Part shown: positions 1-64,000 of the stretch, piece after piece
Numbering within the stretch: the stretch's first letter is position 1
Layout: every line of letters begins with the position of its first letter
Source: a virus
IMG/VR virus record: IMGVR_UViG_3300042518_001688
Coordinates: 1 to 64,000 of that record
Direction: 5' to 3' (one strand)
DNA: 64,000 nucleotides
Notes under the pieces: model-generated
The model's database searches: none
What the model was told of the DNA's origin: nothing
The model's input: the letters and a program-made list of their open reading frames with translations, nothing else
Position numbers and translations under genes: made by a program

Positions 1-44
1 GTCCGAGTGGTTCTCGGACGAAACACTCTCTTGAGTGTCGCGGG
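1..44 (+). ncRNA. Hammerhead ribozyme, 3' part (copy 1)
   Basis: This is the same sequence as the complete ribozyme 204 bases downstream: stem II, the GAAA core, stem III and the GTC cleavage triplet ending at base 39. The CTGATGA strand would lie just before the window. Whether this copy is complete cannot be seen here. Confidence 0.75.
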
Positions 45-192
45 AAACCGCACATCATTCCTCTAAATGATGTTTGCTGATTAGCTTAGGTCTCATCAAC
101 CTAAGCTTTCTTCGGGGTGTAGCCGAAAGGGTAAGCAAGTGAGTAAAGTAATTGAGAAGATTCTAGCTATTGGAGAATAATCAAAAAACTAA

Positions 193-248
193 TCCGCCTG
201 ATGAGTCCGAGTGGTTCTCGGACGAAACACTCTCTTGAGTGTCGCGGG
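193..248 (+). ncRNA. Type I hammerhead self-cleaving ribozyme (copy 2)
   Basis: All conserved parts are present in order. Stem I is CCGC (194-197) with GCGG (244-247). The core CTGATGA is at 198-204. Stem II is GTCCGAG/CTCGGAC (205-211, 217-223). GAAA is at 224-227, and stem III is CACTC/GAGTG (228-232, 237-241) with loop TCTT. T242 and C243 form the cleavage site, so the RNA should break after base 243. Stem I is the open helix, which makes it type I. Cleavage here and at base 39 would release a 204-nt RNA. The fold is read from the sequence; activity is inferred. Confidence 0.9.
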
Positions 249-311
249 AAACCGCACATCATTCCTCTAAATGATGTTTGCTGATTAGCTTAGGTCTCAT
301 CAACCTAAGCT
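244..311 (+). ncRNA. Three consecutive hairpins following the ribozyme
   Basis: After the cleavage site three perfect hairpins follow: GCGG-GAAA-CCGC (244-255), CATCATT/AATGATG (257-263, 270-276) and AGCTTAGG/CCTAAGCT (287-294, 304-311). The first reuses the 3' strand of ribozyme stem I, so it can only form once that strand is free. The same three occur in copy 1 at 40-107. Confidence 0.8.
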
Positions 312-316
312 TTCTT

Positions 317-409
317 CGGGGTGTAGCCGAATTGGAACAGGCGTAATTCCCAGTAAACATGAACGATGTGGTGATTCTATCCATGTGGGTTCGAGTCCCG
401 TCACCCCGA
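317..409 (+). tRNA. tRNA-like sequence, anticodon not assignable
   Basis: The acceptor stem CGGGGTG (317-323) pairs with CACCCCG (402-408). A 3-bp D-stem GCC/GGC (326-328, 340-342) encloses a GG-containing loop. The T-arm is GTGGG-TTCGAGT-CCCGT (385-401). The 42 bases between the D- and T-arms are too many for a class I tRNA and give no clean 5-bp anticodon stem with a T33 loop. It may be a class II tRNA with a long variable arm, a tRNA with a small insertion, or a decayed gene. CCA is not encoded. Confidence 0.5.
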
Positions 410-457
410 CCTGTCCGACCTGAGTACGTCGTTAAACTGCTTCTGTGTACGTTAATT

Positions 458-488
458 GGTTGCCTTTATCTTTGGCAACCTTTTCTTC
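458..488 (+). terminator. Rho-independent terminator after tRNA-like gene
   Basis: GGTTGCC (458-464) pairs with GGCAACC (474-480) around a 9-base loop, followed by TTTTCTTC. It closes the ribozyme/tRNA-like transcription unit. Confidence 0.8.
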
Positions 489-561
489 AAAGTCGAAATA
501 GAAGCAATATCTATCTGCATGGGATAGCTACCCATGTACTGATGATGACAAGCTAAGAAAA

Positions 562-891
562 ATGACAGATACAGATTTTTCATTGGAACAAGAGTTCCGC
601 ATCTCCCACGATGGGAGACTCATCGTAGTTGACTACGATGAAACAGACGGAGAACCCGTCTGGTTTGAAGACGGGGCAAATGAAGTGTTTGATTTCTGGA
701 TGGGTGAAGACCCTTCCGGGGTATTGTCGGCCATCTGGTATGACAAAGCCTTGTACTCGGCCAAAGCCAAGCCCGTGTTAGATACGTCCGAGCTAACCGA
801 GCTAAAGGAGGGCGATCCAATGCTGCTCTCCCACCCAGAAAACTTTGAGTTCCCACTCCAGTGGGACTTAGTTCGAGGTTTCTTAGGGTAG
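562..891 (+). CDS. Hypothetical acidic protein, 109 aa
   Basis: No family is recognised. It is a compact soluble protein rich in Asp, Glu and Trp with no signal peptide or membrane segment. The N-terminal part reads as alternating strand-like stretches. The ATG has only a weak purine stretch (AAGAAAA) before it. It is the first gene after the terminator of the tRNA-like unit and is followed by an AAGGATGGTT/AACCATCCTT hairpin (920-950). Coding is supported by its codon pattern and the lack of a better overlapping frame. Confidence 0.6.
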   Translation: MTDTDFSLEQEFRISHDGRLIVVDYDETDGEPVWFEDGANEVFDFWMGEDPSGVLSAIWYDKALYSAKAKPVLDTSELTELKEGDPMLLSHPENFEFPLQWDLVRGFLG

Positions 892-919
892 GGTAATGCC
901 CCTCATAATTTTAAAGATA

Positions 920-950
920 AAGGATGGTTTCAATCTTAATAACCATCCTT
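920..950 (+). other. Perfect 10-bp stem hairpin after the first gene
   Basis: AAGGATGGTT (920-929) and AACCATCCTT (941-950) flank an 11-base loop. There is no T-run behind it, so it is an RNA-stabilising or weak terminating hairpin rather than a canonical terminator. Confidence 0.6.
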
Positions 951-1089
951 GCCTGACTAGAAAGGCTGGTATTGGAAATTATCTTTTGATATGCCATATA
1001 CCCCAGCCACAGATACAAAGCTTAAAAATAGATCCTTGCGTTGAATCGTTAAGGATTGAGAAATGGCTAAAAACTTATTTTAAAGACAA

Positions 1090-1500
1090 ATGAACGACGA
1101 ATTTCTGAAAAAGGCAATAGATTGGGCTTCTGCGAATAAGCCTGATGCAAGCATGAGCCACAAAGCAGCTTTCGCCAATTCTGTGGCTTACCTTTGCTCC
1201 GGCTGGAGCGGAGGTTATGGTGGACCCTCAATGAGGGAGCATCTTTGCTCTTGGGCATTAGCTGGAGATGAAGGACTGAATGAAACAGCAAGTCTCAATG
1301 GGCTTGCCATAACGATTCAATTCCCTGACAACAGGCTACCCCGCCCTGGACATTGGAGATTTGAGGAAGCAGTCAAGTTCTGCGAACCTCTCTGCTTTGA
1401 ACCAGCACAGAAGCATTTGAAAATTTTAGTGCAAATCTCCGAAAGAGAGCATTGCTTCGACGATGACCCCGAAGATATCAAAGTATTGCGGGGAAAGTAG
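1090..1500 (+). CDS. Hypothetical protein, 136 aa
   Basis: No family is recognised. It is a soluble, slightly acidic protein with several Cys and Trp residues and a Gly-rich stretch near residues 38-46 (SGGYGGPSM). No catalytic motif is evident. It starts about 200 bases after the preceding gene. The region in between carries only a hairpin and a doubtful short frame, so this gene may have its own promoter. Start chosen: the first ATG. Confidence 0.6.
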   Translation: MNDEFLKKAIDWASANKPDASMSHKAAFANSVAYLCSGWSGGYGGPSMREHLCSWALAGDEGLNETASLNGLAITIQFPDNRLPRPGHWRFEEAVKFCEPLCFEPAQKHLKILVQISEREHCFDDDPEDIKVLRGK

Positions 1501-1568
1501 TTAAGTTAGTTAATGGCTGTTACTCCCTAGAACCAGCCAGAAAACTAACATCAAATCTTCTTGAATAT

Positions 1569-1739
1569 GTGTTGTCGGTGGCGCGTATTCAGGAAGGGGC
1601 AAACATCTGTAGAGGACTAAAAAATCCTTACACGGTGTGCTGTAAACATCTTGCAGTTCAAAATCGTTCTGGCTACTGCAAGAACCACCGTCACCAGTCA
1701 CCTTCCCAAAAGGCGGCTGTGAAAAAAGCCAGAAAGTAA
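1569..1739 (+). CDS. Possible small basic Cys/His-rich protein, 56 aa
   Basis: A short frame with a GTG start reads a very basic product. Cys and His are spaced as in a small zinc-binding fold (CRG, CCKH, YCKNH), and the tail is Lys/Arg-rich. The frame stays open upstream to about 1467 without an ATG, so the start is uncertain. No ribosome binding site is clear. It lies between two likely genes in a gap otherwise unexplained. Phages often encode such small nucleic-acid-binding proteins, but this is inference only. Confidence 0.35.
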   Translation: MLSVARIQEGANICRGLKNPYTVCCKHLAVQNRSGYCKNHRHQSPSQKAAVKKARK

Positions 1740-1749
1740 ACCCGTCCAT

Positions 1750-1762
1750 GTTCGATTCGATT
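1750..1762. promoter_or_regulatory. GTTCGANTCGAAC-family palindrome
   Basis: GTTCGATTCGATT, just ahead of the next gene. It is one member of a recurring palindrome found mostly in intergenic positions of this window. Confidence 0.5.
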
Positions 1763-1792
1763 ATCGGGCATGGGCGATCGCAAACCACTAAT

Positions 1793-2143
1793 ATGACTAC
1801 TTACCAAGACCACTACGAACACTCGAACCCCCTGTTCCCCCTGGTGTCCAAATACGTGTACCAAGAGGAATGGGACAGGCTGAAAAGCCTGGGGGCGAAG
1901 ATTGTCCCCGAACAGGAGCTATGCCCGGACGCATACTTCGCGGGTGACGACGACCCCACCATATCTGTTCCTGTAATTGAGTTTAAAGGGGTCAAATATG
2001 ATCGCTTTATGAACTTGATCAGACAAGTTCATGGCGATCGCGCCGCTCAGGAGTTAATCAATATTTGGAACAAGCAATTATTGGCAGACCGGCGATCGCG
2101 CTGGTCAATCAGCCAGTCAAACCCGGCAAGTTGGGACAGGTAA
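1793..2143 (+). CDS. Hypothetical protein, 116 aa
   Basis: No family is recognised. The frame is open from an ATG at 1748, but the first 15 codons come from the GTTCGATTCGATT palindrome and a HIP1 site. I therefore place the start at the second ATG (MTTYQDHY). The middle is rich in acidic and aromatic residues. The C-terminal 20 residues are basic and coincide with further HIP1 copies, which may have extended the gene. It ends just before a palindrome and terminator. Confidence 0.55.
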   Translation: MTTYQDHYEHSNPLFPLVSKYVYQEEWDRLKSLGAKIVPEQELCPDAYFAGDDDPTISVPVIEFKGVKYDRFMNLIRQVHGDRAAQELINIWNKQLLADRRSRWSISQSNPASWDR

Positions 2144-2153
2144 GATATTCCTG

Positions 2154-2228
2154 CCAATGTTCGACTCGAATATTGGCGGACCCATTGGTAATTGAAGTGG
2201 TTATTTCAGTTACCAATGGGTTTGTTTC
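2154..2228 (+). terminator. Palindrome plus rho-independent terminator
   Basis: Two adjacent hairpins. The first is a near-perfect CCAAT-GTTCGACTCGAAT-ATTGG palindrome (2154-2176). The second is ACCCATTGGTAA (2180-2191) with TTACCAATGGGT (2210-2221), followed by TTGTTT. The second is a strong terminator. It means the following gene cannot start at the TTG at 2192, which lies in its loop. Confidence 0.8.
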
Positions 2229-2257
2229 CAGTGAGTCAACCCAATCCAATAGAGCCT

Positions 2258-3232
2258 ATGCAAGCAAACGGTGAATTCTATCCCGCCATCCTCTTGATTG
2301 AGGTTTGGTGGGTAGGTAAAGATCAGCCCGTCATGATGAGGGCTGCTGGGTTTGTACCTAATGGGTACGGCGATGCTTGGGTTCGCCAATGTAAAACCCA
2401 AGAGGAATTTGATAAGTGGCGTTCGCACTCTCTAGCACTTATCAAAAGGTTCAATGGTCGGGCTCTTGATGTTACTCAATGGCGACCTAGACAACCTGAA
2501 CCTATCCCAACCCCAGTAGTTGACATGGAATCAATTGCCAACAAAATAAAGAAACTGTTGGCATTATCCCAGTCACCTAACGAAGCGGAGGCGATCGCTG
2601 CTTCACAAAAAGCCCAGGAACTGTTGACCCGCCATAATTTATCAATGGCGGATTTAGCTGACTCCTCTCAAGAGGATGTTGAAAGGTACGAGCTAGAAAC
2701 CTTTTCCAAGTTCGTTGGATGGAAAAGTCACTTGGCTGCTGGCGTTGCTAAATACAACGTCTGCAAGTGTATCCTGTCTGAAATCGAGGGGAAAAGTATT
2801 GTATTCATTGGCAGGTCAAGTAATTGTAAAGTTGCTGCACTGCAATATGAATACCTTGCTTCTACCATTGACCGATTAGCTAAAGAGCAGGAAGGCGATC
2901 GCTCTTACAAGAATGCCTTTCGATTGGGTGCTGCCGACAGGATATCCAAGAGGCTGGAATACTTGCGGATAGAACAAGAAGAAGATGGGCTTGAGTCAGA
3001 TGATGGCAATATATCAGCCATTGTCATCACCTCTTTGCACAAAAGACTTGAGGGTGAGATAGATGCTTTTTACAAATCTTACCTGAAGTCAAATAAAATA
3101 ACGAGTCGCGCAGTCAGGGGATCGTCATACTCGTCAAGAGGTGGCTATGCTGCTGGCGATCGCGCCGGTCAATCAGTAAGTCTCAACAAACAAGTTGGGG
3201 CAGGTAATCAGAAACAGTTAGGAGGCAGATAA
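2258..3232 (+). CDS. DUF2786 domain protein
   Basis: The stretch SIANKIKKLLALSQSPNEAE and the following QKAQELLTRHNLS form a DUF2786 signature, at about residues 90-130 of this start. The family occurs in phage and bacterial proteins of unknown molecular role. The C-terminal third is charged and Ser/Gly-rich, ending in Gln/Gly-rich sequence. The frame extends 22 codons upstream through a terminator, so I start at the ATG of MQANGEFY. A conserved small gene follows directly with an AGGAGG-like site overlapping this stop. Function unknown. Confidence 0.75.
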   Translation: MQANGEFYPAILLIEVWWVGKDQPVMMRAAGFVPNGYGDAWVRQCKTQEEFDKWRSHSLALIKRFNGRALDVTQWRPRQPEPIPTPVVDMESIANKIKKLLALSQSPNEAEAIAASQKAQELLTRHNLSMADLADSSQEDVERYELETFSKFVGWKSHLAAGVAKYNVCKCILSEIEGKSIVFIGRSSNCKVAALQYEYLASTIDRLAKEQEGDRSYKNAFRLGAADRISKRLEYLRIEQEEDGLESDDGNISAIVITSLHKRLEGEIDAFYKSYLKSNKITSRAVRGSSYSSRGGYAAGDRAGQSVSLNKQVGAGNQKQLGGR

Positions 3233-3406
3233 ATGGAAGTACAAATTAACGTAAAAATGGACAACTCAGCTTTCGTTGATAACGAAAATGAGTTAAAAGA
3301 AATTCTGATAAAAATTGCAGACAAAGTAGTAAAGCAACAGCAGCTATCAGGTACGGTCAATGATAGCAACGGAAACCGAGTAGCTACATTCTCTGTTGAA
3401 GATTAG
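3233..3406 (+). CDS. Small conserved-looking protein, 57 aa
   Basis: It starts immediately after the previous stop, with GGAGGC 9 bases upstream, so it is translationally coupled to the DUF2786 gene. The product is short and mildly acidic, reads as strand-helix-strand, and has no Cys and no membrane segment. No family is recognised with certainty. The strong ribosome binding site and the coupling support a real gene. Confidence 0.7.
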   Translation: MEVQINVKMDNSAFVDNENELKEILIKIADKVVKQQQLSGTVNDSNGNRVATFSVED

Positions 3407-3473
3407 TCAAAAGCGATCGCCCCTCCGACCAAGAAGCAAGCGATCGCCTAGTCCACATCACAGGAATAATGAA

Positions 3474-3602
3474 ATGAGACTAGCAGCAAAGTATATCTTG
3501 ATTGCGGTCATCTTGATCATCTCTGCGAGAGATGATCAGACAGGGGACTGCCTGAGACGTGGTGACTGCAAGAATTTGAGGGTAGAGTGGACAAAATCAT
3601 AA
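3474..3602 (+). CDS. Possible small membrane peptide, 42 aa
   Basis: A 42-codon frame begins MRLAAKYILIAVILIISA, a hydrophobic helix with a basic N-terminus, followed by a charged tail with two Cys. AGGAATAATGAA precedes the ATG. The frame overlaps the next gene start by 16 bases and contains a hairpin (TGATCATCTCT/AGAGATGATCA near 3514-3540). It could be a lysis-type or signal-anchored peptide, or chance. Confidence 0.3.
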   Translation: MRLAAKYILIAVILIISARDDQTGDCLRRGDCKNLRVEWTKS

Positions 3603-4081
3603 AAAGATCCTTCCCTGATCAGGAATGGAAATTTTTTGATGATGGTAAAACAGCCGTCTCCCAGACTAGCAAATTTACCATCAGAGAACTTGATTCTGGT
3701 GACTTCGTAGGGACGCTGAAGATACCAGCTAGTTTCTACACTGACCATTCCTATGAGGTCACTATACAAGATGATTCGTTGGAGTTCGTTTGCCAACGCT
3801 TCCTTGAATGGGGTCAATGCCGAACTGTTGACCATGATGACTGGATTGATCAGGCGATCGCGCTCTTTGGAGACAAACACCTCGATTGGCGGTTTAAATG
3901 CCCCAAGTGCGGGCAAAGCCAGTCTATTGGCGAGTGCCATAAGTGGGGGATGACAGGACTTCAACCCATGCAACTGTGTGGGAATTGCGGTCACTGCATC
4001 CCTCCGATCAATCCAGTAGTGATTGAGACAAAAGTTTGCAATCACTACGAACGAACCTATGTTTTTGAGTTTAAGGAGTAA
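3587..4081 (+). CDS. Protein with C-terminal zinc ribbon, 164 aa
   Basis: The N-terminal 100 residues have no recognised motif. The C-terminal part carries CPKCGQ (about residues 105-110) and CGNCGHC (about 132-138), four to five cysteines spaced as in a zinc ribbon. It probably binds nucleic acid or protein partners. The start codon here may be alternative, since the frame opens inside the preceding short frame. Two bases separate its stop from the next gene. Confidence 0.65.
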   Translation: MDKIIKRSFPDQEWKFFDDGKTAVSQTSKFTIRELDSGDFVGTLKIPASFYTDHSYEVTIQDDSLEFVCQRFLEWGQCRTVDHDDWIDQAIALFGDKHLDWRFKCPKCGQSQSIGECHKWGMTGLQPMQLCGNCGHCIPPINPVVIETKVCNHYERTYVFEFKE

Positions 4082-4083
4082 GA

Positions 4084-4449
4084 ATGGAAATCAGAGAACA
4101 GATGGGTATGGTCAATGATTACATTGGTTTTACTCCTGTTAATTACATAGCCAGGGATGGTTATGTAGTGGGATTCATTGACTTTACAGGTGAATCTTAT
4201 GTCGCAGTTAAATTAAATGATGAGGGAGTTGTGTTGAGCGATCGCCAACTCCCCTGGCACGACAAGATCGCCGCAATCTTCCAATCAAACTCCCAATGGT
4301 GGGGGGAAGATGGGGAAGATACTCTAGACTTTCTATGTGAGGGATTATGGTGCGCCGGGTTTATCTCCTTTGACTCTCCAGAGTCACATGAAATTTATTT
4401 AGAATTCTGGAACAGGGTAGCGAGCTACCCTATGGCGAACGGGTCATAA
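4084..4449 (+). CDS. Hypothetical acidic protein, 121 aa
   Basis: No family is recognised. It is a soluble, strongly acidic protein with many aromatic residues (WW, LWCAGF) and no membrane segment. AAGGAGTAAGA precedes the ATG, and it is coupled to the zinc-ribbon gene two bases upstream. It is followed by an intergenic block with the inverted palindrome AATCGAATCGAAC and a GCAC-loop-GTGC element. Confidence 0.7.
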   Translation: MEIREQMGMVNDYIGFTPVNYIARDGYVVGFIDFTGESYVAVKLNDEGVVLSDRQLPWHDKIAAIFQSNSQWWGEDGEDTLDFLCEGLWCAGFISFDSPESHEIYLEFWNRVASYPMANGS

Positions 4450-4566
4450 TCGAATCGAACACGACCTGAGCAAGTCAGAAAGAAGTTAATCTTGATGAAT
4501 TTTGTGAGTTTTAGCAGGAAATAGCGATCGCACGGGGTAACTAAGTGCGATGTTCGATTCGATTAT
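4448..4566. promoter_or_regulatory. Intergenic block: two palindromes and a GCAC...GTGC element
   Basis: AATCGAATCGAAC (4448-4460), GCACGGGGTAACTAAGTGC (4530-4548) and GTTCGATTCGATT (4552-4564) are all members of families repeated elsewhere in the window. They lie between the previous stop and the ribosome binding site of the next gene, so regulation of that gene or a processing role is likely. Confidence 0.5.
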
Positions 4567-4588
4567 TAAACCGAGGAGACAAAAAGCA

Positions 4589-5023
4589 ATGAAAGTATCT
4601 GAGTTACACCAATTAATCGGTCGCCCTGCTTTTAATATTGGCGATCGAGTTATCCACTCTTATGAAGTTGGTTGGGTATCCCACATCAACTTAAATCACG
4701 AAAAGAAACAGTACATCTATATGGTGGTAAACGAGGAAGGCGCGTACATCAATGGCACAGCAACAAATAGCGGGTTTTCTATCGAAGAAATCAAACCCGA
4801 TGAAGGAGAATTAGCCGATGTGTCTAATTGCTATCCTTGCCGATCGCTGTTTTTAAGAGCCTCTGGTAATCGCCCTGCTGTTAAAGTCAATAAATCATGT
4901 CATCTTGATTCAAGTAAGGATAGATGGATTTGCTGGTTGCTTGAGAACGGTGAATGGCAAATCAAAGGGGAGTTCAAAGATCCCGATGATGCGATCATGA
5001 TGGCTATGTCATACAGAAAATGA
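4589..5023 (+). CDS. Hypothetical protein, 144 aa
   Basis: No family is recognised. The reading frame opens at 4550 through the palindrome, but AGGAGA lies 9 bases before the ATG of MKVSELHQLI, which I take as the start. The N-terminal half resembles a small beta-rich fold around FNIGDRVIHSYEVGWV, as in SH3-like domains. Several Cys are present without a metal-site spacing. The stop overlaps the next ATG (ATGA), indicating coupling to the methylase-like gene. Confidence 0.7.
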   Translation: MKVSELHQLIGRPAFNIGDRVIHSYEVGWVSHINLNHEKKQYIYMVVNEEGAYINGTATNSGFSIEEIKPDEGELADVSNCYPCRSLFLRASGNRPAVKVNKSCHLDSSKDRWICWLLENGEWQIKGEFKDPDDAIMMAMSYRK

Positions 5024-7095
5024 ATCTGACAAATAGAGAGTATTTGGAGGCAGCGATCGCCTCTATCAAAATCCTCCGCAAACAATCCCCCTTAACGGAA
5101 CAAGAAAGGGGGATTTTGCTTGCATTCCCTGGGGGTGGCATCCTCAAGGAGTGCGGGGTTTTCACCGACGACGATAAACCCCGTTGGTTAGTTGAGGGTC
5201 GGGAGGAGTTGCGATCGCTCCTCACCAATGAAGAATGGGAAGGGATACAGAATAGTGGGATGCAAAACTCCCACTACACCTTACCCCAAATACGTCAAGC
5301 TATGTGGGAGGCACTACTGCCATTAATAGAAGATCCTTGTGTTCTCAGGGTGCTTGATCCTGGATGTGGTACGGCTGGTTTTCTTTGGGATATGCCCAAT
5401 GATGACCGACTCACGTATTACGGCATTGACAAGGACGTTTTGCCTGTTGCGATCGCCCGGAAAGCGATAGGCAAAAGCAAGCACCAACTGGTAAAGCAGG
5501 ATTTCTTGCAACATGATCCCATGTTTCCTTATGGTGCTGCCATCGGCAATGTTCCGTTTGTTAATGGCGTTAACTCAATGGTGTTAGAGGGCAAGAAATT
5601 GGGTATTGCTATTCATGCCCAATTCTTCATTAAGTCCGTCCAGTTACTAGCACCTGGCGCACCTCTAATGTTCCTCACCTCAACTACGACACTTGATGCT
5701 AGGGGTGAGGATTACGTCTGGTTTCGCCGATGGTTGCACAGAAAATGTGAGTTCATCGGTGCGTTGAGATTACCTGCGGATGCCGTTCATCATGGCAACA
5801 CTCAGGTAACAACTGATTTGATTATCCTTCGTCGTCGCAAGGGTAAGGATTGCAATGAACCCGATACTAATTGGATTGAAGTGGTGGAAAGTGATTTGAT
5901 TAATCCCCACTACAACATCCCTGTGTTGTACAACCAATGGTTCATTGATAATCCCTGGTGTTTGTTAGGCGATCGCACTATTTCCAAAGTGCGAGGTAAA
6001 AACGGCAATCCTACCAATTGCCTTGCAATTCAATCTCGTCCAAATTTCGCAAAAGAATTGCGTGAGTCCTTAGCAAAACTCACGCATCAAAACAACGTAT
6101 CTAACAAGGAGAATCATATCATGGCTACATTAATCCCTGCTGATAAGTTCCAGTCTTATTCCGTTTTCTCTTTCATTCTCAGAGAGAATCCAAAACAACA
6201 AGGGGTTGAGATTCATTTCCCCCCTGAGTATGTAGCGGAAAGCGATGCTGAAAAAACCCTGTTAGAGCAAATTAAGTCTAAGGGGCTTGTCGCTGCTAAG
6301 TCTAATCCTTCGTTGTTCTACATCAAGCCCCGAACATCGGAAGAACACGCTCAACTAATGGCATATATGCGTAAGAAGGTAGCAGCTTGTTCTAAGTGGG
6401 GGGCTTGTGAATTAGATGCCGACACACCTGTGGAAGAAATTAAGCCGCGCCGTCGCTGGGGAGGCAACAAGGAAAACAAGCCCGTTGAACCTGTCGCTAC
6501 TCCTACGTCTGCTCCCATTGTGGATGCGATCGCCCAACGACTACAGCCGATGTTCGATGAATTGGCTAGTAAAATCCAAGTTCCTGCTGCTGACCCCAAA
6601 GAGTTGCAGGAGGCACAAGCGAAACTTACTGACTACCTGCACAGGTGGCAGAAGGATCAAGAAACTTTTAAGACGTTAAAATCGGAGGTGGATGTCTTTG
6701 TTGGTCTTAACGAAGAATTGAAAAGAGACAATGAGGATTTGCGATCGCAGCTTGCAGATGTTACCGCAAAAATCGTTGAACTCAATGGCACGGTTCATGA
6801 GTTACAAACGGAATTGAAAGAAACCAGGGAAGCTGATATAGAACTCATGAGGCAAGTTGAATCCTTGCAAGAAAAAAACGAGGGATTGCGATCGCAACTT
6901 GCAGAGTTTGGTGTTGGTGTAACCCAACAACCCGAACCTGACCTGGTTGACGATGAACCTGACTTGCAGGATGAACCTGACTTGCAGGATGAACCTGACT
7001 TGAGTGACGACGAAGACCTCCCCTCTGCATTCCAACCCCAATCATCTGATGACGATGATGAAGATGGCTTCAACATAGCGTTACTGGGGGAGTAA
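5020..7095 (+). CDS. N6-adenine methylase-like protein with coiled-coil and acidic tail
   Basis: Residues about 110-290 form a class I SAM-dependent methyltransferase: motif I is LDPGCGTAGF (residue 112 on) and a motif-IV-like AIGNVPF lies near 170. The N-VPF variant is typical of methylase domains that accompany very large phage/plasmid SNF2-like helicases, and such a helicase lies 4.3 kb downstream. From Met368 (base 6121) a second block starts, then a Gln/Glu/Leu coiled coil (about 525-640) and an acidic tail with three EPDL repeats. AAGGAG precedes Met368, so a shorter internal product or an ancient fusion is plausible. DNA-modification activity is inferred. Confidence 0.75.
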   Translation: MNLTNREYLEAAIASIKILRKQSPLTEQERGILLAFPGGGILKECGVFTDDDKPRWLVEGREELRSLLTNEEWEGIQNSGMQNSHYTLPQIRQAMWEALLPLIEDPCVLRVLDPGCGTAGFLWDMPNDDRLTYYGIDKDVLPVAIARKAIGKSKHQLVKQDFLQHDPMFPYGAAIGNVPFVNGVNSMVLEGKKLGIAIHAQFFIKSVQLLAPGAPLMFLTSTTTLDARGEDYVWFRRWLHRKCEFIGALRLPADAVHHGNTQVTTDLIILRRRKGKDCNEPDTNWIEVVESDLINPHYNIPVLYNQWFIDNPWCLLGDRTISKVRGKNGNPTNCLAIQSRPNFAKELRESLAKLTHQNNVSNKENHIMATLIPADKFQSYSVFSFILRENPKQQGVEIHFPPEYVAESDAEKTLLEQIKSKGLVAAKSNPSLFYIKPRTSEEHAQLMAYMRKKVAACSKWGACELDADTPVEEIKPRRRWGGNKENKPVEPVATPTSAPIVDAIAQRLQPMFDELASKIQVPAADPKELQEAQAKLTDYLHRWQKDQETFKTLKSEVDVFVGLNEELKRDNEDLRSQLADVTAKIVELNGTVHELQTELKETREADIELMRQVESLQEKNEGLRSQLAEFGVGVTQQPEPDLVDDEPDLQDEPDLQDEPDLSDDEDLPSAFQPQSSDDDDEDGFNIALLGE
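6946..7008 (+). repeat. 18-bp tandem repeat coding EPDLQD units
   Basis: GATGAACCTGACTTGCAG-like units occur in tandem near the 3' end of the methylase-like gene and encode an acidic repeat. Such repeats expand and contract by slippage. Confidence 0.8.
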
Positions 7096-7121
7096 CCAGG
7101 GATTATTCATCAATTATTCAG

Positions 7122-7481
7122 ATGTTCGACAAAGCATCCGAGCGTCTGAAAACCCCCAAAGTTACCTTCAGTGATTACCAACTGTACCGCACCAAATCAG
7201 GCAGATACCCTGGTGCGGTATATGTGCAACCTAATCATGGTGATGGATGGTATGCCAGGATTGAGCGTGATGGTTCATTGACCCTCAATCCTGGTCAATA
7301 CAAGAAGGGGTTAGAGGATGAATTATCCTTGCTGGCGCAAAACCCAGTAAAATTCGCTGCTGATTATGGCAAGAGGTCAGGTAGTTGTTGTTTTTGCCAC
7401 ACTACCCTGACCAATCCATTATCCCTGTCGGTTGGCTATGGACCAGTCTGCGCCGGTCGGTATGGGATGCCTTACGGCTAA
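7122..7481 (+). CDS. DUF6011-type small Cys-containing protein
   Basis: The C-terminal sequence SCCFCHTTLTNPLSLSVGYG followed by PVCAGRYG matches the pattern C-x2-C...GYGPxCA of DUF6011 proteins, common in phage and plasmid genomes and probably zinc-binding. The N-terminal 80 residues are strand-rich. It follows the methylase-like gene by 26 bases and may use its transcript. The exact role is unknown; a structural zinc site near residues 89-112 is inferred. Confidence 0.75.
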   Translation: MFDKASERLKTPKVTFSDYQLYRTKSGRYPGAVYVQPNHGDGWYARIERDGSLTLNPGQYKKGLEDELSLLAQNPVKFAADYGKRSGSCCFCHTTLTNPLSLSVGYGPVCAGRYGMPYG

Positions 7482-7485
7482 AACC

Positions 7486-7504
7486 GCACGGGGTGACTAA
7501 GTAC
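7486..7504 (+). other. GCAC...GTAC intergenic element
   Basis: GCACGGGGTGACTAAGTAC directly follows the stop of the preceding gene. It is one of five copies of the same 19-base element, here with a degenerate right arm. Confidence 0.5.
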
Positions 7505-7550
7505 TTCGAGATTAAATAACAGGAACAGCGATCGCCCCTCGGTAGATCGC

Positions 7551-7603
7551 ATTCCCCCAATGGTAGCTAATCGGTGATTGGCTTTCATTGGGGGAATTTT
7601 GTT
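7551..7603 (+). terminator. Strong rho-independent terminator
   Basis: ATTCCCCCAATG (7551-7562) pairs with CATTGGGGGAAT (7586-7597), followed by TTTGTTT. It ends the transcript of the methylase/DUF6011 genes. Confidence 0.9.
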
Positions 7604-7621
7604 TCACACCCCATAAGGACA

Positions 7622-7891
7622 ATGACAATTGAAATTAACGTTGGATGCACTCAATACTCCAACTACGCTAACGCACGGGTCGAAGGGAACTTGGATGACT
7701 CTATAGAAGTAAATAGTCAAGAAGCTTTAGGCGCGATCGCTATTGCTTCTCTTAAACACCTGATGGTAACTGGACAACTGAAGTTAGTCTTAAATGGCAA
7801 AGAAGTTATCACCCAGGAGTTAGATGAAACCCCGTACCAAGACTTCTTTGAAGACTGTCAGTGGTTCTATGACCACGACATCATGAAATAA
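7622..7891 (+). CDS. Hypothetical protein, 89 aa
   Basis: No family is recognised. The frame is open from 7574 but those codons lie in the terminator. AAGGA sits just before the ATG of MTIEINVG, chosen as start. The product is acidic, strand-helix-strand in pattern, and ends in an aromatic-rich helix. It is bounded by terminators on both sides and is therefore a single-gene unit. Confidence 0.65.
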   Translation: MTIEINVGCTQYSNYANARVEGNLDDSIEVNSQEALGAIAIASLKHLMVTGQLKLVLNGKEVITQELDETPYQDFFEDCQWFYDHDIMK

Positions 7892-7945
7892 ACAAATTAC
7901 CCGGAAGAAATTTCGCCGCCTTCCGGGGTTAAAATTCTCACCCAA

Positions 7946-7979
7946 ATCTCATGTTCGACTAGGACATGGGATTTTCTTT
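7946..7979 (+). terminator. Terminator with GTTCGACT loop
   Basis: ATCTCATGT (7946-7954) pairs with ACATGGGAT (7964-7972), followed by TTTCTTT. The loop holds TTCGACTAGG. A near-identical terminator lies at 9617. Confidence 0.8.
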
Positions 7980-8003
7980 ATCAACAAACCAAGGAGTAAA
8001 AGA

Positions 8004-8297
8004 ATGCAATTACAATTAATCAAACAACAAGAAAATAACGTAACTCATGTTTCAGTCCAAATTACTGATCAACTCAGCGATCGCCTAATTCCTGTTGGAA
8101 GTGTGGAACAAGTTGATGGTTTGTGGTGCGCCTGTTTCTATCGCAATAACTATCGCATTATCTCTCATTGTCGAGAGGAAAGAGACGCAATTATTTACAT
8201 GATTCAATACGCCGTAGTTGGCGATAAAATCTCTACAGACGAGTATCACCAACTATGGAATGTCTTGTTTCCAGAAGATGCAGTAGTTATTAGATAG
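8004..8297 (+). CDS. Hypothetical protein, 97 aa
   Basis: No family is recognised. AAGGAGTAAAAGA precedes the ATG, a strong initiation site. The product is a small soluble protein with a beta-rich N-terminal half and a helical, acidic C-terminus. Seven bases separate it from the next gene, so the two are cotranscribed. Confidence 0.7.
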   Translation: MQLQLIKQQENNVTHVSVQITDQLSDRLIPVGSVEQVDGLWCACFYRNNYRIISHCREERDAIIYMIQYAVVGDKISTDEYHQLWNVLFPEDAVVIR

Positions 8298-8304
8298 AGC
8301 AACA

Positions 8305-8583
8305 ATGGAACTAAAACTTAGAAGAAAACCTTGTACAGATTGCCCCTTTCATGATGGTGGTGTTGAATTAACACCGGAATACATGAGCCATGTTATTCAA
8401 TATCTATCGGAAGGCGTGAACCACATCTGCCACACAACAAATAAGCACGTTTGTCATGGAGGTAGAGAGTTGCAATTAAAAATGTTTGTAGCTCAAGGCA
8501 AGATAGAAAAGCCTATAAATGAGTCGCTATTTGAGGCGATGAGGGAATTGGGAATAGAACCTACTCACACTTACGAAGACTAG
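8305..8583 (+). CDS. Small Cys/His-rich protein, DUF6283-like
   Basis: It begins with KPCTDCPF and continues with CHTTNKHVCHG. This C-x2-C-P-F start and the later C-H/C-H pairs resemble DUF6283-type phage and plasmid proteins, thought to bind a metal or iron-sulfur cluster. The spacing to the neighbours (7 and 20 bases) indicates an operon. The family match is by eye only; the metal ligands are visible, the role is not known. Confidence 0.65.
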   Translation: MELKLRRKPCTDCPFHDGGVELTPEYMSHVIQYLSEGVNHICHTTNKHVCHGGRELQLKMFVAQGKIEKPINESLFEAMRELGIEPTHTYED

Positions 8584-8603
8584 GAGAAAACAAGGAGAAA
8601 ACA

Positions 8604-8996
8604 ATGATTGAACTATTTTGGACGGGGAATAAAATCCCGCGTGGGTATGAAGAGTTTGAAATGACTTGGAATACCGAACAGTTTGTAGAAGAGGTGATAA
8701 TTCCAAACTACAACCCAAACGAAAAAGATAAATTGGAGGAACTAAAACTTTTTGCTCCCGTAGAAAAAGGAGAAATTCTTTATTACGAAGCTTATTGGGG
8801 TTTTCACCCCAGAGAATCAGGTGATTTAGACCTGAATCTAGACATATTCGCATTGGTAGAACCAAGCGAAATCGTTAAAGCAGACCGTAAAGATTATGGC
8901 TATGGAGAGAATATTAGCCTGTGGGGAATTGCGCCCACATCTTTAAGACACTGGATTAAAAAAATAGACGAGGATATGGATATATTCCCTCGCTAA
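8604..8996 (+). CDS. Hypothetical protein, 130 aa
   Basis: No family is recognised. AAGGAGAAAACA precedes the ATG. It is an acidic soluble protein with many Trp and Tyr and no Cys, with no visible catalytic motif. It is the third gene of a small operon from 8004 and is followed by a GCACGAAGTAACTAAGTGC element before the next gene. Confidence 0.7.
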   Translation: MIELFWTGNKIPRGYEEFEMTWNTEQFVEEVIIPNYNPNEKDKLEELKLFAPVEKGEILYYEAYWGFHPRESGDLDLNLDIFALVEPSEIVKADRKDYGYGENISLWGIAPTSLRHWIKKIDEDMDIFPR

Positions 8997-9009
8997 AAAG
9001 CTCACAACC

Positions 9010-9028
9010 GCACGAAGTAACTAAGTGC
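9010..9028 (+). other. GCAC...GTGC intergenic element
   Basis: GCACGAAGTAACTAAGTGC lies between two genes. The 4-bp inverted ends and the AACTAA loop are conserved with copies at 4530, 7486, 9597 and 14939. Confidence 0.5.
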
Positions 9029-9054
9029 AACTAACAACCAAAGGAGCAAAAACA

Positions 9055-9588
9055 ATGACCGCAGCAGTTACACTAACAACCAATTCGGGTTATTCATGGA
9101 CGACTTCAGTAAACAAGGATTTATCTTGCCAAGACATTCTTGATTACTTTCTGGACAGCAAATTTGATATTTACCCGACTTGCCACAATGAAGAACGTAT
9201 GGAGCGAGTTGTTAAAGTAAAGATCGTCACGAAAGGCAAAGAGAACGGAGAAGAATTTTATACAACCAAGTCATTCACATCTCAAAGATTCTTGGAGTCT
9301 CAAGACAAAGCCCAAAAAGCTCTTGAGGAAAGTGTGGCAAAGTTTTCCCGTGTATATGTCACACTCGGAAAACATGATGGCTACTTAAAAGGGGTTGTTG
9401 CGACTAACGATTGCGGCGACTGGTTTATGGGTTCTCACCGCGATCGCACGGTAGATATTGATTGGTCAAGAATGAAAAAGGTTGGACTACCTGAAAATTT
9501 AATCTTCTTATTCTCTACCTACAAATCCCTAGAGTTATTAGTAAGAAAAGGTGACAGTTTTGATGTTGTCTTTTCTTACGACTGGTAA
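9055..9588 (+). CDS. Hypothetical protein, 177 aa
   Basis: No family is recognised. The frame opens at 9025 inside the repeat element, but AAAGGAG lies upstream of the ATG of MTAAVTLTTN, chosen as start. It is a strand-rich, near-neutral soluble protein. A HIP1 copy encodes SHRDRTV. It is bounded by repeat elements and closed by a terminator. Confidence 0.7.
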   Translation: MTAAVTLTTNSGYSWTTSVNKDLSCQDILDYFLDSKFDIYPTCHNEERMERVVKVKIVTKGKENGEEFYTTKSFTSQRFLESQDKAQKALEESVAKFSRVYVTLGKHDGYLKGVVATNDCGDWFMGSHRDRTVDIDWSRMKKVGLPENLIFLFSTYKSLELLVRKGDSFDVVFSYDW

Positions 9589-9596
9589 CAGCGATC

Positions 9597-9650
9597 GCAC
9601 GAAGTAACTAACCCAAATCTCATGTTCGATTAGGACATGGGATTTTTTTA
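9597..9650 (+). terminator. Half GCAC element followed by a terminator
   Basis: GCACGAAGTAACTAA (9597-9611) lacks its right arm and leads into ATCTCATGT (9617-9625) pairing with ACATGGGAT (9635-9643), then seven T. The hairpin is nearly the same as that at 7946. Confidence 0.85.
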
Positions 9651-9672
9651 TTATTCACACAGGAGTAAAATC

Positions 9673-10092
9673 ATGGAAATCAAAGCCAAGTACGTCACTA
9701 ATAAGTACATTGACATCTTTGTAGAGGGTGTCACCCCATCAGATACCCACTGGGGAGGGGTGAAAGCTATGCTTGAGGGTGCAAAATTCAAGTTAGAAGG
9801 ATTTGCCTACCGCCGCACATTCGACAACCCCACTGAGTTTAGTAAGTGGTTAAGACATACCAGATCATTAACTACTAAATTCGGTGGTACTGAACCAGAG
9901 GAAATAGTAGACCCACTGCAAAATCTCATGGACATGATTGCCGAGTTCGAGTCCCGGTTCGATGAAATGAACCAGGAGGTATCTGTCCTAAAAAAGTTCG
10001 ACATCTCCGCGCAGGAGAGATTGAACAGCTTGAAGCAGCAATTAGAGCAACAACCGGACAAAAAGCCCCCAGCAAGAAGAAAGAAAAAATAA
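9673..10092 (+). CDS. Zero-frame product of a frameshifting gene pair, 139 aa
   Basis: CAGGAG precedes the ATG of MEIKAKYVTN, chosen over an earlier in-frame ATG that lies inside a terminator. About 60 residues of mixed fold are followed by a helical, coiled-coil-like segment and a Lys/Arg tail (RRKKK). At Lys107-Lys108 the message carries A AAA AAG in the correct phase with AGGAGG 10 bases upstream. A fraction of ribosomes should therefore shift to -1 and continue into the next gene, giving a 566-residue fusion. Function unknown. Confidence 0.75.
   Translation: MEIKAKYVTNKYIDIFVEGVTPSDTHWGGVKAMLEGAKFKLEGFAYRRTFDNPTEFSKWLRHTRSLTTKFGGTEPEEIVDPLQNLMDMIAEFESRFDEMNQEVSVLKKFDISAQERLNSLKQQLEQQPDKKPPARRKKK
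9974..10018 (+). promoter_or_regulatory. Programmed -1 ribosomal frameshift signal
   Basis: AGGAGG (9974-9979), a 10-base spacer, then the slippery heptamer A AAA AAG (9990-9996) in zero-frame phase. A TCTCC/GGAGA stem-loop (10004-10018) follows 7 bases downstream. Order and spacing match the E. coli dnaX signal. The -1 frame is open from the heptamer through to the next gene. All elements are read directly; efficiency is unknown. Confidence 0.8.
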
Positions 10093-10133
10093 TCCCCGAC
10101 ACATTCACCCCAACCGTCAAGTTCCTGGATGAG

Positions 10134-11372
10134 ATGGGGTCGGACAATTTCATTGATATTGACTCTCGCCCTGACCTTGAGTGGGCTAAACGTCATAAAG
10201 GGGGTATCTACACTTTCCATCGAGGTCAACTGGGTATCGCATTCAACGTTCCCCGCAACTTGTGGTGGCAAATTCCCAAAGAATGCTATTTGGGGAGTAT
10301 TGATGATATCCCTCGTTACGTGGAGATTCACGAAGAGGGTTATCTTCCCTGCGTGTGGCGTGATGGGGAACACCGATTCGTCTATGCTAACCAGTTCTTT
10401 CCGGTGTATGCACCGGACAACCAACTGGTTGTTATGGACAAGTTATTACGGATTGCCTCTATTACCGAGCGATTAATAGAGGCAGAATCCACAGAACAGG
10501 ACGACACCCATTGCACCTATCTCCGTAATGGGTTAAACGAGTTGTATTCCGACTTCGTGACCAATTACGGTGCTATCCGCAACTATCAAGTTTACTGGGA
10601 CAATGACCTCTGGTGTGACATGAGGTTAGAGACGTATATCACTAACCTAGTTGATGGGTACGGCAAACTTGCCGACATCTTCACCAAAAGAACCAAGTTC
10701 CCACCTTCTGACCCCGTTGGGCAACAGTTCTTTCAAGATTCAATTCCTGACAGAGTTGAGTCTGCATTGTCTTGGTGTATGGCTTGGTTGGGTAAAGTTG
10801 ATGTTCCTCAAATAGCAGAAAAAGCAGGTGTTGATGAGGCGATCGCTCTGGAAATCCTGCTAGAAAATGAACTGGTTTACCGAGTTCCTGAAGTTGTTGA
10901 GCCTCAGTGGTGGGAAGTATTAGGGGTTGATAAAGATATTGACTCTGATTACCAACTCACGACTGCATGGAAGGAACAGCGCGAGGATGATATTACCTTT
11001 GCACTGACTCTCGATGAGGCATACAAGAAAGCCTTGCCGATAGTTACCTCCCGGTTGCCTTATCCCGACTGGGAGGAAACAGAGGAGGTGGTTATCCTGC
11101 ATCATGCAGGTGGTACTTATACCTATCAAAAAGTACCCTGCAAGTCCGCTCACGGGTACAGCATTGGCACTGTACCCAAAGACTTCAAAGAAAGGTCAAA
11201 AACGGAAACACCTGTGTTCCTGATGAAAGAGGACATAATCGGGGTTTTCGCCAACGAAACCAAGGCTATTCGATGCCTGATTGAATTATCTAGGCATCCA
11301 AAGGCATACATCCACTCTATTGATATGCAAGTCATTATCAAGTTCTATGGCTTGTCTGCACACTGGCATTAA
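10134..11372 (+). CDS. Large unknown protein, probable -1 frame extension
   Basis: There are 412 codons from the first ATG, which has no Shine-Dalgarno sequence. The frame is open 46 codons further upstream, back to the slippery site, so the main product is probably a fusion with the preceding coiled-coil protein. No family is recognised. It is Trp- and acid-rich and soluble. A segment near residues 225-245 (IAEKAGVDEAIALEILLEN) resembles a helix-turn-helix. It is followed after 21 bases by the large helicase gene with its own AGGAG, suggesting joint expression. Confidence 0.7.
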   Translation: MGSDNFIDIDSRPDLEWAKRHKGGIYTFHRGQLGIAFNVPRNLWWQIPKECYLGSIDDIPRYVEIHEEGYLPCVWRDGEHRFVYANQFFPVYAPDNQLVVMDKLLRIASITERLIEAESTEQDDTHCTYLRNGLNELYSDFVTNYGAIRNYQVYWDNDLWCDMRLETYITNLVDGYGKLADIFTKRTKFPPSDPVGQQFFQDSIPDRVESALSWCMAWLGKVDVPQIAEKAGVDEAIALEILLENELVYRVPEVVEPQWWEVLGVDKDIDSDYQLTTAWKEQREDDITFALTLDEAYKKALPIVTSRLPYPDWEETEEVVILHHAGGTYTYQKVPCKSAHGYSIGTVPKDFKERSKTETPVFLMKEDIIGVFANETKAIRCLIELSRHPKAYIHSIDMQVIIKFYGLSAHWH

Positions 11373-11393
11373 CAAACATTAGGAGAAAATATC

Positions 11394-14300
11394 ATGGCTT
11401 ATCAAGATAAACGTACATTTTTGAGTGGTGACTTAGGCGAGAAATTAGAAAGGGTTAGAAGAGTAGTAGAAATAGATCCATCTTTTAAAAGAGAAGAGGA
11501 AGCGATCGCTAACGCTATCCCCAAACAAATACCTATTGAGTTGATTGACCTTTCCCCTGGTACGCAATGGATACCCACTACAACTTATGAAGAATTTATC
11601 TTGGAAACCTTTGGGGTTGAATGCAAGCTATTCTTCTCCCCCACTATGGGAGTATGGGACATTGTTGTCACAGATAACAAAGCACTAAAGAGTGAAAATA
11701 ATCCCCACGTCGAAGTTACCAAGAGAGAGAAGGGTGAAGACTATCAAGCGTGGGTTTATGCGATCGCTGAATCCATCAACAATGGTATTTTCACTTCTAT
11801 GTTCCACTTTAAATCCCCACCTGGGATTCAGTATGATACTGACAAGCAAGTTGTCAGAGCAAAGCAGGATGAACTCACGGATACTTTTGTTAAATGGTGC
11901 AGGAAAAATAAAGGTGAGGAACTGCAAAAACTGTATAACCGCAGATTTAATAGTGCGGTAATTCCTAACTGGGATAATTCAGCACCTAAGAACCTGAAGG
12001 AAATATTAAAAACTGCTGGTATGACTGGCAGGTTAAACGGTGTTAAAAAGTTTATTGATGTCTTTGTCCAAGAAGACGGAAGTGTTGTACAAGAAGAACG
12101 GATTGTAGAGGATGGGGTGCTATGGGTAGATGCGCTTCGCCCTTACCAGTTGGATGCAATATGGCGCATGGCTACCCAACCCTGCAACGGATTGTTAGGG
12201 CTGGAGGTAGGGTTAGGTAAAACCGCCTGTGGTATTGCCACTGCTATGTTGAGAAGGTATCTGAAAACCAGCAACTTGACGATGGTTGTGGTGCAAAAAT
12301 CCACCCTGCTCCAATTCGATAAAACCTTTCGGGAGATGTTTCCCAACGCCAAGGTTCTATGCGCCAAGAGTAATGACATGAATCAAAAATCAAGGCAATC
12401 GTTCTTGGCGAAGGCTGTCCTGTGGGAATGGGACGCAATCATCCTAACTCATGATAATTTTCAAGCAATTCCGGTGCGATCGGAAACAAATCGGGTTTAT
12501 ATCCAAAGAAAACTCGATTTGATTGAGTGGGAGATGACATCTATTGAATCATCTGGTGAAGTGTCCTATAAAACCAAGGGGAGGAGAGGTAACTACGTCC
12601 TCAAAAGGCTAGAGGCGGAAAGGGATAAGCTCAACAACGATTTATTAAAGTTAGAAAAGGACAGAGACGGTGGTATCCGCTTTGAGGATATTAACCCCTC
12701 GCTATTAATAGTAGACGAGGCGCAGAAGTACAAGAACAATCACTATGCCTCAAAAATCCAAGCCAAGGGGATTGGTGGTTCTCAATCCAATATGGCTCAA
12801 GACCTGGATATAAAGTTAGGGTTCTTGCGAGAAACCCGTGATAACCCTAACTTCCTGTTATTTATGACAGGAACGCCCGAACCCACCAATTCAATTGCGG
12901 GGGTGTATGTTTACCAGATGTATTTACACCCTGAAGAGTTGGAGAAACGAGGTATCAAACATTTTGACGCTTGGGCGCATCAGTTTGGTAAAGTTGTAAC
13001 TCGTGCCGAATACTCCCCGTCAGGGGGATTTGTGGAAACCACAAGGTTCTGCAAGTTTGTGAATATGCCTGAGTTATCGCTAATGTACAAGATGTCGCTC
13101 CACTACAAGCGATACTACCATGTGCAAGGTCAAGCAGGGTTCAAAAGACCAGAACCAAAAGAAATGAGGGTATCTTCACCGCTAACTGACTTCCAGATAC
13201 GTAGGATGGATCAGCTTTGCGATCGCTACAATGCACTCAAAATCGGCGTTCCTCTCAGATTCCCTGATCGGGACAACAGGGACGGGTGCTTGATTTACCA
13301 AGAAAGAGACTCAGAAGGCAAGAAGATAGGTAAACCGCAACGACTATACCATCCAGGGACGACTAACCCCATCAAGGATGAAAATGTTGCTAGTGATTAC
13401 GGACTTGTTTGGAGCGATCGCCCCGACGGGTATCTTGATGTCTATAACGAAATGCGGCGGTTAATGATTGCCCCGCAGTTTGAAGACCTTGATGAAGTCG
13501 TATTCAGTACCGATAAGATTGCTAAATGTGCCAGAAATATCTACCGGATATGGAAGGCAACAAAGAAAAGGCAAAGCACTCAGTTAGTATTCTTGGACAT
13601 GGGTGCGCCTAACGGTGGTTGCAAATTCCAAGCCTATCAATGGTTAAAAGAGCGATTAGTTGAATATGGGATACCCAAGGGAGAAATTGCCTTTATTCAA
13701 TCGGCAAAAACTGACCAAGCAAAAGCCGACTTATTCGATAAGGTTAACGCTGGTGAGGTTAGGGTACTAATCGGACACCGTGAGTCTATGGGTGTTGGGG
13801 TCAATGTCCAGAAGAAAGTTGTCGCCATGCACATGGTAGACATCCCATTCCGTCCTGACCAGAATGAGCAAGCGATCGGTAGAGGTATCAGGGATGGCAA
13901 CGAGAACGAGAAGGTTCTCATTCTCTGGTATATTTACCGCGCCAAAAAAGGCAGTAGTCAATGTAGTGCTGATACTGCATCAATGGATCTATTAGCCATT
14001 AAAGCTAAACAGCAATTCCAAGTTCTTGACGGTGACGCTACCGCTAGAGAGGTAGAGGAAGAAGACCATAAGAGTGCCGCTTACGCTGCTTTATCAGCCT
14101 ACGCCACTGGCGACCCAAGGCACATGGAATTGGCTAACTTGAAATCTGACATAGTTGGTGTATACGCCAAACATCGGTTGCTGGAAACCGAAACCATTGA
14201 CTTGAGAATTAATTTGTCTTCAACCCAAGAGCGTATCAAGAGCATGACCAGGAAACATGAGTTCTTACTTCCTGATGTGAATAGTGTAGAGACTAACAAA

Positions 14301-14909
14301 CATCGGTACTTCTCCGACAACCACTTTGCAATAGTGATTCATTCCAGAGGTGGGATACCAATGCTGTACGCTGGTTTCCAGAAGGGTTCTGAGTCCTTCG
14401 AGTTGGATGTACTGGAAAAAGTGGATAGGTGTGTTATTCGATATGAAGATGAGAAAGCTGTTAATACTCGACTAAGTATTGGGCAATCTCAGGAACGCGC
14501 ACGATTGGCATTACGGGGTAATATTTCCGACTTAGAAATGAAATATCAGGACACACCCATGCCTCAAATCCCAATTACAACAATTGGTTCTATTGGTGGT
14601 ATGCCCATCTTGTATCGAGCAAGAATTGGCTTGTTCTTGCAGGGATACGACCAAAACTACGAGATTAGTAGGGGGGAAACGGTAGTTCTCAAGAATATCA
14701 TAGGGGCATACTTGGGTATCCCCCAAAGACAACAGGCGATCGCTGACAACATCAAAAAAGCAGAAGATTCTATCGCCCCAATGAGCAAGGATCTTAATGA
14801 AAAATCACTCAGAAAGAGTGAAATAGCCAGGGAGTTGGAGGAAATGGAGTTCCGTAAAGCCCAACTTGAACGGGAGTTACATCCCAAAAAGGATGCTCCT
14901 ATTGAGTAA
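11394..14909 (+). CDS. Giant SNF2-like superfamily 2 helicase
   Basis: A complete DEAD-like/SNF2-like motor. Walker A is GLGKT (about residues 273-277), motif II is IVDEAQKYKN (about 437-446) and motif III is MTGTPEPT (about 490-497). Motif V/VI is SMGVGVNVQ and QAIGRGIRDG (about 800-835). N- and C-terminal extensions of about 260 and 330 residues surround the core, the last part being coiled-coil. In related phage and plasmid proteins a methylase domain is often fused to this helicase; here the methylase-like protein is encoded separately at 5020. A DNA remodelling or protection role on entry is inferred. AGGAGAAAATATC precedes the ATG. Confidence 0.85.
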   Translation: MAYQDKRTFLSGDLGEKLERVRRVVEIDPSFKREEEAIANAIPKQIPIELIDLSPGTQWIPTTTYEEFILETFGVECKLFFSPTMGVWDIVVTDNKALKSENNPHVEVTKREKGEDYQAWVYAIAESINNGIFTSMFHFKSPPGIQYDTDKQVVRAKQDELTDTFVKWCRKNKGEELQKLYNRRFNSAVIPNWDNSAPKNLKEILKTAGMTGRLNGVKKFIDVFVQEDGSVVQEERIVEDGVLWVDALRPYQLDAIWRMATQPCNGLLGLEVGLGKTACGIATAMLRRYLKTSNLTMVVVQKSTLLQFDKTFREMFPNAKVLCAKSNDMNQKSRQSFLAKAVLWEWDAIILTHDNFQAIPVRSETNRVYIQRKLDLIEWEMTSIESSGEVSYKTKGRRGNYVLKRLEAERDKLNNDLLKLEKDRDGGIRFEDINPSLLIVDEAQKYKNNHYASKIQAKGIGGSQSNMAQDLDIKLGFLRETRDNPNFLLFMTGTPEPTNSIAGVYVYQMYLHPEELEKRGIKHFDAWAHQFGKVVTRAEYSPSGGFVETTRFCKFVNMPELSLMYKMSLHYKRYYHVQGQAGFKRPEPKEMRVSSPLTDFQIRRMDQLCDRYNALKIGVPLRFPDRDNRDGCLIYQERDSEGKKIGKPQRLYHPGTTNPIKDENVASDYGLVWSDRPDGYLDVYNEMRRLMIAPQFEDLDEVVFSTDKIAKCARNIYRIWKATKKRQSTQLVFLDMGAPNGGCKFQAYQWLKERLVEYGIPKGEIAFIQSAKTDQAKADLFDKVNAGEVRVLIGHRESMGVGVNVQKKVVAMHMVDIPFRPDQNEQAIGRGIRDGNENEKVLILWYIYRAKKGSSQCSADTASMDLLAIKAKQQFQVLDGDATAREVEEEDHKSAAYAALSAYATGDPRHMELANLKSDIVGVYAKHRLLETETIDLRINLSSTQERIKSMTRKHEFLLPDVNSVETNKHRYFSDNHFAIVIHSRGGIPMLYAGFQKGSESFELDVLEKVDRCVIRYEDEKAVNTRLSIGQSQERARLALRGNISDLEMKYQDTPMPQIPITTIGSIGGMPILYRARIGLFLQGYDQNYEISRGETVVLKNIIGAYLGIPQRQQAIADNIKKAEDSIAPMSKDLNEKSLRKSEIARELEEMEFRKAQLERELHPKKDAPIE

Positions 14910-14938
14910 AGTATCAGGATATATTTTAGATATAAGCC

Positions 14939-14975
14939 GCACGGGGTGACTAAGTGCGGTATGTTCGATTCGATT
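14939..14975 (+). promoter_or_regulatory. GCAC...GTGC element plus GTTCGA palindrome
   Basis: GCACGGGGTGACTAAGTGC (14939-14957; flanking bases extend the stem to CCGCAC/GTGCGG) is followed by GTTCGATTCGATT (14963-14975). It is the same composite arrangement as at 4530-4564, again directly before a gene with an AAGGAG site. Confidence 0.55.
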
Positions 14976-14991
14976 ATTACCAAGGAGAGCT

Positions 14992-15240
14992 ATGACATTA
15001 CAGGAATTACTGCAAGGCAAGTACAATGTAGTCGAATATCGGGGTGTTTCCATTAACAGCTTCGGTGATTATGTTGCTGGGCCTGAAAAATTTGAATTAG
15101 AGGATGAACTTGATCTTGGTGGTTTCTGCTGGGACTACGAGCTTGACGAAGAAGCACCTGATGACTTCTTAAACAAACCATCAGGTGGGGTGGTCGTCAA
15201 AGACCAAGATGGTCACAGGTTTGTTTACGTTTTCAAATAG
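14992..15240 (+). CDS. Hypothetical acidic protein, 82 aa
   Basis: No family is recognised. AAGGAGAGCT precedes the ATG. The product is very acidic in the middle (EDELDLGG, LDEEAPDD) and beta-rich at both ends. Acidic small proteins of this kind are common in phage early regions, sometimes as DNA mimics, but nothing specific supports that here. A 130-base HIP1-rich gap follows before convergent genes. Confidence 0.65.
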   Translation: MTLQELLQGKYNVVEYRGVSINSFGDYVAGPEKFELEDELDLGGFCWDYELDEEAPDDFLNKPSGGVVVKDQDGHRFVYVFK

Positions 15241-15373
15241 AGTAAATAGCGATAGCGATCGCACAAACCAAAAGCGATCGCGTCAAACAGCACATATAGT
15301 GAAAAATAAACGATAAAACCCAATCAAGAGGCGATCGCCTTAATTGAGCAAGGACTGAAAAGATTAAACATAG

Positions 15374-15709
15374 TTAACTCCTAGTAATAGTAGAGATTCT
15401 GTAGTTTCCAGAAGTCCCAGCATAAGTGTAAGTATCTGTTACTGATAAAGATAAGGAAGCAGATGAATAAGTAATTGTAGAAACTCTTGCATCGGCAGTA
15501 CCAGCATCTAAATAAGAATAAGTTTCTACCTTGTCATTAGCTATTAATATTTGCTCTATTTTAGTTTTTGCGGGAATGCGATCAAGTAAAGTTGTGAAAT
15601 TTACGTTAGCTGCTGCCTCAGCGTTAGCGATCGCTTGTCGGGCTTGTTCTTCAGAGTAAGTGCCACCTAGTCCGTCAAGTGGTAAGTAATCGTCTAATTT
15701 GTTAGTCAT
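15374..15709 (-). CDS. Probable virion-associated protein, 111 aa
   Basis: Soluble, with an Ala/Glu-rich helix after MTNKLDDYLPLDGLGGTYSE and a Ser/Thr/Tyr-rich, strand-forming C-terminus typical of phage structural decorations. It overlaps the upstream gene by 8 bases, which indicates translational coupling. Its neighbours are another strand-rich protein and the portal, supporting a virion role. The exact component is not identified. Confidence 0.65.
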   Translation of the reverse strand: MTNKLDDYLPLDGLGGTYSEEQARQAIANAEAAANVNFTTLLDRIPAKTKIEQILIANDKVETYSYLDAGTADARVSTITYSSASLSLSVTDTYTYAGTSGNYRISTITRS

Positions 15710-16151
15710 GAGGTCTAATCAGTAAATTAAAATTAATAACCTGTCCAGATGTGGGAGTAAATGGTGTCCGAGTCGAACACAGCCCATAAAGTCTGCGTTC
15801 TTGACAAGTAAAAAGTATAGGATTAAACACAGGAACAGAAATAGCGATTGTACTTCCAGTCCCCTCAGTCATCCAGCCAAAAAAGTCTATAAAGCCAACT
15901 GGGGTTTGTTTGAGTGTAAATACTTCGTTGTCAGCGATCGCATCTACCACGTCTTCAAATAGATAAAGTCGTAATAACCCATCCATGCTGATGTTGTTGG
16001 TAGAGCAAACAGCACCATGTATTGCACCACTTCCGCGAGGGATGCGGTTAGCTTTGTCGAAAGTTAGGATTTTAGCAGGCGATTCCCCTACTGCGTCGTT
16101 AGCTGCATAAGGTGTAGTATTAGCTGGTCTGGTATAGCTTGCGGTGATCAT
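15702..16151 (-). CDS. Probable virion structural protein, 149 aa
   Basis: It begins MITASYTRPANTTPYAANDA, a start pattern I associate with cyanophage virion proteins, and is strand-rich with few charged residues. I take the internal ATG as start because the earlier in-frame start lies inside the divergent portal gene. The stop overlaps the next gene. It is transcribed away from the portal gene, which begins at the same place on the other strand. Identification as structural is by composition and context. Confidence 0.6.
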   Translation of the reverse strand: MITASYTRPANTTPYAANDAVGESPAKILTFDKANRIPRGSGAIHGAVCSTNNISMDGLLRLYLFEDVVDAIADNEVFTLKQTPVGFIDFFGWMTEGTGSTIAISVPVFNPILFTCQERRLYGLCSTRTPFTPTSGQVINFNLLIRPHD

Positions 16152-17610
16152 GGGGATTGGGAAGAACAACCACAGTTATAGTTCCCTGCTTACCGTGCTT
16201 TATCCTTCCCAGCAAAAGGTTACTGTCAGTTCCCCAAAGATCACAGACATCAGACAATCCGCCCTTGCCCCTATGTCGGGGCAAATTACTAGCACTATTG
16301 CTAGATTGTCACAAGATGCTATCCAAGAAATTACCCGATTAAAGGGTAAATATAAATTGGATGAATTAATTGCAATGCTGAAATACGACCCCACAAGTAA
16401 GGCTTGTCGGCGGTTAAAAGCTTTGCGGGTACAAACGGCATTGGGAGACTATGGACACCCAGACAAAGATATAGATAAATGGGTACACGGCAACCTTGAT
16501 GAAATGGAAGGAACTCTACAAGAAGCGGCTGGGCATTTGTCTAATGCGATGGGATTGGGAACAGCATTGTGTGAAATTGTGCTTGATAACCGAGTACCTG
16601 GAAGATGGGGGGAGTGGAGATTAAAAGCATTAAACCCACTGGATATTACCAAGGTGACTTTTCGGGGAACGAAGGGGAAGATTACGGAAGTTGTTTATTT
16701 AGACGGTGATGGTAGGAAGAAATATATCCCCTACCATCGCGTAATTCACATCGTTAATGATCCAGAAATGGTATTTAATGATCCATTTGGTGCGGCTGAA
16801 TCTGAATCAGCTATGCCTTATTACAAATCTAAGCAATCTCTAACTGCCGAAATGCTGGTAGCAGGTAAAAACCAAGCTACGGGGATTCTTACTGCTTTTG
16901 CTGATAGCAACGACTCTGTAAGGTTGTTAGATGTTAATGGTAATCCACAGAAGAATATGGACGGTAGCGATAAAATCGTTTCTTCTGTTGAATCCTTGGC
17001 GTATCAATTAACTAATCTAGAAAATTCTAATGTTATTGTTACTGACTTAAAAAATAAAATTGTTCCCTTGGCAATGCCAACGGGGGATAGCTTCTTTATT
17101 AATAATTTGCAATACTTAAACAGGCAAATAATGTTGTCTTTCGGCGTGAGTGCCTTGATGTTTGATGAGGGAAGCATAGGGGGATTAGGTAACTCTGGTA
17201 TTTCTCAATCGCACAAATCGGTTCTTGATTCCCAGATTGATGGGATTGTTAAACAGATCCGGGACAAATTACTGGAAAAAGTAATTAAGCAGTTATTGAC
17301 TTATAACTTCGGTTCAAAGTATGCGAGGAATTTGGGGACGTTTGCCGTCAGTGCCAGCACCGACCCCAATATTATTATCTCTAAGGGCAACTTCTTATTA
17401 TCTGCCATTACTTCAGGTGCAATTCCCGCAAGTGACATCTCGGCTATTAATGTCCTGCGGGAAATGTGCGGTGTACCTAAAATTGATATGGAGGAGCAAC
17501 AAAGGATGATGAATGCTCAACTAGACCAACAGATGCAGCAACAACAAATGCAACAGGGGGCGATGCAACCACCACAACCGGGGGCTGAAGCTATGGGGCA
17601 ATATCCTTAA
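16150..17610 (+). CDS. Phage portal protein, DUF935/gp29-like
   Basis: Portal proteins form the dodecameric DNA gate at one capsid vertex. The signs here are the pattern LNPLDITKVTFRGTKGKI, HRVIHIVNDPEM, then LGNSGISQSH and repeated helical clips near residues 330-400, as in the DUF935 group. The C-terminus is Gln/Met-rich (QMQQQQMQQG). Length 486 is typical. Minus-strand genes overlap both ends: the start region abuts a divergent virion gene and the last 4 bases overlap a convergent gene. The start could be a little further downstream. Confidence 0.8.
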   Translation: MGIGKNNHSYSSLLTVLYPSQQKVTVSSPKITDIRQSALAPMSGQITSTIARLSQDAIQEITRLKGKYKLDELIAMLKYDPTSKACRRLKALRVQTALGDYGHPDKDIDKWVHGNLDEMEGTLQEAAGHLSNAMGLGTALCEIVLDNRVPGRWGEWRLKALNPLDITKVTFRGTKGKITEVVYLDGDGRKKYIPYHRVIHIVNDPEMVFNDPFGAAESESAMPYYKSKQSLTAEMLVAGKNQATGILTAFADSNDSVRLLDVNGNPQKNMDGSDKIVSSVESLAYQLTNLENSNVIVTDLKNKIVPLAMPTGDSFFINNLQYLNRQIMLSFGVSALMFDEGSIGGLGNSGISQSHKSVLDSQIDGIVKQIRDKLLEKVIKQLLTYNFGSKYARNLGTFAVSASTDPNIIISKGNFLLSAITSGAIPASDISAINVLREMCGVPKIDMEEQQRMMNAQLDQQMQQQQMQQGAMQPPQPGAEAMGQYP

Positions 17611-17939
17611 TCCCCCACTAACCTGTATTTCATAACGGGAACTTTATCGTCAGTCAAAAAAGACTCGATCACACCTTCGGCAACTAATTGTTTGTAGGCG
17701 ATCGCTAGTTGGGAGTAAGAAGCTTCAGTAATTTGCTTGATTGCCCCAGGTGTAAGACCCCGGACTACAAGCAAATCCTTGATTCTATTTTTCAAAGCTT
17801 CCACATGACGACGGTTAGATCCTTTTAATGGATGCTCGTAGGTGTCGGGGTGAGTAAATTCTGTACCAATCCCAGTAAAAACAGATTCTTCATGGAGAAG
17901 AGTGGGATCAACCCGGTAATGGATGCAAGCTAAATTCAT
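17607..17939 (-). CDS. Winged-helix-like DNA-binding protein, 110 aa
   Basis: The C-terminal half (LVVRGLTPGAIKQITEASYS and the following QLAIAYKQLVAEGVIES) reads as a winged helix-turn-helix with a regulatory-type recognition helix. The N-terminal half is unknown. It overlaps the upstream HU-like gene by 4 bases (ATGA), so the two form an operon. A regulator or DNA-packaging accessory role is possible. Confidence 0.6.
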   Translation of the reverse strand: MNLACIHYRVDPTLLHEESVFTGIGTEFTHPDTYEHPLKGSNRRHVEALKNRIKDLLVVRGLTPGAIKQITEASYSQLAIAYKQLVAEGVIESFLTDDKVPVMKYRLVGD

Positions 17940-18388
17940 GCTTGACCCCCTTCCTGTTCGGCTTTAAGGGCATCCATTTTTGCTCTCTTACTCCAGTTGG
18001 CTACGGGTTCGCGTGTTGGTATCGCGTCTGGAGGCGTGGCTTTAGCGAGTCTTTCTTTGAGCCTCCTAGATGCGAAGAATTTAACTGATCTGCGTGGAGG
18101 TATGTGAACTAACTGCCTTTCGGCATTACTCACAGAATCTTTGCTAATCTGATGTGGACCCCTGATAACTGGTAAATTTGTGGTTCTGGGCTTGGTTATC
18201 CAAGTCTGTGCAGAAAATAACCCTGGCCAATCTATCATCTCTCCTCTTTCAAGGTGGTCTACCGCAATCTCCACCATTGCTTTCATCACCATAGCGACGC
18301 GACGTTTCCCAAGTCCAGTTTTTTCTATTACTAACTTGCGCCACCTGACTGGAGTTAGTGCGCCTTCTGGGATATTTCTAGTTGCCAT
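17936..18388 (-). CDS. HU/IHF-like DNA-binding protein
   Basis: Residues about 12-60 (LVIEKTGLGKRRVAMVMKAM, then VDHLERGEMIDWPGLFSAQ) follow the HU/IHF helical body and turn into a strand pair. The Arg/Pro-rich arm around residues 60-95 and RRSVKFFASRRLKERL match the C-terminal HU pattern. A basic extension of about 35 residues follows. It would bend or compact DNA. The leader carries GCTGGCAGG 9 bases before the ATG, a motif shared with other DNA-binding genes here. Confidence 0.65.
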   Translation of the reverse strand: MATRNIPEGALTPVRWRKLVIEKTGLGKRRVAMVMKAMVEIAVDHLERGEMIDWPGLFSAQTWITKPRTTNLPVIRGPHQISKDSVSNAERQLVHIPPRRSVKFFASRRLKERLAKATPPDAIPTREPVANWSKRAKMDALKAEQEGGQA

Positions 18389-18397
18389 ATAACTATG

Positions 18398-18406
18398 CCT
18401 GCCAGC
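18398..18406 (-). promoter_or_regulatory. GCTGGCAGG leader motif
   Basis: One of four exact copies (also 43165, 46424, 47573) directly ahead of start codons. Its terminal AGG can serve as a weak ribosome binding site; the conserved GCTGGC part is unexplained. Confidence 0.45.
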
Positions 18407-18438
18407 AATAATAATTTATTAATTCAAGATAGCAAAAT

Positions 18439-18604
18439 AGCGATCACACTAGCAATAAATAGGCGATCGCTTAATTATTTATTTTTTCTTCTGATAAGTT
18501 TGTCTCTCTGGCGCGTGATTTTTGTGGGCTTCGCAATATGGATAGATTGCGTCGCTTCTTAAACCAGGATTACACACAAGGCAGTTCATACTAGCTGCTA
18601 TTTC
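18439..18604 (-). repeat. 166-bp duplicated segment, copy 1
   Basis: About 90 percent identical to 19959-20124. It spans the C-terminal zinc-finger codons of a gene plus its downstream flank, so it is a segmental duplication or gene conversion between two neighbouring genes. Confidence 0.9.
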
Positions 18605-18754
18605 TTCAGGTGGCCAAACCGGAAAACCTGAGTCTGATATTTTCTGTAAAAGTTCAACATGATATGCCCTGATGATTCTGTGGCGGTGAGTAGGGATATC
18701 TTGTTTAAATAACAAAATATAGTCAGAATTGTTGAAATCTAAACGAATATACAT
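18479..18754 (-). CDS. Protein with duplicated C-terminal zinc-finger tail, 91 aa
   Basis: The N-terminal 50 residues are unrecognised. The C-terminal 41 residues (EIAASMNCLVCN, then YPYCEAHKNHAPERQ and KKK) carry C-x2-C and C-x2-H pairs and a basic end. They are nearly identical to the tail of the Csx3-like gene at 19999. The two genes thus share a nucleic-acid- or partner-binding tail on different front parts. It is divergent from the 18878 gene. Confidence 0.65.
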   Translation of the reverse strand: MYIRLDFNNSDYILLFKQDIPTHRHRIIRAYHVELLQKISDSGFPVWPPEEIAASMNCLVCNPGLRSDAIYPYCEAHKNHAPERQTYQKKK

Positions 18755-18780
18755 ATTTTAAAGATACGGACACTTTACTA

Positions 18781-18811
18781 TTGACAAGGATAAAATATAA
18801 TGATTTAATAT
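18781..18811 (+). promoter_or_regulatory. Sigma70-type promoter
   Basis: TTGACA (18781-18786), 17-base spacer, TTTAAT/TAATAT (18804-18811). It drives the 18878 gene. Confidence 0.6.
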
Positions 18812-18877
18812 AAATGTGAGGCAAGGGAGACAGCCCAAGCCTCAAAAGTAAATCAAGTAAGTTAAGGAAATTATATC

Positions 18878-19393
18878 ATGGCTATCAAACAAGGCAGAAT
18901 TTTAAATAGGTTTGATACTTCCGGTATTAAAACAGTCCGCGTAGATTTTAAGAATCCAGAAGCTCAAAAAGCTGTTAAAAAAGTAGTTGAGTTTCTAAAA
19001 GACAATGCAGAAGAATTTGAGCTAGAACCAGGGGAAACCTATCAGGGTGTGGCAGAAAATTTAGTTTGTGATGTAATCATGGAAGAAAGGTTCATAGTTT
19101 CTTCCATCCCCATACATGAAATAATTGTTAGTGCAGTATTAAAAAATTTAGAAGCTTTGAATGAAGATGAGTCTTACACTTCTGAATCTGAGGTGGCTGA
19201 ACCTGACATAGAAGACGCTTTGCATTACATAGAATCTTTAGCTTTTCAAGGCTCTGAAAGGCAAATTAAATGGGCTAAAGATATAGCTCTAAAAAACATT
19301 GATGATGTTGCAATTGCTTTAAAGAAAAACAAAACAATTCCTGCATCTGCAAAATGGTGGATTGATAATAGAAGCAATATTTCTATTTCATGA
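18878..19393 (+). CDS. Protein with conserved 'GSERQIKWAKDI' C-terminal domain
   Basis: Residues about 122-165 (GSERQIKWAKDIALKNI, AKWWIDNR) form a small domain seen in many phage and bacterial proteins of unknown function. The N-terminal 115 residues are acidic and helical. AAGGAAATTATATC precedes the ATG. Its stop overlaps the next gene start (ATGA), and a TTGACA promoter lies 70 bases upstream. Function unknown. Confidence 0.7.
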   Translation: MAIKQGRILNRFDTSGIKTVRVDFKNPEAQKAVKKVVEFLKDNAEEFELEPGETYQGVAENLVCDVIMEERFIVSSIPIHEIIVSAVLKNLEALNEDESYTSESEVAEPDIEDALHYIESLAFQGSERQIKWAKDIALKNIDDVAIALKKNKTIPASAKWWIDNRSNISIS

Positions 19394-19641
19394 GCAGAAA
19401 ACAGGAGAGCATCACACTCTCCCTTTCACTGGAACACAAAGCCAAACTTGAACAAAAAGCCTTAGAGTTTGGCTGTTTATGGGGCGATCGCCCTAACATT
19501 TCATCGCTACTAAAAGCGATCGCAGATGGTGAACTACTGCTTTCAAAAGCAGACAAACCCGCAAAGCAAAAGCGGGCATTAATCAAGAATGCGATCGCCA
19601 GCATTCAAGACGCACTCACAATTTTACTGGAGTTAATTTAA
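19390..19641 (+). CDS. Small DNA-binding-like protein, 83 aa
   Basis: ESITLSLSLEHKAKLEQKAL reads as the strand and first helix of a ribbon-helix-helix fold, with a second helix following NISSLLKAIADGEL. The C-terminal part is a helical tail. It overlaps the preceding gene by 4 bases and precedes another small gene by 1 base. Two HIP1 copies lie in the coding sequence. It is probably an autoregulator or antitoxin-like protein; no toxin partner is recognised. Confidence 0.55.
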   Translation: MSRKQESITLSLSLEHKAKLEQKALEFGCLWGDRPNISSLLKAIADGELLLSKADKPAKQKRALIKNAIASIQDALTILLELI

Positions 19642-19642
19642 A

Positions 19643-19909
19643 ATGATTGAAAATTTAAGAACGCTTGATCATACATACAGCGAACCCAATGTATTGACAA
19701 ATTTAAACCGGTCAATAGACCGCGATAATTTAACTTATCAATTCTTTGATAGTTACTCTGAAGATGTCAAGAGACTAATAAGTGACAGTCAAGGATATTA
19801 CATAGATTGTCCTTACTTCAATTCACAAGAAGAACAAGAGAAATTTGAAAATGACTGGATTATTATTTCTCGTTCAGAAGGACAGGTTAGATTAAGTAAA
19901 AAGAATTAG
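19643..19909 (+). CDS. Hypothetical acidic protein, 88 aa
   Basis: No family is recognised. It lies one base after the ribbon-helix-helix-like gene and is the last gene of this operon. The product is acidic with several Tyr and Phe. If the preceding gene is an antitoxin, this could be the partner, but no toxin motif is visible. Confidence 0.55.
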   Translation: MIENLRTLDHTYSEPNVLTNLNRSIDRDNLTYQFFDSYSEDVKRLISDSQGYYIDCPYFNSQEEQEKFENDWIIISRSEGQVRLSKKN

Positions 19910-19958
19910 CGATCGCCACAACCAGCCCTCGCTTTCCTTTCCCCTTCACCAAATACCA

Positions 19959-20124
19959 AGCGATCGCACTAGCAATAAATAGGCGATCGCTTAATTATTT
20001 ATTTTTTCTTCTGATAAGCTTGTCTCTCTGGCGCGTGATTTTTGTGGACTTCGCAATATGGATAAATTGCGTCGCTTCTTAAATTAGAATTGCACACAAG
20101 GCAGTTCATACTAGCTGCTATTTC
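19959..20124 (-). repeat. 166-bp duplicated segment, copy 2
   Basis: Partner of 18439-18604 at an offset of 1520 bases. It covers the zinc-finger tail of the Csx3-like gene and its downstream flank. Confidence 0.9.
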
Positions 20125-20412
20125 ACTAGCTATGGGCGTATCCGGATCAAATGATGTTGTGACAATAGCTATAGGTTTACCCGCTTCTTTAATGGCTTGC
20201 CATTTACATCTATTCCTGTAGTGGCTAACTATGGGTGCTGCTAACCAGTAGGGTATTCTCCCACAGGATATAATTAGTCCCTTTGTTCCATTAATTTCCG
20301 GGAATGTCATCTGTAGTAAGTCTAGTCTATCTGCTTTTCCCCTGACTTGAATAAATATCCAAGTCTCCAAGTCTTTTTCTACGGTGGTAATTTTTGTAGT
20401 CATAATCAACAT
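19999..20412 (-). CDS. Csx3-like domain fused to a zinc-finger tail
   Basis: Residues about 45-90 (GLIISCGRIPYWLAAPIVSH, then YRNRCKWQAI) follow the Csx3 core pattern: a strand, SGR-x-P-x-WL, then a helix ending H-x-Y, and a hydrophobic strand. Csx3 (Crn3) proteins are ring nucleases that degrade cyclic tetra-adenylate in type III CRISPR immunity. The C-terminal 41 residues are a C-x2-C/C-x2-H finger duplicated from the gene at 18479. The true start may be the second ATG (MTTKITTVE, 20403). It is divergent from a second Csx3-family gene with only 100 bases between. No CRISPR array or cas operon is in the window. Confidence 0.55.
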   Translation of the reverse strand: MLIMTTKITTVEKDLETWIFIQVRGKADRLDLLQMTFPEINGTKGLIISCGRIPYWLAAPIVSHYRNRCKWQAIKEAGKPIAIVTTSFDPDTPIASEIAASMNCLVCNSNLRSDAIYPYCEVHKNHAPERQAYQKKK

Positions 20413-20446
20413 TTTAGCTAATTTTAAAGTAATTATAGTAGGATGC

Positions 20447-20476
20447 TTGACAACTTACTATAATCTTTGCTATTGT
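20447..20476 (+). promoter_or_regulatory. Promoter of the Csx3-family gene
   Basis: TTGACA (20447-20452), 18-base spacer, TATTGT (20471-20476). It lies in the 100-base divergent region between the two Csx3-like genes. Confidence 0.65.
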
Positions 20477-20515
20477 AGTTTACATAAGAAAAAGCCAGCC
20501 AAGGAGCTACTACGT

Positions 20516-20818
20516 ATGTCCACTTACAATATTGACTTAGTTGATGGCATTGTAAAAGTTGGCTTTGGTGAGCCAGCGCAAAATGACCAAATCGTTAAAG
20601 ATGCAAAAGCCCTAGCTGATGCCTTAGTATCTTCCGGCGAATTAAATGGTCAATTGGTTAAGATTAGCGGACCCGCTTCTCTTCCTGTTGCTTTTGTTTT
20701 AGCTAAATCTTTTTCTGCGGTTGCTGCGGCGATCGCTTGCTATGATCCCAAATTGCAAAAATATGTGGTTGCTATCAGCCACAATCCTAAATATCAAATT
20801 GGTGATTTAGTTGATTAA
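20516..20818 (+). CDS. csx3: Csx3-family protein (possible ring nuclease)
   Basis: The frame is open upstream, but AAGGAG lies 9 bases before this ATG. The 100 residues cover the whole Csx3 fold: GEPAQNDQIVKDAKAL, LVKISGPASLPVAFVLAK, AIACYDPKLQKYVVAISH and a final YQIGDLVD. These match the conserved Csx3/Crn3 blocks, including the YDPKL and ISH segments near the active site. Family members hydrolyse the cyclic tetra-adenylate messenger of type III CRISPR systems, which on a mobile element would blunt host defence. A TTGACA/TATTGT promoter and a strong terminator make it a single-gene unit. Enzymatic activity is inferred from the family. Confidence 0.85.
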   Translation: MSTYNIDLVDGIVKVGFGEPAQNDQIVKDAKALADALVSSGELNGQLVKISGPASLPVAFVLAKSFSAVAAAIACYDPKLQKYVVAISHNPKYQIGDLVD

Positions 20819-20825
20819 TTAGTTA

Positions 20826-20873
20826 AAAGCGATTTGATTTGCTCGTTGCAAAATATCAAGTCGCTTTTTTTTA
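20826..20873 (+). terminator. Strong terminator after the Csx3-family gene
   Basis: AAAGCGATTTGAT (20826-20838) pairs with ATCAAGTCGCTTT (20855-20867, one G-U), running into eight T. Confidence 0.9.
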
Positions 20874-20883
20874 TGAGGATTTT

Positions 20884-21330
20884 ATGCAACAAAAATGCTT
20901 AGAAAAATGGAATAGCAATTTATTTTGGGAGTTAGTTGATCCTCCTAAAATAAATATCCCCAGCCATCTTGGTTGGGTTGAATATGAGGAATACATGAAA
21001 GCCATTCTGGTTAATTGTGTTCCTGGAGAACTCGGTAGATTATTGGTAGACTTCCCTGCTAACTCTACTGAAGATAATAAACTACACACGCATCCAGCAA
21101 GCGATCGCTGTGTAACAGTCATCAAAGGTAGTGGAGATTTTATCTGCTATCGTGACAAAAAAGTTCAAACTTTTCCTTTAGTTCCTGGCGTTCGTGTCTG
21201 GATGCCCAGGGGGATTTTACACACTTTTAAGAGTGGAAATGAAGGGTTGTTAGTTGAGAGCCTACACAATCCCTTTATTCCACTAGATCATCCCAAATGC
21301 TTGATTTATCCAAAGTTAGCAATTGAGTAA
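20884..21330 (+). CDS. Cupin-fold protein
   Basis: GAGG lies 6 bases before the chosen ATG (MQQKCLEKWN); an earlier start would lie in the terminator. The segment HTHPASDRCVTVIKGSGDF, then VPGVRVWMPRGILHTF, gives the two cupin motifs with His and Glu/Asp-type metal ligands, at about residues 63-120. Cupins range from enzymes to binding proteins, so the substrate is not predictable. It is tightly followed by another small gene and shares the accessory island with the Csx3-like genes. Confidence 0.75.
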   Translation: MQQKCLEKWNSNLFWELVDPPKINIPSHLGWVEYEEYMKAILVNCVPGELGRLLVDFPANSTEDNKLHTHPASDRCVTVIKGSGDFICYRDKKVQTFPLVPGVRVWMPRGILHTFKSGNEGLLVESLHNPFIPLDHPKCLIYPKLAIE

Positions 21331-21337
21331 TTTAATT

Positions 21338-21634
21338 ATGCGTCAAGAGTGGCTAGGTTTGTTAAGAGATTTGCCAGTCTCTATAAATAATTTGGCTGAT
21401 CCTAGTATTCTGCGGCTTTCCACAGAGGCAAAGCTAAACCAGTTGGTGAGCGATCGCCATACTGGGCCAGTTGCCATCATCAAATCAGGCTTACTTCGTG
21501 CGCCCGTTATCCCTCATAATTTTAATTTAAAATCTGTCAGTCTCCTACAAAGACGTACTAGATATTTGGGATGTTTAAAATCCTGGTTGAACTTGTTACA
21601 TAACCAAGGAATTACAGGAAATTTCATGCTATGA
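21338..21634 (+). CDS. Hypothetical basic protein, 98 aa
   Basis: No family is recognised. The ATG at 21338 begins 8 bases after the cupin stop; an in-frame TTG at 21323 would overlap it. The product is basic, Leu-rich and soluble, with a helical C-terminus. It ends in the short gap before convergent minus-strand genes. Coupling to the cupin suggests a joint role, unknown. Confidence 0.55.
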   Translation: MRQEWLGLLRDLPVSINNLADPSILRLSTEAKLNQLVSDRHTGPVAIIKSGLLRAPVIPHNFNLKSVSLLQRRTRYLGCLKSWLNLLHNQGITGNFML

Positions 21635-21651
21635 GAGATGGAATGTATTTT

Positions 21652-22437
21652 CTAATTAAATAGTTTTATTATGCCTCTAATCAATTGAAAATGCGGGATA
21701 TTATCAAGTCTAAGTTGATTTTGCAAAACCTCCTTGCCAACAATACCACCACAAGTTAATAGGCATACTGCTGATGATTGAGCAAGGATTTTATCCGTTG
21801 ATAGCAGAAATGAACCGATTGTTTCAAGTAAATGGTGGTTATTAATTTGAGTTTCTGTATCAGCTAAAACTGACACAATTTTATGTCTAGCTGGTGATGA
21901 CATATTCTGAAGTTCAATAGCTAGGCTTGCTTGATATTCATCGGATTCGTCTGCTAACCAGTCAACTATTGTTTCTGCAATTTCATAAAGAGCATCTTCA
22001 TCTTCTAGCCCTGCGCGTAACTGATTAAGAAATTCCTTAATGTGAATAGGAAAATCATTTAATCCTATGAGACTCAATTGAGGCGCTGTTACTGTAGAAT
22101 TTAAAAAAACTTCATTCCCAGGTCTTTGCAATGGTGTGTCAGGGCTTAATAGAATAGTAGCTTGCCCACTGAGTAACTTAAATAAAGTTTCTTGGTCAAT
22201 TAAAAGTTTTTCACTATTATGTTTAATATAATCTCTCAATAGATCCAAATTTACAGATGATGATCGAGTATTTGTTGGTACGTCAGTATTAACATTGGTA
22301 AATACACTTCCTATGGTTTCATCTTGCCTAACCTTCAATTGGTTCTGGTTGTAAGCATTGATGTAATTCCTGGGTAATACACCACTGGAAAAAGTTTCTG
22401 GCTTCTTGATTAAATTTGTTGAGGTTTCCATTAACAT
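21652..22437 (-). CDS. Partner protein of TIGR04255-type gene, up to 261 aa
   Basis: No family is recognised. The C-terminal 170 residues are Leu-rich and helical with acidic patches (AGLEDEDALYEIAETIVDWL). From the first ATG it overlaps the upstream gene by 110 bases. A TTG start inside the upstream stop region (about 22335) would remove the overlap, so the N-terminus is uncertain. The pair looks like an accessory two-gene module. Confidence 0.6.
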   Translation of the reverse strand: MLMETSTNLIKKPETFSSGVLPRNYINAYNQNQLKVRQDETIGSVFTNVNTDVPTNTRSSSVNLDLLRDYIKHNSEKLLIDQETLFKLLSGQATILLSPDTPLQRPGNEVFLNSTVTAPQLSLIGLNDFPIHIKEFLNQLRAGLEDEDALYEIAETIVDWLADESDEYQASLAIELQNMSSPARHKIVSVLADTETQINNHHLLETIGSFLLSTDKILAQSSAVCLLTCGGIVGKEVLQNQLRLDNIPHFQLIRGIIKLFN

Positions 22438-23113
22438 CTTTTATCTCCGTTATATTTTCAGTGTGAAAATCAGCATCTATAAAATAACCCAGTTCAGTAG
22501 ATTCTTTTTTCCGTGCAAGTCCATACCGAACACTCATTATTGCATCTGCATAACCCAGACGGCACATGAAAAACGAGAATGCGTCAGGAAAATTATCTTC
22601 TGGCAAGTCCTCAGCCGCAAATATACCTAACATTGGTGGTTTAAGTAGGTCTCGCCAGTGCCTATTCTCTAAACCCAGTTCAGAGCGCATAATAAAGTCC
22701 TGGTATCGCAGTCCAATTCTGGTAAAGTATGACGGTTGATAGTGTTTGACCACTAATTCAATAGCAGTAGATAGTCGCTTACTGAAATCCTCCCAACTGG
22801 TATATTTCAAAGTAGAAAGGGCTATAAAGTCACTTGATAAAACAAGTTTCCATACTCCTTCTTTGTCAGCAAACTCGTAAGAAAAGCCTTGTCCTAACAG
22901 CAACGGAGGTGAATTAGGTTGTGGGTTGGACGATATAGACATTTCAATGGATTGAGGTTGACTGAATAGTGGATAATCAGACCTCACCGCTTCCTGAAAG
23001 TCTACAGGAGCTTCTTTCTCAATTTTTAATATTTTTGGAAACCTAAGTTGACAAATTACTTCCACAAGAGGATTGCGGGAATATCTAACGCGAGGAGATT
23101 CAGGAAATTTCAT
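22328..23113 (-). CDS. TIGR04255 family protein
   Basis: The start MKFPESPRVRYSRNPLVEVI followed by CQLRFPKILKI and FQEAVRSDYP is the signature of the TIGR04255 family, sporadically distributed in bacteria and often next to variable partner genes. About 260 residues is normal for it. The molecular role is unknown; the patchy distribution suggests a mobile defence or stress function. It is first in a two-gene unit and faces a 310-base upstream region. Confidence 0.75.
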   Translation of the reverse strand: MKFPESPRVRYSRNPLVEVICQLRFPKILKIEKEAPVDFQEAVRSDYPLFSQPQSIEMSISSNPQPNSPPLLLGQGFSYEFADKEGVWKLVLSSDFIALSTLKYTSWEDFSKRLSTAIELVVKHYQPSYFTRIGLRYQDFIMRSELGLENRHWRDLLKPPMLGIFAAEDLPEDNFPDAFSFFMCRLGYADAIMSVRYGLARKKESTELGYFIDADFHTENITEIKDVNGNLNKFNQEARNFFQWCITQELHQCLQPEPIEG

Positions 23114-23423
23114 AGACTTGTTTAACTTAGCTAATCGGCAACCAAATTAAGGTTCTGTTTAAGACATAGATAAAGGTATACCTAAAAAACTCAGGTTGAA
23201 GTAAATAATAAAACTCTGTATAGAGATTTATAGAAATTTTGAGTTTGGTTAACCCAAAATTAACCTTCTCACTTTTATATGATTTTAATTCTAAAACACT
23301 ATATATTTCCTGTCTTCCGCACTCCTAAATAGACATTTTACAATCTCTTTACACAAAAAATTGATAGTCAAGTTATGATTTCAGTATTATGACCATGAAT
23401 CAGTAGTATAGCTTATCACGAGC
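23114..23423. other. AT-rich intergenic region
   Basis: 310 bases without a gene, upstream of both the TIGR04255 gene (-) and the HsdR remnant (+). An inverted repeat GAGTTTGGTTAACC...CCAAAATT lies near 23240-23265 and is a candidate operator. No HIP1 copy is present, unlike most of the window, which suggests a recently acquired segment. Confidence 0.5.
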
Positions 23424-23630
23424 ATGAGTGCCGAATATTCCGAAGATATCCTAGTTCAACAAACCACAGCAGACTTCTTTGAACATACCCTGAAATGGCA
23501 TTGCGTTTACGCCTATAATCAGGAAACCTTCGGTATTGACGGTACACTGGGACGCAAAGACAAAAAAGAAATAGTCCTCAAACGCTATCTCCGGGAAGCA
23601 CTAGCAAAAATAAACCCTGGTCATCCCCAG
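23424..23630 (+). pseudogene. Type I restriction subunit HsdR, N-terminal remnant
   Basis: The first 66 codons (YSEDILVQQTTADFFEHTL, then ETFGIDGTLGRKDKKEI, ALAKINPG) match the start of HsdR endonuclease subunits. After INPG the similarity stops and the frame runs on antisense to a helicase fragment. Full HsdR is about 1000 residues, so this is a 5' stub left by recombination. It keeps an ATG and may still be transcribed. Confidence 0.75.
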
Positions 23631-24603
23631 CAAGTATTACGACTACTAAGGCATCTTCAGCAGTCAAACTACGAATGCGGTCTTTCATTTGCCGTGCCGC
23701 AGCAATTGTTGGAACTCTTATATAAGTAGCGCACTCAGGAAGTCCCTTGGCTCGGTCTAGTTTCATCCGACCATGCGCCCACAAAATTGCTTTTTCAACC
23801 CAACCGCCTTGAACATCAATGGCTGTATTTAAAGAATCAGTTAACTGTTGTTCATTAGTTGCGTTAGTAAAAGTTTTACCGTTGTAGACAGCACGACCTC
23901 TACGATAGGAAAATTCCCCTTCCATTGTCACAAACGAAAAAGCAGGAATTATGCCATCACGCAAGGCATCTTCCAATCTATACTGGAAGTCAGGAACGCA
24001 TTGGTAAGCATTCTCTTCCACAGGGGTATAAGTTAGCCAGTTACCCAAAATCCTCTTGTTATCGGAACGGAACGGTGTACCGGAAGTCATTAATCGGTGG
24101 GATACAATCGCATCTGGAAACGCTTGTTCACAAGCTTGGCCAAAAGCTAAATCGGAACTAACATGATGAACTTCGTCCAGAATCACCAATAATTTGCGTG
24201 CTACAGTTCTGGATAAATGATCTAGAAGCGAGTCAGAGTTACCTGAATAACTGAGCCATTGATAACTGACAACCAAACCGTGATAAGATTGTGATAATAA
24301 CTCTTCTGGTGTGGGCAACCTGCCTAAGCTTTTCACAGTCCCTGAGTAAAAAAGATTAAGGTTAAAAAGATTGAAAGCATCCTGGGCATATTGCCGTTTC
24401 AAGTGTTCTGCCGGAACAACAACAACCAGAAATTTCCAGTCAAAACCATTTTTGAGAGAATTGAAAGCGTGTAATGCTCCAGCCGTTTTTCCTGCTGATG
24501 TACAAGCTTCAACTAGGAAGTTCTTTTTGGGGTTGGTTTGATATGCTCTGACAAATCTTTCTTGCCTCCATCTTCTGACTTTGCCTTTGGACAGTAAATT
24601 CAT
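23578..24603 (-). pseudogene. DEAD-box helicase, 3'-truncated
   Basis: The first 322 codons encode a superfamily 2 N-terminal half: Walker A CTSAGKTAG (about residue 34), motif II LDEVHHVS and motif III MTSGTPFRSD. The second RecA domain with motifs V and VI is missing. After residue 322 (EDALVVV) 19 unrelated residues are read from the antisense of the HsdR remnant. The break lies between 23622 and 23638. The intact family has about 550-650 residues. The product is unlikely to be an active helicase. Confidence 0.8.
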
Positions 24604-24615
24604 ATTTTATTTCTC

Positions 24616-25293
24616 CTAGATCAAAAATGTTGTTGATGAGTTTTCTTTACCTAATCTAATGTCAAACACAGCGTCATAGCATTGCCTACCACTGTTTTTA
24701 ATCGGCTTACCATTTTTAAATTGTGGTATGCCATTAATAGTTTTTTGGCATTTACTCATGGGTTCACCGTCTTTCAAGTAATCAATTCGCTTGGGGATTA
24801 AGTGAGTGTGGTGAATATGTGCTTCTAAGTTTTTTAAGCTTTCACTTCTTGCCTGGCTTGAAAAGGTATCCAGTGGAATTAGGAACAATAATCTCGCAGT
24901 TGGATTATCGGGATTTAATAGCTTAAGAGAATGGCTAATTGCCTCCATGCACAAACTAAATGGTGGATTGGTGATAATTAAGTCGTAGTAACCACCATGC
25001 TGAAATTCAAAAAAGCTACCATGATATGCAAAACAATGGTTTTTTAGTTGAATAAGTTGCAGGTAGCGAGAATACTTTATTTCTAGAACATCAATTATGC
25101 GATCGCTCGGTAAATACTTCACGATTTGACCACTTCCTGCGAAGGGTTCTAGTATTTTCATATCTGTTGGTAATACTAAGCTTGCGATCGCTTGTGCTTC
25201 TTTATCGGGAGTCTCATAGTCATCATTCGTAAACTCCTCAACCGATCTAATTGATAATAGCTGATTCATGTTATTTTGTTCAGTAGTTTTCAT
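24616..25293 (-). CDS. Class I SAM-dependent DNA adenine methyltransferase
   Basis: Motif I is ILEPFAGSGQI (about residues 47-57) and motif IV is ITNPPFS (about 107-113), the N-P-P-F type of adenine-N6 methyltransferases. The start at MKTTEQNNMN follows AGAAGAATAACA and avoids 35 codons overlapping the upstream gene. The product is 225 residues with no recognised target-recognition domain. It lies downstream of the dnaB block on the same strand and upstream of a broken helicase. Protection of phage DNA is the likely use. Confidence 0.75.
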   Translation of the reverse strand: MKTTEQNNMNQLLSIRSVEEFTNDDYETPDKEAQAIASLVLPTDMKILEPFAGSGQIVKYLPSDRIIDVLEIKYSRYLQLIQLKNHCFAYHGSFFEFQHGGYYDLIITNPPFSLCMEAISHSLKLLNPDNPTARLLFLIPLDTFSSQARSESLKNLEAHIHHTHLIPKRIDYLKDGEPMSKCQKTINGIPQFKNGKPIKNSGRQCYDAVFDIRLGKENSSTTFLI

Positions 25294-25324
25294 TGTTATT
25301 CTTCTAGTTTTGGGGAGAAATAGA

Positions 25325-25570
25325 TCATAAAGTTTTAAATCCATACAAATTCCAAATCCAAGTTTTACCGTTTCTGGTAATTTCCTGGGGTCTGTCAATT
25401 ACCACGTCAAAATTTCTGCCGCGACAATTTTTATTACTTGACCAAGTTTGTAACATTCTTTGTTCTGAACACTCTCTATCGAGAGATTTCATCCGCATCC
25501 AACGACCATCAGAATCCTTAAAGTAGTTACCGCAAATGCCTACTTTTTCTCCATTTTTTAATGTTATCAT
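25325..25570 (-). CDS. Small basic protein, 81 aa
   Basis: No family is recognised. It begins MITLKNGEKVGICGNYFKD, a short beta-type start, and continues with several Arg, Trp and three Cys. It lies between dnaB and the methyltransferase on the same strand. A nucleic-acid-related role is possible from charge only. Confidence 0.55.
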   Translation of the reverse strand: MITLKNGEKVGICGNYFKDSDGRWMRMKSLDRECSEQRMLQTWSSNKNCRGRNFDVVIDRPQEITRNGKTWIWNLYGFKTL

Positions 25571-25625
25571 TTTTCCCTACCATCAAAAGAAATTTTGTTA
25601 GCGATCTGCTTGATTATGTACCGCA

Positions 25626-26966
25626 TTAATAACCACCTGTGGCTAAATTTCTGAACTTGGTATATTGCGGATCAAACAGAAGTTTAACTGTTCCTGTTGG
25701 TCCATTCCGATGCTTGGCAATAATTATCTCGGCAATCCCTCTGTCTGGAGTATCGGGATTGTAGTATTCATCCCGATACAACATCATCACGATATCTGCA
25801 TCCTGTTCTATAGATCCGCTTTGACGTAAATCAGACAACATAGGGCGTTTATTGGTTCTTGCCTCAACCCCACGATTTAACTGAGATAAGGCAATAATTG
25901 GTACATTCAATTCCCTGGCTAACTTCTTTAGTCCGCGAGTGATTCTGGATATTTCCTTAACATCATCATCACCAGAACCACCCATCAGTTGCAAATAATC
26001 AATCACCACTAAGCCCAAATCACCCTTTGCTTTTTGGAGTCTCCGACATTGCGATCGCACATGATTGACTGTAATATCTGCGGTGTCGTCAATGTAAATT
26101 TCTGACTCGCTTAACGAGTTGATGGCGCGAAACAAAGAATCCCATTGAGTGCTAGAAACCTTACCAGTTCGCAAGGATGACGACTCAATTCCTGTCTCAC
26201 TGGACAATAGCCTTTGAACTAATTGATCCTTGCTCATTTCTAAGCTAAAGAATGCGATCGGCATCTTGGCTGCACCTATGTAATGCGCCATATTCAAAGC
26301 AAATGCTGTTTTGCCGAGCGATGGCCTAGCTGCCACGATAATTAAATCGGAGCGTTGAAAGCCACTGGTCATTGCATCTAAATCATAAAACCCGCAAGGT
26401 ATTCCCGGTGACGCAGTGCCATTAGACCTGGTTTCAATATCTTGATAGGTAGTAATTAGCGTTTCTGATATATGAACTAATCCCGACTCTTTCTTCTCTT
26501 CGGCAATGGTACTGATTCGCTGGTCTATCCTGTCCCGAATCTCAGGTAGTTCAGTTTCGGTTTGGTATCCCAACTCAATTAGGTCATTACCTGCCTTGAT
26601 GATGTTTCGGCGCTCATACAACTCCATCAGCCTTTTAGCTTGGAAATCAATATTTACGGCGGAAACAACACTATCGGCTAAACTAGCAATCTTATTTCTG
26701 CCACCTACCGTTTTCAAGAATCCCTTGTCTGTCAACCAACCAGTAATCGGACCCAATGATACAAGAGGCAATCCCTTGGAGTGAAGATCCAAAAACCCCT
26801 TGTAGATGGTCACATGAGATGAATCAGAGAATGCTTCAAACTTGAGGATGTCAATAACTCTACCCATTGCTTCGGGGTCAAGCATTATCCCCCCTAGAAT
26901 TGCCTCCTCGCATTCGATATCGGTAGGGGGCAATCCGTGATTACTACGGAAGTTTAAATCTGTCAT
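25626..26966 (-). CDS. dnaB: Replicative DNA helicase DnaB
   Basis: The full 446-residue length is present with the N-terminal DnaB domain (GLPPTDIECEEAILGGIMLD). The RecA-type ATPase has Walker A ARPSLGKTAFALN (about 212-225), Walker B LVVIDYLQLM (about 319-328) and the late DLRQSGSIEQDADIVMMLYR motif. The hexamer unwinds DNA at the phage fork. Its start overlaps the preceding gene by 4 bases (ATGA), coupling it to the probable loader. Length and motifs indicate an active enzyme. Confidence 0.95.
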   Translation of the reverse strand: MTDLNFRSNHGLPPTDIECEEAILGGIMLDPEAMGRVIDILKFEAFSDSSHVTIYKGFLDLHSKGLPLVSLGPITGWLTDKGFLKTVGGRNKIASLADSVVSAVNIDFQAKRLMELYERRNIIKAGNDLIELGYQTETELPEIRDRIDQRISTIAEEKKESGLVHISETLITTYQDIETRSNGTASPGIPCGFYDLDAMTSGFQRSDLIIVAARPSLGKTAFALNMAHYIGAAKMPIAFFSLEMSKDQLVQRLLSSETGIESSSLRTGKVSSTQWDSLFRAINSLSESEIYIDDTADITVNHVRSQCRRLQKAKGDLGLVVIDYLQLMGGSGDDDVKEISRITRGLKKLARELNVPIIALSQLNRGVEARTNKRPMLSDLRQSGSIEQDADIVMMLYRDEYYNPDTPDRGIAEIIIAKHRNGPTGTVKLLFDPQYTKFRNLATGGY

Positions 26967-27739
26967 GGTTTTATCGCCCCGATCGCTTTCAATTTCTCAC
27001 TTAACTCAATTCGCTGTTCTTCTGTAATGGGTACGCCTTCCTGCACGGGCTTCTTAGAAGAACCGGGGGTTTCGTTATACTTGGTCTTGAATGATTTCCA
27101 CAGTTCACCGGATATCAGAGAGGATATGGTTAATTCCATGCCAACTGACTCAAGGCACAACCGACCTTTTTCTGATAGTTGAGAGAGGTGGTATTCTTTC
27201 TCGCCTCGGCAAGCTCTCTCAACATGATCCCAATCGTAGGCGATATCTACAATTACTTCCTGGATTTCCAATACCGCAGCCTGGGGTAAGCACAAAACGG
27301 ATTTATCAATTGGTTGGGTGTGGACGGAAATAAACTGCTTTTCCAGTTTTGGTAATTCCTTGGGGTCAGCAAACTTAACCGAACCCAGACCACCGATCGC
27401 TTGCAATGCAGTCCTAGCTTGCGGATTGAGTTGCAATAGTTTCTCCCTAGCTTCTGGGATTGGCAGGGGAACTATCTGAGCGATCGCTCCCCAATCCTGA
27501 AGTGCTTGGGCTTCTTTATTGGGTTTGACAAACTCAATGATTTTCTCAACCGGTGGCATAAACTCACAACGGGCGATCGCTGTTTCGACAGCTTGAAGCC
27601 ATTCTTGGTCGTTCAGGTGTTGGGATGCAGTATTTAACCAAACACCCTGAATTAATGGGTTGCTTAATTTACCAGCTTCTCTTGGCCATTGTGCAGCGAT
27701 CGCCTCTAAGCCAATTTGAAAGGACTCAGGAGTTATCAT
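26963..27739 (-). CDS. Probable DnaB helicase loader or replication accessory
   Basis: 258 residues without a Walker motif. The N-terminal helical segment (QWPREAGKLSNPLIQGVWLN, then CEFMPPVEKIIEFVK) resembles the helicase-interacting or loader-type proteins of phage replication modules. Its place between a winged-helix initiator-like gene and dnaB, overlapping both (14 and 4 bases), is the classic order of initiator, loader, helicase. The assignment rests mainly on context. Confidence 0.55.
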   Translation of the reverse strand: MITPESFQIGLEAIAAQWPREAGKLSNPLIQGVWLNTASQHLNDQEWLQAVETAIARCEFMPPVEKIIEFVKPNKEAQALQDWGAIAQIVPLPIPEAREKLLQLNPQARTALQAIGGLGSVKFADPKELPKLEKQFISVHTQPIDKSVLCLPQAAVLEIQEVIVDIAYDWDHVERACRGEKEYHLSQLSEKGRLCLESVGMELTISSLISGELWKSFKTKYNETPGSSKKPVQEGVPITEEQRIELSEKLKAIGAIKP

Positions 27740-28649
27740 TTTTGTTCTCCCATAGGTGTGCGTGGAATACTATTTTGGGTGCTGATTCTTGTTGCTTGGT
27801 GTAAGAATTTAAAGCTTTTTGTCCTTGGGCGATTTGTGATTTATCTACTCCTGGTACAGCCCGTCCAATATCCTTTGAATTACCGCCTTCAACCCTTGCT
27901 TTATATTCTGGGTTATTTTCCATTGCTGTAGCGTGAGCGTCGGAATATTTAAAGAGTTTCTCGTTGGTGCAAAGGTTGTCTAAATCCCACTGTCCACTTC
28001 TGCACCAATCAGTAGATTTATCCCCTTCCCTAGCCCAAGTCAAGGCATCAATAAACTTTTGAGGGGCATCATCAGGATACATCTCAATCAACCTTTTAAT
28101 AGCCTTCATTGAATTACTGGGAATCCATTGGTGCTTTGTCCAGGTTGTTAATTTATACTCCATGTAGATAGGCAGGAATATTCTATCTATCTCTAAATCC
28201 TGTGCTGATCTTGGTTTGGTGGTTTTCTTTTTGGTTACTGTTTTTGGTTCTGCGACAACTATCTGACTAGATTCTTGTGGGATAGCTACAGGTAAAGGTA
28301 GTTGCTCTACTACCTCTTCTTTCTTTTCTGGTTCTACTACCTCACCAATCCCCGCCAGCTTTGCATCAACAACTTTATGATTAACCCGAAATCTGATTAT
28401 TTCTGGGTCATCTTCCTGTGTTTCCATTAGTCCCCGTTCTACAGCGATCGCTAATGCTGCATCAATCTCTTCCTTGGTCATCCCTGTGTCCTTTTGCCAT
28501 TGGACATAGGTTCTGGGAACAAAACGCCCACCGGAATTTGCTACGAGTTCATAATTGACGGCTTGAGTCAGCAATAAACCGCCTAGTACACCCGCGATCG
28601 CGCAAAAAGGACGTTGCAAAATAATCGGTTTGAAAAAAGTAGACAACAT
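27726..28649 (-). CDS. Winged-helix replication initiator-like protein
   Basis: The start KPIILQRPFCAIAGVLGGLL followed by TQAVNYE, a W and TGMTKEEIDAALAIAVERGL matches the N-terminal winged-helix segment of phage replication proteins (O/DnaD-type, with 'LLLSQAVYW' blocks). A Pro/Lys linker (about residues 115-150) leads to a helical C-terminal domain (KSTDWCRSGQWDLDN). It would bind the origin and recruit loader and DnaB. It heads the replication operon. A hairpin and HIP1-free leader precede it. Confidence 0.7.
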   Translation of the reverse strand: MLSTFFKPIILQRPFCAIAGVLGGLLLTQAVNYELVANSGGRFVPRTYVQWQKDTGMTKEEIDAALAIAVERGLMETQEDDPEIIRFRVNHKVVDAKLAGIGEVVEPEKKEEVVEQLPLPVAIPQESSQIVVAEPKTVTKKKTTKPRSAQDLEIDRIFLPIYMEYKLTTWTKHQWIPSNSMKAIKRLIEMYPDDAPQKFIDALTWAREGDKSTDWCRSGQWDLDNLCTNEKLFKYSDAHATAMENNPEYKARVEGGNSKDIGRAVPGVDKSQIAQGQKALNSYTKQQESAPKIVFHAHLWENKNDNS

Positions 28650-28687
28650 AGGTTATAAAAGGGAGATACATTAAATCTATTTTTCCT

Positions 28688-28730
28688 TAGCACGACACTG
28701 GTTGGTATCCAATATCGTGCTATTTTTCTT
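28688..28730 (+). terminator. Hairpin with T-run (plus orientation)
   Basis: TAGCACGA (28688-28695) pairs with TCGTGCTA (28715-28722), followed by TTTTTCTT on the plus strand. Genes on both sides are minus-strand, so it would stop antisense transcription into them, or serve as an operator ahead of the replication operon. Confidence 0.5.
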
Positions 28731-28923
28731 AGGATACAGTATTGGATTGCCTATTTAAAATGAAAATAGCAGAAGGGCATTCATTACCATTTATATCTTT
28801 ACTGTCTGTGCGACACGCATATCCATCAGACATCCCATAGACTTTTCTCTCGATAGTCCATGCAATGCCATACGAATCAACAAACTTCATCCCTGGTTTA
28901 ATTTCTGTATTCGAGTCGAACAT
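28729..28923 (-). CDS. Hypothetical protein, 64 aa
   Basis: No family is recognised. AAAAGGAAAATAACGCG precedes the ATG, and here the ATG lies inside a GTTCGACTCGAAT palindrome, so the repeat forms the first codons (MFDSNTEIK). The product is small and soluble with a strand-rich pattern. A repressor bound at the palindrome would cover the start codon. Confidence 0.6.
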   Translation of the reverse strand: MFDSNTEIKPGMKFVDSYGIAWTIERKVYGMSDGYACRTDSKDINGNECPSAIFILNRQSNTVS

Positions 28924-28927
28924 CGCG

Positions 28928-29131
28928 TTATTTTCCTTTTACTTCCTTAACTGTGATATCTTGTTCATCCTCTCTACCAGAGGACATTATTCTTTTTTTA
29001 GCGTTATTAGCGATCGCTTCTGACTTATACTTTTTAGCCTTTGATTCTAAGTCATCCCACTGTCTTTTTGTCGTCCAATACTGGGTTAGCGTAAGACCCA
29101 TTAACCGATATTTTCTTGCCAAAATGTACAT
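28928..29131 (-). CDS. Small basic helical protein, 67 aa
   Basis: No family is recognised. CAAGGAGAATAA precedes the ATG. A hydrophobic N-terminus (MYILARKYRLMGLTL) is followed by a long Lys-rich helix. It starts 4 bases upstream of the next gene and is probably cotranscribed with it. Confidence 0.6.
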   Translation of the reverse strand: MYILARKYRLMGLTLTQYWTTKRQWDDLESKAKKYKSEAIANNAKKRIMSSGREDEQDITVKEVKGK

Positions 29132-29153
29132 TTATTCTCCTTGGGTGCGATCG

Positions 29154-29351
29154 CTAAACTATTTTGACGTGAGCCAAGACATCATTCATATCTTGTCCAT
29201 AATATTGAACCTCAGCCGTTCTCCGAGCAAACTTGATATCTTTGTCTCCGCCGAAGGTTCTGACTTTACCTGCTGACAACTTGACGTAAACCTCGCCGTC
29301 AAGAAAAAAATATCCGCAAACTGGCACATCTTTAAATTGTCTAGATTCCAT
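29154..29351 (-). CDS. Hypothetical protein, 65 aa
   Basis: No family is recognised. The frame extends upstream through a 59-bp repeat, but AAGGAGAATAACA before MESRQFKDVP sets the start. The product is a small beta-rich protein with alternating polar and hydrophobic residues. Confidence 0.6.
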   Translation of the reverse strand: MESRQFKDVPVCGYFFLDGEVYVKLSAGKVRTFGGDKDIKFARRTAEVQYYGQDMNDVLAHVKIV

Positions 29352-29357
29352 TGTTAT

Positions 29358-29416
29358 TCTCCTTGTTTCCTTGGTTTTTTCGAGGCTCTCTGTTCCCATA
29401 CCAACCCCTTGCGATC
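29358..29416 (-). repeat. 59-bp leader repeat, copy 1
   Basis: Matches 29869-29927 with one difference. In both cases the repeat ends at an AAGGAGA ribosome binding site, so the leader of one gene was copied in front of another. Confidence 0.9.
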
Positions 29417-29863
29417 TCACTCAACGTATTTTAGTTGTTTAATAGTGAAATCTTGTTCAGTCCCCCCGTGATGGTAAATTATGGAATTTATGGCTTGAGT
29501 AGCCCAAAATTCAGAGGCATAGGTTTGCGCCTCACACGCGCCACTCCAGTTATCATTCTCTGACCAAAAATGTCCATTCTTGGCTAAGACATACAAAGTC
29601 TGCCTAGCTTGTTCTTGCATTTCATGGAAGACATCTAGTAACGCTGGATTGTGCATTATCCTAGAGGATTCAGGTTCGTCCCCGTATTCATGCCATGTTT
29701 GCACAAGAATTGAATTATCAACAGGGTAAACAATTAAGTAATGATACATACCCTCCTGTGAATCCCATCTAGCATCCTCAATAGAATAACCAAATCCTCC
29801 GTTTTCGTGTAATCCCGATGGTTTACAGTATTCCAATAACATTCTTAATTCATTTTCAGTCAC
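29417..29863 (-). CDS. Hypothetical acidic protein, 148 aa
   Basis: No family is recognised. It starts at GTG with AAGGAGAGTAAG upstream, just after the 59-bp leader repeat. The product is acidic with several Trp and Tyr (DNWSGACEAQTYASEFWA) and no membrane part. It is encoded downstream of the XRE regulator on the same strand. Confidence 0.6.
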   Translation of the reverse strand: MTENELRMLLEYCKPSGLHENGGFGYSIEDARWDSQEGMYHYLIVYPVDNSILVQTWHEYGDEPESSRIMHNPALLDVFHEMQEQARQTLYVLAKNGHFWSENDNWSGACEAQTYASEFWATQAINSIIYHHGGTEQDFTIKQLKYVE

Positions 29864-29864
29864 C

Positions 29865-30137
29865 TTACTCTCCTTGTTTCCTTGGTTTTTTCGAGGCTCT
29901 CTGTTCCCATACCAACCCTTTGCGATCGCCTTTCCCACTTTCTCTAATAGCCAAAGCTAAATCATCGAGAGAGCATTTGTAGAGGTTCGCTAACTGAATG
30001 AACTTGTCGAGGGACATTGTTGGAGTAGAACTACCTTTTTCCCAGTTAATAAGGGTTCGTTCTGTTACCCCAATCACCTCCTTTGCATCACTCAGTCTTA
30101 TGTCGTGAGCTAACCTTAACGACCTTAAATCAATCAT
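29865..30137 (-). CDS. XRE-family helix-turn-helix regulator
   Basis: Residues 2-60 (LRLAHDIRLSDAKEVIGVTE, RTLINWEKGSSTPTMS, FIQLANLYKCSLDDL) are a complete lambda-repressor-like HTH with the R-T-L-x-N-W-E-K-G recognition and cap signature. A short basic tail encoded by the 59-bp repeat follows. A phage repressor or modulator role is likely. The 220-base upstream gap, containing a GTTCGACTCGATT palindrome, would hold its promoter and operator. Confidence 0.8.
   Translation of the reverse strand: MIDLRSLRLAHDIRLSDAKEVIGVTERTLINWEKGSSTPTMSLDKFIQLANLYKCSLDDLALAIRESGKGDRKGLVWEQRASKKPRKQGE
29869..29927 (-). repeat. 59-bp leader repeat, copy 2
   Basis: This copy encodes the basic C-terminus of the XRE regulator and includes the leader of the next gene. 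Confidence 0.9.
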
Positions 30138-30204
30138 ACACGAAATATAATTCAGGTGTCAACCAAATATAGCAACTATTTTTGGAAAGTGCAAGTTTTC
30201 CAAT

Positions 30205-30217
30205 GTTCGACTCGATT
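30205..30217. promoter_or_regulatory. GTTCGANTCGAAC-family palindrome
   Basis: GTTCGACTCGATT in the gap upstream of the XRE regulator, preceded by CCAAT as at 2154. Confidence 0.5.
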
Positions 30218-30361
30218 ATTTGATTTAATCGAAATTTTCCCAACAGGAAGCCCGACCCAAATCAAAACCTTGATTTAAGTGGATTCTTATTTTTGCTCTA
30301 GTTCTTCTGCTTTTATTGACTTCCTGAATCTTAAAAAAAGAAGAGAGAAATCAAGGGGAAA

Positions 30362-31336
30362 TCAAGGGGAAATCCCTATTTTGCCATTTTCGGCTCGTTT
30401 AAGCAGTGCCTTATACTTTGAGCGTGTGTACCGCATTGACTCCAGGTGGAAATCAATCTGATACAAGTTGCATCGTCTCAAAAATACCTGACCCGAATAA
30501 TCCGTAAAGAACCTACCTTTCTCAATACGATGACCACCTGGCTTTGAAGCAGACGATCGCCCATTCTTCTCATATAAAGTTATGGTTTTGTCGTCAACCT
30601 CAAAATAGGTCACTTCACCGGATTCACAATAACTGGCATTGTGGTTTATGGCTGATAGGATGTGTTGGTATTCGGGTTTGGTTTGAACTATCTGAAGGCG
30701 AATAATATCCTTCAGGTAAGAGCGTAGTGTAGTTGGATGACAACCTAGAATCGCGCTGATGCTGTCTTGACTAGCACCATACGGAACAAAAGTTTCATCC
30801 ACTTTGATTTGACCACCGCCGACACTTATAACTCCGGCTGCTGAAAAATCCCCTCTGGGCAGTTGTGGAGAGGCATCAGAAGACAAAGCTAAAATATCGT
30901 CAACAGTCGGAGGAGTAAAATGTTTCCGTTCCCTGGACTTCATACTGTTTTTAGCAGCATAGCGAGAACGGTTTTGTGCATCTAGGGTAGCGATCGCTGC
31001 TGCAATCTGTTTGTGACGTTCCAATATGTCGGTAATCTCAACAGTTGCAACAGCACCCCAACCATCTAGCTCATTGACTAGACAGGCATGGAGAAGACCA
31101 CCTAAGCGGATGGTAAATACTCCATTTTCCGATCTATAACTCCTGAAGAATCCAAGTCTCACGCCCTCTTTAAGCCATCTATATATAGTTGACATTGATT
31201 CTTTGAGTGAGCTAAGTTCCGCATAACCAACTACCACCCTTCCGCTACCTGACTCGTCAAGGGATCTAAACAAGTACCAGGCTTTAACGCAAGGATGGAG
31301 TAATAGTAGGTTTTGATGGACGCGGACTTGGCTCAT
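30362..31336 (-). CDS. Regulator-like protein with winged-helix segments, 324 aa
   Basis: Residues 1-95 are homologous to the whole gene just upstream: shared HPC...WYLF, RWL..G..LGFFR and a W-x-A block. A second helix-turn-helix-like part lies near residues 180-215 (GASQDSISAILGCHPTTLRS). The rest is unknown. It probably binds DNA and may act in control of the adjoining replication genes. The start at MSQVRVHQ is chosen because the earlier ATG overlaps the upstream stop. Confidence 0.6.
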   Translation of the reverse strand: MSQVRVHQNLLLLHPCVKAWYLFRSLDESGSGRVVVGYAELSSLKESMSTIYRWLKEGVRLGFFRSYRSENGVFTIRLGGLLHACLVNELDGWGAVATVEITDILERHKQIAAAIATLDAQNRSRYAAKNSMKSRERKHFTPPTVDDILALSSDASPQLPRGDFSAAGVISVGGGQIKVDETFVPYGASQDSISAILGCHPTTLRSYLKDIIRLQIVQTKPEYQHILSAINHNASYCESGEVTYFEVDDKTITLYEKNGRSSASKPGGHRIEKGRFFTDYSGQVFLRRCNLYQIDFHLESMRYTRSKYKALLKRAENGKIGISP

Positions 31337-31686
31337 GGATTCTCTACAGGGTTGCAATAGTTAGCTAACTCTGCAACATCAATGAAAGCAGGTGAAGCCC
31401 AGTATTCAATATCGTTTTCCCAATGAATCTTTGTGAAATTACGTAAATAGACAACGAGTGTTTTAGTTTCGTCGTCTACTCTCCAATTGCGAAAGAAACC
31501 AAGGGACTGCCCGATAATGAGCCACTGAATAATATCCTCTGCTGATGCCTTGAGTAAACGAAGTTCATTGACACCAAGCCTTACTATCCCTTGACGTTTT
31601 TCGTCAAAGAACTGTGCCAAATACCAAAGTGCGCCGCACGGGTATTCTTTTAGTAATTTTCGGTCAACTCTGATCTCGCTGCTCAT
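31333..31686 (-). CDS. Short paralogue of the downstream regulator, 117 aa
   Basis: Aligns along its length with the first domain of the next gene (RVDRKLLKEYPCGALWYLAQ against RVHQNLLLLHPCVKAWYLFR). It is therefore a tandem duplicate lacking the C-terminal domain. Its stop overlaps the next start. It could compete with or modulate the longer protein. Confidence 0.6.
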   Translation of the reverse strand: MSSEIRVDRKLLKEYPCGALWYLAQFFDEKRQGIVRLGVNELRLLKASAEDIIQWLIIGQSLGFFRNWRVDDETKTLVVYLRNFTKIHWENDIEYWASPAFIDVAELANYCNPVENP

Positions 31687-31720
31687 GCACATTACCAAAG
31701 ATGTTGTCAGTTAACCGAAA

Positions 31721-31826
31721 CCGTGATACAATAGAATGAAACCAATATTTAAAAAGCGGTTGAATCACATTAGATGATTCGTTTTTTGTATCACGGAGAA
31801 CTCCTTGCAGGGAGTTCTTTTTTTTC
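31721..31826 (+). ncRNA. Structured small RNA candidate with terminator
   Basis: CCGTGATACAA (31721-31731) pairs with TTGTATCACGG (31786-31796). Inside it AACC/GGTT (31740-31743, 31758-31761) and GAATCA/TGATTC (31762-31767, 31775-31780) form two more hairpins, a three-way junction. It is followed at once by GAACTCC/GGAGTTC (31798-31817) and eight T, a perfect terminator. There is no reading frame inside. It is either a small RNA or the leader of the divergent minus genes. Confidence 0.6.
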
Positions 31827-31887
31827 GGTTATTCTCATTCTATACCAGATTTCGGCATTTGCGGTAACAATTTTGGAATACCCAAAT

Positions 31888-31900
31888 GTTCGACTCGATT
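31888..31900. promoter_or_regulatory. GTTCGANTCGAAC-family palindrome
   Basis: GTTCGACTCGATT followed by ATTGCGATCGC, between the structured RNA and the next gene end. Confidence 0.45.
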
Positions 31901-31924
31901 ATTGCGATCGCATACCACATTGCT

Positions 31925-32437
31925 TCATGCAACCTGATCCTGTTCTTCAGGGTGATGAATACAATATATTGCCAATGAGAATACAAATAACATAGTTTTT
32001 ACATCCTTTTCTGAATTTACATTACATTCTTTGAAATTTATTACAGTGCATCTTTCTGCATTAAACATCTCAGCGATACAAGCAAGAGCAATAGATACTC
32101 GTTTCACTATGTCACCTATTGAAATAAGTTCATCTTCTTTAAGCGATCGCTCGAAGTCTTCGCTATTGAATCTTTCCCACCATTTATCTATTTCTTTTAA
32201 GATAACTTCGACCTTCTTTTCTTTAACCGATATCTTGTTTAGCCCAGAAAGAAACCCGTGATTCCAGTTCTCTATGACAAACATCCATATAATTGGAGTC
32301 CATTGCCCACATTGTGGATTTTTCATCATATCGCTAGTTAATTTATCTTTAGTAAATTTCTTGTATTTCTTGTTGCTATATTCTGGATCACCATATTTAT
32401 CTCCTAGTAATCTCTTTCTTCTTTTTGCTTCTCCCAT
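31925..32437 (-). CDS. Protein with MGEAKRRK start, 170 aa
   Basis: The opening MGEAKRRKRLLGDKYG is a recurrent N-terminal signature of small bacterial and phage proteins. The rest is a helical, charged domain of unknown role with several Cys. AAAGGAG lies 7 bases before the second of two close ATGs, which I use. Codon use is more AT-rich than its neighbours. Confidence 0.6.
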   Translation of the reverse strand: MGEAKRRKRLLGDKYGDPEYSNKKYKKFTKDKLTSDMMKNPQCGQWTPIIWMFVIENWNHGFLSGLNKISVKEKKVEVILKEIDKWWERFNSEDFERSLKEDELISIGDIVKRVSIALACIAEMFNAERCTVINFKECNVNSEKDVKTMLFVFSLAIYCIHHPEEQDQVA

Positions 32438-32817
32438 TGCCATGCTCCTTTGTATTCTTTTTGAGGAAATATAGTTAATATTTTACCATGTTTTGTAAGT
32501 TGTTAAGCCAATGCTTTTATAGTGTAAACTTGTTGTGATCGCACCACTAATAAAAACTGATGAAATAAGTAATCCATCCATATTATTTAGGTTAGCCAAA
32601 GAGAATGTTATTGTCGCCCATCATCTTAAACTGTGGGAAGCAGGGCTACGGTGCGCTCGGTCGGTACAAAACGACACTTAGTTGGTTCAACTCCATCCCT
32701 CGACTCTAAAATCAAATGTTCGACTCGATTATTCCGATCGCTCCCAAACCTGCTCAACAACCGCTACACAAGTGGCGGTTTTGTTGCTACAATGGCGATT
32801 TTATTTTGCGATCGCAC
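32438..32817. other. Intergenic region with palindrome and terminator
   Basis: No convincing gene in 380 bases. It holds a degenerate tRNA-T-arm-like stretch near 32679-32699, the palindrome GTTCGACTCGATT (32718-32730) and, at 32759-32785, AACCGCTAC/GTGGCGGTT with TTGTT behind it, a good plus-strand terminator. Something short may be transcribed here. Confidence 0.5.
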
Positions 32818-33444
32818 ATGACCTTTAGCATTGACATCCCCCACTTCAAATGCTTCATTAACAAATCCTTCCTTTTTGACTGGGATTTACAGCAGACAGG
32901 GTATGTACCAGTACGAGTATTTGGCATGACCTCTATTCCTGGTCGGTCAGTTGGATTTAACTTGATGACCGACCAGGGAGCGCAATTTGCTAGAGTTCCG
33001 GTTCATGCTCTAGCTTGGAAGGAAGACTGTGAACAATTACCTTTAGATTGGTTGCAGTTGTGGGATTGCCTAAGTTATGAACCCTGCGCGATCGCCTATT
33101 CCTATCTTTCTGAATTACGCTGTAAGACTATTCTCAAAGACGGAAAATGGTACGGTGGCGAATATGTATTCACGATTGATTGGGCTGGTGGTGACTGGGC
33201 AGAAGACCCAAGTGAACACAAATGCGGTCATGTTTTAAAATTAGATAACGGTTGCTTTACCATACAACCAAATAACAGGATAATTTGGTTTGATCCTAGT
33301 TTCATTACTGAACCACTAACAAAAAATCCTGGATATAAAATCCACACTCACAGATATAAAAGCGAATCTTCTGGTAAGTGGGTATCGGAAGATAGTGATA
33401 AGTTTTTCTATGATATTCATGAATCTACCTTACCAATCACATGA
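32818..33444 (+). CDS. Hypothetical protein, 208 aa
   Basis: No family is recognised. The frame opens at 32716 through the palindrome and terminator, so I start at MTFSIDIPHF. The product is a soluble, Trp-, Tyr- and Cys-rich protein, strand-rich throughout, with no visible catalytic motif. Its 3' end overlaps the convergent small gene by about 28 bases. Confidence 0.6.
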   Translation: MTFSIDIPHFKCFINKSFLFDWDLQQTGYVPVRVFGMTSIPGRSVGFNLMTDQGAQFARVPVHALAWKEDCEQLPLDWLQLWDCLSYEPCAIAYSYLSELRCKTILKDGKWYGGEYVFTIDWAGGDWAEDPSEHKCGHVLKLDNGCFTIQPNNRIIWFDPSFITEPLTKNPGYKIHTHRYKSESSGKWVSEDSDKFFYDIHESTLPIT

Positions 33445-33665
33445 TATCCTCCGTCATTCCCAGCATTGTCTATTTCCTTTTTGAGTAATTCTCTTAATTT
33501 TACCAAGTCATCATAATATCCTTGGCAAATTAACCAAGCACTAAAAGCTAAGACTTCTGGCTGTGATTCATCTGCTGATTGTATCTGCTCTAAGATAGCC
33601 TCAATGTGTTCGGCATCTGTACAGTCTATCTTAACTGTAATTTCATCTGTGGATGGATTAAACAC
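33417..33665 (-). CDS. Hypothetical acidic protein, 82 aa
   Basis: It starts at GTG with AAGGAGGAATT directly upstream, a perfect ribosome binding site. It is acidic, with a helical C-terminal half. No family is recognised. It is convergent with the gene at 32818. Confidence 0.65.
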   Translation of the reverse strand: MFNPSTDEITVKIDCTDAEHIEAILEQIQSADESQPEVLAFSAWLICQGYYDDLVKLRELLKKEIDNAGNDGGYHVIGKVDS

Positions 33666-33777
33666 AATTCCTCCTTAAATACATAGATAAACAGGCGCGA
33701 TCGCATTTCCATCGTACATCGTTTTTAACTAATGTTATTATCTCTATTTAATTTGTAATATACAATAAAACAGGATT

Positions 33778-34110
33778 ATGCAACTAGAAAGAATGCCGCA
33801 GCTTGGTCAAGTCTGGCAAGATTTTAAGAATAATAAATACAAAATACTTTTTGTCACTGGTAGTCCAATTAAATTGCTGGAGGATTTATATAATGTTAAT
33901 GAAGACATTAAACATCATGAAACAGGATATAAATGTCTTCTAGCCTATAAGAACAATAAGACTGCTTTGATTTACGAACATGATGTGTGTACTGGCAATT
34001 GTTTAGAAGGTGATTATGTGATTTATCGGCGCATGAATCCTAAGTATCCACAAATATGGGCGTGTTCATTAGATGAGTTTTTAGAAATAATTAGTTCACC
34101 AGTAAGTTGA
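33778..34110 (+). CDS. Small DUF1653-like protein, 110 aa
   Basis: GQVWQDFKNNKYKILFVT and the closing YVIYRRMNPKYPQIWACSLD resemble the DUF1653 pattern (short beta-barrel domain in phage and bacterial proteins of unknown role). The middle part is longer than usual. The upstream gap is AT-rich and probably holds its promoter. The family match is by eye. Confidence 0.55.
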   Translation: MQLERMPQLGQVWQDFKNNKYKILFVTGSPIKLLEDLYNVNEDIKHHETGYKCLLAYKNNKTALIYEHDVCTGNCLEGDYVIYRRMNPKYPQIWACSLDEFLEIISSPVS

Positions 34111-34141
34111 TAGCTTACTATTTTAGCGATGCGATCACAAA

Positions 34142-34405
34142 TCATTGACTACAAAGAATATCCCAAAACATTGAGTCATCTATCAGTGAACTTGGTCTAG
34201 GGTCTATATGCAATCGCCACCATCTGAAGTTTTTCCAGATATATCTAAACCCTCTAAGAAATTTGTTGTCAGAATATTTATCCGTTTTAGAAACAACTAA
34301 GTATTCAATGCTGCGATGATTTACGCTCTCTAATAAATTGATAATTTCATCTTCTGAGAGATCATCATCAGCTTCGATTTTGACTTCTATTCTCCAGATT
34401 TTCAT
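34142..34405 (-). CDS. Hypothetical protein, 87 aa
   Basis: CAAGGAAAATC precedes the ATG. The first 35 residues read strand-acidic helix (IEVKIEADDDLSEDEIINLL), the rest is basic and aromatic. No family is recognised. It is one gene of a two-gene minus-strand group. Confidence 0.6.
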   Translation of the reverse strand: MKIWRIEVKIEADDDLSEDEIINLLESVNHRSIEYLVVSKTDKYSDNKFLRGFRYIWKNFRWWRLHIDPRPSSLIDDSMFWDILCSQ

Positions 34406-34429
34406 GATTTTCCTTGGTTATGCGATCGC

Positions 34430-34843
34430 TTATTTATTTCCTCTCCAAATCATATCACTGAAAAATCCCCAACCGTCAATTCTAGAATCAACATTGCTGT
34501 AGGTAGATAAACCATCTTTAGTCAATTCAAGAAAGCATTTACCATGCTTTTCTTCTGTGTAGTTTTCAATGAAAACACCATCCAATCCATCGGATGAAGG
34601 ACAAAACCGAACATGAGGAGGAGATATGATGATTGCCAATTTAGTATTTTTTGGAGGATAAATACACTTGTAGGCGATCGCACCATACTCAGCTAATATA
34701 GCGATCGCTGCTTTTCCTTTGATTGGATTTCTGCTCTCGTCGCTGGCATACTTATCAAGATTTTCTACTGCTTTTAAAGCGTATTCCCAATCAATTATGA
34801 CTGGTTTGTTGATTTCTTTGAATGGTTCTAATTGAATTTCCAT
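34430..34843 (-). CDS. Hypothetical protein, 137 aa
   Basis: No family is recognised. GGGGGTAAC lies before the ATG of MEIQLEPFKE, preferred over two earlier starts with poor sites. The product is a mixed helix-strand soluble protein containing an Ala-rich helix (KAAIAILAEYGAIAY). It precedes the 34142 gene by 24 bases. Confidence 0.6.
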   Translation of the reverse strand: MEIQLEPFKEINKPVIIDWEYALKAVENLDKYASDESRNPIKGKAAIAILAEYGAIAYKCIYPPKNTKLAIIISPPHVRFCPSSDGLDGVFIENYTEEKHGKCFLELTKDGLSTYSNVDSRIDGWGFFSDMIWRGNK

Positions 34844-35275
34844 GTTACCCCCGGATACTAGCTGTATATTAAATTGTATAACATTACTCATTCCTTTGTA
34901 TACATGACTTCTAGAGGTCAAATGCAAGGTGCATCTAACCCCCAATTATTTAAAATCTATAATTATAATTGTTTATGCTGTATATACATTATTTGTATAT
35001 CAAATTGTGTATCATTTTAGTTTTATTATTAATGTTTGTTTATGGCAATAGCGATCGCTGCACTATTTTTCTCTCACTTTTTTGTGAACAAGTGCAATAG
35101 TCCGTCACGAAGTCAACGGCTTCCCACTTGCTATGTGTAGCATGAAGCTCTCCAAGCAATTTGATAGGGCGGAGTGTCGCCACTGGAGCGATCGCACTCT
35201 AACTTTAACATATTTTTATAGCATTTGAAGTAATAATCAATTACAATTATTGCTTCGTTTCTATCTATTCAAGAT
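34844..35275 (+). promoter_or_regulatory. Structured leader of the nucleotide operon
   Basis: The first part (34950-35040) is strongly AT-rich and fits a promoter. 35085-35200 is GC-richer with nested hairpins: AAGTG/CACTT enclosing GAAG/CTTC, then GGCG/CGCC and AGTG/CACT. No reading frame lies in it. A HIP1-like GCGATCGC is at 35050. The class II reductase next door uses cobalamin, but the conserved cobalamin riboswitch core is not recognised. Confidence 0.45.
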
Positions 35276-37612
35276 ATGTTTTCAGATAATGCTCCTTCTG
35301 CTAATCCGGTGTTTTTTAGAACCTACAGCAGACGCACGAAATTGGGCTATAGAGAAACATGGGGTCAGGTTTGCGATCGCACGGCAAAAGCAACTTCTGT
35401 AATTGGCAGATTCACAGAAGAAGAATGGGCGTTAATTGATAAATACCAACGTGAATTAAAAACCCTGTCTAGTGGTAGATGGTTGTGGGTTGGTGGTACA
35501 AAATGGATTGGAGATCCACTTAATGTTTATGGTGGGTACAATTGCTCTGGTACTGCTGTTGTTGATTGGGCAGCATTTGGATTGATCATGAATCTTGCTA
35601 TGACTGGCTGTGGAACAGGGGCAGGTTTAGAAGAGAAATTTATTAGTCAATTACCAGTTATTAGAAATAAATTAACTGTTGAGATTAAACAGGAGATTGG
35701 CGCGATTGAGCCGCGCTTCAGGGAAGAAGAAACAGAGATATTTTACTACGAGGGCGATCGCACTGTAGATATAAATGTTGGTGATAGTCGGAAGGGTTGG
35801 GTTGATGCTTATAGAGGATTTTTAGAATTATCCTCAGACGAAAGAATTGTTGATGATTTAAAAGTCAATATTTATTTAGGTCATGTCCGCAAATCTGGGG
35901 AAAAACTAAAATCTTTTGGTGGCACTGCTAACCCTGCAAAATTAACTGATTTGTGGGAGAAGTTAGCACGGGTTCTTAATGGGGCGATTGGTAGAAAACT
36001 TAATTATGAAGAATGCTGTTTGTTGATAGATGAAGCAGCTATTGTGATCGTTGCCGGAAATATTAGGAGGAGTGCTGGGATTCGTCAATTTGATGTATCG
36101 GCAAAGCTTTTAAAATCTGATTTATGGCAACAAGATGAACAAGGTAATTGGTTTATTGACCCTGCCAGGGATGCTTTAAGAATTGCTAATCATACCCGTG
36201 TTTACCACCAAAAACCAACCAAGGAAGAATGTATTGATGCCGTGAGAAGTCAGTATTATTCTGGTGAGGGTGCTATCCAATGGGCAGGGGAGGCGATCGC
36301 ACGAAGTAATGCAGATTTGTTAAATAATCCTAATCTTAAAAAAGAGTTCTTGGCTTCATATCAGGAATGCCCTGATGATGCTAAATTCATTCTTGGTTAT
36401 ATTGCCTACAAGAAAAATAATGGTGTTAGTTTAGGTGAAAAAGAATTAAATCACCGTATAAACCGTTGTCTGCTCAACCCATGCGGAGAAATAACGGGTT
36501 TTGACTTCATGTGTGATTTATCAGAAGTGCATCTAAACAATGTTGATCCGCTTAACTTTGAGGAACAGAAAAGCGCGTTCGAGGCAGGTGCATTAAATGT
36601 TGTTGCTTTACTTCATCAAAAATTCCCAGATGAGAGATATCAATACAGTCGGGAAATAGATCCCATTGTTGCAGTATGCCCAACAGGAGTATTTGACTTC
36701 TTTGTTAAATTATTCGGTGTTGATTGGCTGAAGTGGTGGGAAGCTGGTAGACCTGAAGAGTGGAAAGCTGAAGATAATATTAAATTGTGGTACGCGACTG
36801 GCTGCTTCCCGGAAGAGTCTGAAGGTAATATTTATAAGCGAATTGAGAAAAAGATTCTTTCTTGGTGGTCTGATATTGTTCATAAAAAAGCATGGGAATA
36901 TTGCGATCGCCACAACCTCCGTCGCCCCAATAGATGTACCGCCGTGCAACCTAGCGGTTCAAAAAGTTTGTTAACGGGCGCAAGTTCTGGTTGGCATCCT
37001 CCAAAGGCGCAAAGATTTATCCGTCGTATCACCTTTCGTAAAAATGATCCAGTGGCATTAGCTTGTATTGACTATGGCTACAACGTCATCCCCTCCCAGT
37101 CTGACAAGGATGAGAATGGTAATTTACTCAATGATCCACATAGCCCTTTTTGTACAGAATGGTTGGTAGAAATTCCTACAGAAGTACCTTGGGCTAATCT
37201 GCCCGGTGCTGACCAAATTGATATATCCAAGTTTTCAGCATTAGCCCAGTTTGATTTTTGGATGCAAGTTCAGAAGCACTATGTAACTCATAACGCAAGT
37301 TCAACTATTGAATTGAGAGAAGGGGAAATAGAAGAATTAGGCGATCGCATTTACCGAGCAATTCAAAATGATGAGGGATATATCTCAACAGCATTATTAG
37401 CTCGGTTTGACGACCTGCAATCATTCCCCCGGCTGCCATTTGAACCAATAGACAAAGAAACCTACGATCGCTTATCCCAAGAAGTAAAAGCCCGACGCAA
37501 AACCGATGATTTTTGCGAGGCATTAGCCCATTATGACTTGGGAGAAATAGACCAAGCTGGTCCGGCTGGATGTGACTCTGATAAATGTATGTTTCCAATG
37601 GAGAAACCATGA
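35276..37612 (+). CDS. nrdJ: Class II (adenosylcobalamin) ribonucleoside-triphosphate reductase
   Basis: A single-chain 778-residue reductase turning ribonucleotides into deoxyribonucleotides with a cobalamin-generated thiyl radical. Visible are YNCSGT with the first redox Cys (about residue 90), RCLLNPCGEI with the radical Cys near 403, GCGTGAGL, and the C-terminal shuttle pair CDSDKC (about 766-771). These fit the monomeric RTPR type common in cyanobacteria and their viruses. Its stop overlaps the nblA start (ATGA). It would supply dNTPs for phage replication. Confidence 0.93.
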   Translation: MFSDNAPSANPVFFRTYSRRTKLGYRETWGQVCDRTAKATSVIGRFTEEEWALIDKYQRELKTLSSGRWLWVGGTKWIGDPLNVYGGYNCSGTAVVDWAAFGLIMNLAMTGCGTGAGLEEKFISQLPVIRNKLTVEIKQEIGAIEPRFREEETEIFYYEGDRTVDINVGDSRKGWVDAYRGFLELSSDERIVDDLKVNIYLGHVRKSGEKLKSFGGTANPAKLTDLWEKLARVLNGAIGRKLNYEECCLLIDEAAIVIVAGNIRRSAGIRQFDVSAKLLKSDLWQQDEQGNWFIDPARDALRIANHTRVYHQKPTKEECIDAVRSQYYSGEGAIQWAGEAIARSNADLLNNPNLKKEFLASYQECPDDAKFILGYIAYKKNNGVSLGEKELNHRINRCLLNPCGEITGFDFMCDLSEVHLNNVDPLNFEEQKSAFEAGALNVVALLHQKFPDERYQYSREIDPIVAVCPTGVFDFFVKLFGVDWLKWWEAGRPEEWKAEDNIKLWYATGCFPEESEGNIYKRIEKKILSWWSDIVHKKAWEYCDRHNLRRPNRCTAVQPSGSKSLLTGASSGWHPPKAQRFIRRITFRKNDPVALACIDYGYNVIPSQSDKDENGNLLNDPHSPFCTEWLVEIPTEVPWANLPGADQIDISKFSALAQFDFWMQVQKHYVTHNASSTIELREGEIEELGDRIYRAIQNDEGYISTALLARFDDLQSFPRLPFEPIDKETYDRLSQEVKARRKTDDFCEALAHYDLGEIDQAGPAGCDSDKCMFPMEKP

Positions 37613-37797
37613 CTCAATTGACAACAGAACAACAATTCTCTATTCACTCATTTGCTCATCAGGTAAAACAAATGAGTGAGGCACAAGCGAAAGAGCTTTT
37701 GATAAAGCTGCATGAGCAAATGATTGTCCGTGAAGCGACTTATCAGGAATTACTCAAACATCAATGGGGTATTAGTAGCGTAGAGGAATTAGGATGA
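37609..37797 (+). CDS. nblA: NblA phycobilisome degradation protein
   Basis: 62 residues matching NblA: LTTEQQFSIHSFAHQVKQMS, then AQAKELLIKLHEQMIVREAT and YQELLKHQWGI. NblA dimers bind phycobilisomes and deliver them to the Clp protease, freeing amino acids. The start ATGA overlaps the reductase stop and the stop overlaps the dCTP deaminase start. It is thus embedded and coupled in a nucleotide operon, an arrangement that ties antenna breakdown to DNA synthesis. Viral NblA is known from freshwater cyanophages. Confidence 0.92.
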   Translation: MTQLTTEQQFSIHSFAHQVKQMSEAQAKELLIKLHEQMIVREATYQELLKHQWGISSVEELG

Positions 37798-38402
37798 TAT
37801 TAAACGATAAGCAGATAACAGAATTAGCTCAAAAAGGGATGATTCAACCATTTGAATCTTCACTGGTTCGGGAAGTTGAGATATCTGGATATCCTGGTAT
37901 GACCCAACGGATTCCGGTTGTTAGTTATGGTTTAGGCTCTTTTGGTTATGATATTCGTCTTAGTTCCAAGGAATTTAGGATTTTTAAGCATATTCCAGGC
38001 ACGGTTATAGATCCTAAAAACTTTAATCCCGACAACCTTGAATCTGTCCAACTGCATCACGATCCTAATGGTAGTTTCTTTATTCTTCCAGGTCATTCCT
38101 ATGGACTTGGTGTAGCGGTTGAAAAGATAGAAATGCCAGCAGACTTAACCGCAATCTGTTTAACCAAGAGTACGTATGCTAGGGTTGCGATCATTGCAAA
38201 CCTTACGCCAATAGAAAGTCAGTGGCGAGGACATTTAACTATCGAGATATCTAATAATTGTAGTGCTGATTGCAGAGTTTATGCCAACGAAGGAATAGCG
38301 CAATTGTTGTTTTTAAAAGGTGAACCTTGCTCTGTTTCCTACCAAGACAGAAAAGGTAAATACCAAGACCAGCCAGAACAGATTGTATTCGCAAAGGTTT
38401 AA
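37794..38402 (+). CDS. dcd: dCTP deaminase
   Basis: 202 residues with the trimeric dCTP deaminase/dUTPase pattern: GSFGYDIRLSSKEFRIF, LTKSTYARVAI, TPIESQWRGHLTIEISN and VYANEGIAQLLFL. It turns dCTP to dUTP, feeding thymidylate synthesis by the ThyX encoded next. The start overlaps the nblA stop by 4 bases. Whether it also hydrolyses dUTP cannot be told. Confidence 0.9.
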   Translation: MILNDKQITELAQKGMIQPFESSLVREVEISGYPGMTQRIPVVSYGLGSFGYDIRLSSKEFRIFKHIPGTVIDPKNFNPDNLESVQLHHDPNGSFFILPGHSYGLGVAVEKIEMPADLTAICLTKSTYARVAIIANLTPIESQWRGHLTIEISNNCSADCRVYANEGIAQLLFLKGEPCSVSYQDRKGKYQDQPEQIVFAKV

Positions 38403-38403
38403 T

Positions 38404-39138
38404 ATGCAGTTAATTAAAGATTCCCGTTTTTTGGTTGCAATTGATAAAGATGCTAGTTCACCTAATCCACAGGTTGCTATCTGGAAGGGACAGCATCGTT
38501 GTGTTGCTGAAAAGTTTTTACCTGATGATCCAACGCCTTCCCCGGAAAAGTGTGCAGAAACAATTATTAAACATCAGTTAGCCGGAGATAGAGGTCATTA
38601 CTCTGTTCTTAGAAACGCATTTGTTAAGTTTCATTGCTTGGGTTTTCCCCATAGTGCCGTTTCTCAAATCACAAGGCATCAGGATTCGGCTTTTCTGGTT
38701 CAATCAATGCGATATACAGGGAGACGGATTGTTGATTGTGCAGAATATGAATTACCTTTTGAAGATGTTTTTTATTTCCGACCAGTCGGCAGTTATTGCG
38801 ATCGCCAGGGTAATAAGTACGATTACACTGCTGCTGATTTACTGGATGATAGAGCAGCTTCTTATAGATCAGCAGTTTTGTATAGTGAAAAGATTAGGGA
38901 TGGACACTCTGAAGAACACGCTAGGGATTTTTTAACATATAACTTCCGTCAAGACTTCGATTTGAGTGGAGACTTACAAGCTATCTGGCATTTATTGGAT
39001 CAGCGAACCAAAGCTGATTCTCAAGCGGAGGTCAGGACACTAGCTTGGATGATGCTGGATTGCCTCAAAGAGTTTACCCCTGAACTCACCCAGTGGTATT
39101 TAGAGAATAGAGCAGGGAAAGCTAGGTTAGCTCCATGA
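38404..39138 (+). CDS. thyX: Flavin-dependent thymidylate synthase ThyX
   Basis: The ThyX signature appears as RHQDSAFLVQSMRYTGRR near residue 90, a variant of RHRxxSxNxxSxRY. Lengthwise (244 residues) it is complete. It methylates dUMP to dTMP using FAD and methylene-tetrahydrofolate. It lies 2 bases after the dCTP deaminase stop. An upstream in-frame start would overlap that gene by 80 bases and is rejected. With its neighbours it completes dTTP supply. Confidence 0.9.
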   Translation: MQLIKDSRFLVAIDKDASSPNPQVAIWKGQHRCVAEKFLPDDPTPSPEKCAETIIKHQLAGDRGHYSVLRNAFVKFHCLGFPHSAVSQITRHQDSAFLVQSMRYTGRRIVDCAEYELPFEDVFYFRPVGSYCDRQGNKYDYTAADLLDDRAASYRSAVLYSEKIRDGHSEEHARDFLTYNFRQDFDLSGDLQAIWHLLDQRTKADSQAEVRTLAWMMLDCLKEFTPELTQWYLENRAGKARLAP

Positions 39139-39147
39139 TATTGGGAT

Positions 39148-39543
39148 ATGCCAAGACAGAAAGGTAATAAGGATTGGAGTGAAAAAGAGCAGGAAATATT
39201 AGATGAAAACCTTGGTTTTGTACCTCCGAGTCAAATAGTTGAAATCTTGGCTAGGCATGGTTTTAACCGCACAGAACAGGCTATTAAAAACCGATGCACT
39301 TTCTCTAATATTTCCTTTGCTTGCCATTATGATAATTTCTCCTTACGGAAGATTGCCGAATTGTTAAAAGTAAGTGCCTCTACCACAGGAAATTGGTACA
39401 GGTCTGGTCAACTTCCAGGTGAGAAGAATAATAAATATCAAGTGATGGTGCGATACGATGATATTAGGAAATTCCTGAAGAGTCGTAAGTTTAAAACTAA
39501 ATTCGACCCTGACGGATTGAACTTTTTTTTGGGAGACAAATAA
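39148..39543 (+). CDS. DNA-binding HTH protein, 131 aa
   Basis: A SANT/Myb-like or HTH N-terminus (DWSEKEQEILDENLGFVPPS) is followed by a second HTH resembling MerR/excisionase type (LRKIAELLKVSASTTGNWYR, SGQLPGEKNN). It is similar in style to the protein at 42503. It is coupled to the next gene (stop and start share a base). Probably a regulator or recombination accessory. Confidence 0.65.
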   Translation: MPRQKGNKDWSEKEQEILDENLGFVPPSQIVEILARHGFNRTEQAIKNRCTFSNISFACHYDNFSLRKIAELLKVSASTTGNWYRSGQLPGEKNNKYQVMVRYDDIRKFLKSRKFKTKFDPDGLNFFLGDK

Positions 39544-40142
39544 TGGATATTGCTGTCAAGAAGATGCCCAGGGTGGCATTGTCTAAAAGGGATGAATTGC
39601 CTGAATCATCAGGGCTTTATTTTTTGGTTGATAATGCTGGTCGAGTTTATTATCTCGCTGCTTGCGATCGCATTAAATCAGATGTATTAGACAATCCGTT
39701 GCTAAAAGATTTTCTAGCGAGTAAAGCAGAATTTATTCATTACTTTCTGTGGCAAGACATAGAAGATTTATCTGACTGGGAAAATGAGTATTTGGTGAAA
39801 TTAGATCCACCTCTAAACAGGGGTAGTGATGAATTACCTGTAACTAATCTCGGCTATTCAGAATCCCAGTTTATTGAACGGTATAAAGAAATTAATTTAA
39901 CGATCGCTGAATTAGAAAAAGAGCGAGATGAACTTAGACCCAATATTGTCTCCTTAATAGAAAATAACGGTGACACCATCAAGTCCAATGGCATCACCGC
40001 ATATCTAAATAGACGCACTACTTTTGAGTATTCTACAAGGGTGTCAATTCTCAACCAACAGATCAAAGAACTGAAAAAGGAAGAGGAGAAAACAGGTGTG
40101 GCCATTCCTAAGTCGGTCGTTGTTTTCCCTGTAGTTCGATGA
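39543..40142 (+). CDS. Degenerate GIY-YIG-like protein with coiled coil
   Basis: Residues about 22-90 (SGLYFLVDNAGRVYYLAACD, then a helix and EYLVKLDPPLN) follow the GIY-YIG nuclease fold, with LYF/YYL in place of GIY/YIG and no clear catalytic Arg. Residues 105-180 form a charged coiled coil. Nuclease activity is doubtful. It overlaps the convergent gene by 35 bases. Confidence 0.55.
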   Translation: MDIAVKKMPRVALSKRDELPESSGLYFLVDNAGRVYYLAACDRIKSDVLDNPLLKDFLASKAEFIHYFLWQDIEDLSDWENEYLVKLDPPLNRGSDELPVTNLGYSESQFIERYKEINLTIAELEKERDELRPNIVSLIENNGDTIKSNGITAYLNRRTTFEYSTRVSILNQQIKELKKEEEKTGVAIPKSVVVFPVVR

Positions 40143-40413
40143 TTTTTCTTCCAGAGGAACAGCTACGACATATTTCGAGACTTCCCGGCGAAGGACACAA
40201 GCAACTTAGTTTGTAGAGGTTCCGAGGTTTAGTTGTTGCGTCCTCTTCTTGATTAACTGATACTATGCCTAGTTGATTGAGTTCTCTTAGATAGCATTGC
40301 AGGGTTTTTCTTTCGATATTGACTTCTTCTGCGATGTCTTGAGATACAGACACCCCTCTTGTAAACAAAACATCTATTACTATCAATAGATTGGTATATT
40401 TACATCTTGGCAT
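40108..40413 (-). CDS. Winged-helix regulator with Cys cluster, 101 aa
   Basis: Residues 8-60 (VIDVLFTRGVSVSQDIAEEV, NIERKTLQCYLRELNQLGIV) form a winged helix. A C-terminal run CLCPSP...CRSCSSG could bind a metal. It lies just downstream of dnaN on the same strand (4-base gap). A regulator role is likely, target unknown. Confidence 0.6.
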   Translation of the reverse strand: MPRCKYTNLLIVIDVLFTRGVSVSQDIAEEVNIERKTLQCYLRELNQLGIVSVNQEEDATTKPRNLYKLSCLCPSPGSLEICRSCSSGRKIIELQGKQRPT

Positions 40414-40417
40414 GGGA

Positions 40418-41569
40418 TTAACTTCTTAATTGTACGGGCATGGCTAAATAAGTCATTTTCAATCCACCCACAGGTGTAAAAATAACTGGGGTTAAACTCT
40501 GATTTAAGTGCATTTGAATTTCTGAAGATGGTAATTCTTTTAACCCTTCCATGAGATATTTGACATTTAAAGCAATGTCTATATTTCCTCCAGATATTTG
40601 GGCTGGCATTGATTCTGTGCCACTACCAACATCTTGAGCTTCACAAGATAGGGTTATTTCTTGATTTCCGTTATCAATGCTGAGTTTGACAATATTATTT
40701 TTCTGGTCTGCTAACACTGCAATTCGTTCTAAGGTGCTGATAAATCGCTTTTTTTCTAATGTAACTTGGCGTTCAAATTGGCGAGGAATTAATTGCCGAT
40801 AGGCGGGATATTGTTCTTCTAAGGTGCGGCTGGTTAACCGTTGATTTTGCCAAGCAAATGCTACTTGTCCTTGATCTAAATATACGGCTACCGTTTCTTC
40901 TGAATTGGCGTGTTGGACTAACATCCGTTGTAGTTCTCGTAATGCTTTGGCTGGTACTGTGACTTCTAACTGTTCGCTACCCTTTACAGGACGTTCATTT
41001 GTGGTTTCTAACACTGCTAAACGGTGTCCGTCGGTGGCCGCAAATTCTAAGGTGTCTTGTTTGAGGGTTAAATGTACACCGGTGAGGACTTGCTTGGTTT
41101 CATCGGAACTGGTGGCAAATAAAGAACCTTTTAAACCCTCAATTAGTGCCGCAGTTGTGAGGTGAATTGCTTCGGCATTTTCCATAATTGGTAATTCGGG
41201 AAATTCTTCTGCACCCATAGCCCGAACTTGATACTTGCCGCTTCTAGGTTTGAGGGTAACAATTATACCTTCTCCTCCTGCATCGCCAGAGGCATCATCA
41301 AGGGTAATTTCCCCTTCTGGTAAGCGTGAGGTGATGTCTACCAGGAGTTTGGCAGGGAGGGCAATTTCTCCACCTTCTAATACTTCGGCTGTAAAACTGG
41401 TACAGATACCTAAACTGAGGTCAAAGGCGGACAAACTAACTTGGCTAGTATTAGCGTCTGCCTTTAATAAGATGTTAGCCAGGACTGGGTGAGTTGGTCT
41501 AGATGGGACTGCACGACTGACTAGGGAAAGGTTACTGCTGAGATCCGATTGAGAACAGGTTATTTTCAT
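40418..41569 (-). CDS. dnaN: DNA polymerase III sliding clamp (beta)
   Basis: 383 residues, full length for DnaN, with three clamp repeats. Landmarks are MKITCSQSDLSSNLSLVSRA at the start, TRPILANIL-type VLANILLKA, RLPEGEITL, EEFPELPIM and the C-terminal VGGLKMTYLAMPVQLRS. The ring tethers the replicative polymerase. No polymerase gene is in the window, so it may serve a host or outside-window polymerase. It lies in one minus-strand block with SSB. Confidence 0.93.
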   Translation of the reverse strand: MKITCSQSDLSSNLSLVSRAVPSRPTHPVLANILLKADANTSQVSLSAFDLSLGICTSFTAEVLEGGEIALPAKLLVDITSRLPEGEITLDDASGDAGGEGIIVTLKPRSGKYQVRAMGAEEFPELPIMENAEAIHLTTAALIEGLKGSLFATSSDETKQVLTGVHLTLKQDTLEFAATDGHRLAVLETTNERPVKGSEQLEVTVPAKALRELQRMLVQHANSEETVAVYLDQGQVAFAWQNQRLTSRTLEEQYPAYRQLIPRQFERQVTLEKKRFISTLERIAVLADQKNNIVKLSIDNGNQEITLSCEAQDVGSGTESMPAQISGGNIDIALNVKYLMEGLKELPSSEIQMHLNQSLTPVIFTPVGGLKMTYLAMPVQLRS

Positions 41570-41595
41570 GGTTGTTTTTGGATAGAGTAGTTGAT

Positions 41596-41608
41596 GTTCG
41601 AGTCGAAT
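41596..41608. promoter_or_regulatory. GTTCGANTCGAAC-family palindrome
   Basis: GTTCGAGTCGAAT between the ssb stop and the dnaN start, placed where it would affect dnaN. Confidence 0.5.
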
Positions 41609-41611
41609 ATT

Positions 41612-41995
41612 TTAGAATGGGATGTCGTCTGGTTCTGATGTATCTTGATTAGTTGGATTAGTTGGATTTACTGGTGCAGGTGCAGCCATTGGGCTTGATG
41701 CTCCACTATTAACCTTTTCAAATTTCTGAACCACTAATTCCACTCTTTTTTCTTTGAATCCTTCTGGGCGGTCAACTGTATTAATTTGAAGACTTCCTTC
41801 AAATATAACTACATCACCCTGCCGTAATTCCTGATGAAAAGAGGTTGCTGTTTTCCCCCAGGCGATCGCTCTCAGGGTATAAGTAGTTTCTTTCCCTTCA
41901 AATGAAACTACTGTTTCTGAGACTTCTTTGCTGTCAATTGTGTGTCTAAGCTCTGGGGAATATTCGAGTGTTGCTAATAGGACTGTGTTATTCAT
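41612..41995 (-). CDS. ssb: Single-stranded DNA-binding protein
   Basis: 127 residues: an OB-fold (LATLEYSPELRHTIDSKEVS, TLRAIAWGKTATSFHQELRQ, GDVVIFEGSLQI) and a Pro/Asn linker. The acidic tip ends DDIPF, the usual partner-binding tail. It coats single-stranded DNA at the fork. It overlaps the upstream gene by 8 bases. Confidence 0.88.
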   Translation of the reverse strand: MNNTVLLATLEYSPELRHTIDSKEVSETVVSFEGKETTYTLRAIAWGKTATSFHQELRQGDVVIFEGSLQINTVDRPEGFKEKRVELVVQKFEKVNSGASSPMAAPAPVNPTNPTNQDTSEPDDIPF

Positions 41996-42242
41996 GGGTT
42001 AATTCTTTGATGAGGTTAAGTCTATCTTCTGCTGGAAGTTCTTCAAGCTTTTTTAGTGTTCCAACTAATTCACCCGTGCGAACAGCCCCTTTAGCTTCTT
42101 GGCAGAGTTGGTATCCCAATCTTTTGATTAGGAAGCGTTTTTCTCTGGTATTTAGATTTTCAAAATAAACACCATATTCTTGCTTGAACTTTTCAATGCT
42201 ATAAGCTTTCTCTGTTGTGTCGGGGTAATCTAGTTGAGCCAT
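41988..42242 (-). CDS. Hypothetical helical protein, 84 aa
   Basis: A small charged all-helical protein (EKFKQEYGVYFENLNTREKR). No family is recognised. It is linked by overlaps to ssb downstream and the 42199 gene upstream, so it belongs to this replication operon. Confidence 0.6.
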   Translation of the reverse strand: MAQLDYPDTTEKAYSIEKFKQEYGVYFENLNTREKRFLIKRLGYQLCQEAKGAVRTGELVGTLKKLEELPAEDRLNLIKELTHE

Positions 42243-42510
42243 ATTGCTCCTCGGTGTTTTTTAGAAGTAACCATTCTAATTTCCATATTCTAACTCTTTT
42301 TATGACCTGAATTTTATGGAAAATAGAAAGTCTTTTGTTGAAATGTTCATCTGATTTTCTCCATTCTCCTCTTTGGTGAAAATCATTCGCCATGTCACCT
42401 TCTAAGTTGTAAAAAACCTTTTCTGTTTCCAGTTCTTGCCCCAACACAGAAATTGGCATTAGGAGATATTTGCAGAGGAACTTTACCTCTTCTATCCAAT
42501 AGTTAATCAT
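42199..42510 (-). CDS. Possible small protein, 103 aa
   Basis: The start overlaps the stop of the regulator upstream (8 bases) and the end overlaps the next gene by 44 bases. It has a hydrophobic N-terminus and a basic, aromatic rest. Long overlap and unusual composition make it less certain than its neighbours. Confidence 0.4.
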   Translation of the reverse strand: MINYWIEEVKFLCKYLLMPISVLGQELETEKVFYNLEGDMANDFHQRGEWRKSDEHFNKRLSIFHKIQVIKRVRIWKLEWLLLKNTEEQYGSTRLPRHNRESL

Positions 42511-43156
42511 TATCTTCGCTGGATAAAATAAGGGGTTTTACTTCTGTTTCTGCTAAACGTAATCTATTGCTTGGTTTACTGGCGTTTGGTAGAACTCTGG
42601 TAATGTAGTCTGAACGCAAGAAGTCCTGTAAACTTTCTACTGAAACCATGTGGTTCTTTGCTTGCAACCCTCTCTCGCTTACCCACTTTAAAACAGTGCT
42701 GTGGTGTACACCCAATAGTGATGCGGTGTAGTCGTAGTTGAATGATTTGAGGACTAGATCCTCTCCAATTAACTTTTTAATTTCCTTGGGATCTGCCTTC
42801 ACGATCGCGTTGAAAACCGTGTTAGGGGGATTTTCCAGGAATGCCCTTAAATCCTCTTTATTTATTATGTAAGTCCAACTCTCTTGATAAGCAGGTAACA
42901 ACCCCTTCCGCACCCAGTTGCTTACCGTTAGGTAGTTTATTTTCAGAACTTCAGCTATCTGTCTGATAGCAATACCCACTTCTTTTTTCTCTTTAGGTAC
43001 TCTAATCTTTTTCCGCCTAGTGGGTTTAGGTAGTCTTACCTCTTGTTGGGTAGTTTTGGGTGTTTCTACCCTGGGTAAGGGTGTGTGAATGTCAATCCCT
43101 GCCAACTTTGCTAGTCGCAATTCTTTCTTTAGCTCAATATCATCTCTTGTAGCCAT
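42503..43156 (-). CDS. DNA-binding protein with two excisionase-like HTH domains
   Basis: Two repeats of a MerR/excisionase-type segment: IRQIAEVLKINYLTVSNWVR with KGLLPAYQES (about residues 67-105), and TASLLGVHHSTVLKWVSERG (about 148-170). The N-terminal 60 residues are basic. It probably regulates the operon it heads. The leader GCTGGCAGG lies 8 bases before the ATG. Confidence 0.7.
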   Translation of the reverse strand: MATRDDIELKKELRLAKLAGIDIHTPLPRVETPKTTQQEVRLPKPTRRKKIRVPKEKKEVGIAIRQIAEVLKINYLTVSNWVRKGLLPAYQESWTYIINKEDLRAFLENPPNTVFNAIVKADPKEIKKLIGEDLVLKSFNYDYTASLLGVHHSTVLKWVSERGLQAKNHMVSVESLQDFLRSDYITRVLPNASKPSNRLRLAETEVKPLILSSEDND

Positions 43157-43164
43157 AGTCATAG

Positions 43165-43173
43165 CCTGCCAGC
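43165..43173 (-). promoter_or_regulatory. GCTGGCAGG leader motif
   Basis: Second of four exact copies. It lies between the small ribbon-helix-helix gene and the HTH gene. Confidence 0.45.
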
Positions 43174-43185
43174 CCTTTTATTTGA

Positions 43186-43332
43186 TTAAGCGGTCTTGAG
43201 TGACCGGATTAGCGATCGCACAACCTCACTGGTAGTAAGGTCTTTCTGTCTGCAATAATTTTCCAGAATTTCCTTGTCTTCTGGTTTAACGAGTGCGTTC
43301 ACGCGCTCCGTCAATCCCCTCGATTTACTCAT
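43186..43332 (-). CDS. Ribbon-helix-helix protein, 48 aa
   Basis: MSKSRGLTERVNALVKPEDK followed by EILENYCRQKDLTTSEVVRS is a complete ribbon-helix-helix (CopG/Arc) domain. AAAGGAAATCAGAT precedes the ATG. Directly upstream lies a 57-bp palindrome, a natural operator for such a dimer. It probably autoregulates and controls the divergent 43661 gene. Confidence 0.75.
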   Translation of the reverse strand: MSKSRGLTERVNALVKPEDKEILENYCRQKDLTTSEVVRSLIRSLKTA

Positions 43333-43343
43333 ATCTGATTTCC

Positions 43344-43400
43344 TTTTTCTTGCTAAAGAACATAATATAATATATTATATTATTAATTTAGCAAGAAAAA
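43344..43400. repeat. 57-bp AT-rich palindrome
   Basis: The arms TTTTTCTTGCTAAA (43344-43357) and TTTAGCAAGAAAAA (43387-43400) are exact inverse copies, and the centre (43362-43383) is itself a perfect 22-bp palindrome. It lies between divergent genes, next to the ribbon-helix-helix gene. It is a candidate operator, partition site or origin element. Confidence 0.85.
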
Positions 43401-43660
43401 CAATACCAAAAAGTAATACTTTTGGGGGATGACATGAAATACCGAATATCTATGTATGCCGTCTGTAAAAAATACCAATGCAGAGCTGACACAAAATTGT
43501 ATCCCGTGTATAATAGTAAAAGTGCAATAGAGAATAACCCTACGACAATCGGGTTGGCAGGCTTTTGTGTCGCAGGGTTATCCAGAGAATGTTAGGGCGG
43601 TAAACCAAAAAGGTTTCCCGTCCCATTTTCGTTTCTATTTAATTCTCCAAGGTCATTATA
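43401..43660 (+). other. Leader of the 43661 gene with a long hairpin
   Basis: AACCCTACGACA (near 43538-43549) and TGTCGCAGGGTT (near 43568-43579) form a 12-bp imperfect stem. A short frame from an ATG near 43434 (53 codons, Cys-rich) overlaps it and is not convincing. A repressor-controlled promoter is likely nearby. Confidence 0.4.
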
Positions 43661-45037
43661 ATGCAAATAATCACTACAAGCAATACCCTAGAGATAGGTG
43701 TCAAAGCATCTGAATTTAAGTTAGAATCTCAGATCGTAAGTTCCAGCAACACGGAAATCGGTAATTTCTCAACTGCACCAACCCAAGAACTGCATCAAAA
43801 AGATAAAGAACCTGCATCAACTAGGGAGGAGGATGCTATGAAGCTCCTGTCCCGGTTAGTATCAGGTCAAGAAATCTGGGTCAAGAATCGCAAGGGTGAG
43901 TTTTTGGCATTTGATGGTGCGATCGCGGATGTCGAGTTTTGTGATACTGGCAAAATGGAGCAAGTGTGTGGACTTGATATTTCCTTAGTCCCAGAAAGAC
44001 CAATTAACCCCACAGAGTCCGATATCCTGGAATTTATTCAATCTTTTGCAACCTCTGTTTGCGATTCTCAAATAGCTGAAGCATTGGATTTGGTTGAGAT
44101 TCAGGTGAGGGGATTCGCTAGAAATCTGATTGGATTTGGTTTAATCTCATCTTTTGTAGATCAAGAAGGTGATACTTGGTATTCTGCTAAGTCTGCTGCG
44201 GCTGAAGTCTGCAAGGATATGGAGGAGATTGCTAAAGTTCGAGTCGAACTTAATGGAAATCCAGTCGTTGATGACGTATTTTTGTCAGCAGGTGATTTGG
44301 ATATTGAGATTGAACTCCAGTCAGTTGACCTACCGTTTACCGATTATGACGATAGCGAAGTACCTTTAACTAAAGACCAAGCAAGATCAATAGTTGATGA
44401 AATAAACCACGATATTGTCGAGCTAAAAGGAATTGTTGGGCGCACAAGAGATGGAGTTAGAATCAATATTCAAACCCTAGATAGTGGGAAGGGCTATTTA
44501 GCTCTGGGCTTTGAGAATATGTCAGCCTTGTTTGAATCTGATTTATTCGCCGAGTCCCGTTCTACCTGCCAAAAAGAATGGCAGGTAGGTAGGGTAGAGA
44601 AAGCTTTAGGAAAGGATACAGGTACTTTGGTTCTGGAGCATGGCTTAAAACTATTTCCTGTTTTTAAGAAAAAACCTGAGAAACTGGAAGAAGTTTATCA
44701 AGCAGCCGTTGAGGAGGCAGGTACGGAATCTGATTTAAACGCTCGGTGTATTCGGGATGCGATCGCCCAAGTTGCCCCAGAACTTAAGCCTAAATCCAAG
44801 GCTAAGAGTAAAGTTGTTCAAGATGGTGGTTCGCGTCGCTTTGATGTGGTTCTACCTGGGATGAAGATCCAGATACAGAACGACGATACTATTCATGATT
44901 TACTGGAATTAGACCGACCAGTGGAAGAAGTTATTTGTCAGGGAGCGATTGAGTTGATTATGGAAATGATGGGCTTTACGCTTCGTGAGGATGCGATCGC
45001 TCACCTTGTTGAGAGAGAGAAAAATAAAAACTGCTAA
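43661..45037 (+). CDS. Plasmid/phage regulator-like protein, 458 aa
   Basis: No firm family. Residues about 125-160 (DSQIAEALDLVEIQVRGFAR) read as a winged helix. Residues about 290-365 (LFAESRSTCQKEWQVGRVEK, then PEKLEEVYQAAVEEAGT) follow the pattern of DUF3102/ParB-linked plasmid regulators. The N-terminal 60 residues are Ser/Thr-rich and disordered-looking. Its position after the palindrome and before par genes fits maintenance or copy control. Confidence 0.5.
   Translation: MQIITTSNTLEIGVKASEFKLESQIVSSSNTEIGNFSTAPTQELHQKDKEPASTREEDAMKLLSRLVSGQEIWVKNRKGEFLAFDGAIADVEFCDTGKMEQVCGLDISLVPERPINPTESDILEFIQSFATSVCDSQIAEALDLVEIQVRGFARNLIGFGLISSFVDQEGDTWYSAKSAAAEVCKDMEEIAKVRVELNGNPVVDDVFLSAGDLDIEIELQSVDLPFTDYDDSEVPLTKDQARSIVDEINHDIVELKGIVGRTRDGVRINIQTLDSGKGYLALGFENMSALFESDLFAESRSTCQKEWQVGRVEKALGKDTGTLVLEHGLKLFPVFKKKPEKLEEVYQAAVEEAGTESDLNARCIRDAIAQVAPELKPKSKAKSKVVQDGGSRRFDVVLPGMKIQIQNDDTIHDLLELDRPVEEVICQGAIELIMEMMGFTLREDAIAHLVEREKNKNC
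44237..44249. other. GTTCGAGTCGAAC perfect palindrome inside a gene
   Basis: A perfect member of the recurring palindrome, here within the coding region of the 43661 gene. Confidence 0.4.
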
Positions 45038-45042
45038 TGAGA

Positions 45043-45071
45043 AAGCCCCGACCGTTCGGGGCTTATTTTTG
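45043..45071 (+). terminator. Strong rho-independent terminator
   Basis: AAGCCCCGA (45043-45051) pairs with TCGGGGCTT (45056-45064) around CCGT, followed by ATTTTTG. Confidence 0.92.
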
Positions 45072-45086
45072 TAAACAATCTGTTAA

Positions 45087-45452
45087 CTACTGTCTTGCTA
45101 TTAAATAGCTTTCAAAAAAGCGATGAAGTTGCTCTGTCGTATTTATTTCTGTTTCCCACAAGTAAGGGAATAGTTTGCTCTGATCTCCTGGGTCGAAATC
45201 AATACTAAATTCTGGATTGTGGCAGACAATTAATTTGTTCTGACGTGGCATCAAAACAATTTCATATCTTTTCCCTTTTTTGTAGCCAACATATTGATCT
45301 CTCTGAATGAAAACTAACTCTGTGAAATCATCTAAATAGTCTCTTGCGAGAGAATATAGATCGGAAGAATCGCCTATTACCTTGATATCAGTTGACAAGA
45401 TATTAGGAATCCCATCAATAACTTCTACTATTTGATTTATACAGAATTTCAT
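45087..45452 (-). CDS. Hypothetical protein, 121 aa
   Basis: GAGGAAAGT precedes the ATG of MKFCINQIVE. No family is recognised. Mixed strand-helix, near neutral. It overlaps the upstream HTH gene by 4 bases and ends next to the terminator of the convergent gene. Confidence 0.65.
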   Translation of the reverse strand: MKFCINQIVEVIDGIPNILSTDIKVIGDSSDLYSLARDYLDDFTELVFIQRDQYVGYKKGKRYEIVLMPRQNKLIVCHNPEFSIDFDPGDQSKLFPYLWETEINTTEQLHRFFESYLIARQ

Positions 45453-45763
45453 ACTTTCCTCTTTTTCTTTTCTTGGTATCGTTTGCACCTGATTGATTCT
45501 ACACTTCGTCCCGTTTCCTGTGCTGCGAAAAATGCCTCTCCTTTTTTGCCAATTCCAGCGATCGCTAACTCCACTTCCTTTTGTGAGTAATGGTTAAATG
45601 TTTTCTTGGGTTTCAACCCCAACTTCCCCATCAACCATTTCATCTGTTGATACCTGCACCCTACTTTGCGACTTAATTCCGCTATTGGGATTATTTGATG
45701 ATGTGCCTTGATGTAGGTTATTTCATCTTCAGTCCAGCGACGTACATTTTCCCTGGTTCTCAT
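45449..45763 (-). CDS. DNA-binding SANT/HTH-like protein, 104 aa
   Basis: RRWTEDEITYIKAHHQIIPI and AELSRKVGCRYQQMKWLMGK form a Myb/SANT-like or HTH pair, with a very basic C-terminus (KRYQEKKKRKV). It overlaps its neighbours on both sides by 4 bases, so this four-gene group is one operon. Confidence 0.65.
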   Translation of the reverse strand: MRTRENVRRWTEDEITYIKAHHQIIPIAELSRKVGCRYQQMKWLMGKLGLKPKKTFNHYSQKEVELAIAGIGKKGEAFFAAQETGRSVESIRCKRYQEKKKRKV

Positions 45764-46152
45764 GTCGCCACCTGGATTTTTAGTTGTATGTAATTTACCT
45801 CATATCCATGCTCTCTTTCTAGCACTTTGAGAGCATCTTTGATGTGGTAGGACATCTGCCCAAACCATTTAGGACAAGGCGATTCTCCCATTAAGTCACA
45901 ATATGAGTCATGAGCTTCCATCGCATCCAAAATACTGGTCTTAATATCAAACGCCAATCGGTTCAGTTTCTCCTTGACTCGATTTTTTGTAGTTGTACTA
46001 GAATCGTTCCACCAGATACTATTCTCAATTTCTATGTATGATTTCGATAGCGCGATCGCAGCAGTCAGATGTAATTTGATATCTGCCAATAATTCGTGTT
46101 CCACTTTGAGGTGATTATTGGCAACAACTAAAGCGGCATTTGTTATTACCAT
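45760..46152 (-). CDS. Hypothetical helical protein, 130 aa
   Basis: Mostly helical, with an N-terminal Ala/Val-rich segment and a Cys pair in YCDLMGESPCPKWFG. No family is recognised. It overlaps the SWIM-type gene upstream by 1 base and the HTH gene downstream by 4. Confidence 0.6.
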   Translation of the reverse strand: MVITNAALVVANNHLKVEHELLADIKLHLTAAIALSKSYIEIENSIWWNDSSTTTKNRVKEKLNRLAFDIKTSILDAMEAHDSYCDLMGESPCPKWFGQMSYHIKDALKVLEREHGYEVNYIQLKIQVAT

Positions 46153-46415
46153 TACGCCACCTTTTCCCTGATGCTTGTTAATATCAAATCTTTAACGAAC
46201 TTTTGGTGAGCGCACATTCTATATTTGTCCCCCCAATGTGACCACTCGCATTCGCATCTTTCTCTGGGATCTGGAGCGTAAGGTCTTACCGTGTATCGGT
46301 TCTCTCTAGTAACCTTTTCCTCTCCTTGGAAATGTTGACTGAGGACTACAAACTCAGGGTATCCTTGCTCATTTGTGAGCCACCCATCTAACTGTATTTT
46401 TCTTTCTTTTTTCAT
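46152..46415 (-). CDS. Small SWIM-type zinc-finger protein, 87 aa
   Basis: The segment CECEWSHWGDKYRMCAH gives C-x-C-x11-C-x-H, the SWIM zinc-finger pattern. It occurs in DNA- and protein-binding proteins, including RecA-type recombination mediators. It lies at about residues 60-77 of an otherwise unknown 87-residue protein. It heads a minus-strand operon divergent from parA. A GCTGGCAGG motif lies 8 bases before the ATG. Confidence 0.65.
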   Translation of the reverse strand: MKKERKIQLDGWLTNEQGYPEFVVLSQHFQGEEKVTRENRYTVRPYAPDPRERCECEWSHWGDKYRMCAHQKFVKDLILTSIREKVA

Positions 46416-46423
46416 ATTAAGCA

Positions 46424-46512
46424 CCTGCCAGCACTGAGAACAGTATATATTAATTTACGATAAAATGTAAATACTTTTTTGCAATTAACGGTAAAAGTGG
46501 TATTCTGGAAGC
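46424..46512. promoter_or_regulatory. Divergent control region of the SWIM and par operons
   Basis: It holds GCTGGCAGG (46424-46432, minus sense) and AT-rich inverted elements TTTACG...TGTAAA and TTAACGGTAAA. A likely promoter TTGCAA (16) TATTCT lies just before the parA start. The repeated TTTAC/GTAAA half-sites recur after the parB-like gene at 47535-47563, so they may bind the partition protein. Confidence 0.5.
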
Positions 46513-47169
46513 ATGAAAATATCACTACTCTCCCAAAAAGGGGGTGTCGGTAAAACCACGCTGTCAATCCACCTGTGTCACGCTCTGTCGCTCAAAGGGT
46601 TTAACCCAATTTTGATAGACAGCGATCCTCAAGGATCTTCCTTGGACTGGTCATTAAGGAGGCAAGGGGAAAGATTGTTTCCAGTGGTTGCACTTGACCG
46701 CCCCATTATCCATAAAGAGTTACCCAGTTTAATGAGGAGTTACAATTTTGCCGTAATTGATGGTGCGCCCAGGTTATCTAGCTTGACTCGCTCGGCAATC
46801 ATGGCATCTGACCTGATTGTTATTCCTGTACAGCCCAGTCCCTTGGACGTTTGGGCGATACATGAAGTTATTGAGCTTATCAAGGAAATACCAGAGGATA
46901 TCCTGAATGAAAACCTAAAAACTGTGTTTTTGGTTTCTCGGAAAATCGTGAATACTGCGATCGCTAGAGATTTCCTGGAGGTGTTAGCTACCTACGATAT
47001 TCCTATCCTCAACTCACAAATTGCTCAACGGGTTGTGTTTGCCGAAAGCCTTGCTTCAGGTAGCACGGTTTTAGAAGTAGCACCATTCACTCAAGCAGCT
47101 AATGAAATTAGACAACTTTGTAAGGAGATATTGACGTATGGCGACGAAGAAAGTGCCAATCACGATTAG
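46513..47169 (+). CDS. parA: ParA partition ATPase
   Basis: MKISLLSQKGGVGKTTLSIH is the deviant Walker A at the very N-terminus, so this is the short (type Ib, ParF-like) class. DSDPQGSSLDW and VIDGAPR follow. 218 residues is normal. It drives partition of low-copy plasmids or plasmid prophages. The start lies about 6 bases from the promoter -10, so the message is nearly leaderless. It overlaps the partner gene by 32 bases. Confidence 0.9.
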   Translation: MKISLLSQKGGVGKTTLSIHLCHALSLKGFNPILIDSDPQGSSLDWSLRRQGERLFPVVALDRPIIHKELPSLMRSYNFAVIDGAPRLSSLTRSAIMASDLIVIPVQPSPLDVWAIHEVIELIKEIPEDILNENLKTVFLVSRKIVNTAIARDFLEVLATYDIPILNSQIAQRVVFAESLASGSTVLEVAPFTQAANEIRQLCKEILTYGDEESANHD

Positions 47170-47524
47170 TCCATCGGTGGCGATGAGAAGTCAACTTAGT
47201 CAAGCTGATGAATGGGTTAACGAAAAAGATAGTGGGATGAAGAATTTTACTTTCTTTATCCCTGCTGCAATGAAAAAGAGGTTAGATATCTTGGCGGTCA
47301 ATAAAGAAGTGCCTATGAAATCGTTGATAGTTGATGCGGTGGCAGGTGATTTATCTTTGTTGGGTGAAATTTCCTCTTATCCACTACCACCAAAAACCAA
47401 GAAGATATCTATTAACAATATTCCTGCTGATCTTCACTCTAAGCTCAAAACCTTTGCCATTGAAAGGGGTGTGAGTATGCAGGATATTCTTATTCATTTG
47501 ATTCAGGATATTTTGAAAAAATAG
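47138..47524 (+). CDS. Partition partner with two ribbon-helix-helix domains
   Basis: FTFFIPAAMKKRLDILAVNK (about residues 37-60) and ISINNIPADLHSKLKTFAIE (about 90-110) each start a ribbon-helix-helix. Partner proteins of short ParA usually have one such domain per chain and dimerise; here both could sit in one chain. It overlaps parA by 32 bases. It would bind a centromere site, perhaps the TTTAC/GTAAA repeats on either side. Confidence 0.75.
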   Translation: MATKKVPITISPSVAMRSQLSQADEWVNEKDSGMKNFTFFIPAAMKKRLDILAVNKEVPMKSLIVDAVAGDLSLLGEISSYPLPPKTKKISINNIPADLHSKLKTFAIERGVSMQDILIHLIQDILKK

Positions 47525-47572
47525 TTGCAGGTTGCGGTATTTACCGCTATACTGTAAATAGTAAACAAAAGG

Positions 47573-47581
47573 GCTGGCAGG
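47573..47581 (+). promoter_or_regulatory. GCTGGCAGG leader motif
   Basis: Third plus-relative case, directly before a 17-codon frame. The AGG is only 2 bases from its ATG. Confidence 0.45.
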
Positions 47582-47583
47582 TC

Positions 47584-47637
47584 ATGAATCAAGATTATAT
47601 TCCGCATCGTGGTAGTGGCAGAAAGGGGGCTGAATAA
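47584..47637 (+). CDS. Possible 17-codon leader peptide
   Basis: ATG to TAA encodes MNQDYIPHRGSGRKGAE; the stop overlaps the next start as TAATG, and AAAGGGGG inside it serves the next gene. It could be a translational coupler for the ASCH-domain gene. Confidence 0.3.
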   Translation: MNQDYIPHRGSGRKGAE

Positions 47638-48185
47638 TGAAGGGAAAGCCAATTTCATTTAGTCCTGCGATGGTGCAAGCTATCCAAGAAAATAGAAAAA
47701 CACAGACCAGAAGGATAGCTAACAATCTCGGAAAACCACCTTACGAGAAAAGCGATCGCTTGTGGGTTCAGGAGAACTACCGTCTATCAAAAGACGGAGA
47801 TAAATACTGGTGTGAGTATGACGACGGCGCGAAAAAGTTAGTTAATTTAAGCACGGCTGAATTAACTAAATTGAGGAAACGGAAAACGCCACACTTCAAA
47901 AAGCAACCAGGAAGATTCATGTATCGCTCTTGTAGTCGCATCTTATTGGAAGTGACAGACGTTTATAGTGAGCAATTGCAGAATATTTCTGATGAAGATG
48001 CGATCGCAGAGGGGATTGAGAAAATCAGCGAAACACAATACAGGAATTATGTAGAAACGACATATCCTTTAGTGTATCCTTTTGCTTCATTTCATAGTCT
48101 ATGGCAGTCAATTTATGGTGCTAAATCTTGGCTAGATAATCCTTTTGTTTGGGTGATTAAGTTTAAGCAGTTGGAGGCGAACTAA
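47637..48185 (+). CDS. ASCH-domain/phage morphogenesis-type protein
   Basis: KPISFSPAMVQAIQENRKTQ and TRRIANNLGKPP open the protein, and SDRLWVQENYR, SRILLEVTDVYSEQLQNIS, EDAIAEGI, FHSLWQSIYG and SWLDNPFVWVIKF follow. This is the pattern of phage ASCH-like proteins (sometimes called morphogenetic p37-type). The fold probably binds RNA or modified bases. It is coupled to the next gene by TAATG. Confidence 0.8.
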   Translation: MKGKPISFSPAMVQAIQENRKTQTRRIANNLGKPPYEKSDRLWVQENYRLSKDGDKYWCEYDDGAKKLVNLSTAELTKLRKRKTPHFKKQPGRFMYRSCSRILLEVTDVYSEQLQNISDEDAIAEGIEKISETQYRNYVETTYPLVYPFASFHSLWQSIYGAKSWLDNPFVWVIKFKQLEAN

Positions 48186-48445
48186 TGGAAGATATCGCTT
48201 ACAAAATCGCAATGCTTGAAACTGAGGTTTTGTTTTACAAGATGATGACCGGATGCTTGGCTAAAACTTTGGCCACAGATGAAAATGATGTAGTTGACAA
48301 AGAGTTGTACAGGCAAATTCAAGTTAATGCGTCCAATCATGTGGTTGTCTTGATAAATCAAGATTCTGGTAAGGCTCAAGATTGGGTTAACAGAAATGTT
48401 TTTGACTTTCGGACAAAGATTGATATGGAGATGAAAAATGATTGA
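48185..48445 (+). CDS. Hypothetical helical protein, 86 aa
   Basis: Starts at the overlapping TAATG of the preceding gene. It is small, acidic and helical with one Cys. No family is recognised. Coupled in a chain of overlapping genes up to 48952. Confidence 0.65.
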   Translation: MEDIAYKIAMLETEVLFYKMMTGCLAKTLATDENDVVDKELYRQIQVNASNHVVVLINQDSGKAQDWVNRNVFDFRTKIDMEMKND

Positions 48446-48749
48446 CAATCAATTAATATCTGACAACTTCCTTTTATCCCCAATGGGTAAACCAGAGACA
48501 TCTGGATATAAAGAATTTGATGACGAGTACAGAGGATGGAGGATTTGGCTTGATTGTCCCAATGGCGGAATATTGGCGGTTGATATTCTTCATTATGAAC
48601 GGGGTCTGTGGTTAGGTTGCTCTACTTGTGAAAAGTTTGATTATGATGACGATGAAGGTATTGTTAATTATGCAAAAGAAATAATTGACAAAATAGAATC
48701 TTTTCTGGATGGACTGTCTGGTCAATTATCGTTGCTTGAGGTGGTGTAA
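48438..48749 (+). CDS. Hypothetical acidic protein, 103 aa
   Basis: No family is recognised. Trp-rich and acidic, with a DDDEG patch and a helical C-terminus. It overlaps its neighbours at both ends (8 and 1 bases). Confidence 0.65.
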   Translation: MIDNQLISDNFLLSPMGKPETSGYKEFDDEYRGWRIWLDCPNGGILAVDILHYERGLWLGCSTCEKFDYDDDEGIVNYAKEIIDKIESFLDGLSGQLSLLEVV

Positions 48750-48952
48750 TGAAGATTGAAGTTAACGCAAATGGATGGCTAATGATTGATTTTGGTTTCC
48801 TAGAAATCAATTCCAGTGGAAGACAAGAAGGTGAGTACCCATTTGGCTGGTTTGATGTTAATTTCTATTATTTTCATCCCACAACCAAAATAGTAAAAAG
48901 GTTGATTTTTACAAAGCCTGTGTTAAGTGACAACAGTAATCCGCCGTTTTGA
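48749..48952 (+). CDS. Hypothetical beta-rich protein, 67 aa
   Basis: A short strand-rich product (MKIEVNANGWLMIDFGF and a Tyr/Phe-rich middle). It is the last gene of the coupled chain from 47637. No family is recognised. Confidence 0.6.
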   Translation: MKIEVNANGWLMIDFGFLEINSSGRQEGEYPFGWFDVNFYYFHPTTKIVKRLIFTKPVLSDNSNPPF

Positions 48953-49030
48953 TTTTTGGAAAATATGCGATCGCCTTTATTCAGTTAGAGCGATGCAGTT
49001 AAAAAGCAACGTAATTTAGGAGTGGTTAAA

Positions 49031-49237
49031 ATGCGCGATGAATTGAAAGAAACTGTTGAAACTTTGGTAAATGAAATTCTTGACTACGAAAGTGATACTT
49101 TTTCTAGTGGAGCTAACGTAGTCACCAGAAAAGAAGCTGAACACATGGCGGCACAAGTGATCAGTAATTGCTTTGATAAATACGATGGATATTGTGTACA
49201 GGATTTACTGGACAATATTAGGGGAGAAGAAGATTAA
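49031..49237 (+). CDS. Hypothetical acidic helical protein, 68 aa
   Basis: TTAGGAG lies upstream of the chosen ATG (MRDELKETVE). A small acidic all-helical protein of unknown family. It is a separate unit from the chain before it. Confidence 0.6.
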   Translation: MRDELKETVETLVNEILDYESDTFSSGANVVTRKEAEHMAAQVISNCFDKYDGYCVQDLLDNIRGEED

Positions 49238-49262
49238 TCTTGTAGGTTTATCGAAATGAAAT

Positions 49263-49324
49263 AAATATGCGATCGCAATTATTAAAGCGATCGCACATAA
49301 GGAGAATTATGAAGAAACCAATAG
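49263..49324 (+). repeat. 62-bp leader repeat, copy 1
   Basis: Identical to 49575-49636. It contains a GCGATCGC-10-GCGATCGC hairpin, an AAGGAG site and the first codons (MKKPI) of two different genes. Confidence 0.95.
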
Positions 49325-49545
49325 CAATGAGACAGTATAGGTTAACTATCGTACCTTACGACAATAACGCTAGAAAAATCTGTGAGAGATTAAATGATAT
49401 TTGGGGTCATGGCGTTTTCCGTGAGTGCCGTAATGATAATGAGATATCACACCTTGGGTATCTTAAATGGGATGATTGGGAAAGTGATATCGCTAAGATT
49501 CAAAAAGATTTTCCCGATATCAAAATCCAAGTAGAAATTGATTAG
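49309..49545 (+). CDS. Hypothetical protein, 78 aa
   Basis: AAGGAGAATT precedes the ATG inside the repeated leader. Only the first codons are shared with the gene at 49621. The product is mixed-fold and unrecognised, ending DFPDIKIQVEID. Confidence 0.6.
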   Translation: MKKPIAMRQYRLTIVPYDNNARKICERLNDIWGHGVFRECRNDNEISHLGYLKWDDWESDIAKIQKDFPDIKIQVEID

Positions 49546-49574
49546 TTTGGCAACAAGATAGTTTCCCATCTAGA

Positions 49575-49636
49575 AAATATGCGATCGCAATTATTAAAGC
49601 GATCGCACATAAGGAGAATTATGAAGAAACCAATAG
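49575..49636 (+). repeat. 62-bp leader repeat, copy 2
   Basis: Second copy, driving the 49621 gene. Confidence 0.95.
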
Positions 49637-49764
49637 TCATCGTTTGTGAAGTGCCTGGTGAAGACCCAAGGGTAGTTATAAAGTTCGATGATTACCAAGA
49701 AGCCGTTAATCATCTAGCAATGCTGAATCAAGAAACAAACACCAATCCTTATAGAATTTTCTGA
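49621..49764 (+). CDS. Hypothetical protein, 47 aa
   Basis: Uses the repeated leader and start codons (MKKPIVIVCEVPGEDPRVVI). Short, acidic and soluble. The repeat-supplied initiation site supports expression. No family is recognised. Confidence 0.55.
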   Translation: MKKPIVIVCEVPGEDPRVVIKFDDYQEAVNHLAMLNQETNTNPYRIF

Positions 49765-49853
49765 TTGATGTTGATATGCGATCGCGCAAATACGATCAAA
49801 CACAGGAATAAGGAGAACAATAAAATGCAATCAGTAACTTGATAAGTATAATT

Positions 49854-49881
49854 AAAGGAGTAATTGATTACTCCTTTTTTT
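49854..49881 (+). terminator. Strong rho-independent terminator
   Basis: AAAGGAGTAA (49854-49863) pairs with TTACTCCTTT (49868-49877), followed by more T. It separates the small genes from the tail module. A 5-codon frame (MQSVT) with its own AGGAG precedes it, apparently a gene start cut by deletion. Confidence 0.9.
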
Positions 49882-49984
49882 ATTAATTAACCTTGTAGAT
49901 CCAATAATGGGAAATATTGAAATATGGGATCAGATAAGAAATGACTCGAACTTGGGGAATCACAAGAGAAATTAATTAATATTT

Positions 49985-52687
49985 ATGTGGTTATTGGGAA
50001 ATGACGATCTTCCCCATGTGGCAGTAGAGTCAATTAGCGGACTACCCTTGGCTACATTGGGCGGAGCAAAGAGAGATAATATCGGATTATGCCTTATTGA
50101 TATACCTGATTTAATAACCGGGGGTTTGTCGGCTATCACGATAAATACTGCGGTAGTAACGGTAAGTGACACCCTTGCCGTATTTGAAGTTACCTATGGC
50201 AACAATGTTTTTACTCTCGCCGACACCGACACACCCCAACCCGGACAATTCACTTTTGATCACAGTACCCAACAAATAACCCTGCACACCAGCACGGCGT
50301 TACCGATAGGAATGAATGCAGTAGTTAGAGGTGGGAAGAACCTTACACCAGCGATCGCACATGGTTCTGGCTTACCTCCTGCGGTAAATACTGCTTTACC
50401 TTTAGAAACAAATTATGTTAGCCCTGGATTGTTTTGGTTGTTTTGGGGATTACCCATAATTGGTACTATCAATTGGGGTTGTTCCTTTGAGCAGCAGCCA
50501 TCAGGAAGCATCAATTTATTTGTCCCAAGGTCAAGTATTGGTACGGTGCGATCGCGCTTCGCTAGAGGAGAGGAACTGCAATTTGCTGGTATAGGTTTTA
50601 GTGTCAACGCCTATAGTGAAAAATTATTGAATACAGAGGAATATCCTGGTGGGTTCTACGAGGTAGGAGTTAGTCTAACTGGTTGGTCTAACCAATATAA
50701 ATATTTAAAGCCAGTATTATTGAAAGACCAATTTGATGCGGATTGCTCATTAATTGCTAATGGTGATTCAATTACTTTCGGTTCTGGCACGGCAACCAAA
50801 ACAAGCGTTAGCTCTCTATCAAAAAAGAATGGTGTCAGTGTTAACCTTGTTGGGGAGAAGTGGGATGTGAGTATTCCTGCTGGTGCTGCGGCTGACGCTA
50901 CAACCAGTTGGCAAGGGGAAATGCAATCTCGACTGAGAGTGAATGGAGCATTTATCAGCTATTGCTCTCCGGGTGTGGTTAAAGCCAAAGGTATTAATTC
51001 CGTTTCCCGGTGGAGTTTTCACGTACCTGAGTTTGAAATCGCCTACCAAGGGGAGATTAAACCTGTTCACTGGAAAGTAGACGGGCAGTTCTCTAAAGAA
51101 GCAAACAATGAAGACACAGAAGATACTCAAAGCAAGAATGTAGTAACTAGCGCCGAACCCAAGTGGCAGAAGAAAGAACCATTTACTGAGATAGTAACCA
51201 ATGGTGATGAAAATGCAGCTACTTGTCCTGATGTGGGGGGAGAATTAAAAGATCCTAGTTCCAATTTCGATACATCTGGACCAACTAAGAGTTTAGAAAT
51301 ATCTGTGATGATAGACGGTTCACCTTTGTCTCGCAGGAATGTAACCTTTGGTTATGCTTACACCGCGTATGACATTTACGAAGGTGAAGACTCCGATACT
51401 GAAACGCCTGTTTTCTCTGGCGCACCTGAGAACTATTGGCAGATTATTAAAGACCAGACAGAAAACTTCTACTATGACGATAAAACTGGGTATTTAACTG
51501 GTAGTCAGATACATGGTTGGCAGTTGGTAAGGTTTAAAACAGAGTCTTTCAAAGTTGGTGAAGTTGCCAATCCCCCAACCGTAGTAGGTAATGCGGAAGA
51601 TGCGGATGTAGAGGATGTCCTGTCACTGGAATATTACAAGTTCCGACAAGCACCTATAAACGGGTTTAGCGAATATTATTTATTGCAACACTCCGATTAC
51701 TACAAAGATGTTGAGCCACCACCAAAAGTACAGTATCCGGTGTGTACTAAAGCGGGAATTAATCAATGGGTGAAAGAGTACAAGGAAGTTGTAGACCCTA
51801 ACTGGATTCCTTCAATGTTTGTTAAAAAGGAACAGAGGTTTGTTAATACTTTTTTCTCTATCAAAGATCCATTAAATCGGCTTAAAGAAGAGGATGAGCC
51901 AAGAAACCCAGATTTAACCACAGGGGAAGAATCCTACCAATCCAGACAAATTTATATTTTGGCATCGGCAAATACTACGATGCCGAGATTGGTTTTTGAT
52001 TTATTCGACAAAAGTGATACTGCACCAGATAGATATTTAGAATACAACAAACAATATAGTGCCAGTGGTCCACAATTTAATAGTGTGGCTGAAGAGGTAA
52101 AGGCATCCCAACAGTCGGGTAGACCCGGAATAGCTACAAAACGAAATATTACTTATGACAGGGTTAAACCTGAAGGTGTTGATTTCAGGGTTAGTTCCGG
52201 CGGAGGTAATAACTCTGGGACAAAATACGAGTTTCATCTATTGTCGGGAAAGGATATTAATGACGTAGTTGACGGGTCTGTGTCTTACCCTTATGCAGAA
52301 ACAAAAGCGGATGCTATTAGAAATGCTGAAACTGAATTAACTATTCAACGTATTCAAGAAGTTGGTTCTGCTTCGGCAGTTATACCGTTTAATCCAGATA
52401 TTCGTGAATTTGATAAAGTGACTATTTCCACTGGTTATGACAGTTATAGGTTAAGAGTTTTATCATTTTCCAATAGTGTGGAAATACATGGTCAATTAGA
52501 TGGATTACCGTTTGTTACTTCTGATGGCACTAAATTGTCATTGGGGTTAGATCAGTCCGCTAGTTTTACTATGCAAGAAAAAGCTATTCCTCAGCCAAAA
52601 ATAACCCCAGCCGGTGATCCCAGTAAAAAGGGATTAACACTAGGCTGGGTGAGTAATATTGTTCTTAAAAACAGGAGAAGACCATGA
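49985..52687 (+). CDS. Large virion protein, probable tail/baseplate component
   Basis: 900 residues, strand-rich, low in Cys, with Gly/Ser/Thr-rich N-terminal repeats. The C-terminal part (VIPFNPDIREFDKVTISTGY, YRLRVLSFSNSVEIHG) resembles hub or baseplate proteins in which a peptidoglycan- or DNA-threading domain ends in a small barrel. The start region has no strong ribosome site, so the first ATG is provisional. It is coupled to the next small gene by ATGA. Confidence 0.55.
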   Translation: MWLLGNDDLPHVAVESISGLPLATLGGAKRDNIGLCLIDIPDLITGGLSAITINTAVVTVSDTLAVFEVTYGNNVFTLADTDTPQPGQFTFDHSTQQITLHTSTALPIGMNAVVRGGKNLTPAIAHGSGLPPAVNTALPLETNYVSPGLFWLFWGLPIIGTINWGCSFEQQPSGSINLFVPRSSIGTVRSRFARGEELQFAGIGFSVNAYSEKLLNTEEYPGGFYEVGVSLTGWSNQYKYLKPVLLKDQFDADCSLIANGDSITFGSGTATKTSVSSLSKKNGVSVNLVGEKWDVSIPAGAAADATTSWQGEMQSRLRVNGAFISYCSPGVVKAKGINSVSRWSFHVPEFEIAYQGEIKPVHWKVDGQFSKEANNEDTEDTQSKNVVTSAEPKWQKKEPFTEIVTNGDENAATCPDVGGELKDPSSNFDTSGPTKSLEISVMIDGSPLSRRNVTFGYAYTAYDIYEGEDSDTETPVFSGAPENYWQIIKDQTENFYYDDKTGYLTGSQIHGWQLVRFKTESFKVGEVANPPTVVGNAEDADVEDVLSLEYYKFRQAPINGFSEYYLLQHSDYYKDVEPPPKVQYPVCTKAGINQWVKEYKEVVDPNWIPSMFVKKEQRFVNTFFSIKDPLNRLKEEDEPRNPDLTTGEESYQSRQIYILASANTTMPRLVFDLFDKSDTAPDRYLEYNKQYSASGPQFNSVAEEVKASQQSGRPGIATKRNITYDRVKPEGVDFRVSSGGGNNSGTKYEFHLLSGKDINDVVDGSVSYPYAETKADAIRNAETELTIQRIQEVGSASAVIPFNPDIREFDKVTISTGYDSYRLRVLSFSNSVEIHGQLDGLPFVTSDGTKLSLGLDQSASFTMQEKAIPQPKITPAGDPSKKGLTLGWVSNIVLKNRRRP

Positions 52688-52851
52688 TAACTAAAATTCA
52701 ATTAGAAGATGCGATCGCTCAAATGTTAAAGTCCAGTCGCCCCACGATTACTTTTTCAGATAATTCAATAACTATTAGTCAAGATGGAAATTCCCAGGTT
52801 CTCCGGGGGATTCAACGGAATAACTCTGGGAATGTAATTAGGTTGAAGTAG
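52684..52851 (+). CDS. Small virion-cluster protein, 55 aa
   Basis: Starts in the ATGA overlap of the large tail gene. A short helix-strand-strand product with many Ser, Asn and Gln. No family is recognised. The overlap and its own complete frame support it. Confidence 0.65.
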   Translation: MITKIQLEDAIAQMLKSSRPTITFSDNSITISQDGNSQVLRGIQRNNSGNVIRLK

Positions 52852-52853
52852 TA

Positions 52854-53297
52854 TCAATCCTGCCAATATCTACTAATTTTCTTTGTTAGCTTCCGGGGAG
52901 AACTGCTAAACTGCTTGCCTTCCCGAAATGCTTTTTGCTTGCTACGGTTTAAGGATTTCACTTCACTCTTGGATAAATCCTCCCACGCTGCTGAAGGTAA
53001 ATATTTTTTAACTACTGTTCGCCCGCTCTTGGTTTTCCGATAGCTCTTACCTCCATCGGCGGTTCTCCATTTTTGTTTAGTCCACTTAACCATACTGTTG
53101 CTGCGGGTTTTCTTGCCCTTATAACCACCACCTTTATCTTTGTATATCTTGGTGGCTAATTGCATGGCTCTAGCACTATGTTTTCCACCCATTCGAGCAA
53201 CGGCTGTACGCTTGGCTTGTTCCCATAATCCGGGCTTGGTTTTGGTGGCAGTATTGAATTTGGCTGTTTGAATGTATGACTCCAGCAGTCCAGGCAT
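52854..53297 (-). CDS. DUF5872 basic protein
   Basis: Residues about 70-147 (MVKWTKQKWRTADGGKSYRK, RYLP-type KKYLPSAAWEDLSKSEVKSL, GKQFSSSPRKL) match DUF5872, a very basic domain of phage and viral proteins thought to bind virion DNA. The N-terminal 65 residues are also basic and Gly/Lys-rich. It is encoded against the flow of the tail genes, three bases from the previous stop. Confidence 0.75.
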   Translation of the reverse strand: MPGLLESYIQTAKFNTATKTKPGLWEQAKRTAVARMGGKHSARAMQLATKIYKDKGGGYKGKKTRSNSMVKWTKQKWRTADGGKSYRKTKSGRTVVKKYLPSAAWEDLSKSEVKSLNRSKQKAFREGKQFSSSPRKLTKKISRYWQD

Positions 53298-53352
53298 AGG
53301 CTTATTGGTAATTAATGTATTAATTCCCTAAGATGCACTGGAATAGAGTGGC

Positions 53353-53384
53353 GCGATCGCACTCTTGTTAGTGAGTGCGATCGC
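53353..53384. repeat. HIP1-ended inverted repeat
   Basis: GCGATCGCACTC (53353-53364) and GAGTGCGATCGC (53373-53384) form a perfect 12-bp hairpin with an 8-base loop, between two minus-strand genes. It may act as a terminator-like stem. Confidence 0.7.
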
Positions 53385-53412
53385 CTATCAAAAGTGCGAT
53401 CGCTGTTATTTA

Positions 53413-54258
53413 CTAAATTGCTTCAATTACAGATGGATACCACTTTAACGATGTCACAGATTTATTGTGTCCTTTGGCTGTATCCATGACAGTTTGAGAA
53501 TATCCTTTACCTTCCTCTGTTGGCTTCCAAGCGGGTTCACTTCCATTCGGGTTTTTAAATTGTAAACCTTTATCTACTAGGAGTTTGTTCATCTTTTGCG
53601 CTGACAATTTAATGCCAGTTTTAGCTTCGTATAGTTCTGCTAGTTTTCCATGTCTAACTAACTCGTCTTCGATGGGGATACTTAACAACTTCTTGGCTTC
53701 TTCCATTGCAGGTGCAAGCTCCGGGTAAATCTTGGAGAAATAATTAGCCTTAACACCAGCAATTAATCTGGAGTCTGTTCCTGTAGGTATCAAAACCAAG
53801 TCAATAGCAGTAGCACTTGCTTGTAAGTAAAGAGGGTTGCTTAGTTCTTGGTTTATTTGCTCCACTTGCTTGGGTTCTTGTCTTTTCCATCCTGTCTGTT
53901 GTTGTATCCAAGACCGGACACCAATACCAGTAAAAGCAGTGTCAACCATTTCCGCTTGTTTCTTGCATCTTTGTCCAGCTTTATAAGCGTAGTATTTGGC
54001 TATGATCGCGATCGCTAAATCAGGAATACCATTTTCAGTCCAAAACAAAATCCCACCAGCATCAAAGCCTTGCTCTGTAAGCAGTGCAACCAATTTACTA
54101 GGAGAAATCCCACCAGCAGTTTTAAGCGATTCCAGTAAACTTGTATGATCAACATCCATCAACCTAGCAACTGCACGAATTGACGCTTTACCTTTTCCGG
54201 TTGCATCAACAGAGATTTCATTTTTGATCTGATCAACGATTAATGCTAAATTAGTCAT
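53413..54258 (-). CDS. Antirepressor-like protein (KilA-C/Ant type)
   Basis: An HTH-like N-terminus (KASIRAVARLMDVDHTSLLE) and a C-terminal third (LAELYEAKTGIKLSAQKMNK, LLVDKGLQFKNPN, GYSQTVMDTAKGH) fit phage antirepressors with a KilA-C-like end. It would free early genes by inactivating a repressor or compete for operators. The leader includes a GCTGGCA-like element. Upstream lies a divergent Phd-like gene. Confidence 0.65.
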   Translation of the reverse strand: MTNLALIVDQIKNEISVDATGKGKASIRAVARLMDVDHTSLLESLKTAGGISPSKLVALLTEQGFDAGGILFWTENGIPDLAIAIIAKYYAYKAGQRCKKQAEMVDTAFTGIGVRSWIQQQTGWKRQEPKQVEQINQELSNPLYLQASATAIDLVLIPTGTDSRLIAGVKANYFSKIYPELAPAMEEAKKLLSIPIEDELVRHGKLAELYEAKTGIKLSAQKMNKLLVDKGLQFKNPNGSEPAWKPTEEGKGYSQTVMDTAKGHNKSVTSLKWYPSVIEAI

Positions 54259-54465
54259 AACAGATTAACCCAGCCCTTTTGGGTGAAATGTTTGCCAGCG
54301 ATATAACCTCTTTGGTGGTCTTAACCCACCTCTGCGGTGCTGGTATTTTAATATTATACAACAGCTTTGGTATAAATCAAGTAAAACATAGACCAATAAA
54401 TAATTCTGTTGACAAAATGTAAAATATCTCCATAATGATATTTATAGGAGTTAAGTAATTGTGTT

Positions 54466-54825
54466 ATGAAGAATAAAGTTAAGTCTGTTGCAATGCACGA
54501 AGTTAGGAACACATTGCCAAAAATCAGAAGACAAGTCCAAATTGGTGGTGCGACAATTCTCCCCACTTATCACAACGGTGTCGTTGGTGTGTTTATTAGC
54601 GTCCCTACTTCAAAATCATTATTTATCCAAGCGTCAGAAGAAGTGCCAATAACTAAATTCAGGCAATCCGCTACTGAATACTGGGAAAGACTGCAAACTG
54701 AAGTTGAGTGCATCTATCTAACAAACCACTCAAGAAAGGTTGTAGCCTTTGTTTCAACCAAGTTTATTCCTGACTTAAAGATAGAACTGCCCACTATCAA
54801 AATACTGGATTGCGGACTTTCGTAA
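54466..54825 (+). CDS. Phd/YefM-like antitoxin-type protein with two half-repeats
   Basis: Two stretches have the Phd/YefM pattern: EVRNTLPKIRRQVQIGGATI with NGVVGVFISV, and KFRQSATEYWERLQTEVECI with HSRKVVAFVS. Each gives a helix plus strand around a V-x-V/F start. Phd proteins bind DNA and neutralise toxins. No toxin follows, so it is an orphan antitoxin or regulator divergent from the antirepressor-like gene. Confidence 0.55.
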   Translation: MKNKVKSVAMHEVRNTLPKIRRQVQIGGATILPTYHNGVVGVFISVPTSKSLFIQASEEVPITKFRQSATEYWERLQTEVECIYLTNHSRKVVAFVSTKFIPDLKIELPTIKILDCGLS

Positions 54826-54861
54826 TTTATCACCAAGGGAACTACAGCCATGTTCCCTCAA

Positions 54862-54874
54862 GTTCGACTCGAAC
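54862..54874. promoter_or_regulatory. Perfect GTTCGACTCGAAC palindrome at a start codon
   Basis: Perfect copy, abutting the ATG of the tail fibre gene. With TGTTC upstream it also forms CATGTTC/GAACATG. A bound protein would block translation or transcription start. Confidence 0.55.
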
Positions 54875-57800
54875 ATGGCAAAAGTCACTTACGCTAACGG
54901 CAGGCAACAACTACCATTCAATAACTCAAAAGTAGTAGTTTCCACCGGAGGCACAAGCACCCAGGCGCGATCGCTCTACTTTGCAATTCAAGGACAAAAC
55001 CCCGCAGGTAAAAACCTGTTGTCCTCGGTTGTCGGTCCAATAGCGATCGCATCAGGTCAACAAGTCACAATCACGATTGACACCAACTGCCGATTAGCAG
55101 GTGAGTGGTGGACTGATTTTGTGATATCTGCAAACACCACTAACGATGTCACCACCTTTGTACAAGTGGCCAAGATTCCTGGGAATTTGACACTACCGCA
55201 AACAGTGGTATTGAACAGCGATGAAGATTTTAAATTAAGCAATATAGTAGCCACCCCAAGTAATTTACCAGCAGCAGCCGATGTCCTTCATGGTGCATTA
55301 CGTGGTATCACTTCATTGGATGCAGTTTATGAATATGATGCTTTCTCGACTAAAACAGCAAATGGTATTAATGTACTTACGGCTACTACAGGTAGATGGC
55401 TTCTCAAAGGTGTTAGTTTTTCTTCTTACGTGGCTTCAGTAACGGGTATTGGTGGTTGCGCTCAAGATGTTAATGATTTAGCACCAGATGAGGTAATTCT
55501 GCCTACCTACGCAGTAGATGGAACTGTCGGAACAACTCAGAAGTTTTGGCTTGTAAATGACAGTACCGCAAATGAACCCGCAGGACGTAGGGTAGGCGTT
55601 ACTGTCTTGGTAAACGATGAACCTAAAACTACATTATTCAATAATCTAATTAAAGTTATATTTCGTGGATATGCCGATACCGAATTAGGAACACTCCGCA
55701 CTACAGATACATTAAGCAACCCACTTTATTTGCTAGATCAGGAAGTAGGGGTTAAAGCCAGAAAATCTAACTTAATTCTGTCAGATCCTCTTGCCCCTGA
55801 TGAGGCGATGGTGTTGGAGTTTTACCCTAAATTCTCGGCATCTGACCTGAATAAATTAATCCCTAGAGGTAGCGTTATTGCTCTGTTCCCATTCTTCTAT
55901 GACCAAGCAGGAGAATATACAGAAGCAGGTGCGCCTCTAGGGAATTTGATTTACAACAGGGGCGATTATCGTTTACTTGTTCCTGGAGTTGGGTTACTGG
56001 CTAAAGCCCTACCCGGTGGTGGGATGGTAGAGTTTATCAGTTTCCTTGATACTCCTGAATCAGTAGTTGCTGGTTTTGCTAATAATAAAAATAATCAAAT
56101 TGTTGCTGTCAATGGTAATGGTGTCGTCCTTCAATTAACTGTTCCTTCACCTAATCAAGCTGCGGTTGATGCTGCTATTGGTATGGGATTGGCTTCAACC
56201 TTGCGATCGCTCGGCATTATGGACGAAACAGAGGATGTTAGAGCGATAATAGGGACGGCAAACGGTGAAGGATTTGCAACTGCATGGAGTGGAAATTTTG
56301 CTAATACAGGTAATCAGGTATTCACTATTTCCTCTGCATATCCTTGTAATGCAGATGGTAATGGTACAATTCGGAGTGATTACCCTGATACCAGATTAAG
56401 GGGTAGAACTGGTTATTTTAATCCAGGTGAAGTTGTAATTTACGTCAAGAGGGTCAGTAATGGTGAAATTCGTAAGTTTACTGGTTCTGTCGTCACCATA
56501 GGTACAAGTCAATCATTCTCTATCCCCAACTGGAGTACAGGGACAGTTACCACTGTTGCCGTCCCCAGCGATGATTCTTTTGGGCTGTATGCCCCTGGTA
56601 CACCAACTGCCACTATTACCACAGGAACAAGTGATTACGCTGCTGGTAATTACCAATTTGCGATCGCCTTCAAATACACTAATGTTATTACCAGCATCTC
56701 CCATAGTGAATACGATGGTTGTTTGTTGACGTTAGATGATATTGACATGGCTAAATTGGTACTGCGATCGCGTGACAGTACCCGAATTTTAGCGGGAGAA
56801 GGTGTACCATCTCCGTCTTTGGATATAGACGGTAGTTTCTATCTTGATAAATTAAATAATGATTTTTATGGACCTAAAACGAGTGGGGTATGGGGAACTC
56901 CTGTTTCATTGGTTGGGACTCCTGGATATAACGCCTATACAGCCACTACCGCAAGCTTTTCAATTCCCAATATCGGCAACACTGTAACTATTTCAGTTGC
57001 TAGGTCTGATTGGATGGTTGTAGGTCAATTAATTTATATTGAAACTGCGGGTAGTTTTACTATTACTGCAAAACCTAGCTCCACGTCGGCAACTATTCAA
57101 AATAATGGTTATCAAGGTAATGCGGCTGCAACTACTACAATTACCACAGCTAAAGGTGTGTCTCCTAGTGGTGCAGTAGGCTTGACTGGCGCACCTGGAG
57201 GATACACAACTACTACCTCAAGTTTTGTGCAACCGTCGGCAAATAGTAATGTCACAGTCGCGGTAGTTGATAGTACCTGGATGTCGTCTGGGTTGACTAT
57301 CTACATAGAAAATGGTGGTTATTATTCAGTGATATCTAAACCTAATGCAACTTCTGTGATTGTTGCCAACTTAGGGTATTCAGAAAATGCTAGTCCTGGT
57401 ACAACGATAGCTACAACTAAAACGGTTTCTAGCAGTGGTGTGAGGGGAGCAACAGGACAAACGGGAGCTACAGGTGCTACAGGAGCGACAGGAGCTACAG
57501 GTGCAAATGGGACTAATGGTGTATCTAGCTACACTTATATAGCTTATGCTGAAGATACTAATGGTACAGGATTTACCAATACTTTTAGTAGCACTAAGGA
57601 TTTTATAGCAGTAAAAACTACAACATCACCAATTGCTTCTCCTATTGCAAGTGACTTTACTGGTTTATGGAAAAATTATAAAGGTGCTACAGGTGCGCCG
57701 GGTAGCATTACAGCCGCTTCTGAGGTAACACTAACAGAGGTAAATGTTGATGCTACAACAGCAATAGATCAAATAAAAATTTTCAATAAATTAGGGGAAC

Positions 57801-58333
57801 TATTAGCAAGAAATGAAAGTGATGGCACGATAATCAAATTAGGTAATTATCAAAATACATTATTTTTACTACCAACCACAGCACCTACAACGCCAGCTAC
57901 AGCTAGAGGCTTATTTACGGATACGGCGGATGGATTATTAAAAGTTAGAGATGCAAGTAACGGAACAATTAGGACTTTAGCATCCCTGGAAAGAACACAA
58001 GCATTTACTCAAGCACAATATGTTACACCCGTTATTAATAATACTGCCACTGGATCATTAATATTAGATGGGAGTGCCAGCAATGTCTTCATACTAACCC
58101 TAACTGGAAATCTTACTTTGAGCATGAATAATATACAAGTTGGTGCGAGCTATGTTATTTACCTAATCGAAGATGCAACAGGTGGTAGAACTGTAACTTT
58201 AAATTCGATTTTCAAAAGAATAACTGGAGATACAACTACTATTAATACAGCAGCAAACAAAGTTAATATGTTGACTGGGATAGCAAGATCATCTAGTGCG
58301 ATTACGTTAGCTCCTATAGCAGTTGAGGTTTAA
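54875..58333 (+). CDS. Tail fibre with collagen-like repeat
   Basis: 1152 residues. Thr/Ala/Val-rich strands throughout, two similar domains at about 690-850 (TASFSIPNIGNTVTISVARS and SSFVQPSANSNVTVAVVDST), then a collagen-like G-A-T run (GATGATGATGATGANG, about 857-880). A C-terminal trimeric tip-like part follows. It probably forms the receptor-binding fibre. The domain and collagen repeats can vary by recombination. Confidence 0.75.
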   Translation: MAKVTYANGRQQLPFNNSKVVVSTGGTSTQARSLYFAIQGQNPAGKNLLSSVVGPIAIASGQQVTITIDTNCRLAGEWWTDFVISANTTNDVTTFVQVAKIPGNLTLPQTVVLNSDEDFKLSNIVATPSNLPAAADVLHGALRGITSLDAVYEYDAFSTKTANGINVLTATTGRWLLKGVSFSSYVASVTGIGGCAQDVNDLAPDEVILPTYAVDGTVGTTQKFWLVNDSTANEPAGRRVGVTVLVNDEPKTTLFNNLIKVIFRGYADTELGTLRTTDTLSNPLYLLDQEVGVKARKSNLILSDPLAPDEAMVLEFYPKFSASDLNKLIPRGSVIALFPFFYDQAGEYTEAGAPLGNLIYNRGDYRLLVPGVGLLAKALPGGGMVEFISFLDTPESVVAGFANNKNNQIVAVNGNGVVLQLTVPSPNQAAVDAAIGMGLASTLRSLGIMDETEDVRAIIGTANGEGFATAWSGNFANTGNQVFTISSAYPCNADGNGTIRSDYPDTRLRGRTGYFNPGEVVIYVKRVSNGEIRKFTGSVVTIGTSQSFSIPNWSTGTVTTVAVPSDDSFGLYAPGTPTATITTGTSDYAAGNYQFAIAFKYTNVITSISHSEYDGCLLTLDDIDMAKLVLRSRDSTRILAGEGVPSPSLDIDGSFYLDKLNNDFYGPKTSGVWGTPVSLVGTPGYNAYTATTASFSIPNIGNTVTISVARSDWMVVGQLIYIETAGSFTITAKPSSTSATIQNNGYQGNAAATTTITTAKGVSPSGAVGLTGAPGGYTTTTSSFVQPSANSNVTVAVVDSTWMSSGLTIYIENGGYYSVISKPNATSVIVANLGYSENASPGTTIATTKTVSSSGVRGATGQTGATGATGATGATGANGTNGVSSYTYIAYAEDTNGTGFTNTFSSTKDFIAVKTTTSPIASPIASDFTGLWKNYKGATGAPGSITAASEVTLTEVNVDATTAIDQIKIFNKLGELLARNESDGTIIKLGNYQNTLFLLPTTAPTTPATARGLFTDTADGLLKVRDASNGTIRTLASLERTQAFTQAQYVTPVINNTATGSLILDGSASNVFILTLTGNLTLSMNNIQVGASYVIYLIEDATGGRTVTLNSIFKRITGDTTTINTAANKVNMLTGIARSSSAITLAPIAVEV

Positions 58334-58335
58334 TT

Positions 58336-59607
58336 ATGTTTACATTCCCGGTTGGTTTCTTTAATTTCGTAGCATCAGGTGGTGGTGCTACAGATCCTTT
58401 TGCAGCTAATGTAGTTTTATTCTTGAAAGGTGATGGAACTAATGGCAGTACAAATATTGTTGATAGTTCGCCAAGTCCAAAAACTATTTCGGTTTTTGGT
58501 AATGCTCAAATATCTACAGCGCAAAGTAAATATGGTGGGAGTAGTATTTATCTTAACGGTTCTAGTTGGCTAGAAATAGCGCATGATAGTAGTTTGAATT
58601 TCTTCGCGTCTGATTTCACAATAGAGCTTTGGGTGAGGGTTGCAAATAATAATCAATCTGTAATTATAGAGAAAAGAAGCACTGGTTTTACCACAGGTGA
58701 TTGGATTTTTTGGCAAAGAGATGTAGCTTCTTATGATATTGATAATGTTGGCAACGGTATACTAACTGCAACGCCACCAACTATTGACTTATGGGTACAT
58801 TTTGTATTGCAACGTAGAGATAATCTGTATTCAAAATACATAGATGGAACTTTAGTAGTATCAGGTAATTTCACTCAAACAATACAGAACAGCACACAAC
58901 CCATTACTATAGGTAGAGATAGAGTAGGTGGAGGTAGATTTTACTTAACTGGGTATATAGATTCGTTAAGAATAACATCTGCGGCTAGATACACGACTAA
59001 TTTTAATCCTGAAACAGATACTTATTTAGATATCCAAGATCCGATTAGCAATCTCCAGCTTTTATTAGATGGAGAGCAAGCTAGTATTGTTGATAGTAGT
59101 GGCAAAAATCGAACCGTAAATAACTTGGGTTCTGGTGTCACATTAGATAGTTCTATAAAATATGCCGGGAATAAGTCTTTAAGATTTAATGGATCTAGCT
59201 TTTTGGATTGCACAGGATCTTATCTTGATTTTGGATTGTCTGATTATGAGATAGATTTTCAGCTTTATCTTGATAATGGTGCAGCGACTTATCAGATATT
59301 AGATATGCGCCCGCCTTCAACGACGGGTATGTACATGGATTTGTACTGTCAAAATAGAACTTTAGTTTTTGATGAAAATGGTGTAGGAGTAATTACTTCC
59401 GGTTCGATTTTGTTAGATGCAACTTGGACAAACATCAATATAAAAAGAGTTTCCTCTGTAGTTACCTTAAAAGTGAATAATATAACTATAGGTAGTGTTA
59501 ACAGTATTACTTACGCAAATTCGGCCAGATTGCTAATAGGTGGTAATGCTTTTGTATCTACAGTAAGTCCGGTAGGAAATATTGACGACTTCTCTATTAA
59601 ATTTTAA
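58336..59607 (+). CDS. Protein with two LamG/concanavalin-like domains
   Basis: Two copies of the jelly-roll pattern: SKYGGSSIYLNGSSWLEIAH with FTIELWVR, and KYAGNKSLRFNGSSFLDCTG with a matching end (RLLIGG). Such domains bind polysaccharide, here likely the host envelope. Two bases separate it from the fibre gene. Confidence 0.8.
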   Translation: MFTFPVGFFNFVASGGGATDPFAANVVLFLKGDGTNGSTNIVDSSPSPKTISVFGNAQISTAQSKYGGSSIYLNGSSWLEIAHDSSLNFFASDFTIELWVRVANNNQSVIIEKRSTGFTTGDWIFWQRDVASYDIDNVGNGILTATPPTIDLWVHFVLQRRDNLYSKYIDGTLVVSGNFTQTIQNSTQPITIGRDRVGGGRFYLTGYIDSLRITSAARYTTNFNPETDTYLDIQDPISNLQLLLDGEQASIVDSSGKNRTVNNLGSGVTLDSSIKYAGNKSLRFNGSSFLDCTGSYLDFGLSDYEIDFQLYLDNGAATYQILDMRPPSTTGMYMDLYCQNRTLVFDENGVGVITSGSILLDATWTNINIKRVSSVVTLKVNNITIGSVNSITYANSARLLIGGNAFVSTVSPVGNIDDFSIKF

Positions 59608-59652
59608 TTATGCGATCGCATAATTCACATTGCAGGAGCTACAGCTTGACAC

Positions 59653-61737
59653 ATGAACGAATACAACCAAGAACAAATAGCAACCGAAATAGCTGAATTG
59701 TTGAACAGCGATCGCTTCCTAGATGCACTAATAGGTAAAACAGGTGGCGCACAATCCGGCGGTTCACTTGTTGTTAAAAGTAATGGGAGACAAATTAGTG
59801 CGATCGCTGTGGGTGAAGTTCCTCCAGGTGATTGTGTTGCCTTGAAGGACACAAAAACTGGTCAATGGTATGCGGTTTCTAGTTACGGTGAAGGGAAAAG
59901 TGATGAGTATTTGATTAGGTATAGGAGATGGAGACAACCAGAAGATGACCTCTATCCGGTAATTGTCTCTTATTTAATGACTGAGACAGTAGAGGGAAAT
60001 AAAGATAATTTTGATTGGGTAGGCGGCAACAAACCAAGTAGAAAAGTATTAAACATAAGAGTACCAGATCAAATACCTGAAAATGAGTTATTCCCAATTA
60101 GGTATGTAGTCAATCTAGGAAGAAAATATACTTTGTATGGCACAAACAGAAGAGATGATAATTACTCAAGATTTGATTGGGATAGCGAAGACAAGCCTTA
60201 TACTCAAGTTATTTTTGTTGAAAATAATGAAAAAATAGAACTAATTTTTAACGAGTGGGATAATCATTTTACGGGCGATATGTATTTAGGACATGGTGTA
60301 GCTGCTACATCTTTGTTACGTAATCCCGTAGAAGAAACTTCTGAGATATTTATTGATTCAGATATTACTTATAATTTTGCAAATATAGATCCAATTGTTA
60401 GTTTTGAATTTGAAAGAAAAACTTTTACATTTCAATCTATTATTTTAAATAAGGGTGTGCCGGAAACTTACAATATAATTTTTAAGATTGTTGGTAAAAA
60501 TAGTTCTCAACAATCAGAAGGAAAAGGGTATTATTTTATTTCAGAAGATTATAATTTTAGGCTACAACAATTTACTATAAATGGTGGAATGGGAGAAGTT
60601 GAGTTTACTAATAGTTTAGGTAGTTATAAATATACAAAAAAAATAACAGGCATAGATCAAGATTTAACTCCCAACCCAAGTTATCCACTCTTACAAGGTT
60701 ATTATCTTTATCCAAGTAACAATTTAATGACTATAGAGGAGTTGATCGATTCCAATTTAAAAATATATATCAATAAAGATGGTTATTTTAAGCAGATACA
60801 AAAATATAAAATAACACAACAAATTGTAGCTCCTGCTGGTGGCATTTTTTCTCCCCCAGAAGAACAAGTAAAAGTACCTTTTAGGTTTAATGCTGATATA
60901 ACAGAGGATAGAATAATTTTTGTTAAAAAGGATGATACTATTATTGATTTTGATTCTTCAGATTTTTTCTGCTATAAAAGTGCTAATTCATTTCAAGGTA
61001 AGGGTTTAGGCACTCATACATTAATCATTAACCCTTGTTATGTTATAGGCGTAAGAAATACTTTAAACATGGCTTACCTGATTGGTAAAAAAGTTTTAAT
61101 AGGTAAGACAGAAACAGTAGATAATAAAGCAAAATATTACAGAATGAGGGGAGTAATAAATGCTGTTGATGTCATCAAGATTCTGTCTGATGAGCATAAC
61201 GATGTTACACACTTTGAATTAAGAATTAATTACACAATTACAGAAGTCAAAAAAGTTTTAAATGATTATTTTTATAATTTTATGACAGAGGGATCAATTT
61301 ATAGCTTTATTTGTGGTGCAGGAGGGTTGGGATACTCTTATGGCTTTACTCCTCAAACAGCTTTTAATTTATATTATGTTCCTAACGGATTTCCTGTACA
61401 ATATTCTGTTTTATTCAAGCAAAACCTTGGAGTTTATAATTTTAGTTACTTGAATCCTGCAAATCAACCTTGGAAAGGTACTTCATATTTGTATAACGGG
61501 AAAAGGATATACTCAGCATTTCCCTATACTTTTCATAATTATAACTATGCAAACGGTAAGTTTTATGGAGTTCTTGGTTTTAACCAACAGAAGGGAGAAG
61601 CATACATTGATACATGGAAAAGGAAAAATAATGGTGAAGTTGTTTGGGATAAAATAATAGAAGTTCCCTTTTATAAACTTAAACTCAATAAAGATGAGGT
61701 GGTTAGGCTGCAATCCTATAGTTACTACCCTATTTAA
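59653..61737 (+). CDS. Large unknown virion-type protein, 694 aa
   Basis: No family is recognised. The N-terminus (QEQIATEIAELLNSDRFLDA) is helical; then RQISAIAVGEVPPGDCVALK reads as a small barrel. The rest is Asn-, Tyr- and Lys-rich strand sequence. Codon use becomes much more AT-rich after about residue 100, unlike the genes around it, which suggests a swapped adhesin-type body. Confidence 0.55.
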   Translation: MNEYNQEQIATEIAELLNSDRFLDALIGKTGGAQSGGSLVVKSNGRQISAIAVGEVPPGDCVALKDTKTGQWYAVSSYGEGKSDEYLIRYRRWRQPEDDLYPVIVSYLMTETVEGNKDNFDWVGGNKPSRKVLNIRVPDQIPENELFPIRYVVNLGRKYTLYGTNRRDDNYSRFDWDSEDKPYTQVIFVENNEKIELIFNEWDNHFTGDMYLGHGVAATSLLRNPVEETSEIFIDSDITYNFANIDPIVSFEFERKTFTFQSIILNKGVPETYNIIFKIVGKNSSQQSEGKGYYFISEDYNFRLQQFTINGGMGEVEFTNSLGSYKYTKKITGIDQDLTPNPSYPLLQGYYLYPSNNLMTIEELIDSNLKIYINKDGYFKQIQKYKITQQIVAPAGGIFSPPEEQVKVPFRFNADITEDRIIFVKKDDTIIDFDSSDFFCYKSANSFQGKGLGTHTLIINPCYVIGVRNTLNMAYLIGKKVLIGKTETVDNKAKYYRMRGVINAVDVIKILSDEHNDVTHFELRINYTITEVKKVLNDYFYNFMTEGSIYSFICGAGGLGYSYGFTPQTAFNLYYVPNGFPVQYSVLFKQNLGVYNFSYLNPANQPWKGTSYLYNGKRIYSAFPYTFHNYNYANGKFYGVLGFNQQKGEAYIDTWKRKNNGEVVWDKIIEVPFYKLKLNKDEVVRLQSYSYYPI

Positions 61738-61772
61738 TAATTGTTTAAAAGCGATCGCCCAACCATAAAAAT

Positions 61773-64000
61773 ATGAAATCCTCTACTCCACTTTTATCCA
61801 AATTTGATTCCGTCTTTTCTCAATTTGCAAAAGATGATAATTCTCCATTGGATAAATTAGAAAATGAATTTGTCCAACGCATGATTACCCTTGTTCAAGC
61901 GGAAAGTAATTCATTAATCAAATCTTTAAGGGGGGCAACATCAGAGGAAGATATAGATAAAGCCAAGTGGAATTTAATCCCCAGGATGCAACAATTATTG
62001 TGGTATCTATGGCGCGATGGTTGGGCATTGGGTAAGGATACTGCTGTTAGAGAATTAGCCCTTGCCAAATTCACCACAAACAATGAACTAGCCGAGTTTG
62101 CTTCTGATTCAGATAGTACGGGAAGCAGGCGATCGCTCCGCAATAAAACCCGAATCTCTAGCATAAAAACACCATTGGAGGATTCACGGGTTAAGAAAGC
62201 GATTGAAGATAGAACTTTGGAATTATCTAACGATTACAGCGAAAGCACCAACAAGGAAATTAAAGATGCTTTTCGGGAGTTTAATAATAGCAAGGATAAG
62301 AAGGATGCAAGGGCTAAATTAGAGGAACGGATTGCAAGGGCGATCGGTGCTAATAATGAACAGAGCAACAAGCGAGTTCGAGATACTGCGGCTAGGGCAA
62401 AGGTTATTGCTAGGACTGAATTAACCGGTGCATACAACACAGCTAGGGTAGATTCATTTGCTGCTGCTGGTGTGAAAAGATTCCTATGGGTTGCCAACAT
62501 AGTTCCAGGAAGAACTTGTAACCCCTGCTTGGAACGAAATGGGGTAATTTACACACTGGAAGAAATAAGGACTAATTTTCCTCCTTTACACCCCCACTGT
62601 AGGTGTACCCTTAAACCCTTGCAAGAGGATGACGACAGGGTTAAAAACCAGAAGAAAGGTATTAAGGATGCGATCGCTCCTATAGCTGCTGGGTGGTTAT
62701 TTGGTAAAGCCGCAGAGAAAGTTAGTGCAGCAGCGATGGCGGAAATAGATAAAATCCCTGACAAAGAGGAAAAGAAAAATGATATTGGCACTAAGTTGTT
62801 TATCGGCATTAGTGCTGCATTAGGATTGGCTGGTATTTACTATTTAGTTACCAGAAACCCAACTGTTAAACAAGCCACACAAAGAGCAACCAAGGAAACT
62901 GTAGAAGAGCTTGGCGATCAGGTAGAAGCTTATCGTCAGAGGAAACAAGCCCAAGAGGGATTAACAGAAGATAAACAACCATCGGCATTAGGACAAGGGG
63001 CTGTTACAGCCGCATCTTTACCTCCATCGGTTCAGCAAAATTTACCTTCAGAGTTGGTTAATTCTAATGCCGACATTCGGAATATATCACCCCAGGAAAT
63101 TAGTCGGTTAACTGGAATGTCGATCAGAGATGCAACTAGATTGAGATTGCAACTTGATGAGGAGTTAGCTAAAAATCCTGTCAAGCCTGAAAAGACTGTT
63201 GACAAGATGAACAATAAGCAATTGAAAGCACTGGGTTTAACAAATAAACAAATTAATCAATTAAGGAGAATGAAGCGACAAGGACAATCTTTTGCTACCA
63301 TTGATGACTTGAAGAAAATCAAGGGGGTGAGCGATCGCAAGATTCAAGAGATAAAACGCAGGGTAGAAGAAGAAAGAGATCCTTCTTTAGTCTTGGGTGG
63401 CAAAAAGATTGAGGAATTATCAACCAAAGAATTAAAAGAGTATTTGCGATTAAGCCAAAATCAAGCTGTAGCTGTTAGGGAATATTTGAGGAAAAACCGA
63501 ATTACTAAAATTGAGGATTTAAGAAATGTCCCAGGTATAGGTAAAGAGACTGTGGCTAGGGCTGCTTATGGGGTGATGAGAACTACCCCCCGTGCTAATA
63601 TCAATAACTTTGGAAACGAGGGTGGAGTAAGTAACGTAAACCTACTTTCGGAACGGACTGGAATAAGTAGAAACCTTGCTCAGATAATTGCGGATGAAAG
63701 ACAACAAAATGGAAACTTTGCTGATATGGATGATTTTAGAAAACGAGTGAACAAGCGACTAAAAGATAGTGGTAGCAAGGTAAGGCTGGGTAAGTCAGTG
63801 ATTAAAAAGATTAATGATAATGTGACGTTCCTGCCTAGTGGTGAGGAGGAAAAACCACTTATCATCCCTCCTAAAATAAACCCATCAAAACCACTACCCC
63901 AAAAACAGACACGAATGGGTGATCCGAGAACACCGCAGGTAGAACCAGAGAGAATGGTAGCACCATCACCTCAGAAAAAAGTATTACCAGGATCTACAAG
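61773..64000 (+). CDS. Mu F-like head morphogenesis protein with HhH repeats (partial)
   Basis: The frame runs off the window. Residues about 200-290 (AKVIARTELTGAYNTARVDS, VPGRTCNPCLERNG, LHPHCRCTLKPL) are the Mu F/SPP1 gp7 head morphogenesis domain with its Cys/His signature. A possible membrane-like helix lies near 350 (LFIGISAALGLAGIYYLV). At least three helix-hairpin-helix units follow (FATIDDLKKIKGVSDRKIQE, KIEDLRNVPGIGKETVARA, NFADMDDFRKRV). Such DNA-binding repeats on a minor head protein are unusual. The portal is 44 kb away. Confidence 0.8.
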   Translation, partial: MKSSTPLLSKFDSVFSQFAKDDNSPLDKLENEFVQRMITLVQAESNSLIKSLRGATSEEDIDKAKWNLIPRMQQLLWYLWRDGWALGKDTAVRELALAKFTTNNELAEFASDSDSTGSRRSLRNKTRISSIKTPLEDSRVKKAIEDRTLELSNDYSESTNKEIKDAFREFNNSKDKKDARAKLEERIARAIGANNEQSNKRVRDTAARAKVIARTELTGAYNTARVDSFAAAGVKRFLWVANIVPGRTCNPCLERNGVIYTLEEIRTNFPPLHPHCRCTLKPLQEDDDRVKNQKKGIKDAIAPIAAGWLFGKAAEKVSAAAMAEIDKIPDKEEKKNDIGTKLFIGISAALGLAGIYYLVTRNPTVKQATQRATKETVEELGDQVEAYRQRKQAQEGLTEDKQPSALGQGAVTAASLPPSVQQNLPSELVNSNADIRNISPQEISRLTGMSIRDATRLRLQLDEELAKNPVKPEKTVDKMNNKQLKALGLTNKQINQLRRMKRQGQSFATIDDLKKIKGVSDRKIQEIKRRVEEERDPSLVLGGKKIEELSTKELKEYLRLSQNQAVAVREYLRKNRITKIEDLRNVPGIGKETVARAAYGVMRTTPRANINNFGNEGGVSNVNLLSERTGISRNLAQIIADERQQNGNFADMDDFRKRVNKRLKDSGSKVRLGKSVIKKINDNVTFLPSGEEEKPLIIPPKINPSKPLPQKQTRMGDPRTPQVEPERMVAPSPQKKVLPGST

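What the first reader, a model, noticed from the sequence alone, without database searches (positions are those of the whole stretch)
9673..11372. Textbook programmed -1 frameshift joining two genes
AGGAGG, a 10-base spacer, A AAA AAG in zero-frame phase and a stem-loop 7 bases later reproduce the dnaX frameshift signal. The -1 frame is open for 46 codons up to the next gene, whose own ATG lacks a ribosome binding site. The result would be a 139-residue protein plus a 566-residue fusion in a fixed ratio. Neither product belongs to a family I know, and this is not the usual tail-chaperone case.
Basis: partly seen in the sequence, partly recalled or inferred. Interest (0 to 1): 0.85.

Follow-up and report, generated by a model that had tools for sequence, protein, structure and literature searches.

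The report
Conserved frameshift in cyanophage methylase-helicase module
In a virus of bloom-forming cyanobacteria, a stretch of messenger RNA is built to make ribosomes slip back one letter, so that one gene yields a short protein and a longer fused one; four other viral or cyanobacterial sequences keep the same signal, and the long form carries the piece that normally sits between the DNA-methylating and DNA-motor halves of a virus anti-restriction protein.

Summary
The signal is real: AGGAGG (9974-9979), 10-nt spacer, in-phase A_AAA_AAG (9990-9996), and a -1 frame open from 9966 through ORF2. Comparison makes it well supported. Four divergent homologous loci (three in Nostocaceae genomes, one of these a circular 119-kb phage element; one more viral contig) keep the two-frame layout, AGGAGG 13 nt before A_AAA_AAG, and an invariant TAAAAAAGTTCGA. 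Homology in the -1 frame starts at the heptamer. Between two of them, heptamer-to-stop is 60/61 identical against 78-82% around it (dual coding), and the start-less -1 stretch after the stop shows third-position divergence (23 of 29). The hairpin is not conserved. ORF2 is not an orphan: its middle is co-linear with the segment between methyltransferase and SNF2 helicase of DarB-like giant proteins; those two domains are separate genes here (5020-7095, 11394-14909), whereas 77 of 79 relatives hold both in one frame (the other two are cut contigs). Best reading: SD-driven programmed -1 frameshifting (dnaX/IS3 type) makes ORF1 (139 aa) and ORF1-ORF2 (566 aa), two forms of the middle subunit of a split methylase-helicase machine. 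No expression data; ratio and function are inferred.

The parts
9673..10092 (+). ORF1, zero-frame product (139 aa): small alpha/beta domain (1-75) plus one long helix (81-125) that contains the slip site
   Evidence: homologues in A6; AlphaFold2 mean pLDDT 86
9974..9979 (+). AGGAGG, internal Shine-Dalgarno frameshift stimulator, 10 nt before the heptamer (13 nt in the four homologues)
   Evidence: 9-14 nt is the working range given in PMC5009743
9990..9996 (+). A AAA AAG slippery heptamer in zero-frame phase (inside invariant TAAAAAAGTTCGA, 9989-10001)
9997..10025 (+). predicted hairpin TTCGA-CA-TCTCC-GCGCA-GGAGA-GA-TTGAA; possible extra stimulator in this phage only
   Evidence: z -2.6; no counterpart in the homologues
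9997..10092 (+). dual-coding overlap: zero frame FDISAQERL..., -1 frame VRHLRAGEIEQLE...
   Evidence: codon scores; both frames conserved in homologues; 60/61 nt identity from heptamer to stop between L181 and L182
9996..11372 (+). -1 frame extension (458 residues after the slip): ORF2, equivalent to the segment between MTase and SNF2 helicase in DarB-like proteins; C-terminal part is J-domain-like but lacks HPD
   Evidence: DnaJ domain in homologue L177
10134..10136 (+). first ATG of the ORF2 frame, without a Shine-Dalgarno match longer than 3 nt; probably not the start
   Evidence: -1 frame is conserved protein upstream of it
5020..7095 (+). DarB-like adenine methyltransferase subunit with a C-terminal coiled-coil-rich region (split dyad, first piece)
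   Evidence: PHROG 10089 E 2e-42
11394..14909 (+). SNF2-type helicase/translocase subunit (split dyad, last piece), 21 nt after ORF2
   Evidence: PHROG 10089 E 1e-140; SNF2-rel_dom, Helicase_C

Best explanation
Programmed -1 ribosomal frameshifting. Ribosomes translating ORF1 pair AGGAGG with 16S rRNA while decoding A_AAA_AAG; a fraction slips to AAA_AAA and continues in the -1 frame. The rest end ORF1 at 10092 (139 aa); the slipped ones make a 566-aa ORF1-ORF2 fusion. The slip lies inside a long helix, and both frames can continue that helix, so both products keep the same N-terminal domain and coil, and only the long one carries ORF2. ORF2 is the segment that in other phages sits between the adenine methyltransferase and the SNF2 helicase of one giant DarB-like polypeptide. 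Here that machine is split into three genes, and the two forms of the middle subunit probably set how it assembles. Shown by sequence: signal, phase, conservation, dual coding, co-linearity with DarB-like proteins. Inferred: that slippage occurs and how often, that the pieces form a complex, and that the complex protects phage DNA from restriction.
For: Signal in correct phase and spacing. Rare by chance. -1 frame has coding codon usage before ORF2's ATG. ORF1 homologues in 3 of 218 Nostocaceae genomes, and in each the -1-frame ORF2 homology begins at fusion residue 106-107, next to the slip codon 108; same heptamer and SD at 13 nt. A further IMG/VR contig L182 is the same. TAAAAAAGTTCGA invariant in all five. 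L181 vs L182: heptamer to stop 60/61 identical, flanks 78-82% (P about 3e-5); in the 164 nt between the zero-frame stop and the first possible -1 start, 23 of 29 differences fall at the third codon position of the -1 frame (P 5e-7). ORF2 aligns with the MTase-helicase inter-domain segment. ORF1 model: alpha/beta domain plus long helix through the slip site; -1 segment also predicted helical.
Against: No expression or proteome data. The hairpin is not conserved, so the stimulator set outside this phage is weaker than in dnaX. Only five loci are known and two pairs are related (L176/L182; L177/L178), so there are about three independent lineages. L178's helicase is broken and L177 lacks the MTase catalytic part in the stretch read, so not every copy need be active. 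Complex formation and the anti-restriction role rest on homology only.
Confidence: 0.87

Rival explanations
1. Two separate overlapping genes: ORF2 starts at ATG 10134 by reinitiation or translational coupling after the ORF1 stop (42 nt upstream), and the heptamer and SD are incidental.
For: An ATG exists at 10134; many genes of this phage have weak SD sites; the zero-frame stop is near.
Against: -1 frame is conserved protein from the heptamer on, upstream of any start codon (KKVR.LR..EI); in L176/L181 no start for 225 nt and third-position divergence there; heptamer and SD invariant while the spacer between them diverges.
Confidence: 0.06
2. RNA polymerase slippage on the A6 run, rather than ribosomal slippage, produces the mRNAs that encode the fusion.
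For: An A6 run is present in all loci; transcriptional slippage is a known alternative (for example Thermus dnaX, PMC5009743).
Against: Documented bacterial slippage runs are of about 9 A or T (PMC5009743), while here the run stays at six followed by G in every locus; conservation of AGGAGG at 10 or 13 nt, inside the 9-14 nt range for -1 ribosomal shifts, has no role in transcriptional slippage.
Confidence: 0.04
3. A broken gene: ORF1-ORF2 was one frame and a one-base indel (mutation or assembly error) split it.
For: A homopolymer is where such errors fall.
Against: Same frame relation in five loci from different assemblies; both frames under constraint between heptamer and zero-frame stop; a second IMG/VR contig is identical over 17 kb.
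Confidence: 0.01

Closest known systems
E. coli dnaX -1 frameshift (gamma/tau)
   Same: A_AAA_AAG heptamer, upstream SD stimulator, two products sharing an N-terminus
   Different: In dnaX the shift gives the SHORT product; here it gives the LONG one. Downstream hairpin only in the window phage. Unrelated proteins.
IS3-family transposase (OrfA/OrfAB) frameshift
   Same: A -1 shift, often SD-stimulated, fuses a short upstream protein to a downstream ORF that lacks its own start
   Different: No transposase; payload is a methylase-helicase inter-domain segment
Phage tail assembly chaperone frameshift (lambda gpG/gpGT)
   Same: Phage gene, -1 shift near the end of a short ORF, short and long form
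   Different: Neighbours are a DNA methyltransferase and an SNF2 helicase, not tape measure or tail tube genes
DarB-like DNA methylase-helicase dyad of polyvalent phage proteins (PMC5512222)
   Same: MTase, inter-domain segment and SNF2 helicase, related families and same order
   Different: Three separate genes instead of one giant polypeptide, extra N-terminal ORF1 domain, middle piece reached only by frameshift

Membership tests
Programmed -1 ribosomal frameshift, SD-stimulated A_AAA_AAG class | Slippery heptamer in zero-frame phase | tested here: met
   five loci
Programmed -1 ribosomal frameshift, SD-stimulated A_AAA_AAG class | SD-like stimulator 9-14 nt upstream | tested here: met
   10 nt in the window, 13 nt in four homologues; range from PMC5009743
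Programmed -1 ribosomal frameshift, SD-stimulated A_AAA_AAG class | Downstream hairpin or pseudoknot | tested here: inconclusive
   window z -2.6; homologues z about 0
Programmed -1 ribosomal frameshift, SD-stimulated A_AAA_AAG class | -1 frame conserved across the shift point without its own start | tested here: met
Programmed -1 ribosomal frameshift, SD-stimulated A_AAA_AAG class | Both products made | not testable with these tools
   needs reporter assay or proteomics
DarB-like methylase-helicase dyad | Related adenine MTase and SNF2 helicase | tested here: met
DarB-like methylase-helicase dyad | MTase and helicase fused in one polypeptide | tested here: not met
   three separate genes in the window; one ORF holds both in 77 of 79 relatives, the other two (L059, L072) are cut contigs
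DarB-like methylase-helicase dyad | Inter-domain segment between MTase and helicase | tested here: met
   co-linear; aligned
DarB-like methylase-helicase dyad | N-terminal LPD36 domain | not tested
   no model at hand
DarB-like methylase-helicase dyad | Protects phage DNA against restriction | not testable with these tools
   inferred from P1 DarB (PMC5512222)
Tail assembly chaperone | Located before tape measure gene, tail genes as neighbours | tested here: not met
   neighbours are MTase and SNF2 helicase

The most novel reading that the evidence does not exclude
A split DarB-like methylase-helicase machine whose assembly is set by frameshifting, like gamma/tau in the clamp loader: the short form supplies docking/coil subunits, the long form brings in the linker (with a J-domain in some elements) that joins methylase to translocase. 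This would be the first programmed frameshift in a phage DNA-modification/anti-restriction system that we know of.
Probability: 0.4. Interest if true: 0.75.

Novelty: new variant of a known kind. Interest (0 to 1): 0.62.

Why it matters
The conserved programmed frameshifts of tailed phages named in the papers read are mainly in tail-chaperone genes. This one lies in a DNA modification/translocation module, recurs in elements with different capsids, and shows that a giant polyvalent protein can be replaced by a multi-gene version in which recoding supplies one joint. It makes a concrete prediction (a junction peptide and a ratio) and shows that automatic annotation would miss the true start of ORF2.

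Tried and rejected
Pfam and PHROGs on ORF1/ORF2 gave nothing significant; only co-linearity with PHROG 10089 hinted at the dyad. Nucleotide and protein searches of phages and plasmids with ORF2 found nothing close. IMG/VR scans with ORF2, helicase, capsid, beta clamp and tail proteins returned only the identical contig or nothing. Sampled phylum and order searches found no further ORF2; the only phylum-wide ORF1 hit covers just residues 70-132, the helix. Conserved hairpin: tested and rejected. Foldseek of the ORF2 and ORF1 models gave no significant match. Paralogy of ORF1 with window ORF 2192-3232 is only suggestive (E 3e-4 to 0.16), though clear in L176/L177. The missing ribosome site as evidence was downgraded.

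Full report
Observation. ORF1 runs 9673-10092. AGGAGG lies at 9974-9979, then ten bases, then AAAAAAG at 9990-9996, read CTA AAA AAG in ORF1. The -1 frame is open from 9966 to the stop at 11372; its first ATG is at 10134. The window is part of an 83,408-base virus record; another IMG/VR contig is identical over 17,374 bases.

Chance. In 1.83 Mb of this and related sequence, no other in-phase A_AAA_AAG had an SD at 7-14 nt together with a -1 frame that extends past the zero-frame stop. Keeping the ORF1 protein and redrawing codons gives heptamer plus SD in 1.3% of cases. The -1 frame between heptamer and ORF2's ATG scores 10.2 bits over 46 codons, within the range of true genes (21st percentile) and above all 11 open off-frame stretches of the same phase; over the overlap it scores better than the zero frame (8.1 against 2.2).

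Conservation. No close relative was found among sequenced phages. A search of 218 Nostocaceae genomes with ORF1 found three (L176, L177, L178). tblastn of the fusion on each shows ORF1 in one frame and ORF2 in the -1 frame, the latter starting at fusion residue 106 or 107; the slip codon is residue 108. Each has A_AAA_AAG in phase with AGGAGG 13 nt upstream. An alignment-based scan of IMG/VR added L182 and the viral copy of L176 (L181). The bases TAAAAAAGTTCGA are invariant in all five, giving LKKFD in the zero frame and KKVR in the -1 frame; both tails are conserved further.

Dual coding. L181 and L182 differ at 18% of sites before the SD, 32% in the SD and spacer, 2% from heptamer to zero-frame stop (60/61 identical including the heptamer), and 20-22% after it. 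After the stop and before the first possible start codon of L181's -1 frame (164 nt), 23 of 29 differences are at third positions of the -1 frame. Binomial probabilities are 3e-5 and 5e-7. So the -1 frame is under protein constraint where no standard initiation is possible, and the overlap is constrained in both frames. A repeat of the test on independent lineages was not possible: L176/L182 and L177/L178 are related pairs.

Stimulators. The spacing of 10 or 13 nt lies within the 9-14 nt for -1 shifts given in the review PMC5009743. The hairpin in the window (-11.5 kcal/mol) has no counterpart with significant stability in the other four. The SD and heptamer are therefore the conserved signal; the hairpin may add to it in this phage.

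What the proteins are. MTase 5020-7095 and helicase 11394-14909 match PHROG 10089 (DarB-like antirestriction). In Mwe-JY07, Atu_ph08 and BKO1-TP3, ORF2's core (fusion residues about 258-407) aligns between MTase and helicase. Of 79 IMG/VR relatives, 77 have MTase and helicase in one reading frame; L059 and L072 are contig ends in which no MTase is seen. An alignment of 16 sequences supports the segment. The literature calls this the DNA methylase-helicase dyad of polyvalent proteins (PMC5512222). In the window and its homologues it is split. In L178 ORF2 runs in frame into the helicase N-terminus, but that helicase lacks its middle and is broken. In L177 ORF2 ends in a DnaJ domain (E 1.6e-7); the window's equivalent lacks the HPD motif (own reading).

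ORF1. AlphaFold2 with five sequences gives a confident small alpha/beta domain and one helix from 81 to 125 (mean pLDDT 86). The slip site, residue 108, is inside that helix; the first 22 residues of the -1 frame are also predicted helical, in a lower-confidence model. The N-terminal domain recurs: a gene just after ORF2 in L176 carries it in frame with DUF2786 and DUF7168, and L177 has another copy. This suggests a docking module attached to several payloads, once by frameshift.

Setting. G480's contig 29 (L176) is 119,490 bases with a 243-base terminal repeat, so probably a circular element, and encodes portal, protease and major head proteins. The window's capsid protein has no match in it. 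The module therefore sits in phages with different capsids.

Mechanism and limits. Most likely ribosomes slip on A_AAA_AAG with help of the internal SD, giving a short docking/coil protein and a long fusion. Analogy with dnaX and with IS3 OrfAB suggests stoichiometric control of an assembly. That step is inferred. Literature searches found no report of a frameshift in such a module, but the library is partial, and one prediction paper (PMC10885494) mentions methyltransferases in general among phage genes known to contain frameshifts.

Noticed in passing
40418-41569 (-): Phage-borne DNA polymerase beta clamp 93% identical to Cuspidothrix issatschenkoi DnaN and about 90% to Aphanizomenon/Dolichospermum: a recent host gene capture, and a pointer to the host.
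   Followed up: partly
46513-47169: ParA-type ATPase by eye; with the circular 119-kb relative in a Nostocaceae genome this suggests a phage-plasmid lifestyle.
   Followed up: partly
L177 8272-9639 (-), residues 297-347: J-domain (PF00226) at the end of the ORF2 homologue; the window copy (ORF2 'WWEVLGVDKDIDSDYQL...') has no HPD motif.
   Followed up: partly
L176 8244-9221 (-); window 2192-3232; L177 7947-8360 (-): ORF1-like N-terminal domain in other genes, fused in frame to DUF2786/DUF7168 in L176; a recurring docking-type module.
   Followed up: partly
1748, 4550, 32716 and L008:18683: Several unrelated ORFs begin with the same N-terminus MFDSII/MFDSIM; could be a shared leader or repeated upstream element.
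   Followed up: no
window 1-23848 and record end: G000 (83.4 kb) and IMGVR 3300033979_000663 (77.7 kb) appear to overlap at both ends, implying a circular genome of about 125 kb; the beta clamp was not found in the second contig.
   Followed up: partly
18439-18604 and 19959-20124: 166-bp direct repeat, 95% identical.
   Followed up: no
53413-54258 (-) and L008 1887-2729 (-): Two closely similar ~280-aa proteins, paralogues about 12 kb apart.
   Followed up: no
L178 (G508:C9): Helicase gene interrupted and missing its middle (residues about 264-563): decaying copy or assembly fault.
   Followed up: partly
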